This document shows, in pieces, positions 1-64,000 of a stretch of 64,000 nucleotides of DNA; within the stretch, counting starts at the first letter, position 1, and the number at the start of each line of letters is the position of its first letter. The stretch is from the NCBI GenBank assembly GCA_022447925.1, contig JAKUTS010000002.1, positions 62,001 through 126,000 on the forward strand, written 5' to 3'. A program made the translations under genes and the position numbers. The DNA is from SAR202 cluster bacterium. Lineage in GTDB: Bacteria; Chloroflexota; Dehalococcoidia; Lucifugimonadales; UBA2962. A model generated the notes under the pieces. The model did not search any database and was not told the DNA's origin. It saw only the letters and a list, made by a program, of their open reading frames with translations.

Positions 1-811
1 TATTTAATAATTCATTTGATGCCGCACTAGTTAATCTTGGTACAACTCCACTTTCCTTAAAAAGGTTACCAACAATCAACATTGATATTAAAGGAGCAGC
101 TCGAGGTACAACTAACAAAATTATTATTAGAGCAATAATTGGGAATATCATTTTTTCAGTTTTTGATACCTCTCTTACAGGCTTCATCACAATAGATCGT
201 TCTTTTTTTGTTGTTAAAAGTTTCATTATTGGAGGTTGTATGAATGGAACTGCAGCCATATATGTATATGCAATTACTGCTGTTATGCCTAATATATCTG
301 GAGCAAGGTTCGCTGACAAAAAGATAGTTGTTGGACCGTCAGCTCCTCCGATAATTCCAATTGATGCTGCTTCTCCGAGTGAAAATGTGTCCGCTGCAAC
401 AAAGTTCAATCCCAATGCTCCCCAGAAAGCTACAAATATCCCAATTTGCGCGGCTGCTCCCAGCAATAATGTTTTCGGATTTGAAATCAGTGGTCCAAAG
501 TCGGTTAGTGCTCCAATTCCAAGAAAGATTACTGGCGGAAGAATGTTCCAAAACGAAAGTCCATAATGAAATATGACTCCAAATATACCAGCGCCTTGTG
601 TACCACCTGCATCCGACGGTGAAATCGCAACGCCAGTTAAGGGTAGATTAACGATTAATATTCCTAGACCAATTGGTAGCAGTTCATAGGGTTCCCACTG
701 TTTGGTTATGGCTAGGAATACAAGCACTAGGCCGACCGCGAGCATAATCGCATCGCGCCAATCGATATTTAAAAGGCCTGTTGACTCTAAAAAACTTATT
801 AATTCACTCAA
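1..811 (-). CDS. oadB: Na+-translocating decarboxylase beta subunit (OadB/GcdB/MmdB family), partial
   Basis: This is the membrane subunit that couples decarboxylation of a carboxybiotin intermediate to Na+ export. The reading frame was translated from the reverse strand and is cut by the window edge, leaving about 270 of roughly 380-430 residues. Visible family marks are an N-terminus ending LLNIDWRDAIML, a GIGALTDFGPLI segment, the GGADGPTTIF motif of the Na+ site and the LFKESGVVPRL loop. The start is a TTG at 811-809 that overlaps the stop of the gamma gene, so the two are translationally coupled. The carboxyltransferase alpha subunit is not in view and may lie to the left, so the substrate (oxaloacetate, methylmalonyl-CoA or glutaconyl-CoA) cannot be named. 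Confidence 0.9.
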   Translation of the reverse strand, partial: MSELISFLESTGLLNIDWRDAIMLAVGLVLVFLAITKQWEPYELLPIGLGILIVNLPLTGVAISPSDAGGTQGAGIFGVIFHYGLSFWNILPPVIFLGIGALTDFGPLISNPKTLLLGAAAQIGIFVAFWGALGLNFVAADTFSLGEAASIGIIGGADGPTTIFLSANLAPDILGITAVIAYTYMAAVPFIQPPIMKLLTTKKERSIVMKPVREVSKTEKMIFPIIALIIILLVVPRAAPLISMLIVGNLFKESGVVPRLTSAASNELLN

Positions 812-1062
812 TTTGAGTGGCCTTGTTGGTAATCTTGTGAAGATTTTAAAATGCTTGCAGCTATTACTGCTGCCATCGCACGGTTCTTGTCAACTTCGTC
901 TGGACCTTTTGCCTCGCTTTTTTTGATCGTACGGTTTGCAAGTTTTATTGACACCCATCCCATCAAAAACGATGAAACCATTAAAATAATCAAAAGACAT
1001 AAAGTGGTACCTGCACCTATAGCAGTAGTAATTAGAGATTGATTAATAAGTGTCTCTGAAAT
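808..1062 (-). CDS. oadG: Na+-translocating decarboxylase gamma subunit (OadG family)
   Basis: This is a small subunit with one transmembrane helix (about residues 12-34) followed by a charged tail with the pattern AMAAVIAASI, as in OadG proteins. It sits directly upstream of oadB. The start is uncertain. The family-like N-terminus begins SETLINQSLITT, and the only well-placed Shine-Dalgarno (AGGAG at 1077-1073) lies ten bases before an ATT codon at 1062. A GTG at 1113 would add 17 residues with no ribosome site and no resemblance to the family, and an ATG at 1069 is out of frame. I chose the ATT. A start at the internal ATG within the helix would destroy the membrane segment. Confidence 0.68.
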   Translation of the reverse strand: MSETLINQSLITTAIGAGTTLCLLIILMVSSFLMGWVSIKLANRTIKKSEAKGPDEVDKNRAMAAVIAASILKSSQDYQQGHSN

Positions 1063-1207
1063 AGTGCATTTACTCCTGAATCTAAAATTGCTAATATTCC
1101 GACGCCCAGCCACGATAAATCAAAGTGAAGTTTCATCATTAATGAAGTAAAGTCGATTTTACACCAGTAATATAAACAGTATCCAGTTATTACCTGCCAT
1201 ATTATGT

Positions 1208-1231
1208 CAGATTTATAGTGGTATAAATCTG
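1208..1231. promoter_or_regulatory. Perfect 10-bp-arm inverted repeat between oadG and pxpA
   Basis: CAGATTTATA, then GTGG, then TATAAATCTG: the arms match perfectly and one G-T pair plus two more matches extend them to 13 bases. It lies in the divergent intergenic region, about 60 bases before pxpA. No poly-T run follows on either side, so it reads as a dimeric repressor operator rather than a terminator. The cognate regulator is not adjacent. Confidence 0.5.
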
Positions 1232-1291
1232 GCACAGGCAGTTAATCAGCAATATAATTTGTTAACTAAGTAGGAGATAGCACTACAAGTT

Positions 1292-2059
1292 ATGGTTAAA
1301 ACTAAAGTTGATTTCAACAGTGATATCGGCGAAAGCTTTGGGCAATACAAGCTAGGACTAGATGGGGAAATTATTCAACATGTAAGTTCAGTTAATATTG
1401 CCTGCGGTTTTCATGCAGGCGATCCAATGTGGATGAGCAAAACCGTACGGCTTGCTGAAAAAAATGGCGTTGGGATTGGTGCTCATCCTTCTTATCCTGA
1501 TCTACAGGGTTTTGGTAGAAGAAATATGAACATAGAACCGGAAGAAGTGAAAAATGACGTGATATATCAAATTGGAGCATTAACTGGTTTCACTTCAAAT
1601 AAAAAACTTCAACATGTAAAACCACATGGTGCAATGTACAACAATGCAGTAAAAGATGAGAAACTTGCCGCTGCTATCTGCAGCGCAATCATTGAAGTAG
1701 ACTCAAAGTTAATCTTATTAGCATTGTCTGGATCACGTTGGATATCTATAGCCAAAGAAATGGGCCTAAAAGTAGCCCAGGAAGTTTTTGCAGATCGAGC
1801 AATCAATAATGATGGAACTTTAGTGTCTCGATCAATTGATGGATCAGTTCTACATGATCCAGACCTAATAGCAGAAAGATCCTTAAAAATGATAAAACAA
1901 GGATATATTACTTCCATAGACGGTGAAGATGTTGAAGTAGATGCTGACAGCATATGTATGCATGGAGACAACCCTGCAGCCGTGAAAATTGCGGCGGAAG
2001 TCAAAGTGGCTCTAAAAAGTTCTGGAATTGAGATAGTTCCATTGTCAGAGCTGTTATAA
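1292..2059 (+). CDS. pxpA: 5-oxoprolinase subunit PxpA (LamB/YcsF family)
   Basis: This is a subunit of the ATP-dependent 5-oxoprolinase PxpABC, which opens pyroglutamate to glutamate. The protein has 255 residues, the normal family length. Hallmarks are DFNSDIGESFG (7-17), NIACGFHAGDP (35-45), GAHPSYPDLQGFGRR (63-77), VKPHGAMYN (109-117) and a late CMHGDNPAAV motif. An AGGAG lies about 14 bases before the ATG. It is the first gene of the tight pxpA-pxpB-pxpC run, which makes the assignment secure. The palindrome upstream may control it. Confidence 0.96.
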   Translation: MVKTKVDFNSDIGESFGQYKLGLDGEIIQHVSSVNIACGFHAGDPMWMSKTVRLAEKNGVGIGAHPSYPDLQGFGRRNMNIEPEEVKNDVIYQIGALTGFTSNKKLQHVKPHGAMYNNAVKDEKLAAAICSAIIEVDSKLILLALSGSRWISIAKEMGLKVAQEVFADRAINNDGTLVSRSIDGSVLHDPDLIAERSLKMIKQGYITSIDGEDVEVDADSICMHGDNPAAVKIAAEVKVALKSSGIEIVPLSELL

Positions 2060-2064
2060 CAGTT

Positions 2065-2829
2065 ATGGTTAAAAAACCCACTCTTAAGTACGCAGGTGAC
2101 CAAGGATTATTAGTTGAATTTGGGGATAAAATCGACGTTAAATTAAATGATGAAGTTAGAAACTTAACTTTTCAACTGGATCAAAGCAAAGAAGAATGGA
2201 TTATTGATTTAGTACCTTCTTATAAATCATTGCTGGTCATATTCAATCCGACACTTGCAACAAGGAAGTATATTGAAAACTACATCTTGGAACTTGCGAT
2301 AGATTTGGGGGAAACATCTGAATCGACTGATCGCGTAATAAAAATACCAACATTATATGGGGCAGATTTCGGGATGGATTTAGAATTTGTAGCTTCAAAC
2401 TCTAATTTAACTACAAAAGAAGTTATATCCCTTCATTCAGAACCAAACTATAGAGTTTATATGATAGGTTTCGCTCCGGGTTTCCCTTATCTAGGTGGTC
2501 TTAACAAAAAACTGTCCACTCCGAGACTAGATACTCCTAGAATCAAGATCCCATCTGGCTCAGTTGGCATCGCTGAATCACAGACCGGTATATATCCAAA
2601 TGATAGTCCTGGAGGATGGCAGCTAATTGGCCGTACACCTTTAAGCCTATTCGATACCAATAGAGAACAACCGTCACTACTAGTTGCTGGTGACTACATT
2701 AAATTCGAACCATTAGAAAGTCTAGAAGAATACTCTGATATCAAGACTGATATCGAATCAAATAATTACAAGCTTGAAATTAATCAGTTAGATAATCGAG
2801 AAAATAGCCAGTCAGATCGTCATGAATGA
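2065..2829 (+). CDS. pxpB: 5-oxoprolinase subunit PxpB (KipI family)
   Basis: This is a 254-residue carboxyltransferase-domain subunit 1 (AHS1/KipI), partner of PxpC in pyroglutamate cleavage. The family signature YMIGFAPGFPYLGGL begins near residue 132, followed by TPRLDTPR, a GSVGIAESQTGIYP segment and GGWQLIGRTP. The gene starts five bases after pxpA stops and overlaps pxpC by eight bases, as expected for subunits made in fixed ratio. The last 25 or so residues are a polar tail beyond the usual domain end. The homologous KipI is a sporulation kinase inhibitor in Bacillus, but the complete three-gene set favours the metabolic role. Confidence 0.95.
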   Translation: MVKKPTLKYAGDQGLLVEFGDKIDVKLNDEVRNLTFQLDQSKEEWIIDLVPSYKSLLVIFNPTLATRKYIENYILELAIDLGETSESTDRVIKIPTLYGADFGMDLEFVASNSNLTTKEVISLHSEPNYRVYMIGFAPGFPYLGGLNKKLSTPRLDTPRIKIPSGSVGIAESQTGIYPNDSPGGWQLIGRTPLSLFDTNREQPSLLVAGDYIKFEPLESLEEYSDIKTDIESNNYKLEINQLDNRENSQSDRHE

Positions 2830-3931
2830 AAAATCGATAACTATATTAGAGCCAGGTTTACTATCTAGCATACAGGACACGGGAAGATATGGATTCCAGA
2901 GATATGGTGTGCCGGTATCAGGAGCAATGGACAACTTCGCTTTGCGTGCAGCCAACGTATTGGTAGGCAATAAAATGAATGCTGCATGTATAGAAATGAC
3001 GGTACTTGGCCCTTCGATAAAATTTAACTATCCATCCTTAATTTCGATCACCGGAGGGGATTTATCTATAAAACTAGATGGGCAAAAAGTTGATCGTTGG
3101 TCTGCCATTCAGGTTGAAACAGGCTCTATATTAACGTCTGATGGAATTCAAGATGGAATGCGGGCTTACCTGGCAATCAACGGAGGTATTAATGTACCCA
3201 TTATTATGGGTAGTCGATCCACATATATTCCAGCAGGTTTTGGAGGATATAAAGGCAGACCATTAATGGGAGGAGATACATTGCTGGTCGGTGAGCCTAA
3301 TCCAACGACAAAGCACGAAGAGAGAACTCTCCCTGAAGATTTAGAGCCAGTACATTATGGACATTCACACATCATAAGAGTTGTATTAGGTCCACAAAAT
3401 ACCAATTTTACTTCTGCCGCTGTAAACACCTTTTTCGACAGTAGATATATCGTATCTAACAATTGCGACAGAGCTGGCTATCGGCTTAATGGGCCAACCC
3501 TGCAACATGAAACAAGCGCAGACATCATCTCGGATGGAACCCAAATTGGAAGCATCCAGGTACCCGCAGATGGTAATCCAATTATATTAATGTCAGACAG
3601 AGGCCCAACAGGTGGTTATGCAAAAATAGGCACGGTAATCTCCACAGACTTAGGCTTGATTGCTCAGTCACGCCCAGAAGACAACCTAGTTTTCAGACAA
3701 GTAAGTGTTAAAGAAGCTGAGGCCGCTTTCTTTGAACAAGAATCTATCCTTTATTCCATAGATCCAACTCTATTTAAAAATGCTTCAAATAAAGTTAAAT
3801 CCGCCCTGTCAGAAACCAGTTCTTCGCTATCACCATACATATACGAAGACTTAAAGAAAGTCCAAAGGAATGCAACAGTCAAAATAAAAGGCAAAACTTT
3901 CACTTTTGGCATTTCGATTGAGAGCAATTAG
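2822..3931 (+). CDS. pxpC: 5-oxoprolinase subunit PxpC (KipA, AHS2 family)
   Basis: This is the biotin-dependent-carboxylase-like subunit of 5-oxoprolinase, 369 residues. Family marks are ILEPGLLSSIQDTGRYG near the start, GVPVSGAMDNFALRAAN (about 29-45), the ISITGGDL turn, an AINGGI segment and MSDRGPTGGYAKIGTV near residue 265. The start codon lies inside the end of pxpB, giving an eight-base overlap. The final 60 residues are less conserved and lysine/serine rich. With pxpA and pxpB it forms the full enzyme, so this organism probably uses pyroglutamate as a carbon/nitrogen source or repairs damaged glutamine. Confidence 0.95.
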   Translation: MNEKSITILEPGLLSSIQDTGRYGFQRYGVPVSGAMDNFALRAANVLVGNKMNAACIEMTVLGPSIKFNYPSLISITGGDLSIKLDGQKVDRWSAIQVETGSILTSDGIQDGMRAYLAINGGINVPIIMGSRSTYIPAGFGGYKGRPLMGGDTLLVGEPNPTTKHEERTLPEDLEPVHYGHSHIIRVVLGPQNTNFTSAAVNTFFDSRYIVSNNCDRAGYRLNGPTLQHETSADIISDGTQIGSIQVPADGNPIILMSDRGPTGGYAKIGTVISTDLGLIAQSRPEDNLVFRQVSVKEAEAAFFEQESILYSIDPTLFKNASNKVKSALSETSSSLSPYIYEDLKKVQRNATVKIKGKTFTFGISIESN

Positions 3932-3936
3932 ACCAA

Positions 3937-4557
3937 TTGGAATTGCTACATGATTTAGCCCAGTGGATTCTTAGTTTTGCTGACAGTCCATGGGCGCTAG
4001 TAATACTGGCAATTTCATCTTTTACAGAATCTATTTTTAACCCTATCCCTCCGGATGCATTACTTATCGCTATAAGCTTGCTAAAAACGCAACATTCAAT
4101 ATGGTTTGCCACCCTAGTTATTTTGACATCAGTATCTGGGGCATTAGTTGGGCATTTTATTGGCAAAAAGTTTGGAAGACCGATCCTGCAAATGACATTT
4201 AAAGGTAATCGTCTGATTTCAGATAATATGATTACAAAAGCTGATCAATTATTTGATAGATATGGAGTTTGGGCAGTTCTGATAGCAGCATTCAGTCCTA
4301 TTCCATACAAACTCATTGCAATCGGAGCAGGCGTATTAAATTTTGATCGGAAAGTCTTTTTTATTGCATCGTTAATCGGCAGAACCTGCAGGTTCATGTT
4401 AATAGGGATTTTTATCTTCTTTTTTGGGGAACAAATCAATCAATTTATTAATGATTACCTGGGATTAATTACATGGATAGCTACAGGTTGTTTATTAACA
4501 TTAATTGTTTGCTTAATTGCTTACCGAGTGTTTATATTTAAACGAACAAGAAAATGA
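3937..4557 (+). CDS. VTT-domain (DedA/YqaA-like) inner-membrane protein
   Basis: This is a 206-residue protein with about five hydrophobic stretches: near residues 12-45, 50-72, 105-125, 135-165 and 175-200. The pattern ESIFNPIPPDALLIA followed by SGALVGHFIGKKFGR and FSPIPYKLIAIGAGV is typical of the VTT/SNARE-associated group to which YqaA and DedA belong. Members of the superfamily are linked to lipid flipping and membrane homeostasis; the role here is not determined. It begins with TTG five bases after pxpC, so it is probably co-transcribed, though the connection to oxoproline use is not obvious. Confidence 0.88.
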   Translation: MELLHDLAQWILSFADSPWALVILAISSFTESIFNPIPPDALLIAISLLKTQHSIWFATLVILTSVSGALVGHFIGKKFGRPILQMTFKGNRLISDNMITKADQLFDRYGVWAVLIAAFSPIPYKLIAIGAGVLNFDRKVFFIASLIGRTCRFMLIGIFIFFFGEQINQFINDYLGLITWIATGCLLTLIVCLIAYRVFIFKRTRK

Positions 4558-4587
4558 TGGGTATTATTAAAGTAAAAGGAGTGACCA

Positions 4588-5541
4588 TTGAGTACTAATT
4601 CAATCCCTACAGAACAGGAAGTAATTAAATGGATGAGCGAATTGAGCAATTGGAAAAGATGGGGCAAAGATGATCAGATTGGAGCACTTAACTTAATAAC
4701 ACCTGAATTGATAAAGCAGTCTGCCTCACTAGTAACTGATGGGGTTTCTGTAAGCTGTGCCAGACCGCTAGACAACAACATTGACGCCGAAGTATACCGG
4801 CCTACACAAAGATTAATGTTAGAAAGCGGAGAAGGGTGGCAGTTCCATGAAAAAAATACTGACTTTGAAATCCAAGCTGCCTTAGAACATTTATCAATGG
4901 TTTACCACGGATACCACATCACCCATATTGATTCGCCTGCTCATTTCTTTTGGAATGGCAAAATGTACAATGACAGACCATCTTATCTAGTAACAACAAA
5001 CAAGGGAGCTACGGTAAATTCAGTTGATACAGCTAAAGATGGAATAGTAGGTCGCGGAATACTTGTGGATGTTCCGTTAATTAAAGGTATCGATTGGCTA
5101 GACAGACATGAAGGTGTAATGCCACTAGACATACTGGAAGCGGAAAAACAATGTGGATTTGAAATAAAGTCCGGAGATATTCTCTTTATACGAACAGGAC
5201 AGTTAAGAAGAACATTGACTGAAGGTCCATTTAGCCCTCCAGATGATGGATCTACAGCATGTCAGGCCGCATGTCTGCCTATATTTAGAGAACGCGATAT
5301 ATCAGTTCTAGGAACTGACACATCAAATGATCTGATACCCAGTGGATATAAGACTGTAACCAACCCAATCCACCAAATTGGTCTAGTTCAAATGGGAATG
5401 TGGATAATTGATAATGCAAACCTTGAAGAACTCAGCCACACTTGCAAAGAAAAAGATCGTTGGGAATTTATGATAAATATTGGGCCATTAAGAATTGTTG
5501 GTGGAACAGGTAGTCCAGTTAATCCTATCGCGTTATTTTAG
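4588..5541 (+). CDS. Cyclase-family metal hydrolase (kynurenine-formamidase-like)
   Basis: This is a 317-residue member of the cyclase/KynB-like family. The metal site motif reads H110-x-T-H113-I-D115-S-P-A-H119-F. A further GDILFIRTGQ strand and a VLGTDTSND segment also fit the long form of the family, which often acts on cyclic amides, esters or polyketide substrates. The TTG start at 4588 is preceded by AAAGGA. It follows the VTT gene by 30 bases and may belong to the pxp operon, where a hydrolase of a cyclic amide would make sense. The real substrate is unknown. Confidence 0.87.
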   Translation: MSTNSIPTEQEVIKWMSELSNWKRWGKDDQIGALNLITPELIKQSASLVTDGVSVSCARPLDNNIDAEVYRPTQRLMLESGEGWQFHEKNTDFEIQAALEHLSMVYHGYHITHIDSPAHFFWNGKMYNDRPSYLVTTNKGATVNSVDTAKDGIVGRGILVDVPLIKGIDWLDRHEGVMPLDILEAEKQCGFEIKSGDILFIRTGQLRRTLTEGPFSPPDDGSTACQAACLPIFRERDISVLGTDTSNDLIPSGYKTVTNPIHQIGLVQMGMWIIDNANLEELSHTCKEKDRWEFMINIGPLRIVGGTGSPVNPIALF

Positions 5542-5543
5542 TT

Positions 5544-6293
5544 TTACTGAGCTGCTAAGCCACCATCGACCAACAATTCAGTACCAGTAACGTAACGAGA
5601 GTCGTCAGAAGCTAAATATAGAATCGCATAAGCCACTTCACTAGGAGAGCCTAATCTTCCTAAAAGTATTCGTGATTCTGATAATGCCCTACCTTCGGGA
5701 TTAGAAATATTCTGAGAAATCATGTCAGTTTCTATCGGGCCAGGAACGACGGCATTTACTCTTATTCCATATTTGGCATTTTGAATAGATGCATGCCTGG
5801 TTAACGATAATAATGCAGCTTTCGAAGCGCCGTAGGCCCCACCTCTCCAACTTCCCACCAATGCAGTGGTCGAAGAAACATTAATTATTGAACCTGATTT
5901 ATTTGATCTCATTGAATCTATCACTGCTTTTGTTCCCAAAAAGGCACCTTTTAAATTTACAGACATTAGTCTATCCCAATCATCCGGATTCTCCTCTTGG
6001 ATCGATTCAGTTCGGTAAATACCTGCGTTGTTAACCAACACGTCAATTGTTTTAAACCTATCTATTGATATTTCAACCAATGAAGTCCAGTCGGATTCGG
6101 AAGATACATCTAAGTTAACGAAGAAAGCTGATCCACCTGCTAGTGATATATCATTTGCAAGCTTAGAGCCCTTCTCTTCATTAGTATCAGAAACTACTAT
6201 TTTCGCTCTTTCAGTAGCAAATAACCGGCACTGAGCTTCTCCAATACCGCCAGCGGCTCCAGTTACAATTACTACCTTATTTAAAAGCCTCAT
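5544..6293 (-). CDS. Short-chain dehydrogenase/reductase (classical SDR)
   Basis: This is a 249-residue classical SDR. The Rossmann motif is T11-G-A-A-G-G-I-G18, D62 lies in the LDV adenine pocket, N88-N-A-G91 follows, and the catalytic set is a Ser at 140-141, Y154 and K158. After the catalytic Lys comes VVPGPIETDM, then a C-terminal TGTELLVDGG. The acidic VSDTNEE loop after strand 2 suggests NAD(H) rather than NADP(H). It is convergent with the cyclase gene, two bases apart. Substrate is not predictable from sequence; related proteins are annotated as cyclopentanol, glucose or 3-oxoacyl-ACP reductases. Confidence 0.92.
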   Translation of the reverse strand: MRLLNKVVIVTGAAGGIGEAQCRLFATERAKIVVSDTNEEKGSKLANDISLAGGSAFFVNLDVSSESDWTSLVEISIDRFKTIDVLVNNAGIYRTESIQEENPDDWDRLMSVNLKGAFLGTKAVIDSMRSNKSGSIINVSSTTALVGSWRGGAYGASKAALLSLTRHASIQNAKYGIRVNAVVPGPIETDMISQNISNPEGRALSESRILLGRLGSPSEVAYAILYLASDDSRYVTGTELLVDGGLAAQ

Positions 6294-6456
6294 AGCTATG
6301 TCGGTCCTCCATATCCGAAGAAAATCCTAAATGGCAATTTTGTACATCAAACAAAAAACTCATATCTATCGTTTAAATCATAATTTATATTAACTTTGTA
6401 CGACACAATTATAATCCCTAATTCTGTTCCTAATTTGTCTGTCATTTTGTTTTTTG

Positions 6457-6485
6457 TTGACAGAACGCCTGTTCTGTTCTAAAAT
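6457..6485 (+). promoter_or_regulatory. Sigma-70 promoter with an SOS-box-like operator in its spacer
   Basis: TTGACA (6457-6462), 17 bases, then TAAAAT (6480-6485): both hexamers and the spacing are near consensus. The spacer begins with GAAC-GCCT-GTTC (6463-6474), the GAAC-N4-GTTC form of a Gram-positive LexA box. It sits inside a longer perfect inverted repeat with seven-base arms, ACAGAAC and GTTCTGT, at 6460-6477. An operator in this place would block RNA polymerase directly. Calling it LexA-regulated is inference from the motif. Confidence 0.6.
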
Positions 6486-6512
6486 TGTTCTAAATTCAGC
6501 AGGAATCTAGTT

Positions 6513-6779
6513 TTGTATTATAACAACACGAGCCAATTACAATTGCCAGGTATAAGTAATGTTAAGTATGAGGATGTGTGTCCAAAAACAGTACTTCCAG
6601 GACAAAAAGTGGTCTACGTCGGTAGGATCGATGGTGGACCAGGATATGGTTCTATAGGAAGTGTAATTGAAACAAGAAACAAAAAGGCAGTAGTAGAAAT
6701 AAAACCGTTTACCGGTTATGAGCCTAAAATATGGTACATTCCATATTACCTATTGGGCTGTCCAAAAAACGCAGCCTAA
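6513..6779 (+). CDS. Small unknown protein with a KOW/SH3-like core
   Basis: I do not recognise this 88-residue protein. It starts with TTG, with AGGA about nine bases upstream, some 20 bases after the predicted transcription start. The middle (about 28-62) reads as a small beta-barrel: PGQKVVYVGRIDGG, a GYGSIGSVIETR turn, then KKAVVEIKPF, with conserved-looking Gly, Val and aromatic residues as in KOW or SH3-like folds. Two Cys lie near the start and end. It stands alone between convergent genes with its own strong promoter and a possible SOS operator. Function is not assigned. Confidence 0.62.
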   Translation: MYYNNTSQLQLPGISNVKYEDVCPKTVLPGQKVVYVGRIDGGPGYGSIGSVIETRNKKAVVEIKPFTGYEPKIWYIPYYLLGCPKNAA

Positions 6780-6853
6780 AGCTTATATACAAATGGAATA
6801 GCCTTAATTTATGTTGTTTAAACTTATTCAATCACATGGATAAGATATGTTTT

Positions 6854-6870
6854 AAGATTCTGTGAATCTT
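6854..6870. terminator. Weak hairpin between convergent genes
   Basis: AAGATTC, loop TGT, GAATCTT: a seven-base perfect stem in the gap between the 88-residue gene and the lipoprotein gene that faces it. Only short T runs flank it, so it is a plausible but weak bidirectional terminator. Confidence 0.35.
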
Positions 6871-6931
6871 TAAGGCTTTCCATAAACCTATCCTTATCGG
6901 TTTGAAATAAACTCTAGCTCTGCTTAATAAA

Positions 6932-7597
6932 TTATTTAATTACTGCAATTACCGCCACGTATTCCGAAGGGTCGATTGTTTCTCCTTCAACCGGGTGAGG
7001 CTCGAGTGAGATGAATACAGCAGAGTACTTACTCACTTTTTTAACGGTCGGACCATCTTGTCCCTCTTCAATAGTCATAACTAATTCACCTAAGGGTGTC
7101 ACATTAGATGCTAATTCTGTCCTGATAACCATCTTGCCTGGGACTGGGCAGTCAGACCCAATTGGACATCTCGAATCCTCTAAAACTTCAGCGAAAAGCA
7201 CTGTAAGGCCTCCGGGTAAAGTAGGGCTTGCAATTTTTTGGCCGACTTTAAGTGCAACAGGAGTAAACAAGGGTCTTTCGGTAGTTCGGCCCTCATCAGC
7301 AATAACTGTTTCCAGGAAAGTAATTTGCTGTTGAGCAGCAGGCTCCTCTTCTGTTTCGCCTTGGGATATCATATTACCCTCTTCATCAAAATAAGCATCT
7401 GATGAGTCAGCAATGGAATGTACACTTGATGTTGTGTCGCCAGATTGTTCGTTCGTTGTCTGTTCAGCAACACTAGACTCTACATCAGTTGTTTCAGCGA
7501 CTTTACTTTCAGGTTCCGATACAGAATCACCGCAACCAACTAAAACAACAGCTAATAATAAACCCACCATGAAAAAACCGATTGATTTGTGCTTCAT
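6932..7597 (-). CDS. Putative secreted lipoprotein of unknown function
   Basis: This is a 221-residue protein with a clear type II signal peptide: positively charged MKHK, a hydrophobic stretch and the lipobox L-V-G-C22. A Ser/Thr/Glu-rich linker follows to about residue 90, as expected for a surface-tethered protein. The C-terminal part (about 95-221) is a soluble beta-rich domain with ASPTLPGGLTVLFAEVLEDSRCP, read here only as a pattern. It contains a Cys pair around SRCPIGSDCPV that could form a disulfide or bind metal. I do not recognise the domain. It appears monocistronic. Confidence 0.8.
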   Translation of the reverse strand: MKHKSIGFFMVGLLLAVVLVGCGDSVSEPESKVAETTDVESSVAEQTTNEQSGDTTSSVHSIADSSDAYFDEEGNMISQGETEEEPAAQQQITFLETVIADEGRTTERPLFTPVALKVGQKIASPTLPGGLTVLFAEVLEDSRCPIGSDCPVPGKMVIRTELASNVTPLGELVMTIEEGQDGPTVKKVSKYSAVFISLEPHPVEGETIDPSEYVAVIAVIK

Positions 7598-7723
7598 ATT
7601 TACCCCAGTAGAATTTAGGATTTTAATTCCTATAAATCACATTGATATTGCCACAGGTTAGCTACTTATTGCAAATATTTACATCTTTTAAAAAGATAAA
7701 ACCGAATCACTTGAGGTAAATGG

Positions 7724-8290
7724 TCAACGGAGTGGAAAATAAGAACTGTTTATTGCTAGATATAGTGCTGCTATAGTTTTAGAGTCCTTAATCTCACCAT
7801 TAGCAACCATAGACTCAACCTCAGCAAACGAATACTTGCAAGTTGTTATTAATTCGTCAGGATCAGGTTCAAGCTTACTGTCGTATAGATCCAGAGCTAG
7901 AAAAGCGTGTAAATACTCAGTTAAAAACCCTGGTGCTGACCAAAAGCCACCTAAGTTGATAAGTTTTGAAGAAGCTAAACCTGTTTCTTCTCTCAGCTCT
8001 CGCTGCGCGGAATCTCTGGGAGATTCACCTTCATCAAGTCCTCCTGCTGGAAATTCTAGAACCTGAGCATTAACTGGGTAACGATATTGACTCACCATAA
8101 TTAGATTACCCTTAGAATCAACTGGCACTATAACTACAGCTGGAGAATGGGCAACTATTTCACGAGTTGCTTTTTTGCCATTAGGCAAAATAACGCTATC
8201 TATCTTTACGTCAATAATTTGGCCACTAAAAATCTTTTCTGAATCGATCTTATACTCGACATCATGGGTTTTTGAATCACTGTGTTTCAA
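7724..8290 (-). CDS. Nudix hydrolase, ADP-ribose pyrophosphatase type
   Basis: This is a 188-residue Nudix protein with the complete box G83-x5-E89-x7-R97-E-L-x-E-E-x-G-L105. The upstream VVIVPVDSKGNLIMVSQYR and EFPAGGLDEGE segments are typical of the ADP-ribose pyrophosphatase branch, which splits ADP-ribose to AMP and ribose 5-phosphate. It lies five bases downstream of nadK, and both follow the nuo operon on the same strand, which links it to NAD turnover. The exact nucleotide substrate remains inference. Confidence 0.92.
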   Translation of the reverse strand: MKHSDSKTHDVEYKIDSEKIFSGQIIDVKIDSVILPNGKKATREIVAHSPAVVIVPVDSKGNLIMVSQYRYPVNAQVLEFPAGGLDEGESPRDSAQRELREETGLASSKLINLGGFWSAPGFLTEYLHAFLALDLYDSKLEPDPDELITTCKYSFAEVESMVANGEIKDSKTIAALYLAINSSYFPLR

Positions 8291-8295
8291 ATTGC

Positions 8296-9153
8296 CTAAG
8301 ACCTGTCTACAATTCCTAAGCGAGAAGTTAATGTGGAATAAAAGGATTCTCTAGGTCCAAATCTAACGAAGCTTGCCTTACATGCACTTCGATTAATTAA
8401 AACATAATCACCAGGTTTTAGTGACTGATCTATAGCAAATCCGTCTCCACTTATAAATGCTTGTGCCTCATTTAGTATATTTAGCCGTATGTTTGACTCA
8501 CCAGCCAAAACCAGACCTGTATCAAGACACATATGGCCGGCAATAGGTAATAAGACCATACTTGTGGATTTGGGCGTAATGATAGGCCCACCGGCTGCCA
8601 TTGCATATCCCGTGCTTCCAGTAGCAGTAGAGACTAATACCCCATCAGCTCGGTATGTAGTCAACTTTGCACTATCGACTATTGCCTCCAAATGCAGCAG
8701 TCGAGCATTTTGGCCTCGACTTATAACGATTTCATTTAATGCAAATGTCTCGGCATATTTTTCATCATTTTTGTGAAAAACAGCCGCATCAATCATTGTT
8801 CGCTCATCTATCCAATGATCTGAATCACCATCGATATAGTTTTTTATTCCTACAGAAGCTGATTCGACCTCCAATTCTGACATAAAACCAACTCTTCCAA
8901 GGTTTATGCTGAGCATAGGTATTTTATAGAACGCTAATACCCTAAGGGTCCTTAATATAGTACCGTCGCCACCTAAAACAATTATTAAGGAGGTGCAATT
9001 GAATTCCTGTTCTTTTTCAACTAACTTTTCAGCAGAACTAGACCAAGAGCTACCAGAAAGCTCAAGCTCTTTAATTAAAGAATTACATAGGTTAATTGCC
9101 TCAGGAACCTGAGGATTATATACAAATCCGATCTGCTGTATTGAGGAGTTCAT
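8296..9153 (-). CDS. nadK: NAD kinase
   Basis: This enzyme phosphorylates NAD+ to NADP+. In the longer reading frame the diagnostic GGDGT motif is at residues 70-74, and ADGVLVSTATGSTGY, the NAD-binding and catalytic region, is at 178-192. SINLGRVGFM is also typical. I chose the ATG at 9153 because homology begins just after it (IGFVYNP). A TTG at 9180 with a nearby AGGA is the alternative and adds nine residues. It follows nuoN closely on the same strand and probably ends the nuo transcript together with the Nudix gene. Confidence 0.93.
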   Translation of the reverse strand: MNSSIQQIGFVYNPQVPEAINLCNSLIKELELSGSSWSSSAEKLVEKEQEFNCTSLIIVLGGDGTILRTLRVLAFYKIPMLSINLGRVGFMSELEVESASVGIKNYIDGDSDHWIDERTMIDAAVFHKNDEKYAETFALNEIVISRGQNARLLHLEAIVDSAKLTTYRADGVLVSTATGSTGYAMAAGGPIITPKSTSMVLLPIAGHMCLDTGLVLAGESNIRLNILNEAQAFISGDGFAIDQSLKPGDYVLINRSACKASFVRFGPRESFYSTLTSRLGIVDRS

Positions 9154-9214
9154 ATCACTTAAGCCTATAACTTGTTTCAACTTATCCTATTATTTTATAA
9201 CTTCAATTAGTTAC

Positions 9215-10732
9215 TTAGACTAATAAGAATTCTACAGCAACGCGGGCAGCTTTGATTACAGGAGTAGGATATAAACCAAACACTACAACAGCAAGAACAG
9301 TTACAGTTAAAGCTAACGAGGTCAATGGGTCCACTTTAACAGGCACATTTTCCAGAGGGTCAGAAAGGTACATAACTTTGATAACTCTAAAATAATAATA
9401 TGCCGAAATCACGCTGCTTACTGTTCCAGCAAGAACGAGCCACCACAAACCTCCATTCAACGCACTAGTGAACACATTTAGCTTGGCCATAAACCCAACC
9501 GTGGGGGGTATTCCAGTTAATGATACTAAGGCAATGGCAAGGCATAGCGCCAAAGCAGGAGCACGTCTTCCCAAACCAGCTAAATCCTCTATCGAATCGC
9601 TGCCTGTCTTATTTGATATTGCTATCACTGCAACAAATGCAGCGAGATTAGTTGCAGCATAACCAATTAAATAAAACACTACACCGGCGGGACCCTCAAA
9701 AGTGAAATTTTCCATTCTGCTCGAAACAACTGTAAGACCCATCATCATATAGCCGGCATGGGCAATTGTGCTGTACGCAAGCAATCTTTTCATCTTTTTC
9801 TGAGCTATAGCTACAAAGTTACCAATGGCCATTGATAATACCGCCATAATGGCGAATATCATGCTCCATTCAATCGAAAGGTTCTCGGAAGCAAATGACC
9901 CATAGAATACTCGTAGTATCACTGCAAATCCTGCAGCTTTACTTGCGACAGAAAGAAAAGCGGTTATTGGCGTTGGTGCACCTTGGTAAACATCTGGGAC
10001 CCACATATGAAAAGGCACACTTGATATCTTAAAACCAAAACCAGCTACAATTAAAATTACTCCCAATAAGAGTCCATAATTACCAAAAGCCATCGTTGAA
10101 CCTGATTCATTCTGCCTATTTATTTCTTCAATAGACTTGAATATCTCTGCAACATCTGTGGTACCAGTCAGTCCATATACCCAAACCATTCCGTACAATA
10201 ACAAAGCAGAGCTTATAGCACTTAAAATTAAAAATTTAATCCCTGCTTCTGATGATAATTTATTGCCTGAAATAGCAATCAAAGCAGCCATAGGCAAAGC
10301 TGTAAGTTCCAACGAGATGTAAATAGTTATCAGTTCTCGGGTAGATGCTAACAACATCATTCCGACTGTAGCAAAAATTAACAGGCTAAAGTATTCTATT
10401 TTTGTTTTCTGAAAGCGATGAACGTAGCTAACAGAGCTAATCATTACTATCGAAAGAATGCCTAAGAATAAAAATTTAAACAGCAATGTGAACTTGTCTA
10501 CGACTAGCGTATCAAAAATCCCAATTGCCTGATTATTCGAATTTAAATCATCTGATATCCCAATACCATTCCATAGCAATACAGAAAAGACTATTGGGAT
10601 TCCTAAACCCAAGACAAGCGTAGATTGAACCAAAAATCTGTTCTTAATAAAAACATCTAACACTACAATAATCAAAGCTAAACCAGCTAAACTGATTTCC
10701 GGTGACAGTAAATATATGTCCTGTAAAGTCAA
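9215..10732 (-). CDS. nuoN: NADH-quinone oxidoreductase subunit N
   Basis: This is a 505-residue antiporter-like membrane subunit of complex I with about 14 helices. Motifs include SLELTALPMAALIA, the FKISSVPFHMWVPDVYQGAPTPITAF stretch around residues 230-255 that holds the conserved proton-channel residues, and LLAYSTIAHAGYMMMG. It lies five bases after nuoM and closes the nuo part of the operon. It is one of three antiporter-type subunits here (L, M, N), the normal complement for a four-channel proton pump. Confidence 0.97.
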   Translation of the reverse strand: MTLQDIYLLSPEISLAGLALIIVVLDVFIKNRFLVQSTLVLGLGIPIVFSVLLWNGIGISDDLNSNNQAIGIFDTLVVDKFTLLFKFLFLGILSIVMISSVSYVHRFQKTKIEYFSLLIFATVGMMLLASTRELITIYISLELTALPMAALIAISGNKLSSEAGIKFLILSAISSALLLYGMVWVYGLTGTTDVAEIFKSIEEINRQNESGSTMAFGNYGLLLGVILIVAGFGFKISSVPFHMWVPDVYQGAPTPITAFLSVASKAAGFAVILRVFYGSFASENLSIEWSMIFAIMAVLSMAIGNFVAIAQKKMKRLLAYSTIAHAGYMMMGLTVVSSRMENFTFEGPAGVVFYLIGYAATNLAAFVAVIAISNKTGSDSIEDLAGLGRRAPALALCLAIALVSLTGIPPTVGFMAKLNVFTSALNGGLWWLVLAGTVSSVISAYYYFRVIKVMYLSDPLENVPVKVDPLTSLALTVTVLAVVVFGLYPTPVIKAARVAVEFLLV

Positions 10733-10737
10733 TGTTT

Positions 10738-12279
10738 TTACCTGCTTAAAATTTCTGGTGAGGAATTAACCGCAGTCACTATGGGTTCTACACTCATCTT
10801 AAATAAATCTGTCAAAAACGCTGGGTATATCCCGAAAACAAGGATCGCAGCCACGAGCATAACTATAGGTATAAGTTCCAATTTACTTGCGTCAGTTAAT
10901 TTTTCCCATCTATTATTCATATCCCCAAATAACGTTCTCTGAGTCATCCACAGAATATAACCAGCAGTAATAACAACACCAAAAACAGCTAATGCAGTAG
11001 GCCAGGCCCAAACAGGAAAAGCTCCTAAGAAAACCAAAATCTCTGCTGCAAATCCACTTGTTCCCGGCAAACCTAATGATGCTAAACCAGCTATCAAAAA
11101 TGCTACACCGATTATAGGCATGCGGTTTGACAATCCTCCTAAATCTGGAATATATCTAGTGTGGGTGCGATCATAAATCATGCCAACCGTTAAAAACATC
11201 AACCCCGTAATGGTCCCATGTGTAAACATCTGCATTGACGCCCCAGTTAAACCAACCGCAGCGGCGTCCGTACCTTTCGATGCTATTGCGGACAGTCCAA
11301 TCAATACATACCCCATATGACTAATAGAGCTGAAAGCAACCAACCGTTTTAAGTCCGTTTGACGTACCGTTACCACTGCTCCATATAATACGTTTATCAC
11401 TCCTGCGGCTACTAAAAGCCAAGCCAGATCAGACATCACGTCCGGCATAATCGATGCTGTGACTCTAATCATTCCATATCCACCCATCTTTAATAGAACC
11501 CCTGCTAACAATACACTGACTGCGGTCGGGGCATCGGTATGTGCATCAGGCAACCAAGTATGTAAAGGCCAAACCGGTAATTTAACTGCAAATCCAACAA
11601 AAAGGAGTCCAAATATGGCTCCTGCAGGGATAATAAGTTTAATTCCTCCCTGAACTAATTCAGGTAGAGAGGTCATGTCAAAAGTGCCTGCTGAAATATA
11701 CAAGGCCAAAATGCCAACCAACATGAAAGCACTTCCAAGGAAAGTAAAGATTATAAACTTCATAGCCGAGTAATCTTTTCTACCAGTACCCCAAGTTGAT
11801 ATTAGGAAAAACATTGGGATTAATTCCAGTTCCCAGAATAAAAAGAACATTATGAAATCTAAGGCGGTAAAAACCCCAAAAACGGCTCCCTGCAAGATGA
11901 GAATCCAAATGAAATATTGTTTGACACGATTCGTTATTCCCATTGAAGCGAGTATTGCAACCATACCTAATATCCCAGTTAATAAAACCATAGGTACACT
12001 CAGTCCATCCACTCCCAAGAAGTATTCCACTCTAAATGTATCTATTGGAATCCAACTGTTAAATCGGTCAATTAATTGAAATCCGGCTTCTCCTTTGTTG
12101 TACGCAATGAATACAGTAATACTTAAAATTAATTCAACAAGCCCTCCGAAACCTGCCATCAACCTGACGTGATTATCATTCCTGGCAAAAATTAGAATTA
12201 CTAGGGCAAATAGAAATGGCAAGAAAACTAAAGCTGTCAGCAAGCCATTAAATCCAGTATTTTGAGTTAATCCATCCAA
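10738..12279 (-). CDS. nuoM: NADH-quinone oxidoreductase subunit M
   Basis: This is a 513-residue antiporter-like subunit. It shows FFLFWELELIPMFFLI with the key Glu of transmembrane helix 5, FAVKLPVWPLHTWLPDAHTDAPTAVSVLLAG with the conserved Lys, and LKRLVAFSSISHMGYVLIG. It acts in proton translocation in the membrane arm. It lies seven bases after nuoL and is followed at once by nuoN. Length and motifs are standard. Confidence 0.97.
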   Translation of the reverse strand: MDGLTQNTGFNGLLTALVFLPFLFALVILIFARNDNHVRLMAGFGGLVELILSITVFIAYNKGEAGFQLIDRFNSWIPIDTFRVEYFLGVDGLSVPMVLLTGILGMVAILASMGITNRVKQYFIWILILQGAVFGVFTALDFIMFFLFWELELIPMFFLISTWGTGRKDYSAMKFIIFTFLGSAFMLVGILALYISAGTFDMTSLPELVQGGIKLIIPAGAIFGLLFVGFAVKLPVWPLHTWLPDAHTDAPTAVSVLLAGVLLKMGGYGMIRVTASIMPDVMSDLAWLLVAAGVINVLYGAVVTVRQTDLKRLVAFSSISHMGYVLIGLSAIASKGTDAAAVGLTGASMQMFTHGTITGLMFLTVGMIYDRTHTRYIPDLGGLSNRMPIIGVAFLIAGLASLGLPGTSGFAAEILVFLGAFPVWAWPTALAVFGVVITAGYILWMTQRTLFGDMNNRWEKLTDASKLELIPIVMLVAAILVFGIYPAFLTDLFKMSVEPIVTAVNSSPEILSR

Positions 12280-12286
12280 TTAAACA

Positions 12287-14254
12287 TCACCTAAATATAA
12301 GATAAATCCCAAATAGTAATAGAACACCAAATGTTGTCACCACTCCATAACCTTGCAATTGACCCGTTTGAATTTGAGCAATCAACCTGCCTATATTCCT
12401 GCCAACTCTATCAATAGTTCGAACGACTCCATCAATAAAACTTTTATCCATAGCATCTAAGTATGCGGCGAATCGAGAGTAAAACACATGCCTGGTGATG
12501 ACATCTTCATAAAACTCATCAAAGTAATATTTTGAGGCCAGTAATTTATAAACTGCATTAGTCTTATTTTGGAGACCATCGAAAACTCTGACTTTGGAAA
12601 CATACATTAGATATGCGAGCAATATTCCTGAAACAGCTACTAAGCTGGCTATTACGGCCAGTATCTTGTTGAAAGCCAATACCTTCTCGTGGCCATCTCC
12701 CACATGAATGAAATCTGCAAACCAATGTATTGGTATAGAACCGATATTTGTTAAAGGATTTACTAACCAACCTACTGTTACAGTTGCAAGAGCTAGAAGT
12801 ATTAATGGGACTATCATTACCGTTGGCGATTCATGGGGAGTAGTGTTCTCTGACACGTCCATACTTGGGTCAGACTTAGCTCCACCTTTATACTTCCCTT
12901 CGAATGTCATAAATATAGCCCTAAACATATAAAATGCGGTCAAAAAGGCGGCAATAATGGCAAGCCAAAAAACGACATCAGAAACAACTGATGACGAGTG
13001 CCATGCATGATTTAATATTTCATCCTTGCTCCAAAAGCCAGCCATCGGAAAAATGCCAGACAGACTCAATCCGCCTATCATCACGGCCCCATAAGTCCAT
13101 GGCATTAGACGCCTCAATCCACCCATGTATCTCATATCGAAGGTTCCCCCCACTGAATGACTCACACTGCCTGCAGTCAAAAATAACAAAGCTTTAAAGA
13201 ATGCATGTGTGAACAAATGGAATATCGCAGCACTGTATGCACCCACACCCAATGCCAACATCATATAGCCTAATTGACTAATCGTAGAATAAGCCAACAC
13301 CCTTTTTATATCATTCTGAACCAGCCCAATTGATGCAGCGAATATCGCGGTTATACCACCAACTAAAGCGACTAACATCATGGCCTCTTTAGATGCCTCG
13401 AATAAAGGGAAAAATCGAGCTACAAGGAAGATGCCAGCTGCCACCATAGTAGCAGCATGAATCAGCGCACTTACAGGTGTAGGACCCTCCATAGCATCGG
13501 GTAACCAGGCATGTAAAGGGAATTGGGCTGATTTACCCATAGCACCCGCGAACATACCAACTGCAACCCAACCTGCAACACTGGAAGAGATTACCCCTAA
13601 CGCAATAGCGTTATTAATATCTGCAACCTCGAATGGATTCAGTCCATTTGCAAGAAAACTTTCAGAATTAAAGAATAGGTATAGTATCGCTAGTAAAAAT
13701 CCGAAATCTCCCAAGCGTGTCACGATAAACGCTTTTTTGGCAGCCGCAGCTGCAGCTGGCTTGTTAAACCAAAACCCTATTAATAAATATGAAGACGCAC
13801 CAACAAGCTCCCAAAACACAAACATCTGAATTAGATTACTTGCTAACACCAATCCAATCATTGATGCAGTGAAAAGAGACATATACATGAAATATCGCGA
13901 GTAGCCACTATCATTTTTCATATACCCCGTTGAGTATATTTGTACAAGTAAACTAACTGAAGAAACGACTACCAACATTATTGTGGTCAACCCATCCAAC
14001 ATTATTCCAACATTTATTTCTATATTTTGAATTTTGACCCAATTATGTGAATCTATTTCTATCGCGTGTCCATTGTGTATAACGCTGCCTAGAGCCCAAA
14101 ATGAAAGGATAGTTGAACATGAAATCGCGAAGATTGTGATATAACCCGAAAGTTTGCTCTTTTTGCCTATGAAAGGCCAAACGAAAACTCCAATGAATGC
14201 AAAAGCCAGTAAGGGGCAGAAGAAAATAAACCATGTTCCTAGCTCGTTTATCAT
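12287..14254 (-). CDS. nuoL: NADH-quinone oxidoreductase subunit L
   Basis: This is a 655-residue distal proton-pumping subunit. It has the FVFWELVGASSYLLIGFW segment, KSAQFPLHAWLPDAMEGPTPVSALIHAATMV and KRVLAYSTISQLGYMMLALG, all standard for NuoL. The C-terminal part carries the long lateral helix region typical of the subunit. Its ATG follows directly after the stop codon of the upstream 64-residue gene, with no intervening base, so the two are probably translated together. Confidence 0.97.
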   Translation of the reverse strand: MINELGTWFIFFCPLLAFAFIGVFVWPFIGKKSKLSGYITIFAISCSTILSFWALGSVIHNGHAIEIDSHNWVKIQNIEINVGIMLDGLTTIMLVVVSSVSLLVQIYSTGYMKNDSGYSRYFMYMSLFTASMIGLVLASNLIQMFVFWELVGASSYLLIGFWFNKPAAAAAAKKAFIVTRLGDFGFLLAILYLFFNSESFLANGLNPFEVADINNAIALGVISSSVAGWVAVGMFAGAMGKSAQFPLHAWLPDAMEGPTPVSALIHAATMVAAGIFLVARFFPLFEASKEAMMLVALVGGITAIFAASIGLVQNDIKRVLAYSTISQLGYMMLALGVGAYSAAIFHLFTHAFFKALLFLTAGSVSHSVGGTFDMRYMGGLRRLMPWTYGAVMIGGLSLSGIFPMAGFWSKDEILNHAWHSSSVVSDVVFWLAIIAAFLTAFYMFRAIFMTFEGKYKGGAKSDPSMDVSENTTPHESPTVMIVPLILLALATVTVGWLVNPLTNIGSIPIHWFADFIHVGDGHEKVLAFNKILAVIASLVAVSGILLAYLMYVSKVRVFDGLQNKTNAVYKLLASKYYFDEFYEDVITRHVFYSRFAAYLDAMDKSFIDGVVRTIDRVGRNIGRLIAQIQTGQLQGYGVVTTFGVLLLFGIYLIFR

Positions 14255-14449
14255 CTACAATTTCCTCAATATTTCATCTGCAACATGTTCACGTCCTTTT
14301 GGAACCATTATCCTGTATTCAGTTCTTTCACCCCAATCAAGTATGTTGCCAATGGGAAGAATTTTCACAGGCAACCCCTCTGCCTCAATCGCTAACTTCC
14401 ACATCTCAGCTGTGATTAAATTTGGTGCTTTACGATAATCAGTAAACAT
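14255..14449 (-). CDS. DUF2007-like small protein embedded between nuoK and nuoL
   Basis: This is a 64-residue soluble protein whose pattern fits the DUF2007 (putative signal-transducing) fold: NLITAEMWKLAIEAEGLPVKIL at the start, with strand-helix-strand character, and EYRIMVPKGREHVADEIL at the end. Its ATG overlaps the nuoK stop (TAATG), and its stop abuts the nuoL ATG. Selection has therefore kept it in frame with the operon's translation coupling. No Cys, metal motif or membrane helix is visible, so it is unlikely to be a redox subunit. It may be an assembly or accessory factor of complex I; that is inference from position. Confidence 0.75.
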   Translation of the reverse strand: MFTDYRKAPNLITAEMWKLAIEAEGLPVKILPIGNILDWGERTEYRIMVPKGREHVADEILRKL

Positions 14450-14787
14450 TAATGCTTAAGCTCTTTCGCATCACTTATAAAAACGCTTTTATAGTTTCTA
14501 ACCAAGACAATAACAATAGCTAATCCAATTGCGATCTCAGCTGCAGCAATAGTTATGATAAATATCGAAAATATCTGCCCCGTTAAAATACTATCCACGA
14601 TTGATGCACCGTTGCCACTAGAATAAGGAACTAGATAACGGGACATCGCAACAGCAGTTAAATTCACTGCATTGAACATCAATTCAATGCACATTAGTAC
14701 CACAATGGTGTTCTTTTTAGTAAATGATCCAAATAAACCAATAAAAAACAGGATTGCTCCAATTATCAGGAACTGCTGTAAATCCAT
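14449..14787 (-). CDS. nuoK: NADH-quinone oxidoreductase subunit K
   Basis: This is a 112-residue subunit with three transmembrane helices. The conserved membrane Glu residues appear in VLMCIELMFNAVNLTAVA (about 30-48) and ITIAAAEIAIGLAIVI (about 76-92). The length is slightly above the usual 100. It overlaps the DUF2007 gene by one base and lies one base after nuoJ. It forms part of the proton channel next to nuoJ. Confidence 0.96.
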   Translation of the reverse strand: MDLQQFLIIGAILFFIGLFGSFTKKNTIVVLMCIELMFNAVNLTAVAMSRYLVPYSSGNGASIVDSILTGQIFSIFIITIAAAEIAIGLAIVIVLVRNYKSVFISDAKELKH

Positions 14788-14788
14788 A

Positions 14789-15319
14789 TTACCTCCTCCT
14801 CACCAAAGCTAGTGCTCCAATTACGGCTCCTAACAGAACCACAGATACCGCCTCAAATGCAAGGACATATTTTCTCATTAAAAGTTCCGCAATATTACCT
14901 AATACGCTGGTCTCAACGAACGCCGCCGTGATCTGCTCACTCGTTAAATCAGTTGAATTAACATTCCAATTAGTATTTGTGATTACAAAAATTACCCCAG
15001 CAAGTATTAATCCAGAAATCACCAAGACCGGAATAAGATATCGGTTGAAAGGACTTCCCTGCTCAACGTCCCTGGTAAGAACAACAGCAAATAATATTAA
15101 TACAGCTATCGCGCCCACATACAACAAGATTTGTACCATAGCGAGAAACTCGGCCCTAAGAAGCAAAAACATCCCTGCAATACCAATAAAAGTGACAACT
15201 AAAAATAATGCTGACCTGAATACATCTTTTAAAGCTACTACTGCTATTGCTGAAACAATCGTGCTTACGGCAATAATCCAAAATACGATATCTATTATTA
15301 ATGCTGTATCGTTTTCCAT
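14789..15319 (-). CDS. nuoJ: NADH-quinone oxidoreductase subunit J
   Basis: This is a 176-residue membrane subunit with five predicted helices. The family segment FLLLRAEFLAMVQILLYVGAIAVLILFAVVL at about 50-80 contains the pi-bulge region of TM3. The last helix ends in a short Arg-rich tail. It lies between nuoI and nuoK in the standard order. The C-terminal extension seen in some bacteria is short here. Confidence 0.96.
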   Translation of the reverse strand: MENDTALIIDIVFWIIAVSTIVSAIAVVALKDVFRSALFLVVTFIGIAGMFLLLRAEFLAMVQILLYVGAIAVLILFAVVLTRDVEQGSPFNRYLIPVLVISGLILAGVIFVITNTNWNVNSTDLTSEQITAAFVETSVLGNIAELLMRKYVLAFEAVSVVLLGAVIGALALVRRR

Positions 15320-15356
15320 TATTTAATTGCCGTATTGGTTTTATTTTTATTTAAAA

Positions 15357-16025
15357 TCAACGTTTAGCCCACTTATCTTGCTGTTGCTCTAAAGAAGGTT
15401 TTTCATGTCTTCCTGCGCTATCCCATTTAACATTTTTACCTTTATGTGGATCATAGTCCTTAGTTGACAATTGCGGCCTAAACCAAGTACTTGGTTTCTT
15501 TTTTGCGCTCACTAACCTCTTTTTATCAATCACCAAATCCTGTCTACGATATTGTCCTTCCTCAAAACCGCTACCCATATGCAAAGCATCGTATGGACAA
15601 GCTTCTACGCATAATCCGCAAAACATGCACCTTCCTATATCTATATCAAATTTATCAAGATGATATTTTTGACCTTCTTGCATCTGGTCACCACTTTCAC
15701 TAGTGACTATTTCAATAATTCCAAGAGGGCAATATTTAGCACAGGACGCACAACCTGTACATCTCTGTTCATACCAGCTGAACTCTTCCCCTCGAAATCG
15801 AGGATGCTGTGGAAGACTTGCTTTGACTTCAGCCATGCCTAGTAATGCCTTAAGCACGTTAACAGGATCTTTTCTGATTAGATCTGTAACGGGAGTGGAT
15901 GTAACTTTTGACAAGCCAAATAAACCAACTTTACGATCAGGATATTGAACCGTCATCATTCTTGATGGCAATACTAGATTCTTAGCCGTTACTACTAAGC
16001 CTTTTGCTAATCCCAGTCCGTACAT
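15357..16025 (-). CDS. nuoI: NADH-quinone oxidoreductase subunit I (2x[4Fe-4S])
   Basis: This is a 222-residue ferredoxin-like subunit carrying clusters N6a and N6b. Ligands are C89, C92, C95 with C99, and C133, C136, C139 with C143. The canonical TVQYPD motif is at 25-30 and PRFRGEE at 75-81. Between them lie about 44 residues rich in hydrophobic and Lys residues, where most NuoI proteins have only a handful. A basic C-terminal tail of about 60 residues follows the clusters. It starts one base after nuoH. Cluster ligands are intact, so electron transfer should be normal. Confidence 0.95.
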   Translation of the reverse strand: MYGLGLAKGLVVTAKNLVLPSRMMTVQYPDRKVGLFGLSKVTSTPVTDLIRKDPVNVLKALLGMAEVKASLPQHPRFRGEEFSWYEQRCTGCASCAKYCPLGIIEIVTSESGDQMQEGQKYHLDKFDIDIGRCMFCGLCVEACPYDALHMGSGFEEGQYRRQDLVIDKKRLVSAKKKPSTWFRPQLSTKDYDPHKGKNVKWDSAGRHEKPSLEQQQDKWAKR

Positions 16026-16026
16026 A

Positions 16027-17274
16027 TTAGTCAGCCTCCGCTAAATCAGTTGCGTTTTTTGCCACGTTAGTATTGGCATACATGTTCGCCAACGGTGATA
16101 CTACAGGGACAGGCCTTTTCATCTTACTTTGACCCATCAAGTTAAAAATCACAATTATTGCTATTATTGTTATACCCCAGTTGACACCGGTCATTATTAA
16201 TAAATCCGTTGTCGATAAACCGTCCTCTCCAGGATTAAATATAAAGACCTCTACTGCTATTACAAATAAATTGACAATTGAAAGAGGTAATAGGCCTTTC
16301 CAGGCAAGGCTCATGATTTGATCCACTCTTAATCGAGGCCAACTTGCCCTAATCCAAACAAAACCAAATAATACGACGAAAGTTTTTATAATAAACCAAA
16401 CCGGTCCTGGGATGGCCCCATATCCGCGCCAACCACTTAAGAATAGCGTTGTTACTAAAGCTGCCACTATAACAGGTGCCATAAACTCAGTTAACTGTAA
16501 AAGTGCAAATTTTGCTCCGCTGTATTCAGTATGATAACCAGCACCTAATTCCGAATCTGACTCTATTAAATCGAAGGGTGTTCGGCTCATTTCAGCAGAA
16601 GCAGCAGTAACGAAAACTAAAAAGCCTAAGGGCATAACTAATATAAATGGAATATCTTGGGCTAGGACTACGTTACTCAAGCCTAGAGTCTGGGCAGCTA
16701 CTGCGACAGCAACTACGCTGATACCCATAGGGATCTCGTAGCTAACCAACATGGCTACCGCCCTCATAGCACCGAACATTGCGTATTTATTCAAAGATGA
16801 CCAACCAGCCATAAATACTGCCAGTGTATTCACCGAAGTGATAGCGATCACAAAAATTAGTCCAATATTAAGGCGTCCCAAGAAACTACTGCCATGTAAG
16901 GGTATTACGGCAAAAACTATCAAAGCTGGAACAAGAAATACTATAGGCGCGAGTGTAAAGACAGGTTTATCAGCGCCCTCTGGAATTGTATCTTCTTTAG
17001 TTAACAATTTAACTAAATCTGCAATTGGCTGCAGTAGTCCGAATGGACCCCACCTATTTGGACCTAATCTAGACTGAAACCTTCCTAACATCCTCCTTTC
17101 AAACCAGGTCAGCAAAGCTGTAGATATAACCAGAGCATTAATTATTACCATCGCGAGAATAAAAGAGGTTATTAAAAATACAAGCCAATCAAGGTTATCA
17201 GGCATAAATCCGTCAAAAAACCCGTAAATCCCCAGAAAGTCGAATCCACTTCTAAGAATCTCAATCTCAGTCAT
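16027..17274 (-). CDS. nuoH: NADH-quinone oxidoreductase subunit H
   Basis: This is a 415-residue membrane subunit at the quinone-binding junction. Family motifs are RRMLGRFQSRLGPNRWGPFGLLQPIADLVKLLTKED (about 60-95, read as a pattern), AEMSRTPFDLIESDSELGAGYHTEYSG around 230-255 with the acidic channel residues, and FVWIRASWPRLRVDQIM. It is longer than the usual 320-350 residues because of an extra C-terminal helix and a polar tail. Its start overlaps the end of nuoD by four bases. Confidence 0.97.
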   Translation of the reverse strand: MTEIEILRSGFDFLGIYGFFDGFMPDNLDWLVFLITSFILAMVIINALVISTALLTWFERRMLGRFQSRLGPNRWGPFGLLQPIADLVKLLTKEDTIPEGADKPVFTLAPIVFLVPALIVFAVIPLHGSSFLGRLNIGLIFVIAITSVNTLAVFMAGWSSLNKYAMFGAMRAVAMLVSYEIPMGISVVAVAVAAQTLGLSNVVLAQDIPFILVMPLGFLVFVTAASAEMSRTPFDLIESDSELGAGYHTEYSGAKFALLQLTEFMAPVIVAALVTTLFLSGWRGYGAIPGPVWFIIKTFVVLFGFVWIRASWPRLRVDQIMSLAWKGLLPLSIVNLFVIAVEVFIFNPGEDGLSTTDLLIMTGVNWGITIIAIIVIFNLMGQSKMKRPVPVVSPLANMYANTNVAKNATDLAEAD

Positions 17275-18374
17275 CTATCCACCTCCCCTACTACAATGTC
17301 TATACTCCCGAATATAACTATGAGATCAGCCATCTTCCAACCAATTAAGAGGTCTCTCAAAGTGGTTAAGTTAATAAACGACGGTGCTCTAATATGCATT
17401 CTGTAAGGAGATATTCCTCCATCACTAACTATGTAAAAACCTAATTCACCTTTTGGTGACTCAGTGCCAACATAAGTGTCGACAGCATCAGGACGAATAA
17501 AATATGGAGTTTCCGAGCGGACAGGACCAGGTTCAATTTGCTCAACACATTGTTGAACTATCCGCAAACTTTGTCGCATTTCTTGAACACGAACATAATA
17601 TCTATCATAAGTGTCCCCAACAGACCCTATGGGAACATCAAAATCCAACCTGTCATACACCTCATGAGGTTCCGCTTTACGTAAATCCCACTGGACTCCA
17701 GTAGCCCGCAAAACAGGTCCAGTTATTGAAGCATCTATTGCATCTTGAGCTGATAATATTCCCATATCCCTTGTACGCGCCAAAACTACTTCGTTTTCAG
17801 TAATAAGTCCTTCGAGCTCATCTAAATACCCTGGCATTGAGTTCAAGAAATCATCGAGGCGCGGCCAAAAATCTGTGGGTGCATCTTGAAATACTCCCCC
17901 AGGCCTCATATAGCTAACTGTAATTCTAGCGCCACATAGCATCTCAAATAACTCAAGAATACGTTCACGTTCTCTGAAACAATAAATCAAAGGAGTATGA
18001 AATGCTCCAAGCTCATCAAGTAAAAAGCCCGTTGCTATTAGATGGCTAGCAATTCTTTGTAATTCTGCACTTATTACACGAAGATACATGCCTCTGTCAG
18101 GCACGTTTATACCCGCCAGTGATTCCACTGCGCGAACGTATGCTAGATTATTAGTCATTGCTGCAACATAATCAAGACGGTCAGTAAGTGTGACTATCTG
18201 CACGTAATTACGTTCTTCAGCTAATTTTTCAGTCCCTCTATGTAGATAGCCAAATACTGGTTCAACATCAACTACTTGCTCTCCGTCAAATGTCACTCTT
18301 AACCTAAAAACGCCATGCGTTGAAGGATGTTGTGGTCCAAGATTAATTGTTACGGGTTGAGTGTTAATTGACAT
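17271..18374 (-). CDS. nuoD: NADH-quinone oxidoreductase subunit D
   Basis: This is a 367-residue 49-kDa-type subunit lining the quinone cavity. It begins with NLGPQHPSTHGVFRL, which holds the conserved His pair. Downstream are GYLHRGTEKLAE, a DRLDYVAAM segment and RMHIRAPSF near the C-terminus, and it ends in the FGSIDIVVGEVDR motif. It is separate from nuoC, not fused as in enterobacteria. The gap to nuoC is 63 bases, the largest inside the operon's first half. Confidence 0.97.
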   Translation of the reverse strand: MSINTQPVTINLGPQHPSTHGVFRLRVTFDGEQVVDVEPVFGYLHRGTEKLAEERNYVQIVTLTDRLDYVAAMTNNLAYVRAVESLAGINVPDRGMYLRVISAELQRIASHLIATGFLLDELGAFHTPLIYCFRERERILELFEMLCGARITVSYMRPGGVFQDAPTDFWPRLDDFLNSMPGYLDELEGLITENEVVLARTRDMGILSAQDAIDASITGPVLRATGVQWDLRKAEPHEVYDRLDFDVPIGSVGDTYDRYYVRVQEMRQSLRIVQQCVEQIEPGPVRSETPYFIRPDAVDTYVGTESPKGELGFYIVSDGGISPYRMHIRAPSFINLTTLRDLLIGWKMADLIVIFGSIDIVVGEVDR

Positions 18375-18437
18375 TTTCTTTACTGCACGAATTTAATTTA
18401 TTAGCCGCGTTTATCAAGAATTTATCGGTAGTCAGTT

Positions 18438-18881
18438 TCATCTAATAAAATCCTTACGTAAGGGGTGTCCAGGAAAACCCTCCCATAACAATATGCGTTT
18501 CATATTGGGATGATCTGAAAAATTTATTCCCATTAAATCCCATATTTCACGCTCCTGTAGCTCTGCTCCTCTCCAAATTGAAGTGATACTAGGAACGGTG
18601 ATTTTGCCCCTGCCAAAACATTTAGTTTTAATAACCAAGGTCGTGTTATTGCGAAGTGATCTGAGATGGTATACCAATTCAAAATATTCAATGTAGTCGA
18701 CCGCAGATATGCTATTTAAAAATTGCATATCAAATTCGGGATCATTTTTAAGGTAAGAAAGTATATCGGTTAAGTTTTCCACATCTATCCACACATCAGT
18801 ATTTTGAAAAGTTACTACAGAATCAGGAAATTTTTGTTCAATTTTTGATGCAGCCTTTTCGCCTGTTACTGGAATAGACAT
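18438..18881 (-). CDS. nuoC: NADH-quinone oxidoreductase subunit C
   Basis: This is a 147-residue 30-kDa-type hydrophilic subunit. The signature is SITSIWRGAELQEREIWDLMGINFSDHPNMKRILLWEGFPGHPLRKDF, read here as a pattern over residues 98-146. The protein stops immediately after PLRKDFIR, so it lacks the C-terminal extension of longer homologs. It shares one base with the end of nuoB (TAATG overlap). Confidence 0.96.
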   Translation of the reverse strand: MSIPVTGEKAASKIEQKFPDSVVTFQNTDVWIDVENLTDILSYLKNDPEFDMQFLNSISAVDYIEYFELVYHLRSLRNNTTLVIKTKCFGRGKITVPSITSIWRGAELQEREIWDLMGINFSDHPNMKRILLWEGFPGHPLRKDFIR

Positions 18882-19528
18882 TAAGCCCTCAATGACGGAT
18901 CAGATATTGAATATCTCTTTATCTTTTCATGTAGCTGCATGATTCCATACACCAATGCATCTGGTCTTGGAGGACATCCTGGCACATAAACATCTACAGG
19001 AATAATGTGGTTTACTCCAGGAACAACACTATATGACTCATAGTATGGGCCTCCGCTGGTTGCGCAAACCCCCATTGAAATAACCCAGCGTGGTTCCGCC
19101 ATTTGCTTATATACACGCTCGATAGCGGGCGCCATTTTCCATGTTACTGTACCGGCTACTATCATTAGGTCCGCTTGTCTCGGAGACGCCCTAAAGACCT
19201 CCATTCCAAATCTAGCTAAATCAAATCTAGACATTGCACTAGCCATCATCTCAAATGCACAACAGGCTAGTCCAAACGATAGCGGCCATACAGCTGATTT
19301 CCTACCCCAATTGATCAAGGCATCAACCGACGTTATGGCTAAATTTCGTTTCAAATCATCTGGAACTTCAATTAACGGTTCTTGCAAGGGAGCATTACTG
19401 GAGGCCTTCAATTGGTTTATGTAATCACCTTCTTTAGCATCCAGCTGCCATGTGGCGGCATGTAGAGGAATCTGACCTTCTTGGAGGTCGAATTCATCAG
19501 GTTGTATTCCATTTGAAATTAAGTCCAT
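18881..19528 (-). CDS. nuoB: NADH-quinone oxidoreductase subunit B ([4Fe-4S] N2)
   Basis: This is a 215-residue PSST-type subunit holding the terminal cluster N2. The tandem Cys motif [12 protein letters not shown], the [11 protein letters not shown] motif and [14 protein letters not shown] provide all four ligands. About 60 residues precede the core, longer than the roughly 20-40 seen in many bacteria, and include an acidic stretch. The start overlaps the end of nuoA by ten bases. Confidence 0.97.
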
Positions 19529-19914
19529 TCCAGATCACCTTTACGATAAGCATAAAGCCATCCAACTACTAATATTGCTACAAAAACAGCCATCTCAATC
19601 AAAACGAATGCTCCAAATTTAGATGACATATACCCAAATTCTGATGCCCACGGAAACAGAAATACTACTTCTACATCGAACACCACGAAAACTAATGCTA
19701 TTGCATAAAACCTGCTATTAAATCCGGACCACCTTTTCGATAAGGTTTCAAAGCCACACTCGTATATAGATTTTTTTACTGCATCCGGCTTATTTGGTCG
19801 AATTCCAACAATAGACAAAGTAGTAGATACTAATAGCATACCGACAGGTATAGCTACCGCGATCAAAGCGAATATTGTTATAAGCCCGTAATGGCGAAAA
19901 TAGTCGTCCAGCAT
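19519..19914 (-). CDS. nuoA: NADH-quinone oxidoreductase subunit A
   Basis: This is a 131-residue subunit with three helices. [40 protein letters not shown] spans about 51-90 and contains the conserved Cys and acidic residues of the TM1-2 loop and TM2. It is the first gene of the operon, and a plausible promoter lies about 45 bases upstream. The operon runs A-B-C-D-H-I-J-K-(DUF2007)-L-M-N, with no E, F or G. Confidence 0.97.
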
Positions 19915-19958
19915 AACGCCTTTTCTTAACCTTTGATATCTAGTGGGAGCGTCTGGCG

Positions 19959-19988
19959 ACTATAGCACAATGGCAAAATTTTTGACAA
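19959..19988 (-). promoter_or_regulatory. Candidate sigma-70 promoter of the nuo operon
   Basis: On the minus strand TTGTCA (19988-19983) is followed by an 18-base spacer and TATAGT (19964-19959). Transcription would start about 37 bases before nuoA. Hexamers and spacing are good for a sigma-70 promoter; this is a motif match only. Confidence 0.45.
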
Positions 19989-20025
19989 GTGAAAAAAAAC
20001 ACAATTATCGTGTTCCTAAGTCAGA

Positions 20026-20055
20026 TTGACACTTTCTAAAAGTCAATGCTAGCAT
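20026..20055 (+). promoter_or_regulatory. Candidate promoter of the polyprenyl synthase/hopanoid run
   Basis: TTGACA (20026-20031), 18 bases, TAGCAT (20050-20055). The -35 is perfect and the -10 is imperfect. It would leave a 5' leader of about 130 bases. The 277-base divergent gap shows no other clear structure. Confidence 0.3.
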
Positions 20056-20191
20056 TTTTGACTGAATCTGATTGTATTAACATCATTTGATGCGACCGTG
20101 TGACCTTAAAACTCGATGATTTGCAGACAGTGAATACATTCTAAACTTAACTATTCCCAACGATTAAAAACACAAAGACAAAGAACTTCAT

Positions 20192-21247
20192 ATGGTTGAT
20201 CAATTACCATCTATATTCGATCAATATAAATCCTATATAAACTTCTACCTGAAGTCTGGATTAGATCAAAAAGCTGACTCACAACTAAGCGGCTTTAAAA
20301 ATAATTTATACAATATATTAAGCTATGGTATGGGTTGGACCGATAAATCAGGTAATCCAGTAAATATACCCGGCGGGAAGCTATTAAGGCCAACGTTGTG
20401 CCTGTTCGCTACAGAGGCATCAGGAGGGAAGACTGATAAAGCAATTAAAACTGCTATCGCTCTGGAATACATTCATAACTTTTCATTATTTCATGATGAC
20501 ATTCAGGACCAAGACGAGATTAGGCATCACAGGCCGACGGTTTGGTTCGTTTGGGGTAAGCCTAAGGCAATTACTGCCGGAAATGTACTGAGATCAATTG
20601 CTGATGTAACTTCATCTGACTTACTCAGTTCAGATATCAAACACACTGATGCTGTAACAATAAGTAAAACGATGACGACCGGCTATCTGGAAATGATAGA
20701 GGGACAATTCCTGGATCTTTCATACGAAAGCAGACATGATATTACTGTTCAAGAATACTTGGATATGATTAGTCACAAAACAGGTGCTCTTATTCGATGT
20801 TCCATGGAGCTAGGAGCACATATCGGCTCAGGAGATAATGAAGTTATAGAATCATTCAGGGAATCTGGACGTGCTTTGGGTTATTTATTTCAAATCACTG
20901 ACGACGTTTTAGGTATTTGGGGCGATAAATCAAAGACAGGAAAACCTGTAGGGCAAGACATCGCAAGGAAAAAAAATTCTCTGCCGGTGGTCCATGCACT
21001 ATCTAATGCTGACAATAAACAATCATCCGTATTGAAATCTATTTATGGTAAAGAAGAGCTGGACAATAACGATGTGGATGCTGTACTTAATATAATGGAA
21101 TCAATTGGTACTAAAAATTATATAAAGAGTTTGGCAGATAAATATTCAAAATCTGCATTGAAATCATTTTCTTCCGCAAAAATTGATAGTGAATTTGTAG
21201 CTAATTTTGAAGAGTTAGTTCAATTTTTGTCAACAAGGAACCATTAA
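20192..21247 (+). CDS. Polyprenyl diphosphate synthase (farnesyl/geranylgeranyl type)
   Basis: This is a 351-residue trans-prenyltransferase that condenses IPP with allylic diphosphates. The N-terminal GGKLLRP (61-67), the first Asp-rich motif D102-D-I-Q-D106 and the second motif around D237-D238 (TDDVLGIWGD) are all present, with the KKNSLPVVHAL segment after it. Chain length is not certain: the residues before the first motif (LF) suggest a medium chain such as FPP or GGPP. It lies upstream of hpnH on the same strand, which fits FPP supply for squalene. Confidence 0.92.
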   Translation: MVDQLPSIFDQYKSYINFYLKSGLDQKADSQLSGFKNNLYNILSYGMGWTDKSGNPVNIPGGKLLRPTLCLFATEASGGKTDKAIKTAIALEYIHNFSLFHDDIQDQDEIRHHRPTVWFVWGKPKAITAGNVLRSIADVTSSDLLSSDIKHTDAVTISKTMTTGYLEMIEGQFLDLSYESRHDITVQEYLDMISHKTGALIRCSMELGAHIGSGDNEVIESFRESGRALGYLFQITDDVLGIWGDKSKTGKPVGQDIARKKNSLPVVHALSNADNKQSSVLKSIYGKEELDNNDVDAVLNIMESIGTKNYIKSLADKYSKSALKSFSSAKIDSEFVANFEELVQFLSTRNH

Positions 21248-21389
21248 AAAACGTGTTGAATTATGTATTCCGAGTTATTATATTGTCTAATTACGAATAT
21301 ACAACACTATAGTATTAACAACTTTTATAATGGTGGAATCAATAATTTGACAGTGCAGGCTGTAAAAAATACGTTGAGGATAAAATAAA

Positions 21390-22418
21390 ATGTCTAGACC
21401 TATCGAACTAGCAGTAAGGCTTAGCTGGTATATGATTAAAAATCGTTACCTGATGGGTCGAAAAAAATACCCTTTAGTTACTATGCTCGAACCTTTAGAA
21501 GCTTGCAACTTAGCATGTGAAGGTTGCGGTAGGATTCGTGAATACGAATCGGTGATAGATCGACTAATGACAGTGGATCAATGTTTAACCGCAGTAAATG
21601 AGTCAGACGCACCTATTGTCTCTATCGCAGGTGGAGAACCCACAATGCATCCTAATATAGACGAGATCGTAGCTAAAATAATTGAACAGAAACGATTTGT
21701 ATATATGTGTACAAATGCTCTACTAATGGAACGGGTAATGAAAAAGATACCACCGTCAAAATATTTCTGTTTCGTCGTCCATATGGATGGAATGGAAGAA
21801 GCTCATGATATCTCCGTATACAGGAAAGGTGTGTGGAAAATTGCTACACGTGCAATGAAAGTAGCCATAGAAAACGGATATAGAGTGACTTCAAATACCA
21901 CAATTTTCAATGGTGTGGATGAACAGGATATGCTTGAAATGTTTAAAATGCTCACTGACATGGGAGTTGAGGGATGTATGGTCTCTCCTGGGTATCAATT
22001 CGACTCTGTGCCAAATCAAGATTTGTTCATATCTAGAAGAAAAGCTCGCAATGTATTTACCCGAATACTAGACCCAAAACACGGAATACGTTTCTACAAT
22101 AATCCACTATATCTTGATTTTTTGAGGGGCGAGAAAGATTACAACTGTACCGCATGGTCTAATCCTACATATACTGTTTCCGGATGGCGAGAACCATGTT
22201 ACTTACTAGGAGATCGACATACTGAAAACTTCAAGGAACTAATGTCGGACGACCTATGGGATAAATACGGGCCAGGAAAAGACCCAAGATGTGCAAACTG
22301 CTTGATGCACTGTGGATTTGAGTCCGCATCTATATACGATGCCATAAATAACCCAGTAGCGGCGGCTAAAATGGTTGTTGGCGGGGCAATCACTAAAAGT
22401 GGAGTTGGCGCAGGATAG
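21390..22418 (+). CDS. hpnH: Adenosyl-hopene transferase HpnH (radical SAM)
   Basis: This is a 342-residue radical SAM enzyme that adds the 5'-deoxyadenosyl group to diploptene, the first step in building extended C35 hopanoids. The cluster motif is C39-N-L-A-C43-E-G-C46, preceded by PLVTMLEPLEA as in HpnH, and the GGEPTMHP turn follows. A C-terminal Cys-bearing region has the CANCLMHCG motif typical of the subfamily. It is adjacent to hpnG and the cyclase, which removes doubt about family. AGGAT precedes the ATG. Confidence 0.95.
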   Translation: MSRPIELAVRLSWYMIKNRYLMGRKKYPLVTMLEPLEACNLACEGCGRIREYESVIDRLMTVDQCLTAVNESDAPIVSIAGGEPTMHPNIDEIVAKIIEQKRFVYMCTNALLMERVMKKIPPSKYFCFVVHMDGMEEAHDISVYRKGVWKIATRAMKVAIENGYRVTSNTTIFNGVDEQDMLEMFKMLTDMGVEGCMVSPGYQFDSVPNQDLFISRRKARNVFTRILDPKHGIRFYNNPLYLDFLRGEKDYNCTAWSNPTYTVSGWREPCYLLGDRHTENFKELMSDDLWDKYGPGKDPRCANCLMHCGFESASIYDAINNPVAAAKMVVGGAITKSGVGAG

Positions 22419-23215
22419 TGATTGGAATTGTGGTAGCCATTAGGGAGGAGCTTACCGAGTTCTTCTCTAACAACAAATTTGTTGCTTATAAATTAGATGC
22501 CGAAGATCAACCTGTTTTCACATCTCAAATAATGCCTGAAGTAGCTGTGATAGAAAGTGGAATGGGTAAGGCAAATGCTATAAATGCTACAAATAAATTA
22601 ATCGAACTCTATCACCCAAATATAATAATATCTGCAGGATTTGCTGGATCAGTTAAGCAAAACGTTAGCTCAGGCACTTCATATATATGTAACAAACTGT
22701 GGTCCATCCCTGGCTCACCAGCTTTCTGGTCAACTGACATAGCTGAAAATACTAATGTTATGGATGAAAACAGGGCTGTTAGATTAAATAAAGTTATTAA
22801 TGAATTTGGTTCTCCTATAGAAACAGGTGCTTGTATGACAGTAGATCAATTTATCTACAATCATGACCTAAAAACTTGGATCGGAGAAAACTTTTCTGTT
22901 GACGTAATAGATATGGAAAGTTTTTGGGTCAATCAAACAGCCACCGAGAACAATATAGAAACCATAGTTATTAGAGTGGTATTAGATCCAATGGAGCAGA
23001 AATTACCTCCTTTCATAGTTGAGGCAGCTAATAACAAAAAGTCGCGAACAGTACTGAATGGCTTAAAGCATGTTGCAATTAATCCGGGCGACATTAAAAA
23101 GATCATCGAAATATCCATCCAAGTAAAAAAGTCTAGAAGAATTCTTACTTCTAACCTCGAATCTGTTATCGAATCGGAAAAAGAATCTGCAAGTTTAACT
23201 TCAAATACGGTTTAG
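22418..23215 (+). CDS. hpnG: Hopanoid-associated nucleosidase/phosphorylase HpnG
   Basis: This is a 265-residue PNP/UDP phosphorylase-family protein. HpnG removes adenine from adenosylhopane. The start is GTG overlapping the last base of the hpnH stop (TAGTG), so the two are coupled. Family marks are an N-terminal IGIVVAIREEL, the ESGMGKANAINAT turn, IISAGFAGS and the late VIDMES motif that binds the ribose. The last 30 or so residues are a polar tail. The identity rests on fold plus position in the hpn cluster. Confidence 0.88.
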   Translation: MIGIVVAIREELTEFFSNNKFVAYKLDAEDQPVFTSQIMPEVAVIESGMGKANAINATNKLIELYHPNIIISAGFAGSVKQNVSSGTSYICNKLWSIPGSPAFWSTDIAENTNVMDENRAVRLNKVINEFGSPIETGACMTVDQFIYNHDLKTWIGENFSVDVIDMESFWVNQTATENNIETIVIRVVLDPMEQKLPPFIVEAANNKKSRTVLNGLKHVAINPGDIKKIIEISIQVKKSRRILTSNLESVIESEKESASLTSNTV

Positions 23216-23221
23216 TGAGTT

Positions 23222-25234
23222 ATGGAATCGCAAGTTTCACACAAACTGAATAAGAATCTCGACTCAGCTATTAAAAAAACCCAGGATTATCTTTTCCGAG
23301 AACAATACGATGAAGGGTTTTGGTGGGGTGAACTTGAATCAAATCCGACAATGGAAGCAGAGTTTATATTGCTTCATTACTTTTTAGGAATACGTGATGA
23401 AAAAAAATTTATTAAGCTAAGCAACCATATCAAAAACCAACAGCGCGAAGATGGTACATGGGGTCAATATTATGGGGCTCCAGGAGATCTATCCACATCT
23501 GTAGAGTGCTATCTGGCTCTTAAAATCGCTGGGTATTCCGAAAATGACCAGTCAATGCTAAAAGCAAAAGATTTTATAGTTAGTAAAGGAGGGATAGAGG
23601 AAACTAGAGTATTTACAAAAATTTGGCTTTCATTAGTGGATCAGTGGAAATGGGAAGGTGTTCCAATAATGCCGGCAGAGTTGATTTTATTACCTAATTG
23701 GTCACCAATAAACATCTACGAGTTTTCAAGTTGGGCAAGATCAACAATAGTTCCATTATTAATACTTATGGACAAAAAGCCTGTGCGGCCACTGCCCAAA
23801 AACCTGAGGGTGGATGAACTTTTCTGTGATGATGTAAACAATATAGATTACTCAGTTAAATCCCCTTCTATTCAAATTGGTTGGGAAAACTTCTTTTACG
23901 CCACAGATCAAGTTTTAAGATTACTAGATAAATTACCGATTAAACCGACCAGAGATTTAGCTTTGAAAAAAAGTGAGGAATGGATACTCCAACATCAAGA
24001 GGCTGATGGAAGTTGGGGTGGAATTCAGCCTCCATGGGTTTATTCCATTATGGCCCTATATACTGCCGGTTACGGATTAGATCATCCCGTTATAGATAAA
24101 GCTTTGCAAGGATTCAAAGCATTTGAGATTGAAGATCAGTTTAGCTTGAGGGTTCAAGCTTGCGTATCGCCAATATGGGATACAGGACTGGCAATAATTT
24201 CTCTCTTAGATTCAGGGATTAAAACTGATGATGACAGAATTCAAAAAGCAGGACAATGGTTAATTAACAAGCAAATAAAAAGCGAGGGCGATTGGCAAGT
24301 TAAAGCGAACAATGTGAGGTCCGGTGGATGGGCTTTTGAGTTTGAAAATGAGCATTACCCTGATATCGATGACGCCGCTGTGGTGGCAACAGCGTTACAT
24401 AAAATTGATCTAACAGACGAATATGGCGGACTAGATAAAAAATCTAAATCCATAAAAAGGTGCGTTCAATGGATTGAAGGTATGCAAAGCAAGAATGGAG
24501 GTTGGGCATCATTCGATAAAGACAATATGCGTTCTTTTATTGCTAGAATACCATTCTCGGATTTTGGAGAAACAATTGATCCACCCAGTGTAGATGTAAC
24601 TGCCCATGTACTTGAACTACTTGGGACTTTAGATGCAAAAAAGCATGCCACAGTTATAGCAAAAGCTTTAGATTATGTACTTTTGGAGCAAGAACAAGAT
24701 GGCTCATGGTTCGGCAGATGGGGAGTTAACTATATCTACGGCATTGGATCGGTTCTACCTGCCTTGCGGGCGATAGGTATTGACCCAAGCCATGAAGCCA
24801 TGAGTAAGGCAACTAAATGGTTAGAAGACCATCAAAATAAAGATGGCGGTTGGGGAGAAACGCCTGCCTCCTATGTAGATCCTTCTCTCCACGGCAAAGG
24901 TCCCAGTACAGCTTCTCAAACTGCTTGGTCTCTAATATCGCTTATTGCTGCGGATAAAGGTGATAGTTCGCATGTATTAAAAGGGGTAAATTATCTATTA
25001 TCAAATCAGAATGAAGATGGTTCATGGGACGAGCCTGAATTTACTGGAACAGGCTTTCCTGGATATGGGATTGGAATGAGACCAGATATATCGGAGCAGG
25101 ATGACTCAAAACAACACGATATTGCTTTGCCAGCAGGGTTTATGATTAATTACCATATGTATAGAATATATTGGCCATTATGTGCATTAGGCAGGTTTAG
25201 GGCGTGGAATGTTAACAGGGATTCACATCATTAG
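23222..25234 (+). CDS. shc: Squalene-hopene cyclase
   Basis: This is a 670-residue class II terpene cyclase that converts squalene to hopene/hopanol. It has repeated QW-type motifs (for example DGSWGGIQPPW, NGGWASFD, DGSWFGRWGVNYIYG, DGGWGETPASY, DGSWDEPEFTG). The protonating motif is D381-I-D383-D384-A-A, where most cyclases have DxDDTA; the three acids are kept. Near the end, the stretch between TGTGFPGYG and FMINYHMYRIYWPLCALGRF carries about 25 extra residues, a form also known in other bacterial cyclases. It begins six bases after hpnG. Confidence 0.96.
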   Translation: MESQVSHKLNKNLDSAIKKTQDYLFREQYDEGFWWGELESNPTMEAEFILLHYFLGIRDEKKFIKLSNHIKNQQREDGTWGQYYGAPGDLSTSVECYLALKIAGYSENDQSMLKAKDFIVSKGGIEETRVFTKIWLSLVDQWKWEGVPIMPAELILLPNWSPINIYEFSSWARSTIVPLLILMDKKPVRPLPKNLRVDELFCDDVNNIDYSVKSPSIQIGWENFFYATDQVLRLLDKLPIKPTRDLALKKSEEWILQHQEADGSWGGIQPPWVYSIMALYTAGYGLDHPVIDKALQGFKAFEIEDQFSLRVQACVSPIWDTGLAIISLLDSGIKTDDDRIQKAGQWLINKQIKSEGDWQVKANNVRSGGWAFEFENEHYPDIDDAAVVATALHKIDLTDEYGGLDKKSKSIKRCVQWIEGMQSKNGGWASFDKDNMRSFIARIPFSDFGETIDPPSVDVTAHVLELLGTLDAKKHATVIAKALDYVLLEQEQDGSWFGRWGVNYIYGIGSVLPALRAIGIDPSHEAMSKATKWLEDHQNKDGGWGETPASYVDPSLHGKGPSTASQTAWSLISLIAADKGDSSHVLKGVNYLLSNQNEDGSWDEPEFTGTGFPGYGIGMRPDISEQDDSKQHDIALPAGFMINYHMYRIYWPLCALGRFRAWNVNRDSHH

Positions 25235-25240
25235 ATAAAA

Positions 25241-25255
25241 TGAGAATGATTCTCA
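25241..25255. promoter_or_regulatory. Fur-family-like 7-1-7 inverted repeat
   Basis: TGAGAAT-G-ATTCTCA is a perfect inverted repeat of seven-base arms around one base, the exact layout of Fur/PerR/Zur boxes (consensus TGATAAT-N-ATTATCA, two differences per pair of arms). It lies seven bases after the cyclase stop codon and about 160 bases before the YjbQ gene. A TATACT hexamer follows about 40 bases downstream. It could alternatively be a minor post-cyclase hairpin, but a one-base loop cannot fold as such. Confidence 0.45.
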
Positions 25256-25413
25256 AGTAAAATGTTAAAACACATTAAACCTACCTCGTTATACTATGTA
25301 ATAATTATTGAAACAATTAACAAGAATATGGTAGGGTTCAAGCTTCTAATAACAAGGAATAATCCCATAAAGTGACCTCACGTAAAATTACAAACTTGGG
25401 GAATTAAACAATA

Positions 25414-25905
25414 ATGAATATTGAAACTAAAGTTGATCAAGCTACATTCAATACTAATTTTTCAGTTTTGAAAGTAGAAACATCTGGTTCACCTAAATTT
25501 TTCGATATAACTGACCAGGTAACCGAACTTGTAAATGCATCCAAAATCTCTAATGGTATAGCGTGCATATTCTCACAACACACTACTGCAGCAGTTGTTA
25601 TACAGGAAGATGAGCCATTACTGATGACTGATTTGTCCTCTTTTATAGAGAGATTAGCTCCGAAAGATGCCCATTATAGACATAACGACTTTCACGTTAG
25701 AACTGTACATATGCATGAAGATGAATGTCCAAATGGCCATTCCCACTGCCAAAACTTGGTTCTAGGCACCAGTGAATCAGTACCAATAAGTGACAGTAAA
25801 ATGATATTAGGCCAATGGCAAAGAATATTTGTAATCGAATTAGATGCTGAAAAAGCTGCTCAAATATCACACAGAAATATAGCTGTGCAAATTATGGGCA
25901 TTTAA
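25414..25905 (+). CDS. YjbQ/UPF0047 family protein
   Basis: This is a 163-residue protein of the YjbQ family, compact enzymes with a weak thiamine-phosphate synthase activity in a few characterised members. Motifs are FSQHTTAAVVIQEDEP (about 54-69), DAHYRHND with its His residues, GHSHCQNLVLG near 110-120 and LGQWQRIFVIELD. It lies in its own interval between the cyclase and the squalene/phytoene synthase, with more than 100 bases on each side. The Fur-like box and a possible promoter lie upstream. A hopanoid role is only suggested by location. Confidence 0.9.
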   Translation: MNIETKVDQATFNTNFSVLKVETSGSPKFFDITDQVTELVNASKISNGIACIFSQHTTAAVVIQEDEPLLMTDLSSFIERLAPKDAHYRHNDFHVRTVHMHEDECPNGHSHCQNLVLGTSESVPISDSKMILGQWQRIFVIELDAEKAAQISHRNIAVQIMGI

Positions 25906-26008
25906 AAATCTCGTAAGTTTTGATCTAAAACTGTTCCATTAGGACGTTATATACATATAGTCTCATCTCTGATTTACCAAACTACCAATAATTAAGTCGT
26001 TTAATTCC

Positions 26009-26890
26009 ATGGCAGATCACCTCCAAGATTCATACGAACTATGCACACAGATCACCAGATCTGAGGCAAAGAATTTTTACTATGCATTTGTAACTCTACC
26101 ACCTCATAAACGTTCAGCTATATATGCGATATATGCATTCGCCAGATACTGTGATGACATTTCAGACAGTAACGACACTCTTAATCCTTCAGAACAATTT
26201 GTTAATGTCAGAAAAGAGCTTACAAACAGCTTAGATGGTAACTTGACTGAAAACCCTATAATACCTGCGTTAATCGATACAATTAACAAATTCGAGATAC
26301 CAAATAGTTATTTTTATGAACTAATTGATGGGGTTGAAATGGATCTAACAAAGTCACGTTTTTCAAACTTTCAAGAGCTCAAGGATTACTGTTACAAAGT
26401 GGCTTCGATTGTGGGATTGATAAGTATAAACATATTCGGATACAAAGGTCCCAAAGCAAACCAATATGCCATCGACTTAGGAATTGCAATGCAATTAACC
26501 AACATTATGCGTGATTTAAAGGAGGATGCTGATCGCGACCGAATTTATCTACCACAAGATGAAATGAAACAATTTGGATATAAAGAAACCGACATGTTAG
26601 AAGGAGTAATGAATGACAATTTCAAGCGACTTATGGAGTTTCAAGTTCGGAGGGCCCGTTCGTACTTCAATTCAGGAATTAAGTTATTAGATTTTCTCCA
26701 ACAAGATGCAATAGGATGCACTTCCATATTACACAACCTATACTCTCGAATACTGGACAGGATCGAAGACAATGGATATGACGTTTTCTCAGAACGTGTT
26801 TCTTTAACAAGTGTTGAGAAAGTAACGATTATGACAAAATTTTTCTTGATTTCGGGGTTAAATAAAATAAATCTACTAAACCGTCGGTAG
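26009..26890 (+). CDS. Squalene/phytoene synthase family protein (HpnD-like)
   Basis: This is a 293-residue head-to-head prenyl synthase. The first Asp-rich motif is in RYCDDISD (D49, D50, D53). The second is M-R-D169-L-K-E-D173, followed by DRDRIYLP. Members make presqualene diphosphate (HpnD), squalene or phytoene. Its place next to hpnH, hpnG and the cyclase favours squalene. The usual partners HpnC and HpnE are not in the window, so it either makes squalene alone or works with genes elsewhere. It heads a six-gene unit that runs to 31388. Confidence 0.9.
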   Translation: MADHLQDSYELCTQITRSEAKNFYYAFVTLPPHKRSAIYAIYAFARYCDDISDSNDTLNPSEQFVNVRKELTNSLDGNLTENPIIPALIDTINKFEIPNSYFYELIDGVEMDLTKSRFSNFQELKDYCYKVASIVGLISINIFGYKGPKANQYAIDLGIAMQLTNIMRDLKEDADRDRIYLPQDEMKQFGYKETDMLEGVMNDNFKRLMEFQVRRARSYFNSGIKLLDFLQQDAIGCTSILHNLYSRILDRIEDNGYDVFSERVSLTSVEKVTIMTKFFLISGLNKINLLNRR

Positions 26891-26901
26891 AGAAATTTAC
26901 C

Positions 26902-27894
26902 ATGTCTAAGCCACACGTATTAATTCTAGCGCCATTCTCAAAGCAATCTATAGATGAACTGAGTCGCCGGTTTAATATAACCCATTGTAGCTGGCTCGAA
27001 AGCATGAAATTAAGAGATCCTGATGAAATGGCTAACATGATTAATCACCATAATTCTACAGCTGTTGTAATCGAATCAGATTTCATATTTGAAGAAACTC
27101 TTGAACAAGTTGAATCACTAAAGTTTATCGGAATATGCAGATCTGCTATTAATCATGTTGATGTCGATTCGGCGACCAGAAATAATATTGCTGTTGTGAA
27201 CTCACCGGCGCGTAACGCAAGAGCGGTCGCAGAATATGTTTTATCTGTAATGTTGAACATCGCCAGGAAAACGACAGCAGCTAATAATTATGTTCACTCA
27301 CGGATGTGGAAGAACCCTATTGATGCATATATTCAATTTAGAGGCACAGAGCTTAACGGAAAAACTTTTGGCTTGCTAGGTATGGGAGATATAGGAAAAG
27401 AAATCGCAGACCTGATGAATAAAATTGGCATGAAAATAGTAGCCCATGACCCTTATATTGAAACTGCACCTGAATATGTAACCCTAACAAACATTAATCA
27501 ATTACTAGCCTGTTCCGACTTTTTGGCAACTGTAGCTCCTCTAAATCAAGAAACATTGGGTTTTCTAGACAGGAAAAGACTATCTCAGATGAAAAAAGGC
27601 TCAGCATTAATAACAGTGTCAGGAGTATCAATAGTCGACCAAACAGAATTGTTAAAATTCATTGAATCTGGTTATTTATCGGGAGCCGCTATTGACGTAT
27701 TCGACACACACCCAGTTGCTCCAGACAGTCCACTGCTTTCAAATGACCAGCTTATGCTAACTCCTCACATAGGAGGTGCTACTGATGAAACCATAGATCG
27801 ATATTCAAACATGATAGCAACAGATTTACTGCTTTTCTTAGAAAAGGCAAAACCGATTAACATACTAAATCCTGAGGTCCTGAATCATATCTAA
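26902..27894 (+). CDS. D-isomer-specific 2-hydroxyacid dehydrogenase (PGDH-like)
   Basis: This is a 330-residue NAD-dependent dehydrogenase. The nucleotide motif is G157-L-L-G-M-G-D-I-G165. The substrate Arg lies in the LITVSGVS region equivalent, the family Asp/Glu follows, and catalytic H289 is in LTPHIGGAT. It has no C-terminal ACT domain, so it is not a full-length SerA. It starts 11 bases after the squalene/phytoene synthase gene and overlaps the kinase. The substrate is unknown; phosphoglycerate, glyoxylate and sugar-acid-type substrates are possible. Confidence 0.9.
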   Translation: MSKPHVLILAPFSKQSIDELSRRFNITHCSWLESMKLRDPDEMANMINHHNSTAVVIESDFIFEETLEQVESLKFIGICRSAINHVDVDSATRNNIAVVNSPARNARAVAEYVLSVMLNIARKTTAANNYVHSRMWKNPIDAYIQFRGTELNGKTFGLLGMGDIGKEIADLMNKIGMKIVAHDPYIETAPEYVTLTNINQLLACSDFLATVAPLNQETLGFLDRKRLSQMKKGSALITVSGVSIVDQTELLKFIESGYLSGAAIDVFDTHPVAPDSPLLSNDQLMLTPHIGGATDETIDRYSNMIATDLLLFLEKAKPINILNPEVLNHI

Positions 27895-29371
27895 TTTCTC
27901 TGTCATCATCATAGACGCCGGAACTAGCTGTATACGATGTCACATCGTGGACAGTAAAGGAATCATGTTGAAAACCGAGCAGGTCAACTGGCCGAAAAAT
28001 ATCATAGATGACGGGCTAACTTTAGCAAGAGAGTTCGATGCTCAGGAAATAACCAACTCAATATACTCTTTAATAAATAAAACGACAGATTCCGTTGATC
28101 TGGAAGTGAAAGCTGTTGCTGTGACCGGAATGAGACAGGCGATCGCAATGCTTGATCAACATAATCGTGAAATATATTTAGGTCCTAATATTGATTTACG
28201 TGCTATCTTCGAAGGATCAGAAATCGACTCAAAATATCGATCAGAAATATATAAAACTACTGGTAGGCTACCTTCTTTCTTGTTCGCTAACGCTAAACTT
28301 GAATGGATTAGAAGGCATTCACCAGATAAATATCACAGAATTGACAAAGTAATCACCCTTGTGGACTGGATAATATGGACTTTAACCGGTGAAATTATGT
28401 CTGAAACATCACTCGCCGGCGAAGCAGGATTGTTAGATATTTCTACTAAAACTTGGGCTGCTGATTTATTTAAGTTATTGGACTTACCAATTAACAAGAA
28501 CATACCTCTATTGAATATAGGAGACATAGCCGGCAAAGTAACTAAAAGTGTATCTGCGATTACTAACCTTCCCGTTGGAACTAAAGTCACATCTGCTGGA
28601 GCTGATACTCAGTGCGGGGCACTGGGAACAGGCGCGATACACCCAAATGATATTACAATTATTTCAGGATGGAGCAGTCCCATACAATGGGTTACTGAAA
28701 GACCTACCGCAGCTGAGGATGCTAGCACTTGGTTTGGCTGTCACGCTCTTCGAGACTATTGGGTTAGTGAGCTTACAGCAGGAGACACTGGACACTCATA
28801 TAATTGGATATCAAAACTTTTACGCCAACCCCCATCAAAATTAGATGAAATGGCTAGTTCAATAGAACCAGGTTCTGAAGGAACAAGTATGTTTTTTGCA
28901 GAATCAGAAATTAATATGAGTAAGATTGGGATCGCCACTGGGGGAATTGTTTTCCCAACTCCTATCACAATGAATGAAAGGAGTGATGGCCATATAGCGA
29001 GAGCGGCTCTAGAATCGATCTCATACACAATTAAAGCCAGAATATCTCAAATTTCGCGTATTTTAGATAATACACCTGAGAACGTTTACTTAGGTGGAGG
29101 TATGGCCAAGGCCGATATATTCTCTCAGATAACAGCGGACATTCTAAACAGGGAAATAAATGTTGCCAATGTTTGTAATGCAAATGCTATGGGGGGATTT
29201 ATTGCTGGAATCACCGCTTTAAACGAATATCCTTCCTTACTAACCGCAGCAACTGAAATAAAACCGAAGCTTAGTATAAAAAGTCCAAACCCATCAAATG
29301 CACTCATGTATCAGGACTTATATGACAACTGGAAACATACTTCAGTAAAATTGAAATCCATTAATAGTTAA
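27887..29371 (+). CDS. FGGY-family carbohydrate kinase with apparent ATA start
   Basis: This is a two-domain sugar kinase, about 494 residues. With the standard GTG at 27947 it would lose its ATP-binding N-terminus. The 20 codons before that GTG are open and encode SNFSVIIIDAGTSCIRC, the first FGGY strand and phosphate-1 loop. No ATG, GTG or TTG occurs in frame after the stop at 27881. The best start is ATA at 27887, nine bases after GAGG (27874-27877), overlapping the dehydrogenase stop by eight bases; ATC at 27884 is the alternative. The C-terminal half has the VYLGGGMAKADIFSQITADIL signature. It could be a xylulose/rhamnulose/fuculose-type kinase; the sugar is not known. Confidence 0.85.
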   Translation: MSNFSVIIIDAGTSCIRCHIVDSKGIMLKTEQVNWPKNIIDDGLTLAREFDAQEITNSIYSLINKTTDSVDLEVKAVAVTGMRQAIAMLDQHNREIYLGPNIDLRAIFEGSEIDSKYRSEIYKTTGRLPSFLFANAKLEWIRRHSPDKYHRIDKVITLVDWIIWTLTGEIMSETSLAGEAGLLDISTKTWAADLFKLLDLPINKNIPLLNIGDIAGKVTKSVSAITNLPVGTKVTSAGADTQCGALGTGAIHPNDITIISGWSSPIQWVTERPTAAEDASTWFGCHALRDYWVSELTAGDTGHSYNWISKLLRQPPSKLDEMASSIEPGSEGTSMFFAESEINMSKIGIATGGIVFPTPITMNERSDGHIARAALESISYTIKARISQISRILDNTPENVYLGGGMAKADIFSQITADILNREINVANVCNANAMGGFIAGITALNEYPSLLTAATEIKPKLSIKSPNPSNALMYQDLYDNWKHTSVKLKSINS

Positions 29372-29384
29372 ATTTAGTGAAAAT

Positions 29385-30065
29385 ATGAATAATGAACTTT
29401 TTATAAATGAAAAGTCTGAGGTGGCAGCCATTTCGCGCGAAATGGCTGATTTAGATTTGGTATCAGGATCTAGCGGAAACGTTAGTATGAGGATACTTAA
29501 TCAAAAATCTGGTTATATGGCTATTACGCCTATGGGCTTACCATATTCCGAACTCCAAGATAAGGACATAGTTGTTGTAGATGAAGAGTTAGAGTCAATT
29601 GATGATTCTGGTGTACCGTCATCTGAATCCCTTTTGCATTTAGGAATATATCGTTCTAGGCCGGATGTTAAAGCTGTTATTCACACTCATTCCACCTTCT
29701 CTTCTGTTGCAGCGTTAACTCACGATGGTATCCCACCAATTTTAGACGAAATGGTGATATATATTGGAGGCTCAATACAGGTTTCTGAATATGCATTCCC
29801 AGGTTCTGAGGAATTAGCTAAAAACGTTTGTAAAGCATTGGGAGATAAAAACGCGGCACTAATTAGTAATCATGGAGCGGTATCAGTAGGCACTAATTTG
29901 CGAGAAGCTTTGAATGTTAGTATTCTGATGGAAAGAATCGCTAAAATATACTGTTATGCCCGTATGAATAATCAAATGAACCCACTACCTGAAAGTGCTA
30001 TCGAGAAAGAAAGAGCGATCTTTGAGATGAAAAGAAAATCAAAACAATCCAACGGAGAATATTAG
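29385..30065 (+). CDS. Class II aldolase/adducin family protein (FucA-like)
   Basis: This is a 226-residue zinc aldolase of the fuculose-1-phosphate / ribulose-5-phosphate-4-epimerase group. GSSGNVSMRI binds the substrate phosphate, VIHTHSTFSS gives the first zinc His pair, and LISNHGAVSVG supplies the third ligand. It lies 13 bases after the kinase gene, so a kinase-then-aldolase sequence (phosphorylated ketose cleaved to DHAP or glycolaldehyde phosphate plus an aldehyde) is the natural reading. The alternative is a dehydratase or epimerase, as several relatives do other chemistry. Confidence 0.9.
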   Translation: MNNELFINEKSEVAAISREMADLDLVSGSSGNVSMRILNQKSGYMAITPMGLPYSELQDKDIVVVDEELESIDDSGVPSSESLLHLGIYRSRPDVKAVIHTHSTFSSVAALTHDGIPPILDEMVIYIGGSIQVSEYAFPGSEELAKNVCKALGDKNAALISNHGAVSVGTNLREALNVSILMERIAKIYCYARMNNQMNPLPESAIEKERAIFEMKRKSKQSNGEY

Positions 30066-30066
30066 A

Positions 30067-30438
30067 ATGGTAAGTGTACCGAGCTTTCTTTTAAGAAAAC
30101 TATATGTGAAAGGTAGCCTCAAGAATACTGATACAGGATTCCAGTTTCAACTGAGAAACAGTTTAGGATCAGGATATGCACATAAAATGATGCCATTAGA
30201 AATAGATGATGAAGTATTAGAAATCACAAACTGTTTCTTTTGGCAGAACCAAAAGCGGCAATGTTTCGACCAAGTCTCTGAATCTAATACATTTACTCTA
30301 GCCATGAATAGTGATATCACAATTCAAGTTGACAATATAGAACTCAATTCAGATCCACATAAAATCACAATGGCTTTTGATGTTCCAGGTCTTGGAAATT
30401 TAAGATTTGATTTTACGGACCAGCCGAGCGGGATTTAA
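30067..30438 (+). CDS. Conserved-looking protein of unknown function
   Basis: I do not recognise a named domain in this 123-residue protein. It begins VSVPSFLLRKLYVKGSLKN and continues with alternating hydrophobic residues that suggest a beta-sandwich. It has no signal peptide, no membrane helix and few Cys. It starts one base after the aldolase stop, so it is translated with the aldolase. A compact beta domain beside a sugar aldolase could be a subunit or a binding module. Coding quality (codon pattern, tight spacing) is good. Confidence 0.7.
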   Translation: MVSVPSFLLRKLYVKGSLKNTDTGFQFQLRNSLGSGYAHKMMPLEIDDEVLEITNCFFWQNQKRQCFDQVSESNTFTLAMNSDITIQVDNIELNSDPHKITMAFDVPGLGNLRFDFTDQPSGI

Positions 30439-30452
30439 AAATCAAAACAAAT

Positions 30453-31388
30453 ATGAAAATAGCGATTACTGGAGGATCTGGTTACGTTGGTTCATGTTTA
30501 ATTAAAAAGCTCGAAAAGGAAGCTTGGGTAGATTCCATTCTCTCTTTAGACATAAACCCACCAACTGCCAACTTACACCAAAAGACAACTTATAGAGTTC
30601 ATGATCTAGTAAACCCTTTTGATGATTTGATGACGAAATTTAAACCAGATGTCCTGATACATCTTTCATTCGTACTTAAGCCAACTCGAAACCGAGAAAA
30701 AACTGAAAAAGTAAACCTTCAAGGCACTTTGAATGCGCTAAGTGCTGCAGAAGCTTCAAAAGCAAAGCAATTTATATACTTTAGCAGCACGACAATATAT
30801 GGAGCTTACCCAGACAATCCTATATGGCTAAATGAAAACTCACTGATAAGGCCAAAATCTCGATTCCAGTATGCCGTAGATAAAGCAAAATCAGAATTCC
30901 TAATTGAAAAGTTTGCATCAAATAATCGGTCGCTCAAAATATTAATCTTACGAGGATGCCCTGTGATGGGCCCTAATGCAAATAATTTTATATCTCGCGC
31001 ATTTCAAAAACCGTTGCTCATAGGATTAAGGAACTATGATCCACCTATGCAATTTATTCATGAAGATGATGTTGTTAATCTCATGGAATTCGCGATGCTC
31101 AACGAGATATCCGGCACATATAATATTGCTGGAGAGGGCACAATTACCTGGTCAGAAATGGCCAAATTAATACGCGCAAAGATGATTAGCTTACCTGCAT
31201 TTCTATTGTCCTTACTAACTGAAATATCATGGCAAACTAGAATACAGTCTGAGTCTAACAGTTCAGGCTTAGACTTCATTAAATACAGATGGACTGCATC
31301 AACTCAAAAACTAAAAGAAACCTTAAACTATCAGTTTATCCACAGTTCACATAGCGCATGGCAAACGTTTTGTGACAAGAAAACTTAA
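30453..31388 (+). CDS. NAD-dependent epimerase/dehydratase (extended SDR)
   Basis: This is a 311-residue extended SDR. The Rossmann motif is TGGSGYVGS near residues 7-15, the catalytic Ser/Thr lie in FSSTTIYG, and Y-A-V-D-K gives the catalytic Tyr/Lys pair. A PPMQFIHEDDV motif is typical of the nucleotide-sugar epimerase branch. It ends the unit that begins with the squalene/phytoene synthase gene. Substrate could be a nucleotide sugar or another hydroxyl-bearing compound. Confidence 0.9.
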   Translation: MKIAITGGSGYVGSCLIKKLEKEAWVDSILSLDINPPTANLHQKTTYRVHDLVNPFDDLMTKFKPDVLIHLSFVLKPTRNREKTEKVNLQGTLNALSAAEASKAKQFIYFSSTTIYGAYPDNPIWLNENSLIRPKSRFQYAVDKAKSEFLIEKFASNNRSLKILILRGCPVMGPNANNFISRAFQKPLLIGLRNYDPPMQFIHEDDVVNLMEFAMLNEISGTYNIAGEGTITWSEMAKLIRAKMISLPAFLLSLLTEISWQTRIQSESNSSGLDFIKYRWTASTQKLKETLNYQFIHSSHSAWQTFCDKKT

Positions 31389-31436
31389 ATAGACAAGATG
31401 TGTTCTGAATTAACGCCTCGGAATTATTTTTATTGG

Positions 31437-31461
31437 ACGACAATTGAACGAATATTGTTGT
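31437..31461. promoter_or_regulatory. Near-perfect inverted repeat upstream of sufB
   Basis: ACGACAAT, nine bases, ATTGTTGT: seven of eight arm positions pair. It lies 70 bases upstream of sufB and overlaps a TAAAAT hexamer at 31461-31466. A repressor of the SufR/IscR class could act here. No such regulator gene is in the window, so this is a suggestion from position. Confidence 0.3.
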
Positions 31462-31531
31462 AAAATTAAAGGGTCCAAAAACTAGTAATTTATTTGTGCT
31501 AAATAATTGACCAGAAATAATATATCGAACC

Positions 31532-33034
31532 ATGAATCAAGGGAAAATGACTACAGATCCAAATACAATTTCAAGAACTTCTGAAATAAAGACTGACTAT
31601 AAATGGGGATTCACTACAGATATTGAGGCGGAAACTTTACCAAAGGGTTTAACAGAAGAAACCGTAAGATTCATTTCTCATAAAAAAGGTGAGCCGGAAT
31701 TTATGCTAAATTGGCGTCTTAAGGCGTATCACCACTTTATGAAATTGTTAGATTCAGAGAGTGAGCCCGACTGGGCAATGATTGAATACCCAAAAATTGA
31801 CTTTCAAGATATGCACTATTACTCTGCTCCAGTCAAAAAAGACAGTCCTAAAAGCCTGGATGAAGTAGATCCTGAGTTGGTTGAAGCATTTAATAAACTA
31901 GGGATTCCATTACATGAGCAAAAAACACTTGCTGGCGTAGTAGAAGAACAAAAGTCTGATATAGCAGTTGATGCCGTTTTTGATTCTGTTTCAGTAGCCA
32001 CTACATACAAAGAAACTCTTGAAAAAGCGGGGGTGATATTCTGTTCTGTAAGCGAAGCAGTACAGAAGTATCCAGAATTGATTGAGAAGTACTTAGGATC
32101 GGTAGTTCCATATACCGACAACTTTTATGCGAGTTTAAATGCTGCCGTTTTCAGCGACGGGTCATTTGTATACGTCCCTGAAGGAGTGAGATGCCCTATT
32201 GAGCTGATGACTTACTTCAGAATAAATACTGAAGAATCGGGACAATTTGAGAGGACTTTAATAGTCGCTGACAAAGGAAGTTATGTAAGCTACCTGGAAG
32301 GCTGTACCGCGCCGTTTAGAAAAACAAATCAACTACATGCCGCGGTCGTTGAGCTAGTTGCTCTTGAAGATGCAGAAATTAAGTACTCAACTTTACAAAA
32401 CTGGTTCCCGGGTGACAAAGATGGAAAAGGCGGGGTATACAACTTTGTTACTAAAAGAGGTAAAGCATTAGGTGATAGATCAAAAATATCTTGGACTCAA
32501 GTAGAAACCGGGTCCGCAATTACATGGAAATACCCGTCTGTAATCTTGCAGGGCGATGATACGACAGGCGAATTTTACTCTGTCGCATTAGTTGCCAACA
32601 GGCAACAAGCAGATACAGGAACCAAAATGATTCATCTAGGAAAAAATACCAAGAGCACGATCGTTGCTAAAGGTATTTCTGCAGGCAAAGGCCAAAATAC
32701 GTACCGAGGAATGGTACAAATCATGCCAAAAGCTGAGAATGCAACTAATTTCACCATATGTGATTCTTTGTTAATTGGAGATAACTGTGGAGCTCATACA
32801 GTTCCCTACATTGAAGTAAGAAATCCGACAGCCAGAATGGAACATGAAGCATCCACTTCAAAAGTTAGTGACGCCAAGCTCTTTTATGCAATGCAAAGAG
32901 GTCTAAGCGAGGAAGAAGCTCATTACATGATAATAAATGGGTTTTGCAGAGGCATATTTAAAGAGCTTCCATTCGAATTCGCGATGGAAGCATCTCAATT
33001 GCTTAAAGTCAGCCTAGAAGGCGCTGTGGGCTAA
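31532..33034 (+). CDS. sufB: SUF Fe-S assembly protein SufB
   Basis: This is a 500-residue scaffold subunit of SufBCD. Hallmarks are [19 protein letters not shown] at about 50-68 and the beta-helix region with [22 protein letters not shown], which holds the conserved Cys-bearing loop. [30 protein letters not shown] and MARMEHEAS-type C-terminal segments are also present. A second ATG at 31547 has a better Shine-Dalgarno and may be the true start. It is the first gene of a suf operon that runs to 37873. Confidence 0.96.
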
Positions 33035-33111
33035 AATCCCACAGGATTAAAACACTCGTTTCTTTAAATAAAACATCTAATAAATCAAGGATCTTAAAAG
33101 TAAAACTATCT

Positions 33112-33891
33112 ATGCTCGAAATCAAAGAATTACATGCCGTAGTAGCTGAAAATCAAACAGAAATCCTAAAGGGTATAAACCTCTCTGTAAAGGCGGGAGA
33201 GGTACACGCGATAATGGGCCCTAATGGCAGTGGCAAAAGCACATTAGCCAATGTTCTTGCAGGCCAACCCGATTATGAGGTGAGCTCAGGAACAATAGAA
33301 TTTAAAAAAGAGGATCTGTTGTCATTACCTCCTGACGAAAGAGCCCTAAAGGGTATATTCCTGGCGTTTCAATATCCTATGGAACTGCCTGGTGTTCGTA
33401 GCTGGCAGTTTATAAAGGCTGCACTTGATGCGAAGCTAAGATACACAGATAAAAAGGAACTCTCAGCGCGTGAGTTCGATAAAATTTTCAAGGAGATCAC
33501 CGCCAGCATGGATATGAGTCAGGATCTGATGCGAAGATCAGTCAATGAAGGATTTTCCGGTGGAGAGAAAAAACGATCAGAAATGATACAGATGTTGATG
33601 TTAGCTCCTGAACTCGCTGTGCTGGACGAAACGGACTCTGGGTTAGATATTGATGCGCTAAAAACTGTGGCTAATGGTGTAAATCGACATCGCAACGAAA
33701 AGAATGCGGTAATACTAGTTACCCACTATCAACGACTATTAAATTACATCAAACCAGACTACGTACATGTCCTTATAAACGGCAAAATTGCTAGATCTGG
33801 AGGTCCAGAACTTGCCAAGGAATTAGAATCTAAGGGATATGATTGGATCAAAGATGAGGCTAGTAAAAGCAATAATGGAAAATCAAAGTAG
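33112..33891 (+). CDS. sufC: SUF Fe-S assembly ATPase SufC
   Basis: This is a 259-residue ABC-type ATPase that powers the SufBCD scaffold. Walker A GPNGSGKST is near residue 36-44, the Q-loop is in AFQYP, the ABC signature is FSGGEKKRSE, and LAVLDETDSGLDIDALK is the Walker B/D-loop. The late HYQRLLNYIKPDYVHV segment is diagnostic of SufC. A 77-base gap separates it from sufB. It ends one base inside sufD. Confidence 0.97.
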   Translation: MLEIKELHAVVAENQTEILKGINLSVKAGEVHAIMGPNGSGKSTLANVLAGQPDYEVSSGTIEFKKEDLLSLPPDERALKGIFLAFQYPMELPGVRSWQFIKAALDAKLRYTDKKELSAREFDKIFKEITASMDMSQDLMRRSVNEGFSGGEKKRSEMIQMLMLAPELAVLDETDSGLDIDALKTVANGVNRHRNEKNAVILVTHYQRLLNYIKPDYVHVLINGKIARSGGPELAKELESKGYDWIKDEASKSNNGKSK

Positions 33892-35267
33892 TGCCAAATA
33901 CAGAAACTTCATCAATAATAAACAAATATGCAAGATATCTGAACCAACATAATGAGTTTTCAGATTGGTTATCCGTATCCGATAACTCAATGGATAATTC
34001 TCTTAGAATCAATGCTATAAATGAATTTCAGAAAATTGGATTCCCCACTGCATTAAGAGGAAATGAGGCATGGAAATTTACCAATGTAAATCCTATTGCC
34101 AATCAGGATTTTGATTTTGATTTTAAGGGCCAGAATACTGAATTAAATTCAAAGATGATCAGCGAGGCTGGTCCATATTCCGACCAATGGAACACCATAA
34201 CACTAGTCAACGGAATTTATAATAAAGCACTTTCTAGAACCCACGATGCAGGAATCGTGATCAGAACCTTGGGATCTAAAGATACTAACTGTTCTTTGGG
34301 TACTCATGCTGACGTAAAGTCTAATGGTTTTATCGCTATAAATACTGCCTTCATAAACGATGGAGCCGAAATATTAGTCTCAAAGAATTATCAGGCTAAT
34401 GCTCCAATCAATATAGTCCACATAAGTACTGGCGAAAGTGGTCCTCGAGTAACATATCCCCGAATACTTGTGATCCTGGAAAGTAATAGCTCAGCTTCAA
34501 TAATAGAGAGTTATATTTCTATCAACTCAGATTCTCAATTCACCAACGCTGTAACTGAAATTTCTGTTGGTGAAGGTTCTCAGCTTAACCACTATAGATA
34601 TCTTCAAGAAAGTCCGTCTGGGTTTCATATTGGATCAACAGTAGTAGACCAAAACGCCTATTCATCTTTCAACACTGTGTCCTATTCAAAAGGATCAAAA
34701 GTCGGGAGGAATGACCTTTTGGTTCGATTGAATGAAGCCGGTGCAAAGTGTGATATCCGTGGTCTGTACTTTACAGAAGGCGACCAACATATAGACAATC
34801 ATATAAACGTAGATCATGCAGCTCCAAACACATATAGTAACCAATATTTTAAAGGCATTCTCGCAGATGCTTCCAGAGCAGTTTTTAGTGGCAGAACTCT
34901 GATACGAAAAATCGCTCAAAAATCTGAGGCTTTGCAGGGAGACAAAAACTTAATTCTGTCCGAAGGTGCTAGAGTAAATACAAAACCTAGCTTGGAAATC
35001 TATGCAGATGATATTCAAGCTGCTCATGGCGCTACTGCAGGCGCAATCCCAGATGATCAAATCATGTATATGCTCGCAAGAGGTTTGGATATGGAAACAG
35101 CAACGTCTTTTCTTATACAAGGTTTTGCCAATGAAATAATAGACTCAATAAAACTAGATGAGTTTCAGAAATATCTACTGAATTACTTTGACACATCTCT
35201 GCCTAAATTCCGGTTCCAAGGATTCGGCAAAGGAAAAGTTTATGGCGGTCCAGTTGAGCGAGTTTAA
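33891..35267 (+). CDS. sufD: SUF Fe-S assembly protein SufD
   Basis: This is a 458-residue beta-helix partner of SufB. It has the RGNEAWKFTN segment near the N-terminus, the long central right-handed helix, and the diagnostic C-terminal block IHIDNHINVD-type stretch, FKGILADASRAVFSGRTLIRK and KPSLEIYADDIQAAHGATAGAI. It begins with GTG on the last base of sufC's stop (TAGTG). SufD stabilises the scaffold and contributes to iron entry. Confidence 0.95.
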   Translation: MPNTETSSIINKYARYLNQHNEFSDWLSVSDNSMDNSLRINAINEFQKIGFPTALRGNEAWKFTNVNPIANQDFDFDFKGQNTELNSKMISEAGPYSDQWNTITLVNGIYNKALSRTHDAGIVIRTLGSKDTNCSLGTHADVKSNGFIAINTAFINDGAEILVSKNYQANAPINIVHISTGESGPRVTYPRILVILESNSSASIIESYISINSDSQFTNAVTEISVGEGSQLNHYRYLQESPSGFHIGSTVVDQNAYSSFNTVSYSKGSKVGRNDLLVRLNEAGAKCDIRGLYFTEGDQHIDNHINVDHAAPNTYSNQYFKGILADASRAVFSGRTLIRKIAQKSEALQGDKNLILSEGARVNTKPSLEIYADDIQAAHGATAGAIPDDQIMYMLARGLDMETATSFLIQGFANEIIDSIKLDEFQKYLLNYFDTSLPKFRFQGFGKGKVYGGPVERV

Positions 35268-35288
35268 ATTAATAGGCCGGAACTCAAT

Positions 35289-35762
35289 ATGGTAGGTTCT
35301 GGTTTAGATGACTTATACCAAGAAGTAGTAATGGATCATGGTTCCAACCCTAGAAACATGCATCGATTAAATGATCCCGGCAGCACGGCTCACGGATTTA
35401 ACCCTTTTTGCGGCGACATAGTTGACGTCGATCTAATATTAAACTTAGAAGATAATGATATAGAAGTAATATCTGAAATTGGCTTTCATGGTAAGGGATG
35501 CGCAATATCATTAGCATCTGCGTCTATGATGACTGAAGCTGTTAAAGGTGAATCTGTAAATCAGGCCAACAAAATATTCGCGGATTTCCATTCAATGGTT
35601 ACGGATAAAAGCATATCCTTAGAGAATTATGAAAATTTGGGCGATCTGGAAGTGCTTTCTGGCGTTGCAAACTACCCGACCAGAATTAAATGCGCTTTGC
35701 TCGGCTGGCATACTCTGATAGCAGCTCTAAAAAGAGATACGAATACCGTCAAGACAGAATAA
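35289..35762 (+). CDS. sufU: SufU-type Fe-S scaffold/sulfur-transfer protein (copy 1)
   Basis: This is a 157-residue IscU/SufU fold protein. The three conserved Cys and the metal Asp are present: C41-G-D43, C71 in GKGCAISLASASM and C135 in RIKCALLGW. The spacing of C41 and C71 and the insertion between 80 and 120 fit SufU rather than IscU. SufU accepts sulfur from SufS and binds zinc. It follows sufD by 21 bases. A second copy lies at 37445. Confidence 0.93.
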   Translation: MVGSGLDDLYQEVVMDHGSNPRNMHRLNDPGSTAHGFNPFCGDIVDVDLILNLEDNDIEVISEIGFHGKGCAISLASASMMTEAVKGESVNQANKIFADFHSMVTDKSISLENYENLGDLEVLSGVANYPTRIKCALLGWHTLIAALKRDTNTVKTE

Positions 35763-35804
35763 AATAGTAATAGATAGTGTTTTTGGACAGGTAATTACTC
35801 ATTA

Positions 35805-35844
35805 GAGCGATTTAGCAGAAACTTTTTTTTAAATGCTAAAGCTC
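35805..35844 (+). other. Stem-loop in the leader of the Rieske gene
   Basis: GAGC-(GA)-TTTAGCA pairs with TGCTAAA-GCTC: a stem of 7 plus 4 base pairs with a two-base bulge and a loop of 16 bases that contains a T run. It ends about 27 bases before the start codon and leaves the AAGGAGAG ribosome site free. It could protect or attenuate the transcript. Structure seen in sequence, function inferred. Confidence 0.4.
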
Positions 35845-35870
35845 GCCACATTTAACATAAGGAGAGAATC

Positions 35871-36176
35871 ATGGCATTTGTTAAACTAGGCAAAGTATCT
35901 GATATTCCAGAAGGATCTGGCAAGATGTATGAAATCAAGGACCGTTGGGTAGCAGTCTTCAAAGTCAATAATGAACTGAAAGCTGTTGACGACATATGCT
36001 CACATGCTGAAGCGTACCTACATGACGGAGAGTTGGAGAACTATGAGATTGAATGTAATGCTCATGGAGCTAGATTTGATATAAGAACTGGAAAAGTATG
36101 CAGTGGTCCAGCTGTAACGCCTATCGATACGTTTCCAATACGCATAGCTAAAGGATCTTTTGAGGTGGATATTTAA
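35871..36176 (+). CDS. Rieske-type [2Fe-2S] ferredoxin
   Basis: This is a 101-residue soluble Rieske protein. The cluster ligands are C43-S-H45 and C62-N-A-H65 with the usual 16-residue spacing, in IDxGxF-like context (VCSGPAVTPIDTFPIRI near the end). It resembles the ferredoxin components of dioxygenases and the Rieske proteins often found inside suf operons. An AAGGAGAG site precedes the ATG. It sits between the two sufU genes and sufS, so it may donate electrons during cluster assembly or be a recipient. Confidence 0.92.
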   Translation: MAFVKLGKVSDIPEGSGKMYEIKDRWVAVFKVNNELKAVDDICSHAEAYLHDGELENYEIECNAHGARFDIRTGKVCSGPAVTPIDTFPIRIAKGSFEVDI

Positions 36177-36180
36177 CGAT

Positions 36181-37425
36181 ATGTCTAAAGAGTTCAACGT
36201 CAATAAAATACGTGAGGATTTCCCTATTTTGGATAGAACAATTAATGGAAATAAACTCGCATATTTAGATAACGCATCAAGTTCTCAAAAACCGAGAAAG
36301 GTCATCCAATGCCTTGTAGATTACTATGAGAATTATAATTCGAATGTGCACAGAGGGGTCCATACCCTCAGCATGGAAGCAACTGATTTGTACGAATCAG
36401 CAAGAATTAAGGTATCTAACTTCTTGAGTAGTGCCGACCCAAGTACCATTGTGTGGACTAGAGGTACAACTGAAGCTATAAACCTTGTTGCATTCAGCTG
36501 GGGATTTGAAAACATTGGTGCCGGAGATGCAATTGTTGTGAGCCAAATGGAACACCACTCTAACCTAGTAACTTGGCAATTAGTTGCGAATAGGCAAAAA
36601 GCAGAATTAAGAGTTGTACCTTTAACTAAAGATCAAACTTTAGATATGGAAGCATTAGATAATTCAATAGATGAAAAAGTTAAATTGGTATCTATATGTC
36701 ATGCATCTAATTCAGTTGGTTCAATCAACCCAGTTAAAGAAATTGCTCTTAAAGCTCACGAAGTTGGAGCGAAAATACTTGTTGATGGAGCTCAAAGCGT
36801 CCCTCACATGCCCGTTAACGTGATTGATTTAGATTGTGACTTCCTGACTTTTTCAGGACACAAAATGCTGGCGCCTATGGGTATAGGAGTACTATACGCA
36901 AAACAAGAAATACTCGAATCAATGGAACCGTTCATGCGCGGCGGAGATATGGTACTTGAAGTCTGGAATGATAAAGCAACATGGAATTCAATACCAAATA
37001 AATTCGAGGCAGGCACTCCTAATGTAGCTGATGCCATAGGATTAGGGTCAGCGATAGATTATTTAACAGACATTGGCATGGATAATATTCGTGCACATGA
37101 GATCGAACTAACTGATTATGCATTACAGAAATTTAAACAGTTCGAAGAATTAGACGTTTATGGACCCACTGATACCAGTATTAGGGGAGGCATATTACCG
37201 TTCCATTCAGAATCTGTTCACCCTCACGATATTGGCACAATATTAGACCGAGCCGGTATTGCTATAAGGACAGGACACCATTGCACGATGCCATTAATGC
37301 GCTCCTTGGGTATATCTGCTACAGCAAGGGCAAGTTTCTACATATACAATACATTCGAAGAAATTGACCGCTTAGTCGATGCAATCGAACAAACCCTTAG
37401 ATATTTTTCAACTGGGAAAAAGTAA
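36181..37425 (+). CDS. sufS: Cysteine desulfurase SufS
   Basis: This is a PLP enzyme that takes sulfur from cysteine for cluster synthesis, 414 residues from the ATG at 36181. A TTG 21 bases earlier extends the frame but lies inside the Rieske gene. Motifs are YLDNASSSQKP at the start, RGTTEAINLVA, VDGAQSVPHM, the PLP Lys in FSGHKMLAP, and RTGHHCTMPLM with the active Cys. The type II form with short Cys loop agrees with a SufU partner. It starts four bases after the Rieske stop. Confidence 0.95.
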   Translation: MSKEFNVNKIREDFPILDRTINGNKLAYLDNASSSQKPRKVIQCLVDYYENYNSNVHRGVHTLSMEATDLYESARIKVSNFLSSADPSTIVWTRGTTEAINLVAFSWGFENIGAGDAIVVSQMEHHSNLVTWQLVANRQKAELRVVPLTKDQTLDMEALDNSIDEKVKLVSICHASNSVGSINPVKEIALKAHEVGAKILVDGAQSVPHMPVNVIDLDCDFLTFSGHKMLAPMGIGVLYAKQEILESMEPFMRGGDMVLEVWNDKATWNSIPNKFEAGTPNVADAIGLGSAIDYLTDIGMDNIRAHEIELTDYALQKFKQFEELDVYGPTDTSIRGGILPFHSESVHPHDIGTILDRAGIAIRTGHHCTMPLMRSLGISATARASFYIYNTFEEIDRLVDAIEQTLRYFSTGKK

Positions 37426-37444
37426 TCTCAAACAAGAGTCTCAA

Positions 37445-37873
37445 ATGCACGAACTCTATAATGAAGAAATCCTGAAACACGCAAAAACTCCTGAATTCAC
37501 GTCTGAGTTAAAAACCGTAGACGCATCCGGATATGCCGTAAACCAATTTTGCGGCGATGAAGTTACAGTAGATTTATCGTTTAGCGATGGAATCATAAAT
37601 GACATTCATGTTGATAGTAGAGGTTGTTCTATTAATATCGCTTCATCATCCTTAATGGCTGGAGAAATAAAGGATTTAGACCCTAGCAAAGTCAGTATGC
37701 TAATAAACAAATATAAATCCCTGATGAACAGTAAGATTACAGACCATGAACCAAAAAAGACACTCGGTGCGCTAGCAGTAATGGAAAGTGTAAAAGCATT
37801 TCCAATAAGAATAAAATGCGCCCTTTTAGGCACGCAAGCATTTGAGGATGCAGTATCAAGGCTGCATGTCTAG
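37445..37873 (+). CDS. SufU-type scaffold protein (copy 2)
   Basis: This is a 142-residue SufU-like protein from the ATG at 37445. An extension to 37379 would overlap sufS by 47 bases and is unlikely. C36-G-D38, C61 in SRGCSINIASSSL and C125 in RIKCALLG are all kept, so it looks functional. It differs from copy 1 through most of its sequence, so the duplication is old. It follows sufS by 19 bases and is the last gene of the operon. Its tail overlaps the convergent lipoprotein gene by 18 bases. Confidence 0.88.
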   Translation: MHELYNEEILKHAKTPEFTSELKTVDASGYAVNQFCGDEVTVDLSFSDGIINDIHVDSRGCSINIASSSLMAGEIKDLDPSKVSMLINKYKSLMNSKITDHEPKKTLGALAVMESVKAFPIRIKCALLGTQAFEDAVSRLHV

Positions 37874-39676
37874 CCATGTTTCACTTAAATAGTTATATTC
37901 AAACCCTGCCAAGGTGGGATAAAAGTTTTGTAGCCAATCATTTACTAACCAAGTAGACTTAACCGTAGCGGGCATATACCTTGTATATGATTCCCAAAGC
38001 AAATTTTGGATTTCCCGATATTGCGTTAAACGCTTTGATTCGTCGTATTCCCCGGATTGCTGTTCAATTAATAAATCGAGTTGTTTGCTTAAAGGATTAC
38101 CATGGTTCCACAATCCTTCTGAGTGCACGATTGAAAACAGATATATATTCGGCGAATATACATAAGGTGCTGGACCTACAAAAACGTCGTAATCAGCGTC
38201 CTTCCAGACGCGATCTACATAATCAACTCGACTAACCTCCTCAATTATAGGTTGAAATCCAACTTTGATAAGGTCTTCTTCTAAGCGTTTGGCATAATCA
38301 ATGTAACCCACTCCAAACTTTCCAACCTTAATAGTAAATGGGTTAAGCTCTAATCCTTGCAACATACGTTTTGCTTGCTCAAGATCAGAAAAATGTTTGG
38401 ACTGTTCTTCCAGACTATTCAACCATTCATCATGTATTAAAGGAATTCCGAGTGAGATGTATGCTGCTTCAGGCCATATTTCATTTATATATGAAACAGG
38501 GTCTGAAGCTAAATAAAAAGCTTTACGTATCGTAATATCCTCGAAAGGAGGCCTTTTCGTATTTAATGAAATTTCCACTCCTATACCTGTTTCTGGTACA
38601 TGCAAATAATCTCTCTTCTCAAATTGTGATTCAAACTCCCTAAGTTGAGAATCGTTTAGATGAATTGCATCGAGACCGCCTACCACAAATGCTGTTTGCC
38701 GAGTAACCTCATCAGGAATTATGTACAAGTTTAAATTATCAGCATAAGGCAGGTTTTCTTCAAAATAGACTGGGTTTTTTTCGAATTTATAAACTCCTCT
38801 ATTACCATCATTTCTGATTTGCCAAGGCCCTGTGCCTGTTCTTGTGGACTGAACAGAGGTATTTGCTTCTGTATTGATTATCCTAGACCTAGCATCTGCC
38901 AAACCGAGCATAAAGTCAGCATCAGGAATTTTTAAATCTATATTAAACTCTAAATCGTTAATTATAGAAATATCACTAATTGAACCAAGCAAAATCGAAT
39001 TTGGACCGTTCAATTGAAGGTCGATACTATCCAGAATATGCTGGGATTGTAAAACTTCGCTAGTAACGCTATCTGTATTATGCCACTTTACTTCTTCTTT
39101 AAGTCTAAACTCAAACCTGGTAGGAGAAATCATTTTCCATGACTCACATAAATCACATTCAATCTCCAAACTTGGTTGAATCACTTTTGGGCCAGTCTTA
39201 AATTTCAATATGCGGCTATATATGACTCCAGGGCCAAAACTCGAAAGAGTTGGTGAGAATTGGAGATGAAGATTCTCGTAGCTAAATTCATAATTAGTGT
39301 ATTCTGTCGAAAATTTTAATGTACCACCGTATACTGGCTCATAATCAACATCAGATTCAGACATCGTCACGACAATTTCGGCATTAGCCTCATCAAATAA
39401 GCCATCTTCGCTCGAATATGAGTCGTCGCCTATATTATCTATTTCTATAAATTTCGTTTTTATGACTTCATCAGATATTGTGGTTTCAGCATTTGAATCA
39501 AACCCGGTATCTGATTCGATTAAACTTTCATGGGTATTAGATTCTGGATTAACTTCAGCGGCATTTGAAGTGTCATTGATACGATCTATATCTTTATCTG
39601 AGCAGGCAATAATCGTAAAGCAAATAAGCAATAGGAGAACATAACCACTTTGTTTAAATTCCAAAGGCCTAATCAA
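37856..39676 (-). CDS. Peptide/oligosaccharide ABC-transporter substrate-binding lipoprotein (family 5)
   Basis: This is a 606-residue extracellular binding protein of the DppA/OppA family. The signal peptide ends in the lipobox I-I-A-C25, followed by an acidic, low-complexity linker to about residue 115. The binding domain has WKMISPTRFEFRLKEEVKWHN, a GTGPWQI motif and a late PYVYSPN segment. No permease or ATPase genes are near, so it is an orphan binding protein. Its gene is convergent with sufU copy 2. The ligand is not known. Confidence 0.9.
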   Translation of the reverse strand: MIRPLEFKQSGYVLLLLICFTIIACSDKDIDRINDTSNAAEVNPESNTHESLIESDTGFDSNAETTISDEVIKTKFIEIDNIGDDSYSSEDGLFDEANAEIVVTMSESDVDYEPVYGGTLKFSTEYTNYEFSYENLHLQFSPTLSSFGPGVIYSRILKFKTGPKVIQPSLEIECDLCESWKMISPTRFEFRLKEEVKWHNTDSVTSEVLQSQHILDSIDLQLNGPNSILLGSISDISIINDLEFNIDLKIPDADFMLGLADARSRIINTEANTSVQSTRTGTGPWQIRNDGNRGVYKFEKNPVYFEENLPYADNLNLYIIPDEVTRQTAFVVGGLDAIHLNDSQLREFESQFEKRDYLHVPETGIGVEISLNTKRPPFEDITIRKAFYLASDPVSYINEIWPEAAYISLGIPLIHDEWLNSLEEQSKHFSDLEQAKRMLQGLELNPFTIKVGKFGVGYIDYAKRLEEDLIKVGFQPIIEEVSRVDYVDRVWKDADYDVFVGPAPYVYSPNIYLFSIVHSEGLWNHGNPLSKQLDLLIEQQSGEYDESKRLTQYREIQNLLWESYTRYMPATVKSTWLVNDWLQNFYPTLAGFEYNYLSETWLDMQP

Positions 39677-39749
39677 TATATTGCCTTATATTTACGATAA
39701 GTAAGTGCATAATCAATTAGAATCATATACAGGATGCACATAAATTGAT

Positions 39750-40562
39750 ATGAAATTAATAGACTGTCATACACATTTACATGACTTCAAAGAAACAGAA
39801 CTGCCAGAAGTAATATTACGGGCCAATCGCGCAAAAGTAGCTGCTATTATCACTGCTGGAACAACAATAGAATCCTCGAAAAAAGCGATAAAGATATCTA
39901 AATCATACGATCATGTTTTCCCCGGAGTAGGAATTCATCCGAATGAACTTAAGGAAAGCTTTAGCGAGGAATCAGTAACCCAAATATTGGAATTAGCGAG
40001 TCTAGATGAAGTCATTATGATTAGTGAAATTGGATTGGACTTCATGGAAAATAGTCCTGATCGCGGCATTCAATATACAGCGTTTAGAAGGCAAATAGGA
40101 ATAGCCAGGGAATTATCTCTACCAATAGTTTTTCATTGCAGAGAGGCTTATGAAGACACCATTAGAGTTCTAAAAGAGGAGCGTGCTTTTGAAGTTGGGG
40201 GAGCTATGCATTATTTCCAAGGAGATCAACTTATTGCAGATCAACTTATCGATCTAGGTTTTTATGTTTCTTTAGGAAGACCTTTGATTAGAATGCCTGA
40301 ACTACAAAAAGTGACGTCGAATATTCCGATTAACCGTATTCTTATAGAAACAGATTCATTTCCACAGCCGTTTAAAAAATACAGACAAAACTGGACAGAG
40401 CCTCGACACGTACGAGATGTAGCCAATGAAATTGCTCGTATAAAAAATATTGGTATTGAAGAAGTCGCTACTATTACTTCTCACAATACTTTGCAAATGC
40501 TAAAAACTGCGTTAACGCTAAGATCTCATTTTGAAAGTGAACCTAACTATTCAGAGATATGA
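39750..40562 (+). CDS. tatD: TatD-family metal-dependent hydrolase
   Basis: This is a 270-residue TIM-barrel DNase/hydrolase. DCHTHLHD at the start supplies two metal His, GVGIHPNEL and EIGLDF give further ligands, VFHCREAYEDT includes a His, and LIETDSFPQPF holds the last Asp. TatD proteins process 3' DNA ends and D-aminoacyl-tRNA in some organisms. It begins 73 bases from the divergent lipoprotein gene, so it has its own promoter. No operon partners. Confidence 0.93.
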   Translation: MKLIDCHTHLHDFKETELPEVILRANRAKVAAIITAGTTIESSKKAIKISKSYDHVFPGVGIHPNELKESFSEESVTQILELASLDEVIMISEIGLDFMENSPDRGIQYTAFRRQIGIARELSLPIVFHCREAYEDTIRVLKEERAFEVGGAMHYFQGDQLIADQLIDLGFYVSLGRPLIRMPELQKVTSNIPINRILIETDSFPQPFKKYRQNWTEPRHVRDVANEIARIKNIGIEEVATITSHNTLQMLKTALTLRSHFESEPNYSEI

Positions 40563-40565
40563 TCA

Positions 40566-40590
40566 TAATCAATAAAATAAGTTTTGATTA
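40566..40590. terminator. Weak bidirectional hairpin after tatD
   Basis: TAATCAA, 11 bases, TTGATTA: a seven-base AT-rich stem between the convergent tatD and Yip1-like genes. It is weak, with no strong T run, so it may only help termination. Confidence 0.3.
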
Positions 40591-40608
40591 CATATCTATT
40601 ATTAATTT

Positions 40609-41256
40609 CTAAGGAACTAAACTAAAAAACAAAATCCACGCTATGAACCCAGTCAAAATTCCAGGTATATAACCGTACAGCGATTTATATCCTGCAACCT
40701 CTTTAACAGCCTGGGCTGCAGCCACAAAAACCCACAGTTTGGCAAATATCACCATTCCTTCACCTATTGTTCCGCTGATAGCAGCCACATCAATCGGACC
40801 TGCAAAAAACAGTATCCCCGGAGCATATGCGATTCCAATAGACCTGAACATATCAATAATGGAACCTTTACCCTTAAAAGCCCATTTGGTCGATAACCAT
40901 GCTATTATCGACCAAATATTCCAACTCAATATAACTGCTCCCATTCTAGTAACTGTTGCAAAGCGTTCTTCACCCATAAAAGATAAGGTTTCTGGCACAG
41001 TGGCATCCAAGGGTTGTTTGTACCCATATCCAAAGCCAATAGCAGTTATACAAACTAAAACCAATGACAATAACAATGCTTTCGGTTGCTCATTAATAGA
41101 CTTATAAATGCTTCCATCCAAAAATATTGTTCGTAGTACAAGTGAAGTAACATTTAATTTCTCTTGTGGCTGTTTATGAGTTTTATTTCGTTTTGATTGT
41201 TTCAAATCGCTTAAATTCCGCTGATTAAATTTTTGCCTTATATATTTTATTCTCAA
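40609..41256 (-). CDS. Yip1-like integral membrane protein
   Basis: This is a 215-residue protein with a basic, soluble N-terminus of about 60 residues, then four or five hydrophobic segments (about 63-80, 100-125, 140-160, 165-185 and 195-213). The spacing, with a short Gly/Pro-rich loop between helices, resembles the Yip1 domain. Bacterial Yip1-like proteins have no settled function. It is monocistronic and convergent with tatD. The domain assignment is moderate; membrane topology is clear. Confidence 0.68.
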   Translation of the reverse strand: MRIKYIRQKFNQRNLSDLKQSKRNKTHKQPQEKLNVTSLVLRTIFLDGSIYKSINEQPKALLLSLVLVCITAIGFGYGYKQPLDATVPETLSFMGEERFATVTRMGAVILSWNIWSIIAWLSTKWAFKGKGSIIDMFRSIGIAYAPGILFFAGPIDVAAISGTIGEGMVIFAKLWVFVAAAQAVKEVAGYKSLYGYIPGILTGFIAWILFFSLVP

Positions 41257-41349
41257 TTAATAGCTAATTATAGTTTCTATAAGTTAAAATAGCGTTGTAT
41301 TATTTTATGATTTAATAAGCAGACTATAACTTAGCCAAGATATAAATTC

Positions 41350-41943
41350 ATGATTTCTCTTTTACCACCATCAAGTTCATTTGCATTAAAAGAATGGGCG
41401 ACTGCTTGCCTTCTTTTAAAAGAAGGTCGCCAAATAATGATTATTAGAAAAGGCGGGATTGATAAAGAAGATAAGGACTTCACATCAGAGCTATCTGTAG
41501 ATTCCGAGTTTCTATTATTCCCTACTTATGAGCATCAAAATGAATCATTGATCAAAAATGAGTTCCACTCCGACTTATCAGATACTATCGAAGAAAATGA
41601 TGTACCAGGGCTGATTAATCTTTCAGCTTTTGCCAAAATAACACATAAATTTGAGGTTAATTCTACTGAAGTTCTAAATAGGGTTTCAAATTTTCATTTA
41701 TGGAATGAATCTTATACAGATAAACGAATTACTTGGAAGCCAAGTAAACCTGCCGTGGTCGCATTATTAAGAGTTTACCCTTTAATACAGCCCCAAGCAT
41801 TACCGATACTACCGGAATACGGACGTTGTAAATCTATAGTAGATCTTGGTCAAGACGTCCCGATGGGTGAACTTGAGCCAGCAATACAAGACACTGAATA
41901 TCGCTCCATCTGTGAAAAAATTGAAGGACTAATTAAAAACTAG
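41350..41943 (+). CDS. DUF1802 family protein
   Basis: This is a 197-residue soluble protein. ALKEWATACLLLKEGRQIMIIRKGGI and the LLFPTYEHQNESLIK segment are the marks of DUF1802, a family found in cyanobacteria, Deinococcus and Chloroflexi. The C-terminal half has a cluster of Pro/Arg/Tyr residues (RVYPLIQPQALPILPEYGRC). Function is unknown; the domain has been linked to nucleic-acid enzymes only by fold prediction. It is followed by the convergent EVE-domain gene. Confidence 0.85.
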   Translation: MISLLPPSSSFALKEWATACLLLKEGRQIMIIRKGGIDKEDKDFTSELSVDSEFLLFPTYEHQNESLIKNEFHSDLSDTIEENDVPGLINLSAFAKITHKFEVNSTEVLNRVSNFHLWNESYTDKRITWKPSKPAVVALLRVYPLIQPQALPILPEYGRCKSIVDLGQDVPMGELEPAIQDTEYRSICEKIEGLIKN

Positions 41944-41971
41944 GCCAACTCCCCTATTCATTATTACCTCA

Positions 41972-42421
41972 CTATCTAGTGTTAGCTCGGTTAATCTCAC
42001 CTTCAATGAATCGAAAGTCTTTTTGTGGTAATAAATGTAAATCCTCAATGAATGCCAGATGCCAAAGCTCAAGAGGCCAGCGCTTTAGATAGTCCAATGT
42101 CGGCGCAACCAAAGATGCATCTACATATTGATCTTCATCTAATATAACTTTAGGTTTCATATGCACCCTGTATCTGAAATCCTCTCCCCTACTGCTAGAT
42201 ATCCAAATTGGGCTACTGTCTTCAAACGATGAAGTTTCAATCTTACTAATAGCGCACCAGTCCCTTTTATCTCTAAGATAATAGATTACTTCATCGCCGG
42301 TATTCATCCGTTCCGTTCGCTTTTTATATTTCTTTCCAAATCCATGCACATGTAATCCCCTTTTTGAAGAGATTAAGAAATTCTCTTTAGTCATAGCAAA
42401 CATCCAGTAATTTTTCGTCAT
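41972..42421 (-). CDS. EVE-domain (PUA-like) protein
   Basis: This is a 149-residue protein of the EVE/PUA superfamily. It begins YWMFAMTKENFLISSKRGLHVHGFG, followed by the aromatic cage-type stretch GDEVIYYLRDKRDWCAISKI. EVE domains bind modified bases in DNA or RNA. It stands alone, 55 bases after lysR on the same strand. Possible roles include sensing modified DNA or tRNA; no restriction or methylase gene is close. Confidence 0.86.
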   Translation of the reverse strand: MTKNYWMFAMTKENFLISSKRGLHVHGFGKKYKKRTERMNTGDEVIYYLRDKRDWCAISKIETSSFEDSSPIWISSSRGEDFRYRVHMKPKVILDEDQYVDASLVAPTLDYLKRWPLELWHLAFIEDLHLLPQKDFRFIEGEINRANTR

Positions 42422-42476
42422 ATCTATTCACACTATAGTAGTAGACAATAATACCATTTAAGCAACGATCATCAAA

Positions 42477-43379
42477 TTAAGAACTTGCTGGCCGCTTGGA
42501 GTAAATATTCTCTAGGACAGACAGCATAGCCTTAACCCTCGGGTTAGATTTTTCACTCCGATGTATTAAAACACAAGTTGAAATTAAAACTCTAGAACTA
42601 GGTCCTAATTGAACTAACGATAATGTACCCTGTTTAACCTCTTTCTGAATTGAAGACCTTGGAACAAATGATATTCCTAACCCCATCTCAACCATACTTT
42701 TTATCGAATCAACACTATCCACTCTAATTTCTATATTGGGGGTAATACCAGCGTTATTACACACCTCTTCAATTAGCAAGAAGTATGATGATTCCGCACT
42801 ATATAGAATTAATGGTTCTTTTGCCGCGTCATTTATATCGACATTCCCCATGCTAACGAAACTGTGGGACGGATGTGTAATTAAAACCAAATCTTCATCA
42901 AACAAACGTCTTGTATCTACGTCTGGATGGACCAATCCTCTAGAAAGTCCAATTTGAACATGCTTGTTCACCACTAAGTCTACGACCTCTTTTGATCGAA
43001 CAATATTTACATGCGCCGTGAGTTCAGGGTATTCTTTTTTTAAATGATTTAGGATATTCGGTAACGTGTATGTGCCCAAAACACGTGTTGATGCGATTGT
43101 AATTAAATTTCGCCCCGATGCACGATTTGTTGGGACCACTTGTTTAGCTTCATTTAAAGCATAAAGAGCTCTGGTAGCGTAAGGCAAGAATGCTCTACCT
43201 GCTTCTGTTAAAACCACTCCGTTTCTGAAGCGGTAAAACAACTCAGCCCCAAGCTCTGTTTCTAATAATCTAATCCTATTACTAACAGCTGATTGAGAAA
43301 CGTAGAGTGTCTTAGCAGCTTTCCGAAAGCTACCTCTCCTCTCCGCTTCTACAAAAGACTGTATTTGTGAAAACTCCAT
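42477..43379 (-). CDS. LysR-type transcriptional regulator
   Basis: This is a 300-residue regulator. The helix-turn-helix is in the first 60 residues (SFRKAAKTLYVSQSAVSNRIRLLETELGAELFYR, given here as a pattern), followed by a type I/II substrate-binding domain with an LGTYTLPNILNHLKKEYPE start. It reads divergently from ispD, and the 148-base gap holds a 37-bp palindrome that is the obvious binding site. It may therefore regulate itself and the ispD-ispF-cysS run. The inducer is unknown. Confidence 0.94.
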   Translation of the reverse strand: MEFSQIQSFVEAERRGSFRKAAKTLYVSQSAVSNRIRLLETELGAELFYRFRNGVVLTEAGRAFLPYATRALYALNEAKQVVPTNRASGRNLITIASTRVLGTYTLPNILNHLKKEYPELTAHVNIVRSKEVVDLVVNKHVQIGLSRGLVHPDVDTRRLFDEDLVLITHPSHSFVSMGNVDINDAAKEPLILYSAESSYFLLIEEVCNNAGITPNIEIRVDSVDSIKSMVEMGLGISFVPRSSIQKEVKQGTLSLVQLGPSSRVLISTCVLIHRSEKSNPRVKAMLSVLENIYSKRPASS

Positions 43380-43426
43380 TTATATTAATTCGCTCATATA
43401 TTTTTCAAACCAAAACATTACACCAC

Positions 43427-43463
43427 TGATTACACATAGGTATGATATATCTATGTGTAATCA
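43427..43463. promoter_or_regulatory. 37-bp palindrome with 13-bp perfect arms between lysR and ispD
   Basis: TGATTACACATAG, 11 bases, CTATGTGTAATCA: arms pair without mismatch. It contains several T-N11-A pairs, the LysR-type operator form, and lies 48 bases before lysR and 74 before ispD. No T run follows, so it is an operator rather than a terminator. Binding by the adjacent LysR is inferred from position. Confidence 0.62.
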
Positions 43464-43536
43464 AGTCTTATCAAAATCAAAAACTATAAACTAATTACTC
43501 GTTTTATACTTTTGATATTAAAATAAATTGAGAAAA

Positions 43537-44208
43537 ATGACAGCACAAGCAACTGGATTAATTATAGCAGCCGGATCTTCTGTTCGAATGGAGGGTACCG
43601 ATAAAATATTCGCACCTATATTGGGGCGGCCTATTATCTCGTACTCGATTCAAGCAATGGAAGAGTGTCCAGATATCGAATCGATAATATTAGTAGTATC
43701 TTCAGATAACTTAGCAAAAGCAGGTTTGTTGTTTGAATCAGGAAGTTGTTCCAAGATCAAATCCGTAGTTGCAGGTGGTGAAAGGCGACAAGACTCTGTA
43801 AGAATAGGCCTCTCTCAAGTACAAAACTCTCATTGGACAGTAATACATGATGGAGCTAGGCCATTCATAACGTCTGAAATGATCTCAGGCAGTCTAGCAC
43901 ATGCCTCGATCAATGGATCAGCTGTAGCTGCTGTGCCAGTTAAAGATACCATAAAAATAGTGGATGAATCTCTTAACGTAACCGACACTCTTGCACGGAA
44001 CCAACTTTGGGCAGTACAAACTCCTCAGGTATTTGAGACAAAAGTTTTGCGGCGAGCTCATGACAAAATTAAACAAAATGTTACTGACGACGCTTCTATG
44101 ATGGAAGCAATCGGGGAAAAAGTATCTATATTTCAAAGCGAATACAGTAATATCAAAGTTACAACTGAAGAAGATATGCGTCTTCTCGAAATATTGATGA
44201 ATGACTAA
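43537..44208 (+). CDS. ispD: 2-C-methyl-D-erythritol 4-phosphate cytidylyltransferase IspD
   Basis: This is a 223-residue MEP-pathway enzyme from the ATG at 43537; a TTG nine bases earlier adds only three residues. IIAAGSSVRM is the CTP loop, VIHDGARPF the metal motif, AVPVKDTIK the substrate segment, and LWAVQTPQVF a family marker. It is the first gene of ispD-ispF-cysS. The isoprenoid precursors feed the hopanoid pathway elsewhere in this window. Confidence 0.95.
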   Translation: MTAQATGLIIAAGSSVRMEGTDKIFAPILGRPIISYSIQAMEECPDIESIILVVSSDNLAKAGLLFESGSCSKIKSVVAGGERRQDSVRIGLSQVQNSHWTVIHDGARPFITSEMISGSLAHASINGSAVAAVPVKDTIKIVDESLNVTDTLARNQLWAVQTPQVFETKVLRRAHDKIKQNVTDDASMMEAIGEKVSIFQSEYSNIKVTTEEDMRLLEILMND

Positions 44209-44225
44209 CGTAATTAGGTGTAAAT

Positions 44226-44708
44226 ATGAATTATAGAACTGGAATTGGTGTTGATGTACACCCTCTAATAACTGGCCGCAGGCTGGTATTAGGTGGGGTT
44301 GAAATTCCGCATAATCTTGGCCTAGACGGAAATTCTGATGGTGATGTTTTAATTCATGCCATAATTGATGCAATGCTGGGAGCTTCAGGATTAGGGGATA
44401 TCGGCCGACATTTTCCCGCAGATGATCCGGCATATAAAGACTCATCTTCTATATACCTAATGGAAACGAGTGTTGTTAAATTAGCAGAAGCTGGATGGAA
44501 GACTACCTATGTGGATGCTACAATTCTTGCTCAGGAACCTATATTAGGCCCACATATACCTAGCATGAAGTCTCGTATTTCAAAATCAATTAGCTTAGAA
44601 AGTTCTTGTGTGAACTTGAAGGCAACAACAACAGATAAACTAGGATTCATTGGTGAGGGCAAAGGAATTGGCGGGATAGCGGTTGCTACAGTTGAAAAAC
44701 TGGGCTAA
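44226..44708 (+). CDS. ispF: 2-C-methyl-D-erythritol 2,4-cyclodiphosphate synthase IspF
   Basis: This is a 160-residue MEP-pathway enzyme. GIGVDVHPL gives the metal Asp and His, GNSDGDVLIHAIIDAMLGA and GDIGRHFPADDPAYKD are typical, and TTTDKLGFIGEGKGI closes the active site. It lies 17 bases after ispD. The two enzymes are often fused in other bacteria; here they are separate genes in tandem. Confidence 0.97.
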   Translation: MNYRTGIGVDVHPLITGRRLVLGGVEIPHNLGLDGNSDGDVLIHAIIDAMLGASGLGDIGRHFPADDPAYKDSSSIYLMETSVVKLAEAGWKTTYVDATILAQEPILGPHIPSMKSRISKSISLESSCVNLKATTTDKLGFIGEGKGIGGIAVATVEKLG

Positions 44709-44730
44709 TTTAATAGCGTACTAATAAAAA

Positions 44731-46089
44731 ATGAAGATACACAATACATTAACAGGGACAACCGAGTTATTTAAACCTTCTGGAAACACAGTATCAATGT
44801 ATGTTTGCGGAATTACTCCTTATTCTCCGGCACATGTCGGTCATGCGATGCGATCTGTGGTTTTTGACGTATTCAAAAGATACCTTATACATAAAGGGTT
44901 CCAAGTGATTCACGTTGAAAATTTCACGGACATAGATGACAAGATGATTGATGGCGCTAACAAACAAGGTATTTCAGTGTCTGAACTAGCTGAATCCAAT
45001 ATATCCAGATATCTGAAAGAAATGGACATGCTAGAAGTCCTCAGAGCAAATTCATACCCTAGAGCAACCGATGAAATAGAAAATATCGTAAATATGATAT
45101 CTGGACTAATTGATAACGAATCCGCTTACGAGGTCAATGGAGATGTATATTTTCGAGTCAGATCCATTTCAGATTATGGGAAATTAAGCGATCGTGACAT
45201 AGAAAAACTTAAATCTGGAGCTAGGGTTGCTATTGCTGACCATAAAGAAGATGCTTTAGATTTTGCATTATGGAAATCACAAAAACCAGGAGAGCCGGCT
45301 TGGAAGAGCCCGTGGGGCTTAGGTCGCCCTGGATGGCATATTGAATGCAGTGCTATGGCGCTAGAATATTTAGGAGAATCTATAGATATACATGGAGGAG
45401 GCCAAGATCTAATATTTCCTCATCATGAAAATGAAATAGCGCAATCAGAATCATTCTCAGGCCAAAAACCTTTTGCTAAAGTTTGGATGCATAATGGCTT
45501 AGTCAGACTTGGTGAAGATAAAATGAGCAAATCCCTTGGTAATATGGTTACAATCGGCCAAGCATTAGAGAAACACTCTGCAGATGCCCTTAGACTATTA
45601 TTCATAAGCGCACACTATAGGAGCCCAATAACATACAACGAAGATGCCGTGCTGGCTCAAGAAAATGCAATCCAGCGTATAAAGAACGCCCTTAAATTGG
45701 AGGGACAAGAAGCTAGGTCTAAAATTGATACGGAGTCATATATGAGTAGCTTTGAAGTTGCTATGGATGACGACTTAAACACTCCTAAAGCCCTAGCCGT
45801 TATTTTTGATCTTGTTCGCGATATATATAAACAGCATAAAGATGGAAGTTCAATTTCAGATGCCCAGGCGACTCTTAAGAAAATTACTGGTGTTCTTGGC
45901 TTAACTTTATCCAATACGGAAAGTAATACCGTATCAGATAGTTTTATCGATTTACTGATTGAAATAAGGATATCTTTAAGGGAAGCAAACCAGTACGAAC
46001 TTGCCGATAAAATCCGAGATGGGCTTCTAGATTTAGGAGTGCAAATAGAAGATGGGATAGATAAAAGTAGCTGGAGCCGACTTTCATAA
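44731..46089 (+). CDS. cysS: Cysteinyl-tRNA synthetase
   Basis: This is a 452-residue class I synthetase. YVCGITPYSPAHVGHAM contains the first zinc Cys and the HIGH-like motif, GWHIECSAMA supplies a further zinc Cys, HGGGQDLIFPHHENEIAQ follows, and KMSKSLGN is the KMSKS loop. The C-terminal helical domain is short. It lies 22 bases after ispF. The combination ispD-ispF-cysS is common in bacteria. Confidence 0.97.
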   Translation: MKIHNTLTGTTELFKPSGNTVSMYVCGITPYSPAHVGHAMRSVVFDVFKRYLIHKGFQVIHVENFTDIDDKMIDGANKQGISVSELAESNISRYLKEMDMLEVLRANSYPRATDEIENIVNMISGLIDNESAYEVNGDVYFRVRSISDYGKLSDRDIEKLKSGARVAIADHKEDALDFALWKSQKPGEPAWKSPWGLGRPGWHIECSAMALEYLGESIDIHGGGQDLIFPHHENEIAQSESFSGQKPFAKVWMHNGLVRLGEDKMSKSLGNMVTIGQALEKHSADALRLLFISAHYRSPITYNEDAVLAQENAIQRIKNALKLEGQEARSKIDTESYMSSFEVAMDDDLNTPKALAVIFDLVRDIYKQHKDGSSISDAQATLKKITGVLGLTLSNTESNTVSDSFIDLLIEIRISLREANQYELADKIRDGLLDLGVQIEDGIDKSSWSRLS

Positions 46090-46155
46090 AGTCCATTACA
46101 TTTTATCTAAAAGTTGGGGAAGTATAGAAAGTTTTAAATCAGATATGTTGAGTTG

Positions 46156-46368
46156 TCAAAATAATCGCACGCTTAATATTGAGGTTATTAAAAAGACACA
46201 TACCAACAGAATTGTGAACTGAAAAAGACTTTTCTCAAAACCTCTACGCGTGCGGAATGATGATTCGGCGGACCCGAACAAACCTGATCCCTGACCTTTA
46301 ACTTGCATTAATATTACAATAACTAAAAGTAGGGCTATAATTATTTGGATTACGTTTAAGGCATTCAT
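46156..46368 (-). CDS. secG: Preprotein translocase subunit SecG
   Basis: This is a 70-residue protein with two transmembrane helices (about 3-22 and 50-68) separated by the conserved GQGSGLFGSAESSFRTRRG loop. It assists SecYE in export. It lies 16 bases after yvcK on the same strand. Length and motifs are standard. Confidence 0.93.
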   Translation of the reverse strand: MNALNVIQIIIALLLVIVILMQVKGQGSGLFGSAESSFRTRRGFEKSLFQFTILLVCVFLITSILSVRLF

Positions 46369-46384
46369 CGTTAATGTTATTTAG

Positions 46385-47647
46385 TTAAATCTTATTTCTA
46401 TCAGTATTATGATACAAGGATAACACCTCCCTAGCGAGTCCCTCAGAGGTGTGTCTCACGGGATGTTTGAGATCCGCTATTTCAGCTTTTATTATTTTAG
46501 CATGACGTAAACTGGTACCATCATCAATGACAGGCTCACCAGCATATCTATCGTGAAGATCAATATTTGTAGAATTCACAAGAGCAAAATCAACAATTTC
46601 ATCATAAGTATGATTTTGGAGAGCAATAATATGGTCAGCAACATTGTACCCATCAGTCTCACCAACCTGAGTAGCAACGTTACAAATATATATTTTCATC
46701 GCTTTTGATTTATTAATTGCATCTTTTATACCTGGAACCATCAAATTAGGTAAAACACTAGTAAATAAACTACCCGGACCTAAAATAACTACATCGGCAT
46801 CCAAAATAGCAGCTTTAGCTTCAGGATGTACTTTTGGTTGTTCTGGTTCTATATACACGTTATGGATAGGCACAGAAGGTTTTGAAATTTGAGATTCCCC
46901 AGATATCGTGGTACCGTCAGCAAGTTTCGCCATAAGACGTATATTTTCCATTGTAGCCGGCACCAAAGTTCCCCTGACAGCTAAAACCTTTCCTGCTTCT
47001 GTTAAAGCAGCATCAAAACTACCTGTTACTTCCATCATGGCAACAATGAAAAGGTTACCAAAACTATGCCCCTCCAGTCCCTGACCTTTACTAAAACGAT
47101 ATTGAAAGAGATCAGTGACTGTTTTTTCAGCATCTGATAAAGCTACTATACAATTCCTGAAGTCTCCTGGAGGTAAAACGTCCATCTCTTGCCTTAATCT
47201 CCCTGAACTTCCTCCATCATCAGCTACTGTCACAATAGCTGTAATATTATCTGTATGATTCTTCAATCCACGAAGCAATACTGATAATCCCGTTCCTCCA
47301 CCTATAACTACTATTTTAGGGCCTCTACTTGTCAATTTCCTTGATTTCAAATTTGTAATCAAGTGATCTATGTTTTTAGATTCAAACATTAACTTGCCTA
47401 ATGATTTATATAATCCATATAAGCAACCCGATAATAGAAATACTCCCACAATAATTAAAATAGCTGCCTCGATGGACACAGGCAAAACTTTTGGTGGTCT
47501 CAAATCTAACAACCGACCGAAAATCCAAGCCAATCCCATAGAAATTATAAAAATACCGCCAGCACCGATTAGTAACCATCTTTTTATGCCAATACCTAAA
47601 GACAATATTTGTAGGTTTTCTTTAAATAAAAGTTGTAATAATCTCAA
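46385..47647 (-). CDS. yvcK: YvcK/CofD-like gluconeogenesis factor with N-terminal membrane helices
   Basis: This is a 420-residue protein. Two hydrophobic segments (about 24-45 and 58-80) precede the CofD-like domain, which begins VVIGGGTGLSVLLRGLK and contains VADDGGSSGRLRQE and VVILGPGSLFTSVLPNL. YvcK/GlmR proteins bind UDP-GlcNAc and control carbon flow to the cell wall in Bacillus. The membrane anchor is an addition relative to Bacillus YvcK, though other phyla have it. It lies upstream of secG and downstream of gatB, all on the minus strand. Confidence 0.9.
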   Translation of the reverse strand: MRLLQLLFKENLQILSLGIGIKRWLLIGAGGIFIISMGLAWIFGRLLDLRPPKVLPVSIEAAILIIVGVFLLSGCLYGLYKSLGKLMFESKNIDHLITNLKSRKLTSRGPKIVVIGGGTGLSVLLRGLKNHTDNITAIVTVADDGGSSGRLRQEMDVLPPGDFRNCIVALSDAEKTVTDLFQYRFSKGQGLEGHSFGNLFIVAMMEVTGSFDAALTEAGKVLAVRGTLVPATMENIRLMAKLADGTTISGESQISKPSVPIHNVYIEPEQPKVHPEAKAAILDADVVILGPGSLFTSVLPNLMVPGIKDAINKSKAMKIYICNVATQVGETDGYNVADHIIALQNHTYDEIVDFALVNSTNIDLHDRYAGEPVIDDGTSLRHAKIIKAEIADLKHPVRHTSEGLAREVLSLYHNTDRNKI

Positions 47648-47690
47648 GTTGAATACACTTTGTAATCGAATTTATTGCAGCGCTATTGCA

Positions 47691-49148
47691 TCACAAATTT
47701 TTCAATTGTTTAACAACAAGTTGTTCAGCTAACTGAGGATTTGCTTTACCTTTGGCTAGCTTCATAACTTGTCCGACAAGAAAACGCACCGCAGTCTCTT
47801 TACCGGTCAAAAAATCCTCTACCGCTTTATCATTTATTTGTATGGCCTCTTCGACTAAGGCTTGCAGAGTACTCTCATCACTTATTTGCTGCATCCCAGA
47901 TTTTTTTACAATTTCTGTTGGCGTCATTCCTGTATCAAACATTCTTTCAAAAACTTCTTTTGCCATTGTAGAACTTAATGTTTTTGAATCAACCATAGAT
48001 TGCAATTCAATTAAGTTTGCAGGTGCAATTTTCACTGACGAAATATCTTTAACTTTTTCATTCAGTAATCTAGTCATTTCTCCAAGCAGCCAATTACTTG
48101 CAATCTTCGCGCTAGATTCTTTGCTTCCGGATGCCGTAGACACAACCTGCTCAAAATAATCGGCCATTTCCTTGGATAAAGTTAATTGTTCGGCTTCCTT
48201 ATCGGTAAGTCCATAGGATTCTTTAAATCTATTCCGACGTGCTTGAGGCATTTCAGGCAAAGACTCTTTCAATCCTACAACTTCCGATTTATCAATACGA
48301 AAGGGTGGTATATCGGGCTCTGGAAAATACCTGTAATCATGTGCCTGCTCTTTACTTCTCTGGGAAAATGTTTTACCTTCCTGATCAGACCAACCTCTAG
48401 TTTCTTGTGCTATTCTTTCACCAGTTTTCTTGCAATTTACCTGACGCTTTTGTTCAAAAGTTAAAGCTTTGTGAACTGCCCTGAAGCTGTTCATATTTTT
48501 GATTTCCACTTTTGGACCTAGTTCAGTGTCGCCGAATGGCCTGATACTTATATTCGCATCACACCTAAAGCTACCCTCTTCCATATTTGCTGTACTAACT
48601 TCCAAATATCTGAGTATCGACCTAAGGCTAGTCAAATAATCTCGGGCTTCATCAGGCGATCGTAAATCTGGCTCACTTACAATTTCCATCAAAGGCACTC
48701 CAGATCTATTTATGTCCAAAAGGCTATAAGACTCATCTACATTTGATCGATGCATGAATTTAGCAACATCTTCTTCTAAGTGGACTCTATTAACCCTAAC
48801 TTTAGCTACTCCATATAAACCTTCAATTAATAAATATCCATTCGATGCAATAGGTTTGTCAAACTGAGAAATCTGATATCCCTTCATTAAATCTGGATAG
48901 GGATAATTTTTTCGGTCGAACTTACTTTCAGAAGATATACTGCACTCTAGCGCCAATCCAGTACGAATAACATGTTTAATAGCCACCGTGTTGGGTATCG
49001 GAAGTGTGCCTGGCATACCTACACACACAGGACATATAGTCGTATTTGGCTCCATCTCCTGATATGTTGACATACAACTGCAAAACATTTTGCTATCAGT
49101 ATTTAACTGAGAATGCACTTCAAGTCCGATTATTGTTTCATAATCCAT
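47691..49148 (-). CDS. gatB: Aspartyl/glutamyl-tRNA amidotransferase subunit B
   Basis: This is a 485-residue subunit of GatCAB that binds misacylated tRNA and activates the acyl group. YETIIGLEVHSQLNT at the start, the zinc site CSC(x)n...CPVC in the first 45 residues, RKNYPYPDLMKGYQISQFD and DINRSGVPLMEIVSEPD are diagnostic. The C-terminal YqeY-like domain spans about 330-485. gatA and gatC are not in the window. Confidence 0.97.
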   Translation of the reverse strand: MDYETIIGLEVHSQLNTDSKMFCSCMSTYQEMEPNTTICPVCVGMPGTLPIPNTVAIKHVIRTGLALECSISSESKFDRKNYPYPDLMKGYQISQFDKPIASNGYLLIEGLYGVAKVRVNRVHLEEDVAKFMHRSNVDESYSLLDINRSGVPLMEIVSEPDLRSPDEARDYLTSLRSILRYLEVSTANMEEGSFRCDANISIRPFGDTELGPKVEIKNMNSFRAVHKALTFEQKRQVNCKKTGERIAQETRGWSDQEGKTFSQRSKEQAHDYRYFPEPDIPPFRIDKSEVVGLKESLPEMPQARRNRFKESYGLTDKEAEQLTLSKEMADYFEQVVSTASGSKESSAKIASNWLLGEMTRLLNEKVKDISSVKIAPANLIELQSMVDSKTLSSTMAKEVFERMFDTGMTPTEIVKKSGMQQISDESTLQALVEEAIQINDKAVEDFLTGKETAVRFLVGQVMKLAKGKANPQLAEQLVVKQLKNL

Positions 49149-49260
49149 TTAAACACCATATTATTTTTAGAATAATTTCTCCACCCAAATTAGATTATCA
49201 CTCATTTCAAGTTCACAAATTTAAAACGTTGAGTTTGAAAAATAGTTATCGTTATTCGAA

Positions 49261-49935
49261 TTAATTTTCAGATCTCAATTCCTCCAAAGACCAAGCGTCT
49301 TTACCAATAAGAGGCACAAATTTACAACTTGTTAATACATGGATTGAATAATCTTCCACGTTTCTAATGACTCTCATCAATTCTTGTGAATCTTGCGACC
49401 CAACCGGTATTACTAACCGTCCTGCGTTATGCAATTGCTCAAGAAGAACATTAGGTAATCTAGGAGCTGCAGCAGATACTATAATCGCATCATAAGGTCC
49501 TCTTTCCTTGCATCCTAAATCTAATCCCGCAGACATAAGATTAACATTTTTACAATTCAGTTCATCTAACTTAACCGATGCCTTCGAGAGTAATTCTGGC
49601 ACTCTATCGACTGAATCTACATTATTTGCTAAACGCGATAAAATCGCTGTTTGGTATCCACTTCCAGTTCCTATTTCCAATACATTATCTGCACGACCAA
49701 CCATTAAAGCTGACACCATTATTGCAACCATTAAAGGTTGTGATATCGTCTGATCATAACCAATAGGTAACGCAATATCATCATAAGCTTGATCATATTG
49801 ATTTGAATCTATGAAATTTTCTCTTGGAACGCCCATCATCGTATTTAAAATACGATCATCCTTGACTTCTTTACGCAAGTTACGGAAAAGAAGTATTTTA
49901 CGTTCGTTAATACTAGAGCGAGTTTTGCCGTTCAC
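49261..49935 (-). CDS. pcm: Protein-L-isoaspartate O-methyltransferase
   Basis: This is a 224-residue SAM-dependent repair methyltransferase. VLEIGTGSGYQTAILSRLA (about 97-115) is the SAM loop, QTISQPLMVAIM precedes it and YDAIIVSAAAPRLP follows. It methylates abnormal isoaspartyl residues. The gene is separated from gatB by 112 bases with no clear feature. The palindrome at 49958 lies just upstream of its start. Confidence 0.94.
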   Translation of the reverse strand: MNGKTRSSINERKILLFRNLRKEVKDDRILNTMMGVPRENFIDSNQYDQAYDDIALPIGYDQTISQPLMVAIMVSALMVGRADNVLEIGTGSGYQTAILSRLANNVDSVDRVPELLSKASVKLDELNCKNVNLMSAGLDLGCKERGPYDAIIVSAAAPRLPNVLLEQLHNAGRLVIPVGSQDSQELMRVIRNVEDYSIHVLTSCKFVPLIGKDAWSLEELRSEN

Positions 49936-49957
49936 AGTTAATCACTAATTAAAAATT

Positions 49958-49982
49958 TTAATCAGCCATGATGGTTGATTAA
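49958..49982. promoter_or_regulatory. 25-bp palindrome between pcm and the heme operon
   Basis: TTAATCAGCCAT-G-ATGGTTGATTAA: twelve-base arms with one G-T pair. It lies 23 bases upstream of pcm and just before the candidate promoter of the siroheme/heme operon. The symmetry and lack of a T run favour an operator. The regulator is unknown. Confidence 0.5.
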
Positions 49983-49998
49983 GCCCTATATATAGGCG

Positions 49999-50027
49999 TT
50001 GACCGGCTGAAAATACCATGTTACTGT
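49999..50027 (+). promoter_or_regulatory. Candidate promoter of the siroheme/heme operon
   Basis: TTGACC (49999-50004), 17 bases, TACTGT (50022-50027). The predicted transcript begins near 50034, which leaves too little leader for the TTG at 50045 and supports the ATG at 50093 as the start of the first gene. Confidence 0.4.
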
Positions 50028-50092
50028 ATCATTGCTAACAGCTGTTGCATATACCACGACTATTTAGCTCAAAGACAACTCTCACAACTACC

Positions 50093-50812
50093 ATGACAAA
50101 ACCAAAAAGACCTGTATATTACCCGATATACCTTGACTTAAAAGACCGGAAAACAGTGATAATCGGAGGTGGGGGAAAGGCTGTCAAAAAAGCTTTGTCC
50201 CTGATAGAAACTCAGACTCATATCGTGGTAATTACAGATAACCCTGTTACTGAACTCTGCAATCTAGCCAATAAAAAGCAAATCACTTTAGTAAATCGAT
50301 CATATAAAAATGGCGATTTAAAAGATGCGTTCATGGTAATCGTTATGGACACTTCAGATTCGTCAATCAACCGGGCAGTTCATAAAGAAGCAGCTAACAG
50401 AAACATAGTTTGCAACGTTGAAGATGTGACTGATTTATGTACATTTATTACTCCCGCCATAGTTCGACGTGGCGATGTAACAGTAGCAATATCAACCGCC
50501 GGAACTAGTCCAGCACTAGCGCGAAAATTTAGGGAGACGCTATCTGGTACTAATGCAATAAAGAGTACTCACTCTATTATGGAATTTGCAGATCTTACAG
50601 AAATATTGTCAGACACAAGAAAAGAGCTGATGGACCGAAACATCAAACTTAATCTTGATCATTTTCAAGCCTGCATCACGGATGAATTGGTTGAACTAGT
50701 ACAAAGTGATAAAAAAGACCAAGCTAGGCATATCCTTATGAAAAATTTACTGAAGGGCGCATCTTGTAATTGTCTCCCAGATTCCTGTCAAATGCTTTCA
50801 GATATGTCATGA
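50093..50812 (+). CDS. Precorrin-2 dehydrogenase/sirohydrochlorin ferrochelatase (CysG N-domain type)
   Basis: This is a 239-residue protein from the ATG at 50093 that oxidises precorrin-2 on the way to siroheme. YYPIYLDLKDRKTVIIGGG gives the NAD-binding start, NRAVHKEAANRNIVCNVED is the conserved middle, and the segment SPALARKFRETLSG holds the catalytic region. The C-terminal tail ends in a Cys-containing CNCLPDSCQM, a possible metal site. A TTG at 50045 would add 16 residues. It heads the hemC, cobA-hemD, hemB run; hemA, often the second gene, is missing here. Confidence 0.9.
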   Translation: MTKPKRPVYYPIYLDLKDRKTVIIGGGGKAVKKALSLIETQTHIVVITDNPVTELCNLANKKQITLVNRSYKNGDLKDAFMVIVMDTSDSSINRAVHKEAANRNIVCNVEDVTDLCTFITPAIVRRGDVTVAISTAGTSPALARKFRETLSGTNAIKSTHSIMEFADLTEILSDTRKELMDRNIKLNLDHFQACITDELVELVQSDKKDQARHILMKNLLKGASCNCLPDSCQMLSDMS

Positions 50813-50840
50813 TATAAATCCGTACACTATAATTACCCCT

Positions 50841-51773
50841 ATGGATGCATCTAATACTAAGGATAAGAGCCTTAGAGTAGGCACTCGTTTGAGCCGACTA
50901 GCTACCGCTCAGGTGGATGAGTTTATATCGATTTTTTCTAAACATTCACCAGAAATAAAGCTCTCAATGGTTCCAATAAAAACGGAGGGTGATCGTAAGA
51001 AAGATATACCCCTGTCCGAAATGAAAAGAGGCATGTTCGTTAGAGAAATCGAACATGCCTTAATTTCAAAACATATTGATATTGCCATACATAGTGCTAA
51101 AGACATACCACCTAATAGCAACTCTGAACTCCAAATATCTGCGATGTTAAAACGTGCGGATCCTCGTGACATTATTATAAATAAATGGAATTTGCCTCTC
51201 GCACGAATACCTGACGGAGCAACGATTGGCACCAGTAGTCCTAGGAGATCGGCTTTTATCAGCAATCATAGACCACAACTACTAGTTAAGCCTATTAGAG
51301 GTAATGTAGACACTCGTATAAAAAAAATAGGTAAAGGTTACGATGGTATTGTACTTGCAGCAGCCGGGCTTCAAAGATTAAACATGATTGACATTGTTGA
51401 TCAATTTATAGATACGGAAACTTTTGTTCCAGATGCCGGGCAAGGGGCTATTGCAATACAGACACGAATCGAAGACAAACTCACTACAAAGCTTGTCTCT
51501 AAAGTAAACCATTATGCAACCTTTGTATGCGTGGCAGCTGAGCGATCCTTCATGAGAACTCTTGGAGGAAACTGTAGCACCCCTCATGCTTCATATGCAG
51601 AGATTAATAACGATCTAATCAAGATTACTGGTTTAGTTTGCTCAAATGATGGTAAAACCCAGTATAAAGAAACAATTTATGGAAATTTAGATTCCCCAGA
51701 AAAAACAGGTTTTGACCTGGCTAAAACTCTTATAGAAATCGGAGCATTAGATATCGAAGGTATATCAAAATGA
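50841..51773 (+). CDS. hemC: Porphobilinogen deaminase HemC
   Basis: This is a 310-residue hydroxymethylbilane synthase. RVGTRLSRLATAQ at the start, IAIHSAKDIP with the catalytic Asp region, GTSSPRRSAFI, and LGGNCSTPHASYAEI with the Cys that binds the dipyrromethane cofactor are all present. It lies 28 bases after the dehydrogenase gene. It ends four bases inside the next gene. Confidence 0.96.
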   Translation: MDASNTKDKSLRVGTRLSRLATAQVDEFISIFSKHSPEIKLSMVPIKTEGDRKKDIPLSEMKRGMFVREIEHALISKHIDIAIHSAKDIPPNSNSELQISAMLKRADPRDIIINKWNLPLARIPDGATIGTSSPRRSAFISNHRPQLLVKPIRGNVDTRIKKIGKGYDGIVLAAAGLQRLNMIDIVDQFIDTETFVPDAGQGAIAIQTRIEDKLTTKLVSKVNHYATFVCVAAERSFMRTLGGNCSTPHASYAEINNDLIKITGLVCSNDGKTQYKETIYGNLDSPEKTGFDLAKTLIEIGALDIEGISK

Positions 51774-53281
51774 GCGAAACTTACGGAGAAGTATACCTAG
51801 TAGGTTGTGGTCCTGGAGATCCAGAATTAATAACAGTTAAAGGAATGCGATTACTTAAAGATGCAGACACCATTATTTATGATCGGTTGATAAATTCTCG
51901 CATGCTAGATTTCGCAAAACCTAATGCTGAACTTATCAACGTTGGAAAAAGTTCTAAATCCACAAAGCTCGAACAAGAAAAGATAAATCAAATCATTATA
52001 GAAAAAGCAAAACTGGGTAAAAAAGTGGTAAGACTTAAAGGTGGAGACCCTTTCCTATTCGGCAGAGGTGGAGAAGAATCTGAAATATTGAGCAAGCACC
52101 ATATACCTTTCCATGTGGTTCCAGGAGTTACATCAGCGATAGCAGCACCCTCATATGCAGGAATACCAGTAACTCACCGAAAAATTGCATCTAGTGTTAC
52201 TTTCGTCTCAGGTAATGAAGATATTAATAAAAAGAATTCAAATATTAATTGGACTGCCATCAGTAATACCGGTGGAACAATCGTTGTCCTTATGGGCAGA
52301 AGTAAACTTAATAAGATAACGCATGAGTTAATAAATGGAGGAATTAATCCAAATACTCCAGCTGCAATAATCAGATGGGGTTCTGAACCCCATCAAAAAA
52401 CTATTACTGGAACTGTCGCAAATATATCTTTACTGGCGGACAAACAACAATTATTACCTCCCGTGGCTTTGGTCATTGGCGATGTAGTAAATTTAAGAAA
52501 CGAATTGAATTGGTTTGAAACTTTACCTTTATTTGGCAAACGCATTCTTGTAACTCGGACCCGAAACCAGGCTTCTAAATTATCTATGCTTTTATCGGAA
52601 CAAGGTGCTACGCCAATTGAGTTGCCAACTATAGAGATTGTACCTACAAACATAAAACCTCTTCAGGAACGAATTAGGGAAATCAATGAATTTTCCTGGA
52701 TAGTGTTTACAAGTTCAAATTCTGTAGAGATATTTTTCAAAGCATTAATCAATTTAGGCTTTGATACAAGAAAATTATTTGATATAACAATTGCTGCTAT
52801 TGGAAACGCCACTAAGTTGAGTTTAGAAAGTTATGGGGTTAAAAATGTTATTATGCCCAAAACATTTAATACGGAATCGCTGGGAAACCTAATAGTTAAA
52901 AAATCGATCGTAAACGAAAACATTTTATTACCTAGATCTCAATTGGGGCATGATGAGTTCGTCACAAAACTGCAATCAGCGGGATTACAAGTAAAAGAGA
53001 TAGACATATATAAAACTGTAATACCAAAGAAATCTAAAACTATATCCAATGAAATTTTTCAAGACGGTATAGATATAGCTACTTTCACAAGTTCTTCGAC
53101 TGTAAATGGCCTTGTTGATTTGTTAGGCGGGATTAATCAACTTAAAGATGTTAATATAGCGAGCATAGGTCCAGTTACCCAAGCAGCAGTTGAAAAAGTA
53201 GGGCTCTCATCCAATATACTAGCCTCAGAAAGTACTGTTGAAAGTTTAGTAGAGGCGATTAAAGCACATTTCGCTAAGTAA
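51770..53281 (+). CDS. Fused uroporphyrinogen-III methyltransferase / uroporphyrinogen-III synthase (CobA-HemD)
   Basis: This is a 503-residue two-domain protein. The SAM-dependent methyltransferase (about 5-245) has VYLVGCGPGDPELITVKG, VVRLKGGDPFLFGRGGEE and ITVTH-like VPGVTSAIAAPSYAGIPVTHR. The HemD domain (about 250-500) has RILVTRTRNQASKLSMLL and FTSSNSVEIFF. One polypeptide therefore makes uroporphyrinogen III and starts siroheme synthesis. The start overlaps hemC by four bases. Such fusions are known in several phyla. Confidence 0.95.
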   Translation: MSETYGEVYLVGCGPGDPELITVKGMRLLKDADTIIYDRLINSRMLDFAKPNAELINVGKSSKSTKLEQEKINQIIIEKAKLGKKVVRLKGGDPFLFGRGGEESEILSKHHIPFHVVPGVTSAIAAPSYAGIPVTHRKIASSVTFVSGNEDINKKNSNINWTAISNTGGTIVVLMGRSKLNKITHELINGGINPNTPAAIIRWGSEPHQKTITGTVANISLLADKQQLLPPVALVIGDVVNLRNELNWFETLPLFGKRILVTRTRNQASKLSMLLSEQGATPIELPTIEIVPTNIKPLQERIREINEFSWIVFTSSNSVEIFFKALINLGFDTRKLFDITIAAIGNATKLSLESYGVKNVIMPKTFNTESLGNLIVKKSIVNENILLPRSQLGHDEFVTKLQSAGLQVKEIDIYKTVIPKKSKTISNEIFQDGIDIATFTSSSTVNGLVDLLGGINQLKDVNIASIGPVTQAAVEKVGLSSNILASESTVESLVEAIKAHFAK

Positions 53282-53287
53282 AGATTT

Positions 53288-54271
53288 ATGGCAGCATATC
53301 ACAAACATCGCATGCGTCGACTGAGAAATAATGCCGCTATTCGAAAGATGACACGCGAAACACTAGTAACTGTTGATGATTTCATTTATCCCATCTTTGT
53401 AACTTATGGCAAAGATGTCCAAGACAGCATAGAAGCTATGCCTGGTATTTTCCGAGTTTCGATTGATAATCTCAACAAAGAGGTTCGGAACGCATACGAC
53501 CTTGGAATACAGTCCGTTCTTCTTTTTGGCATACCTGAAGCCAAAGATTCATTTGGTTCAGATTCATATAATCCAAATGGAATCATACAATTAGCAATAA
53601 AGGAAATCCGTAATACTACACCAAATATTTTGATTATCACTGATGTATGCATGTGTGAATATACAGACCACGGACATTGTGGAATCACTGAAAATGGTGC
53701 AGTAAATAATGATAAAACATTGGACATATTATCAAAAATTGCGGTTAGTCATGTTGAGGCAGGATCAGATATAGTTGCCCCATCAGCAATGATGGACGGT
53801 CAGGTAGCAGCAATAAGATCATCTTTAGATCAAAATGGATATGTGGATTCACCAATAATGGCATACTCAGCAAAATATGCTTCAGGATTCTATGGTCCAT
53901 TTAGAGAAGCAGCTATGTCAGCTCCATCATATGGGGATAGACAAACTTACCAGCTAGACAAAGCAAACATTCGCGAAGCAATGGAGGAAATACGTCTAGA
54001 TGTAGAAGAGGGTGCAGACATTATCATGGTAAAGCCTGCATTATCCTATTTAGACGTAATTTCAGCAGCCAGAAATAGATTCGCTCTTCCTATAGCGTCT
54101 TATAACGTTAGTGGCGAATATAGCATGATTAAAGCAGCAGCTCAGAACGGATGGATAGATGAGAGGCGAATAGCATTGGAAATCTTAACATCTATCAAAC
54201 GTGCTGGTGCGGATATGATCATAACCTATTATGCTAAAGAAGCGGCACAGTGGCTCTCAAAAACCAATTAA
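53288..54271 (+). CDS. hemB: Delta-aminolevulinic acid dehydratase HemB
   Basis: This is a 327-residue porphobilinogen synthase. The Cys-rich metal site is DVCMCEYTDHGHCG, the first Schiff-base Lys is in YSAKYASGFYGPF and the second in MVKPALSYLD. It lies six bases after the fusion gene. It overlaps the convergent sodX gene by four bases. hemA and hemL must lie elsewhere. Confidence 0.97.
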   Translation: MAAYHKHRMRRLRNNAAIRKMTRETLVTVDDFIYPIFVTYGKDVQDSIEAMPGIFRVSIDNLNKEVRNAYDLGIQSVLLFGIPEAKDSFGSDSYNPNGIIQLAIKEIRNTTPNILIITDVCMCEYTDHGHCGITENGAVNNDKTLDILSKIAVSHVEAGSDIVAPSAMMDGQVAAIRSSLDQNGYVDSPIMAYSAKYASGFYGPFREAAMSAPSYGDRQTYQLDKANIREAMEEIRLDVEEGADIIMVKPALSYLDVISAARNRFALPIASYNVSGEYSMIKAAAQNGWIDERRIALEILTSIKRAGADMIITYYAKEAAQWLSKTN

Positions 54272-54738
54272 AACCTTTGGCCAAAACGGTTGAACGGCCA
54301 TAAACGAAACCAAGCTCTACCTTTCACCAAATTAACATTAATTGATCCGTATATACGACTGTCGACACTGAATTCAGAATTATCTCCAAGTACAAATAAT
54401 TCCCCCGATTCTACATTCCATTTTTGTATCGTTTGATTTGAAGATTCAAGATTACCTTCTTGCTTGAGTATATGTTTACCATTTACAACAATTGATGAAC
54501 CAATCACCTCCACTAAATCGGTTTCGACCGCAATTACCCTTTTGATTGTCCTTTTATCCGAATGGCTAGTTTGTATAACCACAACGTCGCCAGCACGGTA
54601 ATTCGATAGAAAAACAGATTGTTTTTCGTATAAGAAATATTCTCCTGGCGATAAGTTAGGAACCATGCTGTAATTATTTATACGAATTATTCCAATAAAT
54701 AACTTACTAAATATGGATGCAAAAAGTCTTATTAACAC
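54268..54738 (-). CDS. sodX: Ni-superoxide dismutase maturation protease (S26 signal-peptidase family)
   Basis: This is a 156-residue serine/lysine peptidase of the S26 family. NYSMVPNLSPGE carries the catalytic S24, RTIKRVIAV has the general-base K66, and VLGDNSEFSVDSR is the family box. It has one N-terminal hydrophobic stretch. It is divergent from sodN, and SodX proteases trim the NiSOD leader to expose its metal-binding His. The start is GTG with no ribosome site; a TATAAT lies six bases upstream, so the message may be leaderless. Confidence 0.92.
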   Translation of the reverse strand: MLIRLFASIFSKLFIGIIRINNYSMVPNLSPGEYFLYEKQSVFLSNYRAGDVVVIQTSHSDKRTIKRVIAVETDLVEVIGSSIVVNGKHILKQEGNLESSNQTIQKWNVESGELFVLGDNSEFSVDSRIYGSINVNLVKGRAWFRLWPFNRFGQRF

Positions 54739-54863
54739 AAGTGAATTATACGATTAATTAGCTTTATAAATATAAATTCAGTTTAATAGTACTTAAGCAT
54801 TGATCACCATATAATTTTACTGATAGGGTTGAAAAAGACAAAAATATTGAGGAGACGATTTTG

Positions 54864-55337
54864 ATGAAATTCCAATCGATAATCAAAAATTTATCTTTAG
54901 TTGCAGATGTTGATGCCCATTGTGATATACCGTGCGGCATATATGACCCCATCGTAGCTAAAATTGCAGCACAAACAGTACTGAAAATGGCAATTAGGCT
55001 CGAGGCCGTCGATTTTCAAGGCGGACCGAGCAGTGTTGATGTGCCTAATAGTGTCGTCAGGTTCATAACTGTAAAAGACGAGCATGCTCAAAAAGTTAAA
55101 GAGGAACTCAATATTCTATGGGCAGATTATTTTAAGCCAGAACATTTAGAAAAATATCCCGATTTACATGAAGTTTTCTGGAATGCAAATAAACTTGCTG
55201 GAGCAAACAAACAAACTGTAAGCTCGGATTCAGCTAAAAAGCTCGTGGAATCGGTTGATGAAATAGCAACAATATTCTGGGCTACAAAGGGAGTTGATTA
55301 CAACGACCCTGTGGCAGACATTAGATTTGGATCTTAA
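54864..55337 (+). CDS. sodN: Nickel superoxide dismutase
   Basis: This is a 157-residue precursor from the ATG at 54864 (a TTG directly before it is in frame). The nickel hook is H19-C20-D21-I-P-C24-G-I-Y-D-P29. Cleavage before H19 would give the mature protein, with His1, Cys2 and Cys6 as ligands. The rest is helical with long amphipathic repeats. An AGGAG site precedes it. The divergent sodX next to it is the expected protease, so the pair is complete. Confidence 0.96.
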   Translation: MKFQSIIKNLSLVADVDAHCDIPCGIYDPIVAKIAAQTVLKMAIRLEAVDFQGGPSSVDVPNSVVRFITVKDEHAQKVKEELNILWADYFKPEHLEKYPDLHEVFWNANKLAGANKQTVSSDSAKKLVESVDEIATIFWATKGVDYNDPVADIRFGS

Positions 55338-55339
55338 AT

Positions 55340-56767
55340 TTAAGGGTTTTTAGCGCGACGGTCACGACTTGCTGCAATAAAACTTAATATTAAACCTATG
55401 CCAGCAAAAATGGCACAGGCTAGCAAGGCATATGAAAAACTTAGGGACAAGTATTGAGACTGTGTAATTTCTCCTACATTGTATAATTTTTCTCTTCCTG
55501 CATTTATGGCTCCACACATTGCCACTCCAAGAGCAAACGCTAATTGTCTGCCGCTAGCGATTGAAGCTGACGCTGTGCCATATCTATCAGGTGGAACACT
55601 ACTCATTATGGTCAAGGTATTAGGAGGTTCATAAATACCAGAACCTATACCGATTAATAGTAATGCTATGAATATACTAGCTTCTGATCCCGATACAGCC
55701 AAAAAGCTGGACCAAACCAAAGATCCACATATTAATATAAGGCCAATTGCAGAAAGATACCATGGGCTAATAAAACGAAGAATATACCCTGTAAATGGAG
55801 CAATAAATACTCTCATAATGGAATATAGCATTATAAAAGCTCCAGCTTTTGTAGCGGAAAAACCTAAATAATCTATAAAAAAGAATGATGCCAACAACAT
55901 TATGGCACCAAGCGATATGTAGTGACAAATTAACACAATAAGGCCAAAACCATATCCTGTAACTTTGAACAGAGTCAGGTCTAATATTGGTCTGCTGGAT
56001 CTACGTTGATACTGAAATAAAACCGGTATAGATATCAACAAAACAACAATCATTATTAAGACAACTGGAGAACCCCAGCCGACCTGGGCACCTCGATTGA
56101 ATATAAGAATTAAAGATGCCAGAACTGCGAATAATGACACTACTCCGATCCATTCTATCCTTAATTTATTACCTCCTAATCCAGCTTGTTTTTTTAAAAC
56201 CAACCAAGATAATACAGCGGCCACTATAGATATTGGTATACGGCTGTAAAATAGAGACCTCCAATCCAGGTAATCTAATAAAAACCCTCCGAAAACAGGG
56301 CCTCCAGACAAACCGATTCCAACAACTGCTCCAGCTAATCCGATTGCTTTAGCCCTCTCATGACCATGAAAATTGTCAACGATTATTGCATTTACACCGG
56401 CTAATATCATTGCCGATCCAAAACCCATAAAAATACGCACCAAAATTAGCTGCCATAACGATGAGGTAAGGGCTGCAAGCATCAATGCTAACGAGAAAAT
56501 TACAAATCCTAGGGTGTAAATACTTCTTTTATCACGCACATCAACCAGCCACCCAATAGTCAGGCCCAATCCTACCGTTGTCACCCAAAAAGCCACTGAT
56601 ATCCACAATATAGTAGATGTATCAGTATTAAACACAGATGCTAATTCTGGATAGGTTACAGGCATAAGCCCGCTATCAACAGTCAATACGAGATTACCCA
56701 TAGCTGCAACAATGAGAATCATCCATTTAGAATGCATATGGGTTATGAATTTAGTATAAGTTGTCAA
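55340..56767 (-). CDS. MFS transporter, DHA2 (EmrB/QacA-like) drug efflux type
   Basis: This is a 475-residue permease with about 14 hydrophobic segments. Motif A variant DVRDKRSIYTLG lies after TM2, and GLAGAVVGIGLSGGPVFGGFL after TM4/5 is the antiporter motif C of drug exporters. It likely exports a hydrophobic compound. It lies two bases from the convergent sodN. No regulator gene is next to it. The substrate is not predictable. Confidence 0.9.
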   Translation of the reverse strand: MTTYTKFITHMHSKWMILIVAAMGNLVLTVDSGLMPVTYPELASVFNTDTSTILWISVAFWVTTVGLGLTIGWLVDVRDKRSIYTLGFVIFSLALMLAALTSSLWQLILVRIFMGFGSAMILAGVNAIIVDNFHGHERAKAIGLAGAVVGIGLSGGPVFGGFLLDYLDWRSLFYSRIPISIVAAVLSWLVLKKQAGLGGNKLRIEWIGVVSLFAVLASLILIFNRGAQVGWGSPVVLIMIVVLLISIPVLFQYQRRSSRPILDLTLFKVTGYGFGLIVLICHYISLGAIMLLASFFFIDYLGFSATKAGAFIMLYSIMRVFIAPFTGYILRFISPWYLSAIGLILICGSLVWSSFLAVSGSEASIFIALLLIGIGSGIYEPPNTLTIMSSVPPDRYGTASASIASGRQLAFALGVAMCGAINAGREKLYNVGEITQSQYLSLSFSYALLACAIFAGIGLILSFIAASRDRRAKNP

Positions 56768-56801
56768 GAAATCGAGACTTCATCTAATTTTATATTAGTG
56801 T

Positions 56802-57173
56802 TTATTGAGTAGCCTTTAAAAACTCATCAAAATATTTAACCACCAGTTGTTTATATTCTTCTCTAGGGGGACTGAATAAATCTAAAGCCAATGACCATCC
56901 ACCTAAGTTTTGAACACTATGTTCTACACCGCCAGGTATCATCCAGCCTTGATTCACTCCTATTCTCTTAGTCTCACCACCTACCGTAAAATCAAATTCA
57001 CCCTGAACACACAATCCGGCTTGCTCGTGAACATGTGAATGTACCGGAACAATTGAATAAGGCTCCATTTCAATAAGACTTATCATTATTTTGTCACCCC
57101 AAATAAGCTTAGTTGTAACCCCCGGTGCAAGTTGCTTGCGACCTATCTCTTTCAAGTCATAGAAATACGACAT
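56802..57173 (-). CDS. Small cupin-domain protein
   Basis: This is a 123-residue single-domain cupin. VPVHSHVHEQAGLCVQGEFDF contains the metal His residues and Glu of the first cupin motif, and GWMIPGGVEHSV the second His. It shows the pattern of pectin-degradation/quercetinase-like small cupins. Its gene sits between the MFS gene (34 bases) and the ketopantoate-reductase-like gene (78 bases), all minus strand. The enzyme activity is not known. Confidence 0.88.
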   Translation of the reverse strand: MSYFYDLKEIGRKQLAPGVTTKLIWGDKIMISLIEMEPYSIVPVHSHVHEQAGLCVQGEFDFTVGGETKRIGVNQGWMIPGGVEHSVQNLGGWSLALDLFSPPREEYKQLVVKYFDEFLKATQ

Positions 57174-57251
57174 TTTAGTTATCTCCCTTTAAAAATTAAC
57201 CTAGCCTAAATATTAAACTCTTCCGCATAAAGGACTCTTGCAGTTATGTTT

Positions 57252-58217
57252 TCAGCATCCGTAAGAACTAGCTTTTTGACCAAGAGCTCTGGCCACTTTT
57301 GCTCGATCGTTATACGGTTGCAAAACCAAACAAATAAAATCATTTAAAGGCGTATCTATATTATTTTGTTTACCTAGCTTTGATACCGCTCCATTTAAAA
57401 CATCTACTTCCAATGGATTACCGTTGATCAAATCCATAAACATTGAAGATACTGCCACCTCTTTGTGTTCCAGTAAATAACTCATTTGCTCTTCCTCTAT
57501 GGTGTCAGGCAAATAAACTTTCATAGACCGTGCAACATTGGCTACTTCAGAAATCACTCCTTTTATCATATTGAATGAATCTTTGGTGGTTAAAATTTGC
57601 TTAATTGACTCACGGGTTACACACATCATGCCACTAAGTGCGCATATCAGAATGAGTTTTGACCATAAAGTGGAATTGATATCTTCTGATATATTGGAAT
57701 TTATACCAGCTTTCACCATAGTTTCATTGATATCAATTATCTGATGTGTAGGCTTTCCAAATTTAGGGCCAAAAACAATTGAACACCCACCACCATATTC
57801 ATTAATTACACCAGGAGACTCTAACGAGGCGTCAATATAGGTAGCCCCAAGTAGTATCGATGCTTTATCAAAGGCATGTTCAAGCTGGTCACCACTGCCC
57901 AATCCGTTCTGCAACGTTAGTATATGTGTATTATCTACAACAGCAGGCTCAATAATCTTTATTGCCTCAACATTTGAATACCCTTTTACACAATACAAAA
58001 CCAGGTCAGCTTCAAATAACCCATCTAATTCTTGTTTCACAAAGACGTTTTGTAATATGAAATTATTTGAGGTCACGCTATTAATAATTAACCCATGCGA
58101 TTCCATGGCTGCCGCATGATCGCCTCTCGCAATAAATAGCACATCATGGCCTGCTTTAGCTAAAACAGCTCCATAATACCCGCCAACAGCACCAGATCCC
58201 ATCACTAAAATCTTCAT
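57252..58217 (-). CDS. Ketopantoate reductase (ApbA/PanE) family protein
   Basis: This is a 321-residue NADP-type reductase. GSGAVGGYYGAVLAKAGHDV (7-26) is the Rossmann motif, YCVKGYSN contains the nucleotide Lys, LTLQNGLGS follows, and WSKLILICALSG gives the catalytic Lys region, with Glu/Asn at LEVDVLNG. It is either PanE for pantothenate or one of the many PanE-like oxidoreductases. Next to a cupin and an exporter it could serve another ketoacid. Confidence 0.88.
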   Translation of the reverse strand: MKILVMGSGAVGGYYGAVLAKAGHDVLFIARGDHAAAMESHGLIINSVTSNNFILQNVFVKQELDGLFEADLVLYCVKGYSNVEAIKIIEPAVVDNTHILTLQNGLGSGDQLEHAFDKASILLGATYIDASLESPGVINEYGGGCSIVFGPKFGKPTHQIIDINETMVKAGINSNISEDINSTLWSKLILICALSGMMCVTRESIKQILTTKDSFNMIKGVISEVANVARSMKVYLPDTIEEEQMSYLLEHKEVAVSSMFMDLINGNPLEVDVLNGAVSKLGKQNNIDTPLNDFICLVLQPYNDRAKVARALGQKASSYGC

Positions 58218-58340
58218 AATACAGACCTCAGTTCAAAAAATTAACTAATGATTTTGTTTTAAACCGTTTTCAAATAGGTTTACATACAACGTATATACCT
58301 TGTCAGTTTAACTTCCACCAATAAAACCTTGCAATGGTTC

Positions 58341-58368
58341 TTGACACACATCCTAGGGGCCATAAAAT
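58341..58368 (+). promoter_or_regulatory. Candidate promoter of the M20 peptidase-larA pair
   Basis: TTGACA (58341-58346), 16 bases, TAAAAT (58363-58368). The -10 lies inside the first copy of the direct repeat. The transcript would begin near 58375, about 27 bases before the gene. Confidence 0.4.
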
Positions 58369-58406
58369 GATGTCTCTGTACAAACTAATGAGGGGCCATA
58401 AATGAT
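58355..58406 (+). repeat. Direct repeat (two copies) spanning promoter -10 and start region
   Basis: AGGGGCCATAAAATGAT (58355-58371) and AGGGGCCATAA-ATGAT (58391-58406) are identical but for one A, spaced 36 bases apart. The second copy contains the AGGGG ribosome site and the ATG of the peptidase. The first copy carries the -10 and could act as a decoy start. The repeat may be a duplication or a regulator site. Confidence 0.5.
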
Positions 58407-59502
58407 AAATAGCGACAGGTTAGTAAAAACTTTTTGTGACATAGTGCAAATCGACAGCATATCCGGAGAGGAAGACGATATAGCAGAAGACCTCACATCA
58501 CGATTAGAAAATCTTGGTTTAACTGTAGAAGCAGACGATTATGGCAACTTGATTGCAAATTCCGACAACTTCGACTCGAATTTTGATTCTCCTCCCATAC
58601 TGTTATCTGTTCACATGGATACCGTTGATCCGGGACGAGGTATAAAACCACAGGTAGAGGATGGTGTTGTCCGATCTGATGGCACCACAATCATAGGAGG
58701 TGATGCGAAAGCAGGCGTTGCGGCCGTTTTAGAAGCAATTGAATCAATAAATGAAGATAAAGCTGAGCATCTCCCATACCAAGTATGTTTAACAAGAGAG
58801 GAGGAAACTGGGCTTCATGGCGCAAGAAATCTAGATTTTTCAAAAATATATGCAAAGGAAGCTATAGTATTTGATGGAGAAGGACCTGTGAATACAGTCA
58901 CCGTCGCGGCGCCAACATATATTGGGTTCACAATCGAAATTACTGGCCGAGCTGCACATGCAGGAGTAGAACCAGAAAAAGGACTATCAGCTATCAGAAT
59001 TGCGGCAGAACTAATAACAAGAATGCCACAAGGACGATTAGATGAAGACACCACTTTTAATATTGGGTTAATAGAAGGAGGTAGTGTCAGAAACACAGTA
59101 CCGGAAGATGCAAAAATAATTGGGGAATTTAGAAGTCAAAATATAGAAACAATAGATAATATTGGACTTGAGATCAAAGATATTATAAGTCGAGTTCAAC
59201 TGATGTACCCGGACGCCGAACTAAAAGATCATCTGCATACTGAATTTGAACACTATGAATTTGGAGATAAAGACCCTACGTATATTCGTGTTGCTGAGGC
59301 CATGAGGCAAATGAACTTGACGCCTGCAATGAAATCAAGCGGTGGAGGTACAGATGGGAATGTTTTCAGGCTAAAGGGAATAACATCCGTTGTTGTAGGT
59401 ATGGCAGATAACGGCATGCATACCGTACGTGAGCATGTGAAAATTAACGAATTGACCGATGCCGCTCAATTCTGTGAAATTGTTCTAAAAGCAAAACAAT
59501 AG
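58402..59502 (+). CDS. M20-family metallopeptidase (PepT-like)
   Basis: This is a 366-residue dizinc peptidase. SVHMDTVDPG holds the first metal His and Asp, DGTTIIGGDAKAGVAAVLEAI the bridging Asp, REEETGLHGARNLD the Glu pair, and RAAHAGVEPEKGLSAI the dimerisation His. The sequence layout is that of tripeptidase T-like M20 proteins, which are sometimes mis-annotated as glutamate carboxypeptidase. It lies eight bases before larA, so the two are probably cotranscribed. Confidence 0.9.
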   Translation: MINSDRLVKTFCDIVQIDSISGEEDDIAEDLTSRLENLGLTVEADDYGNLIANSDNFDSNFDSPPILLSVHMDTVDPGRGIKPQVEDGVVRSDGTTIIGGDAKAGVAAVLEAIESINEDKAEHLPYQVCLTREEETGLHGARNLDFSKIYAKEAIVFDGEGPVNTVTVAAPTYIGFTIEITGRAAHAGVEPEKGLSAIRIAAELITRMPQGRLDEDTTFNIGLIEGGSVRNTVPEDAKIIGEFRSQNIETIDNIGLEIKDIISRVQLMYPDAELKDHLHTEFEHYEFGDKDPTYIRVAEAMRQMNLTPAMKSSGGGTDGNVFRLKGITSVVVGMADNGMHTVREHVKINELTDAAQFCEIVLKAKQ

Positions 59503-59510
59503 GACTAGAT

Positions 59511-60785
59511 ATGTTAGTCAAACTTGCTTATGGAGAGACTGGGATACAGGTCAATTTACCTGAGTCTATAACCGACATCGTTGAGCCGGAGTATGTGCCC
59601 GGCTTACCAGATGAAACTGCTGCTATTCAAACTGCATTAAGAAACCCAATAGGTTCAAAACCTCTTCGCCAGCTAACATCTCCTGATCAAAAAATTGCAA
59701 TTTCGATTTGCGACATTACACGCCCATCACCCACCAACGTGGTACTTCCGTATATATTAAAAGAACTGTCTCATGTACCTAAAGAAAATGTGTCCATACT
59801 TGTTGCCACAGGTACTCACAGAGCTAACTCCGAAAATGAATTAATAAATATGCTAGGACGTGAAATAGCAAGCAATAATAAAATTATTAACCACGACTGT
59901 TTTGATAATGAAAATTTGATTTTGAGTGGAAAAACAAAAGATGGTACGCCCATTTGGTTAAACAAAACATGGATTGAATCAGACGTAAGAATAACCTGCG
60001 GTTTTGTTGAACCTCACTTTTTTGCCGGCTTCTCTGGTGGACCTAAAATGGTGGCGCCTGGTTTAGCTGGATTCGATACCATAATGGCCTTACATAATGC
60101 GGAAAGAATAGGGTCTCCGAAAGCGGTCTGGGGGATAACTAATGGCAATCCTGTGCATGATACCGTAAGAGAAATTTCAAAGATAACAGGCGTGGACTTT
60201 TCCATTGATGTAACTATAAATAAAAACCGAGAAATTACTTCTGTATTCGCAGGTAACTTATTCGAGGCTCATAATGCCGCCTGCGAAACATCAAAACGAA
60301 TAGTAATGAGACCCGTTGAAAATGAGTATGACATCGTGATCACTACTAACTCAGGGTATCCTTTAGACCAAAACTTGTACCAAACTGTTAAAGGATTATC
60401 AGCAGCTGCGCAGATAGTTAAAATGGGAGGAACAATTATTTGTGCTTCTGAATGTAGAGATGGGCTTCCCAGCCACGGTGAGTATAGCAAGATACTATCT
60501 GAATCGAACTCAATGTCTAAACTATTAGACGACATTAATAAGGCCGAATTTACCAGACACGATCAATGGCAAGTACAAGTGCAGGCAAAAATACAAATGC
60601 GTGCTGAGGTTTTTATTAAATCAGACTATTTGACAGATGTACAAATACAAGCTGCGCATTTTAATCCGATATCTAGTATAGAAGCTGCTATCACCGATTC
60701 TATAAACAAACATGGTAAAGGAGCTCGCATCTGCGTTCTCCCAGAAGGCCCACAAACAGTTCCTTACCTATCAAACAATATTTAA
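59511..60785 (+). CDS. larA: LarA-family nickel-dependent racemase/epimerase
   Basis: This is a 424-residue protein of the LarA (DUF2088) family, which uses the nickel-pincer NPN cofactor to racemise lactate or related 2-hydroxyacids. Catalytic H103 (GTHR), H169 (EPHFF), and the cofactor-attached K179 (GGPKM) are all present. It begins ATG eight bases after the M20 peptidase. The cofactor genes larB, larC and larE are not in the window. It could act on lactate, malate, gluconate or another acid; the family is broad. Confidence 0.9.
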   Translation: MLVKLAYGETGIQVNLPESITDIVEPEYVPGLPDETAAIQTALRNPIGSKPLRQLTSPDQKIAISICDITRPSPTNVVLPYILKELSHVPKENVSILVATGTHRANSENELINMLGREIASNNKIINHDCFDNENLILSGKTKDGTPIWLNKTWIESDVRITCGFVEPHFFAGFSGGPKMVAPGLAGFDTIMALHNAERIGSPKAVWGITNGNPVHDTVREISKITGVDFSIDVTINKNREITSVFAGNLFEAHNAACETSKRIVMRPVENEYDIVITTNSGYPLDQNLYQTVKGLSAAAQIVKMGGTIICASECRDGLPSHGEYSKILSESNSMSKLLDDINKAEFTRHDQWQVQVQAKIQMRAEVFIKSDYLTDVQIQAAHFNPISSIEAAITDSINKHGKGARICVLPEGPQTVPYLSNNI

Positions 60786-60821
60786 ATTTTTATAAAACTC
60801 ATAATTAGATTTATAAAAATT
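60785..60821. terminator. Bidirectional terminator between larA and rplL
   Basis: AATTTTTATAAA, 13 bases, TTTATAAAAATT: twelve-base perfect arms that overlap both stop codons. The stem is AT-only, and A/T runs at each end give either direction a U-rich tail. It is a plausible shared terminator for the convergent larA and rplL transcripts. Confidence 0.55.
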
Positions 60822-61206
60822 AGGAAATACTTGCTTTAGCTCCTGCTTCCTCTAGTTTCGCTTTTGCAGTTTCAGCATCTTCTTTACCTACGCCTTCCTT
60901 AACATTAGCAGGCGCACTCTCAACCAAATCTTTCGCTTCTTTTAAGCCTAGGGATGTTACTTCTCTCACGGCTTTAATAACGTTAATTTTGTTAGGCCCC
61001 ACTTCATCGAGCTTAACAGCGAAATCTGTTTTATCTTCAGCAGCTTCAGCTCCGCCTGCACCCGCATCAGCACCAGCTCCAGGAGCGGCTACTGCAACAG
61101 CTGCAGCGGCACTGACCCCAAAAGTTTCCTCTAATTCTTTCACAAGCTCCGATAGCTCAAGGACAGACATTCCTTTTATAGCTTCTAAAATTTCTTCTTT
61201 ACTCAT
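60820..61206 (-). CDS. rplL: Ribosomal protein L7/L12
   Basis: This is a 128-residue stalk protein. The N-terminal dimer domain is followed by an Ala/Gly-rich hinge ([21 protein letters not shown]) and the C-terminal domain with [24 protein letters not shown]. It recruits translation GTPases. It lies 53 bases after rplJ in the standard order. The shared terminator is at its end. Confidence 0.97.
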
Positions 61207-61259
61207 TTATCAACTCCTAAACCTTATATAACTTAAAAATTTTTTAATCGTAATTGATC

Positions 61260-61877
61260 TTATTCAGTCTTTTCTTCAGTTGCCTCTGTAGCAGCTTCTT
61301 CTTCTACTGGTGCCTCCTCCTCAGTTACCTCTGTAGCAGCTTCTTCTTCTACTGGTGCCGCTGGAGTAGCTTCTACATGTCTCTGAATCACGTTAGCCAA
61401 ACCATTAATAGGTGAATTTAAGACATATACTAAGCCCTGGATACCACCATTTAACTGACCAACAAGCTTAGTTAATAACTCCGTTTTGCCAGGTAGTCGT
61501 GATAGTTGTTCTATTTCCTTTATATCAAGAGACCTATCTCCCATTAAAGCACCACGAATTGCAAGTTCTGAATCCGAGTCTTTAATGAAAGTTGTAAGGG
61601 TCTTTACTGCATCAACCACCTCTCCATACCCTAAAACCAATCCAGTAGGACCAGAAATGATTTCCTTTAACAAGCTTTTATCAGCGGAGTCAGCCGCAAT
61701 GTAAGCTAAAGTGTTCTTAACAATTACATATTCAACATCTTTTGCTCTCAACATTTTTCTAAGCTCATTTGTCTCAGTAACAGACATGCCAGAATAGTCA
61801 GTTGATACAGCTATTGTGCTGTCAGCTATGCGTTTTGTTAAACTTTCTACCACTTGTGCTTTTTGTGGTGTAGGCAT
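61260..61877 (-). CDS. rplJ: Ribosomal protein L10
   Basis: This is a 205-residue stalk base protein. ALAYIAADSA, GPTGLVLGYGEVVDAVKTL and the family N-terminal VVESLTKRIADS are present. The last 35 residues are an unusual, strongly acidic Glu/Ala/Thr tail with two tandem 15-residue units beyond the normal L12-binding helix. An L10 leader with a transcription attenuator precedes it. The start is ATG with AGGAG-type sequence (GGGAGAAA) upstream. Confidence 0.96.
   Translation of the reverse strand: MPTPQKAQVVESLTKRIADSTIAVSTDYSGMSVTETNELRKMLRAKDVEYVIVKNTLAYIAADSADKSLLKEIISGPTGLVLGYGEVVDAVKTLTTFIKDSDSELAIRGALMGDRSLDIKEIEQLSRLPGKTELLTKLVGQLNGGIQGLVYVLNSPINGLANVIQRHVEATPAAPVEEEAATEVTEEEAPVEEEAATEATEEKTE
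61276..61365 (-). repeat. Tandem 45-bp repeat inside rplJ
   Basis: Two adjacent 45-base units (61276-61320 and 61321-61365) differ at one base over the first 39. They encode the acidic tail unit with the pattern EEEAATE-(V/A)-TEE. They look like a recent in-frame duplication, so length variation among relatives is likely. Confidence 0.75.
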
Positions 61878-61885
61878 ATTTTTCT

Positions 61886-62028
61886 CCCAAAAAAAATCCC
61901 GACTTGCAAGTCGGGAGTTCCATCATAAACAATTATGGTGATAACTTACTTCAACTTGCCTCGGTAGGTAATATTATTCTGACGAATTTCGTCAGGACCG
62001 ACTGTCTCAGGCCAATCTATTCAATTAA
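61886..62028 (-). ncRNA. L10 leader with transcription attenuator
   Basis: The 151-base gap before rplJ has the L10 leader layout on the minus strand. GAGACAG (62008-62002), a 7-bp hairpin CTGACGA-ATT-TCGTCAG at 61979-61995, and the conserved CCTACCGAGG (61968-61959) come first. A terminator-like hairpin with palindrome CCCGACTTGCAAGTCGGG (61915-61898) then follows with a T run. Known L10 leaders bind L10-L12 to control rplJ-rplL; here the terminal hairpin would let binding cause early termination. Confidence 0.72.
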
Positions 62029-62748
62029 TTATAAATCATTTCCTTTTATTTCGCTTATAGCTGCTGCATTAAGCGGGGTACTAGGCCCCATTGTACTAGT
62101 TAAGAAGGCGGACAGTATAAACTCACCTTTTACGCCAGATGGCCTAGCGCGAACAATATGATCAACAACAGAAGATATGTTTTCAACTAGTTGACCTGCA
62201 TCAAAACTAGCCTTACCTACCACAACATGAATTATGGATGTTTTATCGAGTTTGAATTCCACACGCCCCTTCCTGGCATCATTAACTGCTCTGTCTATAT
62301 CTTCCGTAGCTACGACAGTACCTGTTTTGGGATTAGGCATTAATCCTTTTCTACCTAATACTTTGCCTAGTTTACTAACCTTACCCATCATATCAGCGGT
62401 TGCTATGGAAACATCAAAATCAGCCCAACCACCTTCAATCTTTTTTATTAATTCATCATCTCCAATATAATCCGCACCTGCAGATTGAGCTATTGATACA
62501 CCTTCACCTTGTACAAAAACTGCAATTTTAACAGTCTTACCGTTTCCATTAGGGAGAGGTGCAACGCCTCTAACTTGTTGATCAGCGTGACGTGGGTCTG
62601 CGGACGTGCGTAAATGCAACTCAATTGACTCATCAAATTTACTAGTTGCGGTGGCTTTAACTTTTACAACCGCCTCTTCAATTGTATATTCTGACTCACG
62701 GTCAATTAATGAAGTTGCAGAATTATATCTTTTACCATGCTTACCCAA
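62029..62748 (-). CDS. rplA: Ribosomal protein L1
   Basis: This is a 239-residue L1 stalk protein. KHGKRYNSATSLIDRESEYTIEEAV at the start, then the family segments LRKLGKVLGRKGLMPNPKTGTV (about 122-143, pattern) and GVKGEFILSAFLTSTMGPS near the end. It also regulates its own operon in many bacteria. The C-terminal end runs to the L10 leader. Confidence 0.97.
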   Translation of the reverse strand: MGKHGKRYNSATSLIDRESEYTIEEAVVKVKATATSKFDESIELHLRTSADPRHADQQVRGVAPLPNGNGKTVKIAVFVQGEGVSIAQSAGADYIGDDELIKKIEGGWADFDVSIATADMMGKVSKLGKVLGRKGLMPNPKTGTVVATEDIDRAVNDARKGRVEFKLDKTSIIHVVVGKASFDAGQLVENISSVVDHIVRARPSGVKGEFILSAFLTSTMGPSTPLNAAAISEIKGNDL

Positions 62749-62782
62749 GATGAACTCCTCATCAAAATTATCTACTTAGAAA

Positions 62783-63205
62783 TTAAACGATTTCTATACC
62801 CATGCTTCTAGCAGTGCCAGAAACGATTTTTATTGCGCCTTCTATATCTGCAGCATTTAGATCAGGCATTTTAATTTCAGCTATTTCACGGACTTTGTCT
62901 TTAGAAACTTTCCCTACTTTATCTCTATTTGGCTCGCTACTCCCCTTACTAATTCCGGCAGCTTTCTTTAATAAAGCTGTGGCTGGAGAGGTTTTAGTAA
63001 TGAAAGAAAATGATCTATCTTCGTAAACTGACAACTCTACAGGGATTATGTTTCCTTGCTGTGAACTGGTCCGTTCATTATATTCTTTTACAAAAGCCAT
63101 TATATTTACCCCGTGTTGTCCCAACGCAGGGCCTATTGGAGGTGCAGGACTTGCCTTACCAGCCTCTAACTCAAGCTTTAAAATTGTTAAAACTTTTTTT
63201 GCCAC
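62783..63205 (-). CDS. rplK: Ribosomal protein L11
   Basis: This is a 140-residue protein of the GTPase-associated centre. [35 protein letters not shown] covers the N-terminal domain with the Pro-rich hinge, and [31 protein letters not shown] the rRNA-binding C-domain. It lies 34 bases before rplA. Start ATG with typical spacing. Confidence 0.97.
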
Positions 63206-63281
63206 ATTAATTCCTTAGATATGTTTGCTTTTTGATATTTTATACGGAGCGATTAACCTGTTAGGCTAGCGCAGTTATATA

Positions 63282-63854
63282 TTATGCGCGTTCAACTTGT
63301 AAAAAGTCTAATTCGACAGGAGTTTCACGACCAAAGAAGGACACCAAGACTTTTAGTTTTGCACGATCAGGAAACACTTCATCAACTGCACCTATAAAGT
63401 CAACAAACGGACCATCTTTAACTCGCACCACCTGACCTTTTTCAAAACCAACCCTAACCCTTGGCTCATTTGATTCCATCTGCTGAAGAATGTTATTAAC
63501 TTCTTCTTCCTCAAGGGGCACTGGTTTAGGCCTTTTCTCTCCAGCGTCTTCAGCTGATACAAACCCTGTTACACCGGGAGTGTTTCTCACAACGTGCCAA
63601 CTTTCATCATCCATTAACATCTTTACCATAATGTATCCCGGAAAGATCTTTTTTGACACAGGAACCCTACTGCCATCTTTGATTTCAATTTCTTCCTCAG
63701 TAGGAATAATCACTTCAAAAATTTTATTTGAAACATCCATGGTCTCTATTCGAAGCTCAAGATTACGTTTTACTCGTTCTTCTTGACCTGAGTAAGCATG
63801 GACTATGTACCAACGATGGTTTGATTCTTCTTTTATTTTAGTAGCAGCAGACAT
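63282..63854 (-). CDS. nusG: Transcription antitermination factor NusG
   Basis: This is a 190-residue NusG. The N-terminal NGN domain begins RWYIVHAYSGQEERVKRNLE and has FPGYIMVKMLMDDESWHVVRNTPGVTGFV. The C-terminal KOW domain has KGQVVRVKDGPFVDFIGAVDEVFPDRAKLKVLV. It joins transcription and translation. It lies 76 bases before rplK and nine bases after secE. Confidence 0.97.
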   Translation of the reverse strand: MSAATKIKEESNHRWYIVHAYSGQEERVKRNLELRIETMDVSNKIFEVIIPTEEEIEIKDGSRVPVSKKIFPGYIMVKMLMDDESWHVVRNTPGVTGFVSAEDAGEKRPKPVPLEEEEVNNILQQMESNEPRVRVGFEKGQVVRVKDGPFVDFIGAVDEVFPDRAKLKVLVSFFGRETPVELDFLQVERA

Positions 63855-63863
63855 GTTAATTAA

Positions 63864-64000
63864 TTAATTACCTATAAAAACCCCTACTAGACGTGAAAAA
63901 CCAATGTCTACCAAGCCTAGAAAAATACCTATCACTGCAGATACAGCCACTACCATTATCGTAAGTCGAGTAGTTTCCTCACGTGTAGGCCACGTGACTC
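63864..64000 (-). CDS. secE: Preprotein translocase subunit SecE, partial
   Basis: The window edge cuts off the start, leaving the last 45 residues. WPTREETTRLTIMVV is the conserved amphipathic and transmembrane start, followed by AVSAVIGIFLGLVDIGFSRLV, the single helix. The stop lies nine bases before nusG, the standard order. The gene was too short for the supplied list and was read from the reverse strand. Confidence 0.9.
   Translation of the reverse strand, partial: VTWPTREETTRLTIMVVAVSAVIGIFLGLVDIGFSRLVGVFIGN

Follow-up and report, generated by a model that had tools for sequence, protein, structure and literature searches.

The window, by which we mean the whole 64,000-nucleotide stretch of DNA that was analysed, covers positions 62001-126000 of a contig from a marine Chloroflexota bacterium, whose genome of 1.58 Mb is 87% complete. 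At the locus considered here, a gene for an 88-residue protein is preceded by a promoter with TTGACA and TAAAAT hexamers, and the 17-bp spacer between them opens with the dyad GAACGCCTGTTC, which lies within a perfect 7-4-7 palindrome (Table 1). The promoter, the dyad, the palindrome and the open reading frame, all of which the original prediction had picked out, were confirmed in the window sequence. The dyad is followed by two copies of GTTCTA; these are 11 bp apart here and 10 bp apart in most relatives, and the last copy holds a constant distance to TTGACA. They may be extra LexA half-sites, the site of another factor or part of the initiation region. Elsewhere in the window, three consecutive open reading frames (1292-3931) resemble, as judged by eye, the 5-oxoprolinase set pxpA, pxpB and pxpC.

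Table 1 Features of the locus (positions in the window)
Feature	Position	Strand	Remarks
-35 hexamer TTGACA	6457-6462	+	Read in window; TTGAC kept in 30/30 relatives
17-bp spacer GAACGCCTGTTCTGTTC	6463-6479	+	Read in window; first 12 bases are GAACGCCTGTTC
LexA-type operator (predicted) GAACGCCTGTTC	6463-6474	+	In the -35/-10 spacer
Perfect 7-4-7 palindrome ACAGAAC-GCCT-GTTCTGT	6460-6477	.	Read in window
Second GTTCTA half-site, over the -10 hexamer	6476-6481	+	Conserved; promoter-alignment columns 13-18, about 1.4-2.0 bits
-10 hexamer TAAAAT	6480-6485	+	Window sequence and promoter alignment of relatives
Third GTTCTA repeat, just 3' of -10, near expected transcription start	6487-6492	+	Kept in most relatives
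Gene for 88-residue protein, TTG start, open ORF	6513-6779	+	Order-level family without a library name
Codons of N-terminal motif QLQLPGI	6534-6554	+	Q8 invariant in 29 sequences
Predicted SH3/KOW-like core, residues 29-83	6597-6761	+	AlphaFold2 and Foldseek
Divergent short-chain dehydrogenase (SDR)	5544-6293	-	Similar SDR gene on the same side in many relatives

By itself, the 12-mer GAACN4GTTC is not significant, because the single copy in the 64-kb window compares with 0.71 expected from shuffled sequence, and the whole genome holds 10 copies against 23 of the reversed control; it is rarer than the control and shows no enrichment. The other copies in the genome lie mostly within open reading frames. 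As the 12-mer is at chance level, the case therefore rests on its position in the promoter and on its conservation.

Upstream of the relatives of the 88-residue gene, a TTGAC promoter with a GAACN4GTTC box or a one-base variant of it is found in 30 out of 30 regions, which extend from five genomes of the window's genus out to families whose proteins are about 40% identical and cover dozens of genera. The form GAACN4GTNC follows 1-2 bases after TTGAC in 25 of the 30; of the remaining five, four differ by a single base in the left half and the fifth has a complete box at a different spacing. The order in most regions is the box, then GTTCTA overlapping a TAWWNT -10 element, then the third GTTCTA just downstream. 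In an alignment of these 25 promoters, GAAC does not vary, and neither do the GT and the last C of the right half-site, in part because the box pattern served to pick the promoters; any of T, A, G and C occurs at the third position of the right half. Of 247 genomes across the order, 156 have the composite pattern TTGACN(1-8)GAACN4GTTCN(0-7)TANNNT, compared with 15 for the reversed pattern. The genes behind it encode ImuB-like proteins, FtsZ-like proteins, the 88-residue family and an unnamed protein of 430-460 residues. This last protein (MKTPTTYQREIA...) stands behind the box in family f2 (L127-L129, L132-L136), gave no Pfam match for the one member scanned and is a candidate for another SOS gene. 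In two distant genomes (L148, L155), genes of 113-123 codons with apparent membrane segments also lie behind the same promoter and box.

GAAC-N4-GTTC is the LexA box of Firmicutes and Actinobacteria, for example Bacillus subtilis and Mycobacterium tuberculosis (PMC3323433). The genome containing the window encodes one LexA, of 214 residues, with helix-turn-helix (59 bits) and S24 peptidase (96 bits) domains. The original prediction proposed looking for the motif upstream of lexA and recA, and this check was made. At lexA there are two GAACN4GTGC boxes, each one base off; GAACACTAGTGC is inside the 17-bp spacer of a TTGACA/TAAATT promoter and GAACATACGTGC is downstream of it. Of 21 genomes sampled in the order as a whole, 18 have GAACN4GTNC or its mirror form upstream of lexA and none has the reversed control, and the deviations in the boxes of the 88-residue gene (GTAC, GTGC, GTCC) fall at the same, third position as those at lexA. 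The recA box, GAACAAATGTGT, is imperfect, being two bases off GAACN4GTTC; it is upstream of the recA -35 element, is identical in the three genus genomes examined and, weak as it is, lies where it could act. Perfect GAACN4GTTC boxes are found upstream of ruvB in all five genomes of the genus and upstream of an ImuB-like gene in two of them. The sole domain match of this ImuB-like protein is to the PolY thumb, below the cut-off, and box-linked genes of similar kind in other parts of the order exceed the IMS cut-off. The typical lexA box of the order (L104-L123) is near the -10 element and has an AT centre (GAACATNNGTNC), unlike the GC-rich box centres at the 88-residue gene; several of these lexA loci have a second, degenerate box in addition.

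From the boxes at ruvB, the ImuB-like gene and lexA, the conservation in relatives and the count of 156 genomes against 15, the operator is very probably that of LexA and the 88-residue gene an SOS gene, which supports the earlier proposal of a LexA operator and a candidate DNA-damage gene. We consider it highly likely that the promoter at 6457-6485 is under LexA control. A palindrome arising by chance before an ordinary housekeeping gene would be compatible with the expected frequency of the 12-mer in the window and its lack of enrichment in the genome, but it is ruled out, at a probability we regard as negligible, by the conservation of the box in the promoter region over dozens of genera down to about 40% protein identity, and by the excess of genomes with promoter plus box over the reversed pattern. 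It is also improbable, if less extremely so, that the box belongs to another repressor with the same dyad and that its resemblance to an SOS box is coincidental. The imperfect boxes at lexA and recA would fit such a repressor, and the conserved GTTCTA repeats downstream could bind something else; against this, the exact motif is common to ruvB and the ImuB-like genes, which are classic SOS genes, and the deviations tolerated are those seen at lexA.

Metagenome-assembled genomes of SAR202/Dehalococcoidia contain the closest relatives of the 88-residue protein, at 65-74% identity. Of 250 genomes of its order, which consists of SAR202-like Dehalococcoidia, 55 have a relative, and these belong to many families; a profile search of 400 genomes across the phylum, a sample with few genomes of the order itself, found members in the same order only. 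As the original prediction had it, the protein has no known family: none was matched in Pfam, NCBIfam, PHROGs or PDB sequences. The best Pfam, NCBIfam and PDB matches, including an irrelevant gp120 cluster, were at chance level and were rejected. A phage origin was likewise rejected, with no relative in IMG/VR or phage records and PHROGs matches at chance level. Eleven residues are invariant among 29 sequences, including Q8, G30, Y35, G37, P43, G49, W74 and P77. Near the variable N-terminal tail is the family motif Q-[LIMF]-x-[LM]-P-G (QLxMPG). The AlphaFold2 model, built from four sequences, has seven strands with modest scores (pLDDT 71, pTM 0.61), and Foldseek matches it to KOW, L21e, NusG and NdhS-like barrels (best E 7e-3, TM about 0.5). 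A match to the KOW domain itself (PF00467) is found in one of the 29 members, at E 0.016, below the curated cut-off. The predicted KOW/SH3-like core is thus plausible as a fold, if weakly supported, and does not extend to membership of the KOW family.

The gene had also been described as lone, and this is true of the window's genus only. Among the relatives outside the genus, 24 have a readable next gene, and in 19 of these the 88-residue gene opens an operon, the next gene on the same strand being a member of the FtsZ family (in one of the 19, the next but one predicted open reading frame). At one extreme the two genes overlap by about 20 nt, and at the other about 300 nt separate them (operon with the 88-residue gene at L014, L016-L027, L029-L031, L033, L035 and L036; box-linked FtsZ at L144-L146, L151 and L152). 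The paralog scores 360-376 bits against TIGR00065 (cut-off 295), has both FtsZ Pfam domains and retains the tubulin signature GGGTG[TS]G and the catalytic T7 loop N[VI]DF[AS]D. The C-terminal peptide of FtsZ, LPPFLRR or similar, tethers the protein to FtsA and other membrane partners; it is absent from 25 of 25 aligned paralogs and present as PPF[LM]R[RK] in 10 of 10 housekeeping copies. The tree, which comprises 58 FtsZ rows, has a single branch with support 100/99 (200 of 200 bootstraps) that separates the 26 box-linked rows from the 32 others; rooting and internal order are unsure because long branches were flagged. A box-linked FtsZ paralog without the tethering peptide is widespread in this Chloroflexota order and is absent from the window's genus, which has one FtsZ, behind ftsA, that falls in the housekeeping group of the tree.

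In many relatives a similar SDR gene lies on the same side as the divergent one here, and it marks the locus as orthologous. No remnant of the FtsZ paralog was detected in the window by tblastn, and as the SDR gene marks the locus there too, loss of the paralog from the window's genus is the simplest reading. The 88-residue gene occurs without the paralog in this genus and in a few other lineages, and families f10 and f14 lack the small gene and have the box 39-54 bp before the FtsZ-like gene. Since each persists alone in some lineages, neither strictly requires the other, and the persistence of the small gene without the paralog indicates that it has some value of its own.

We propose that the locus is a LexA-controlled promoter serving what was ancestrally an operon with an FtsZ paralog, and that the operon delays division after damage; we put the probability of this reading as a whole at about 0.75. 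From the sequence, its conservation, the co-occurrence with SOS genes, the operon order and the phylogeny we infer LexA binding, induction by damage, control of division and the partner of the small protein. In the undamaged cell, LexA would sit on GAACGCCTGTTC in the spacer and block RNA polymerase. DNA damage would lead to RecA-stimulated self-cleavage of LexA, the repressor would come off and the 88-residue protein would be made. In the ancestral layout, with the 88-residue gene first and the divergent FtsZ paralog second, the operon would probably delay division: the FtsZ that lacks the tail would poison the ring or remodel it, with the small protein as an adaptor. An FtsZ that is competent as a GTPase and untethered would be expected, when made after damage, to co-assemble with the ring and disturb it. 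In the window's genus, the target of the small protein is presumably the replication machinery or the one FtsZ present. The action of the small protein would be control of either division or replication, induced by damage. One specific form of this, which we offer tentatively, is that the polymerisation-competent, untethered FtsZ and its SH3-like adaptor halt division as a decoy, by co-assembly and not as a SulA-type inhibitor, and that the genus keeps the adaptor alone.

A different role for the small protein would leave the LexA operator in place and move the action to the replication fork: with QLxMPG docked on the beta sliding clamp and DNA or a polymerase bound by the SH3-like domain, the protein would limit replication, or switch it, while repair proceeds. 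The motif bears comparison with the clamp-binding motif (QxxLF, QLxLxL), since Q8 never varies and [LIM]x[LM] is strongly conserved beside the variable N-terminal tail, and clamp motifs of a similar kind occur in Hda (QLSLPL) and mycobacterial ImuB (QLPLWG). A role at the clamp would also account for the survival of the small gene without the FtsZ paralog. We nevertheless consider it less likely than not, as P-G stands where the classical QLxLF has an aromatic residue or leucine, the ImuB-like proteins of the order are without such a motif, bar one QLAMP, and the operon partner is FtsZ-like in most lineages.

A LexA-controlled operon that delays division, if borne out, would provide a testable SOS regulon for an abundant and mostly uncultured group of marine bacteria, add an unnamed protein family to that regulon and point to a damage-induced division checkpoint with a second FtsZ as its effector. 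As far as we know, this way of stopping division has not been described previously; our search of the open-access literature found no paper describing a damage checkpoint with a second FtsZ.

The arrangement shares with the LexA/SOS regulon of GAAC-N4-GTTC type (PMC3323433) the dyad and its spacing, a box over the promoter, an encoded LexA with S24 peptidase and the targets ruvB and an ImuB-like gene. It differs from that regulon (PMC3323433) in that the lexA and recA boxes are one- or two-base variants (right half GTNC or GTGT), GTTCTA repeats follow the box at this gene, and an FtsZ paralog and a small protein without a name are among the targets. The small protein resembles KOW/SH3-like domains (NusG/Spt5 KOW, ribosomal L21e, MSSS) in its predicted small beta barrel and its G-P-x-x-G-x-x-G-x-V pattern, and is unlike them in falling below every family cut-off and in having the additional N-terminal QLxMPG and C-terminal W-x-[IV]-P-[YFH]. 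SulA, YneA, SidA and DivS/ChiZ are division inhibitors induced in the SOS response; to our knowledge, none of these systems uses a member of the FtsZ family, and the libraries report no sequence relation between them and the present protein. What they have in common with the locus described here is a small gene under LexA control (predicted in our case), which here is usually paired in an operon with a second gene that is itself a member of the FtsZ family.
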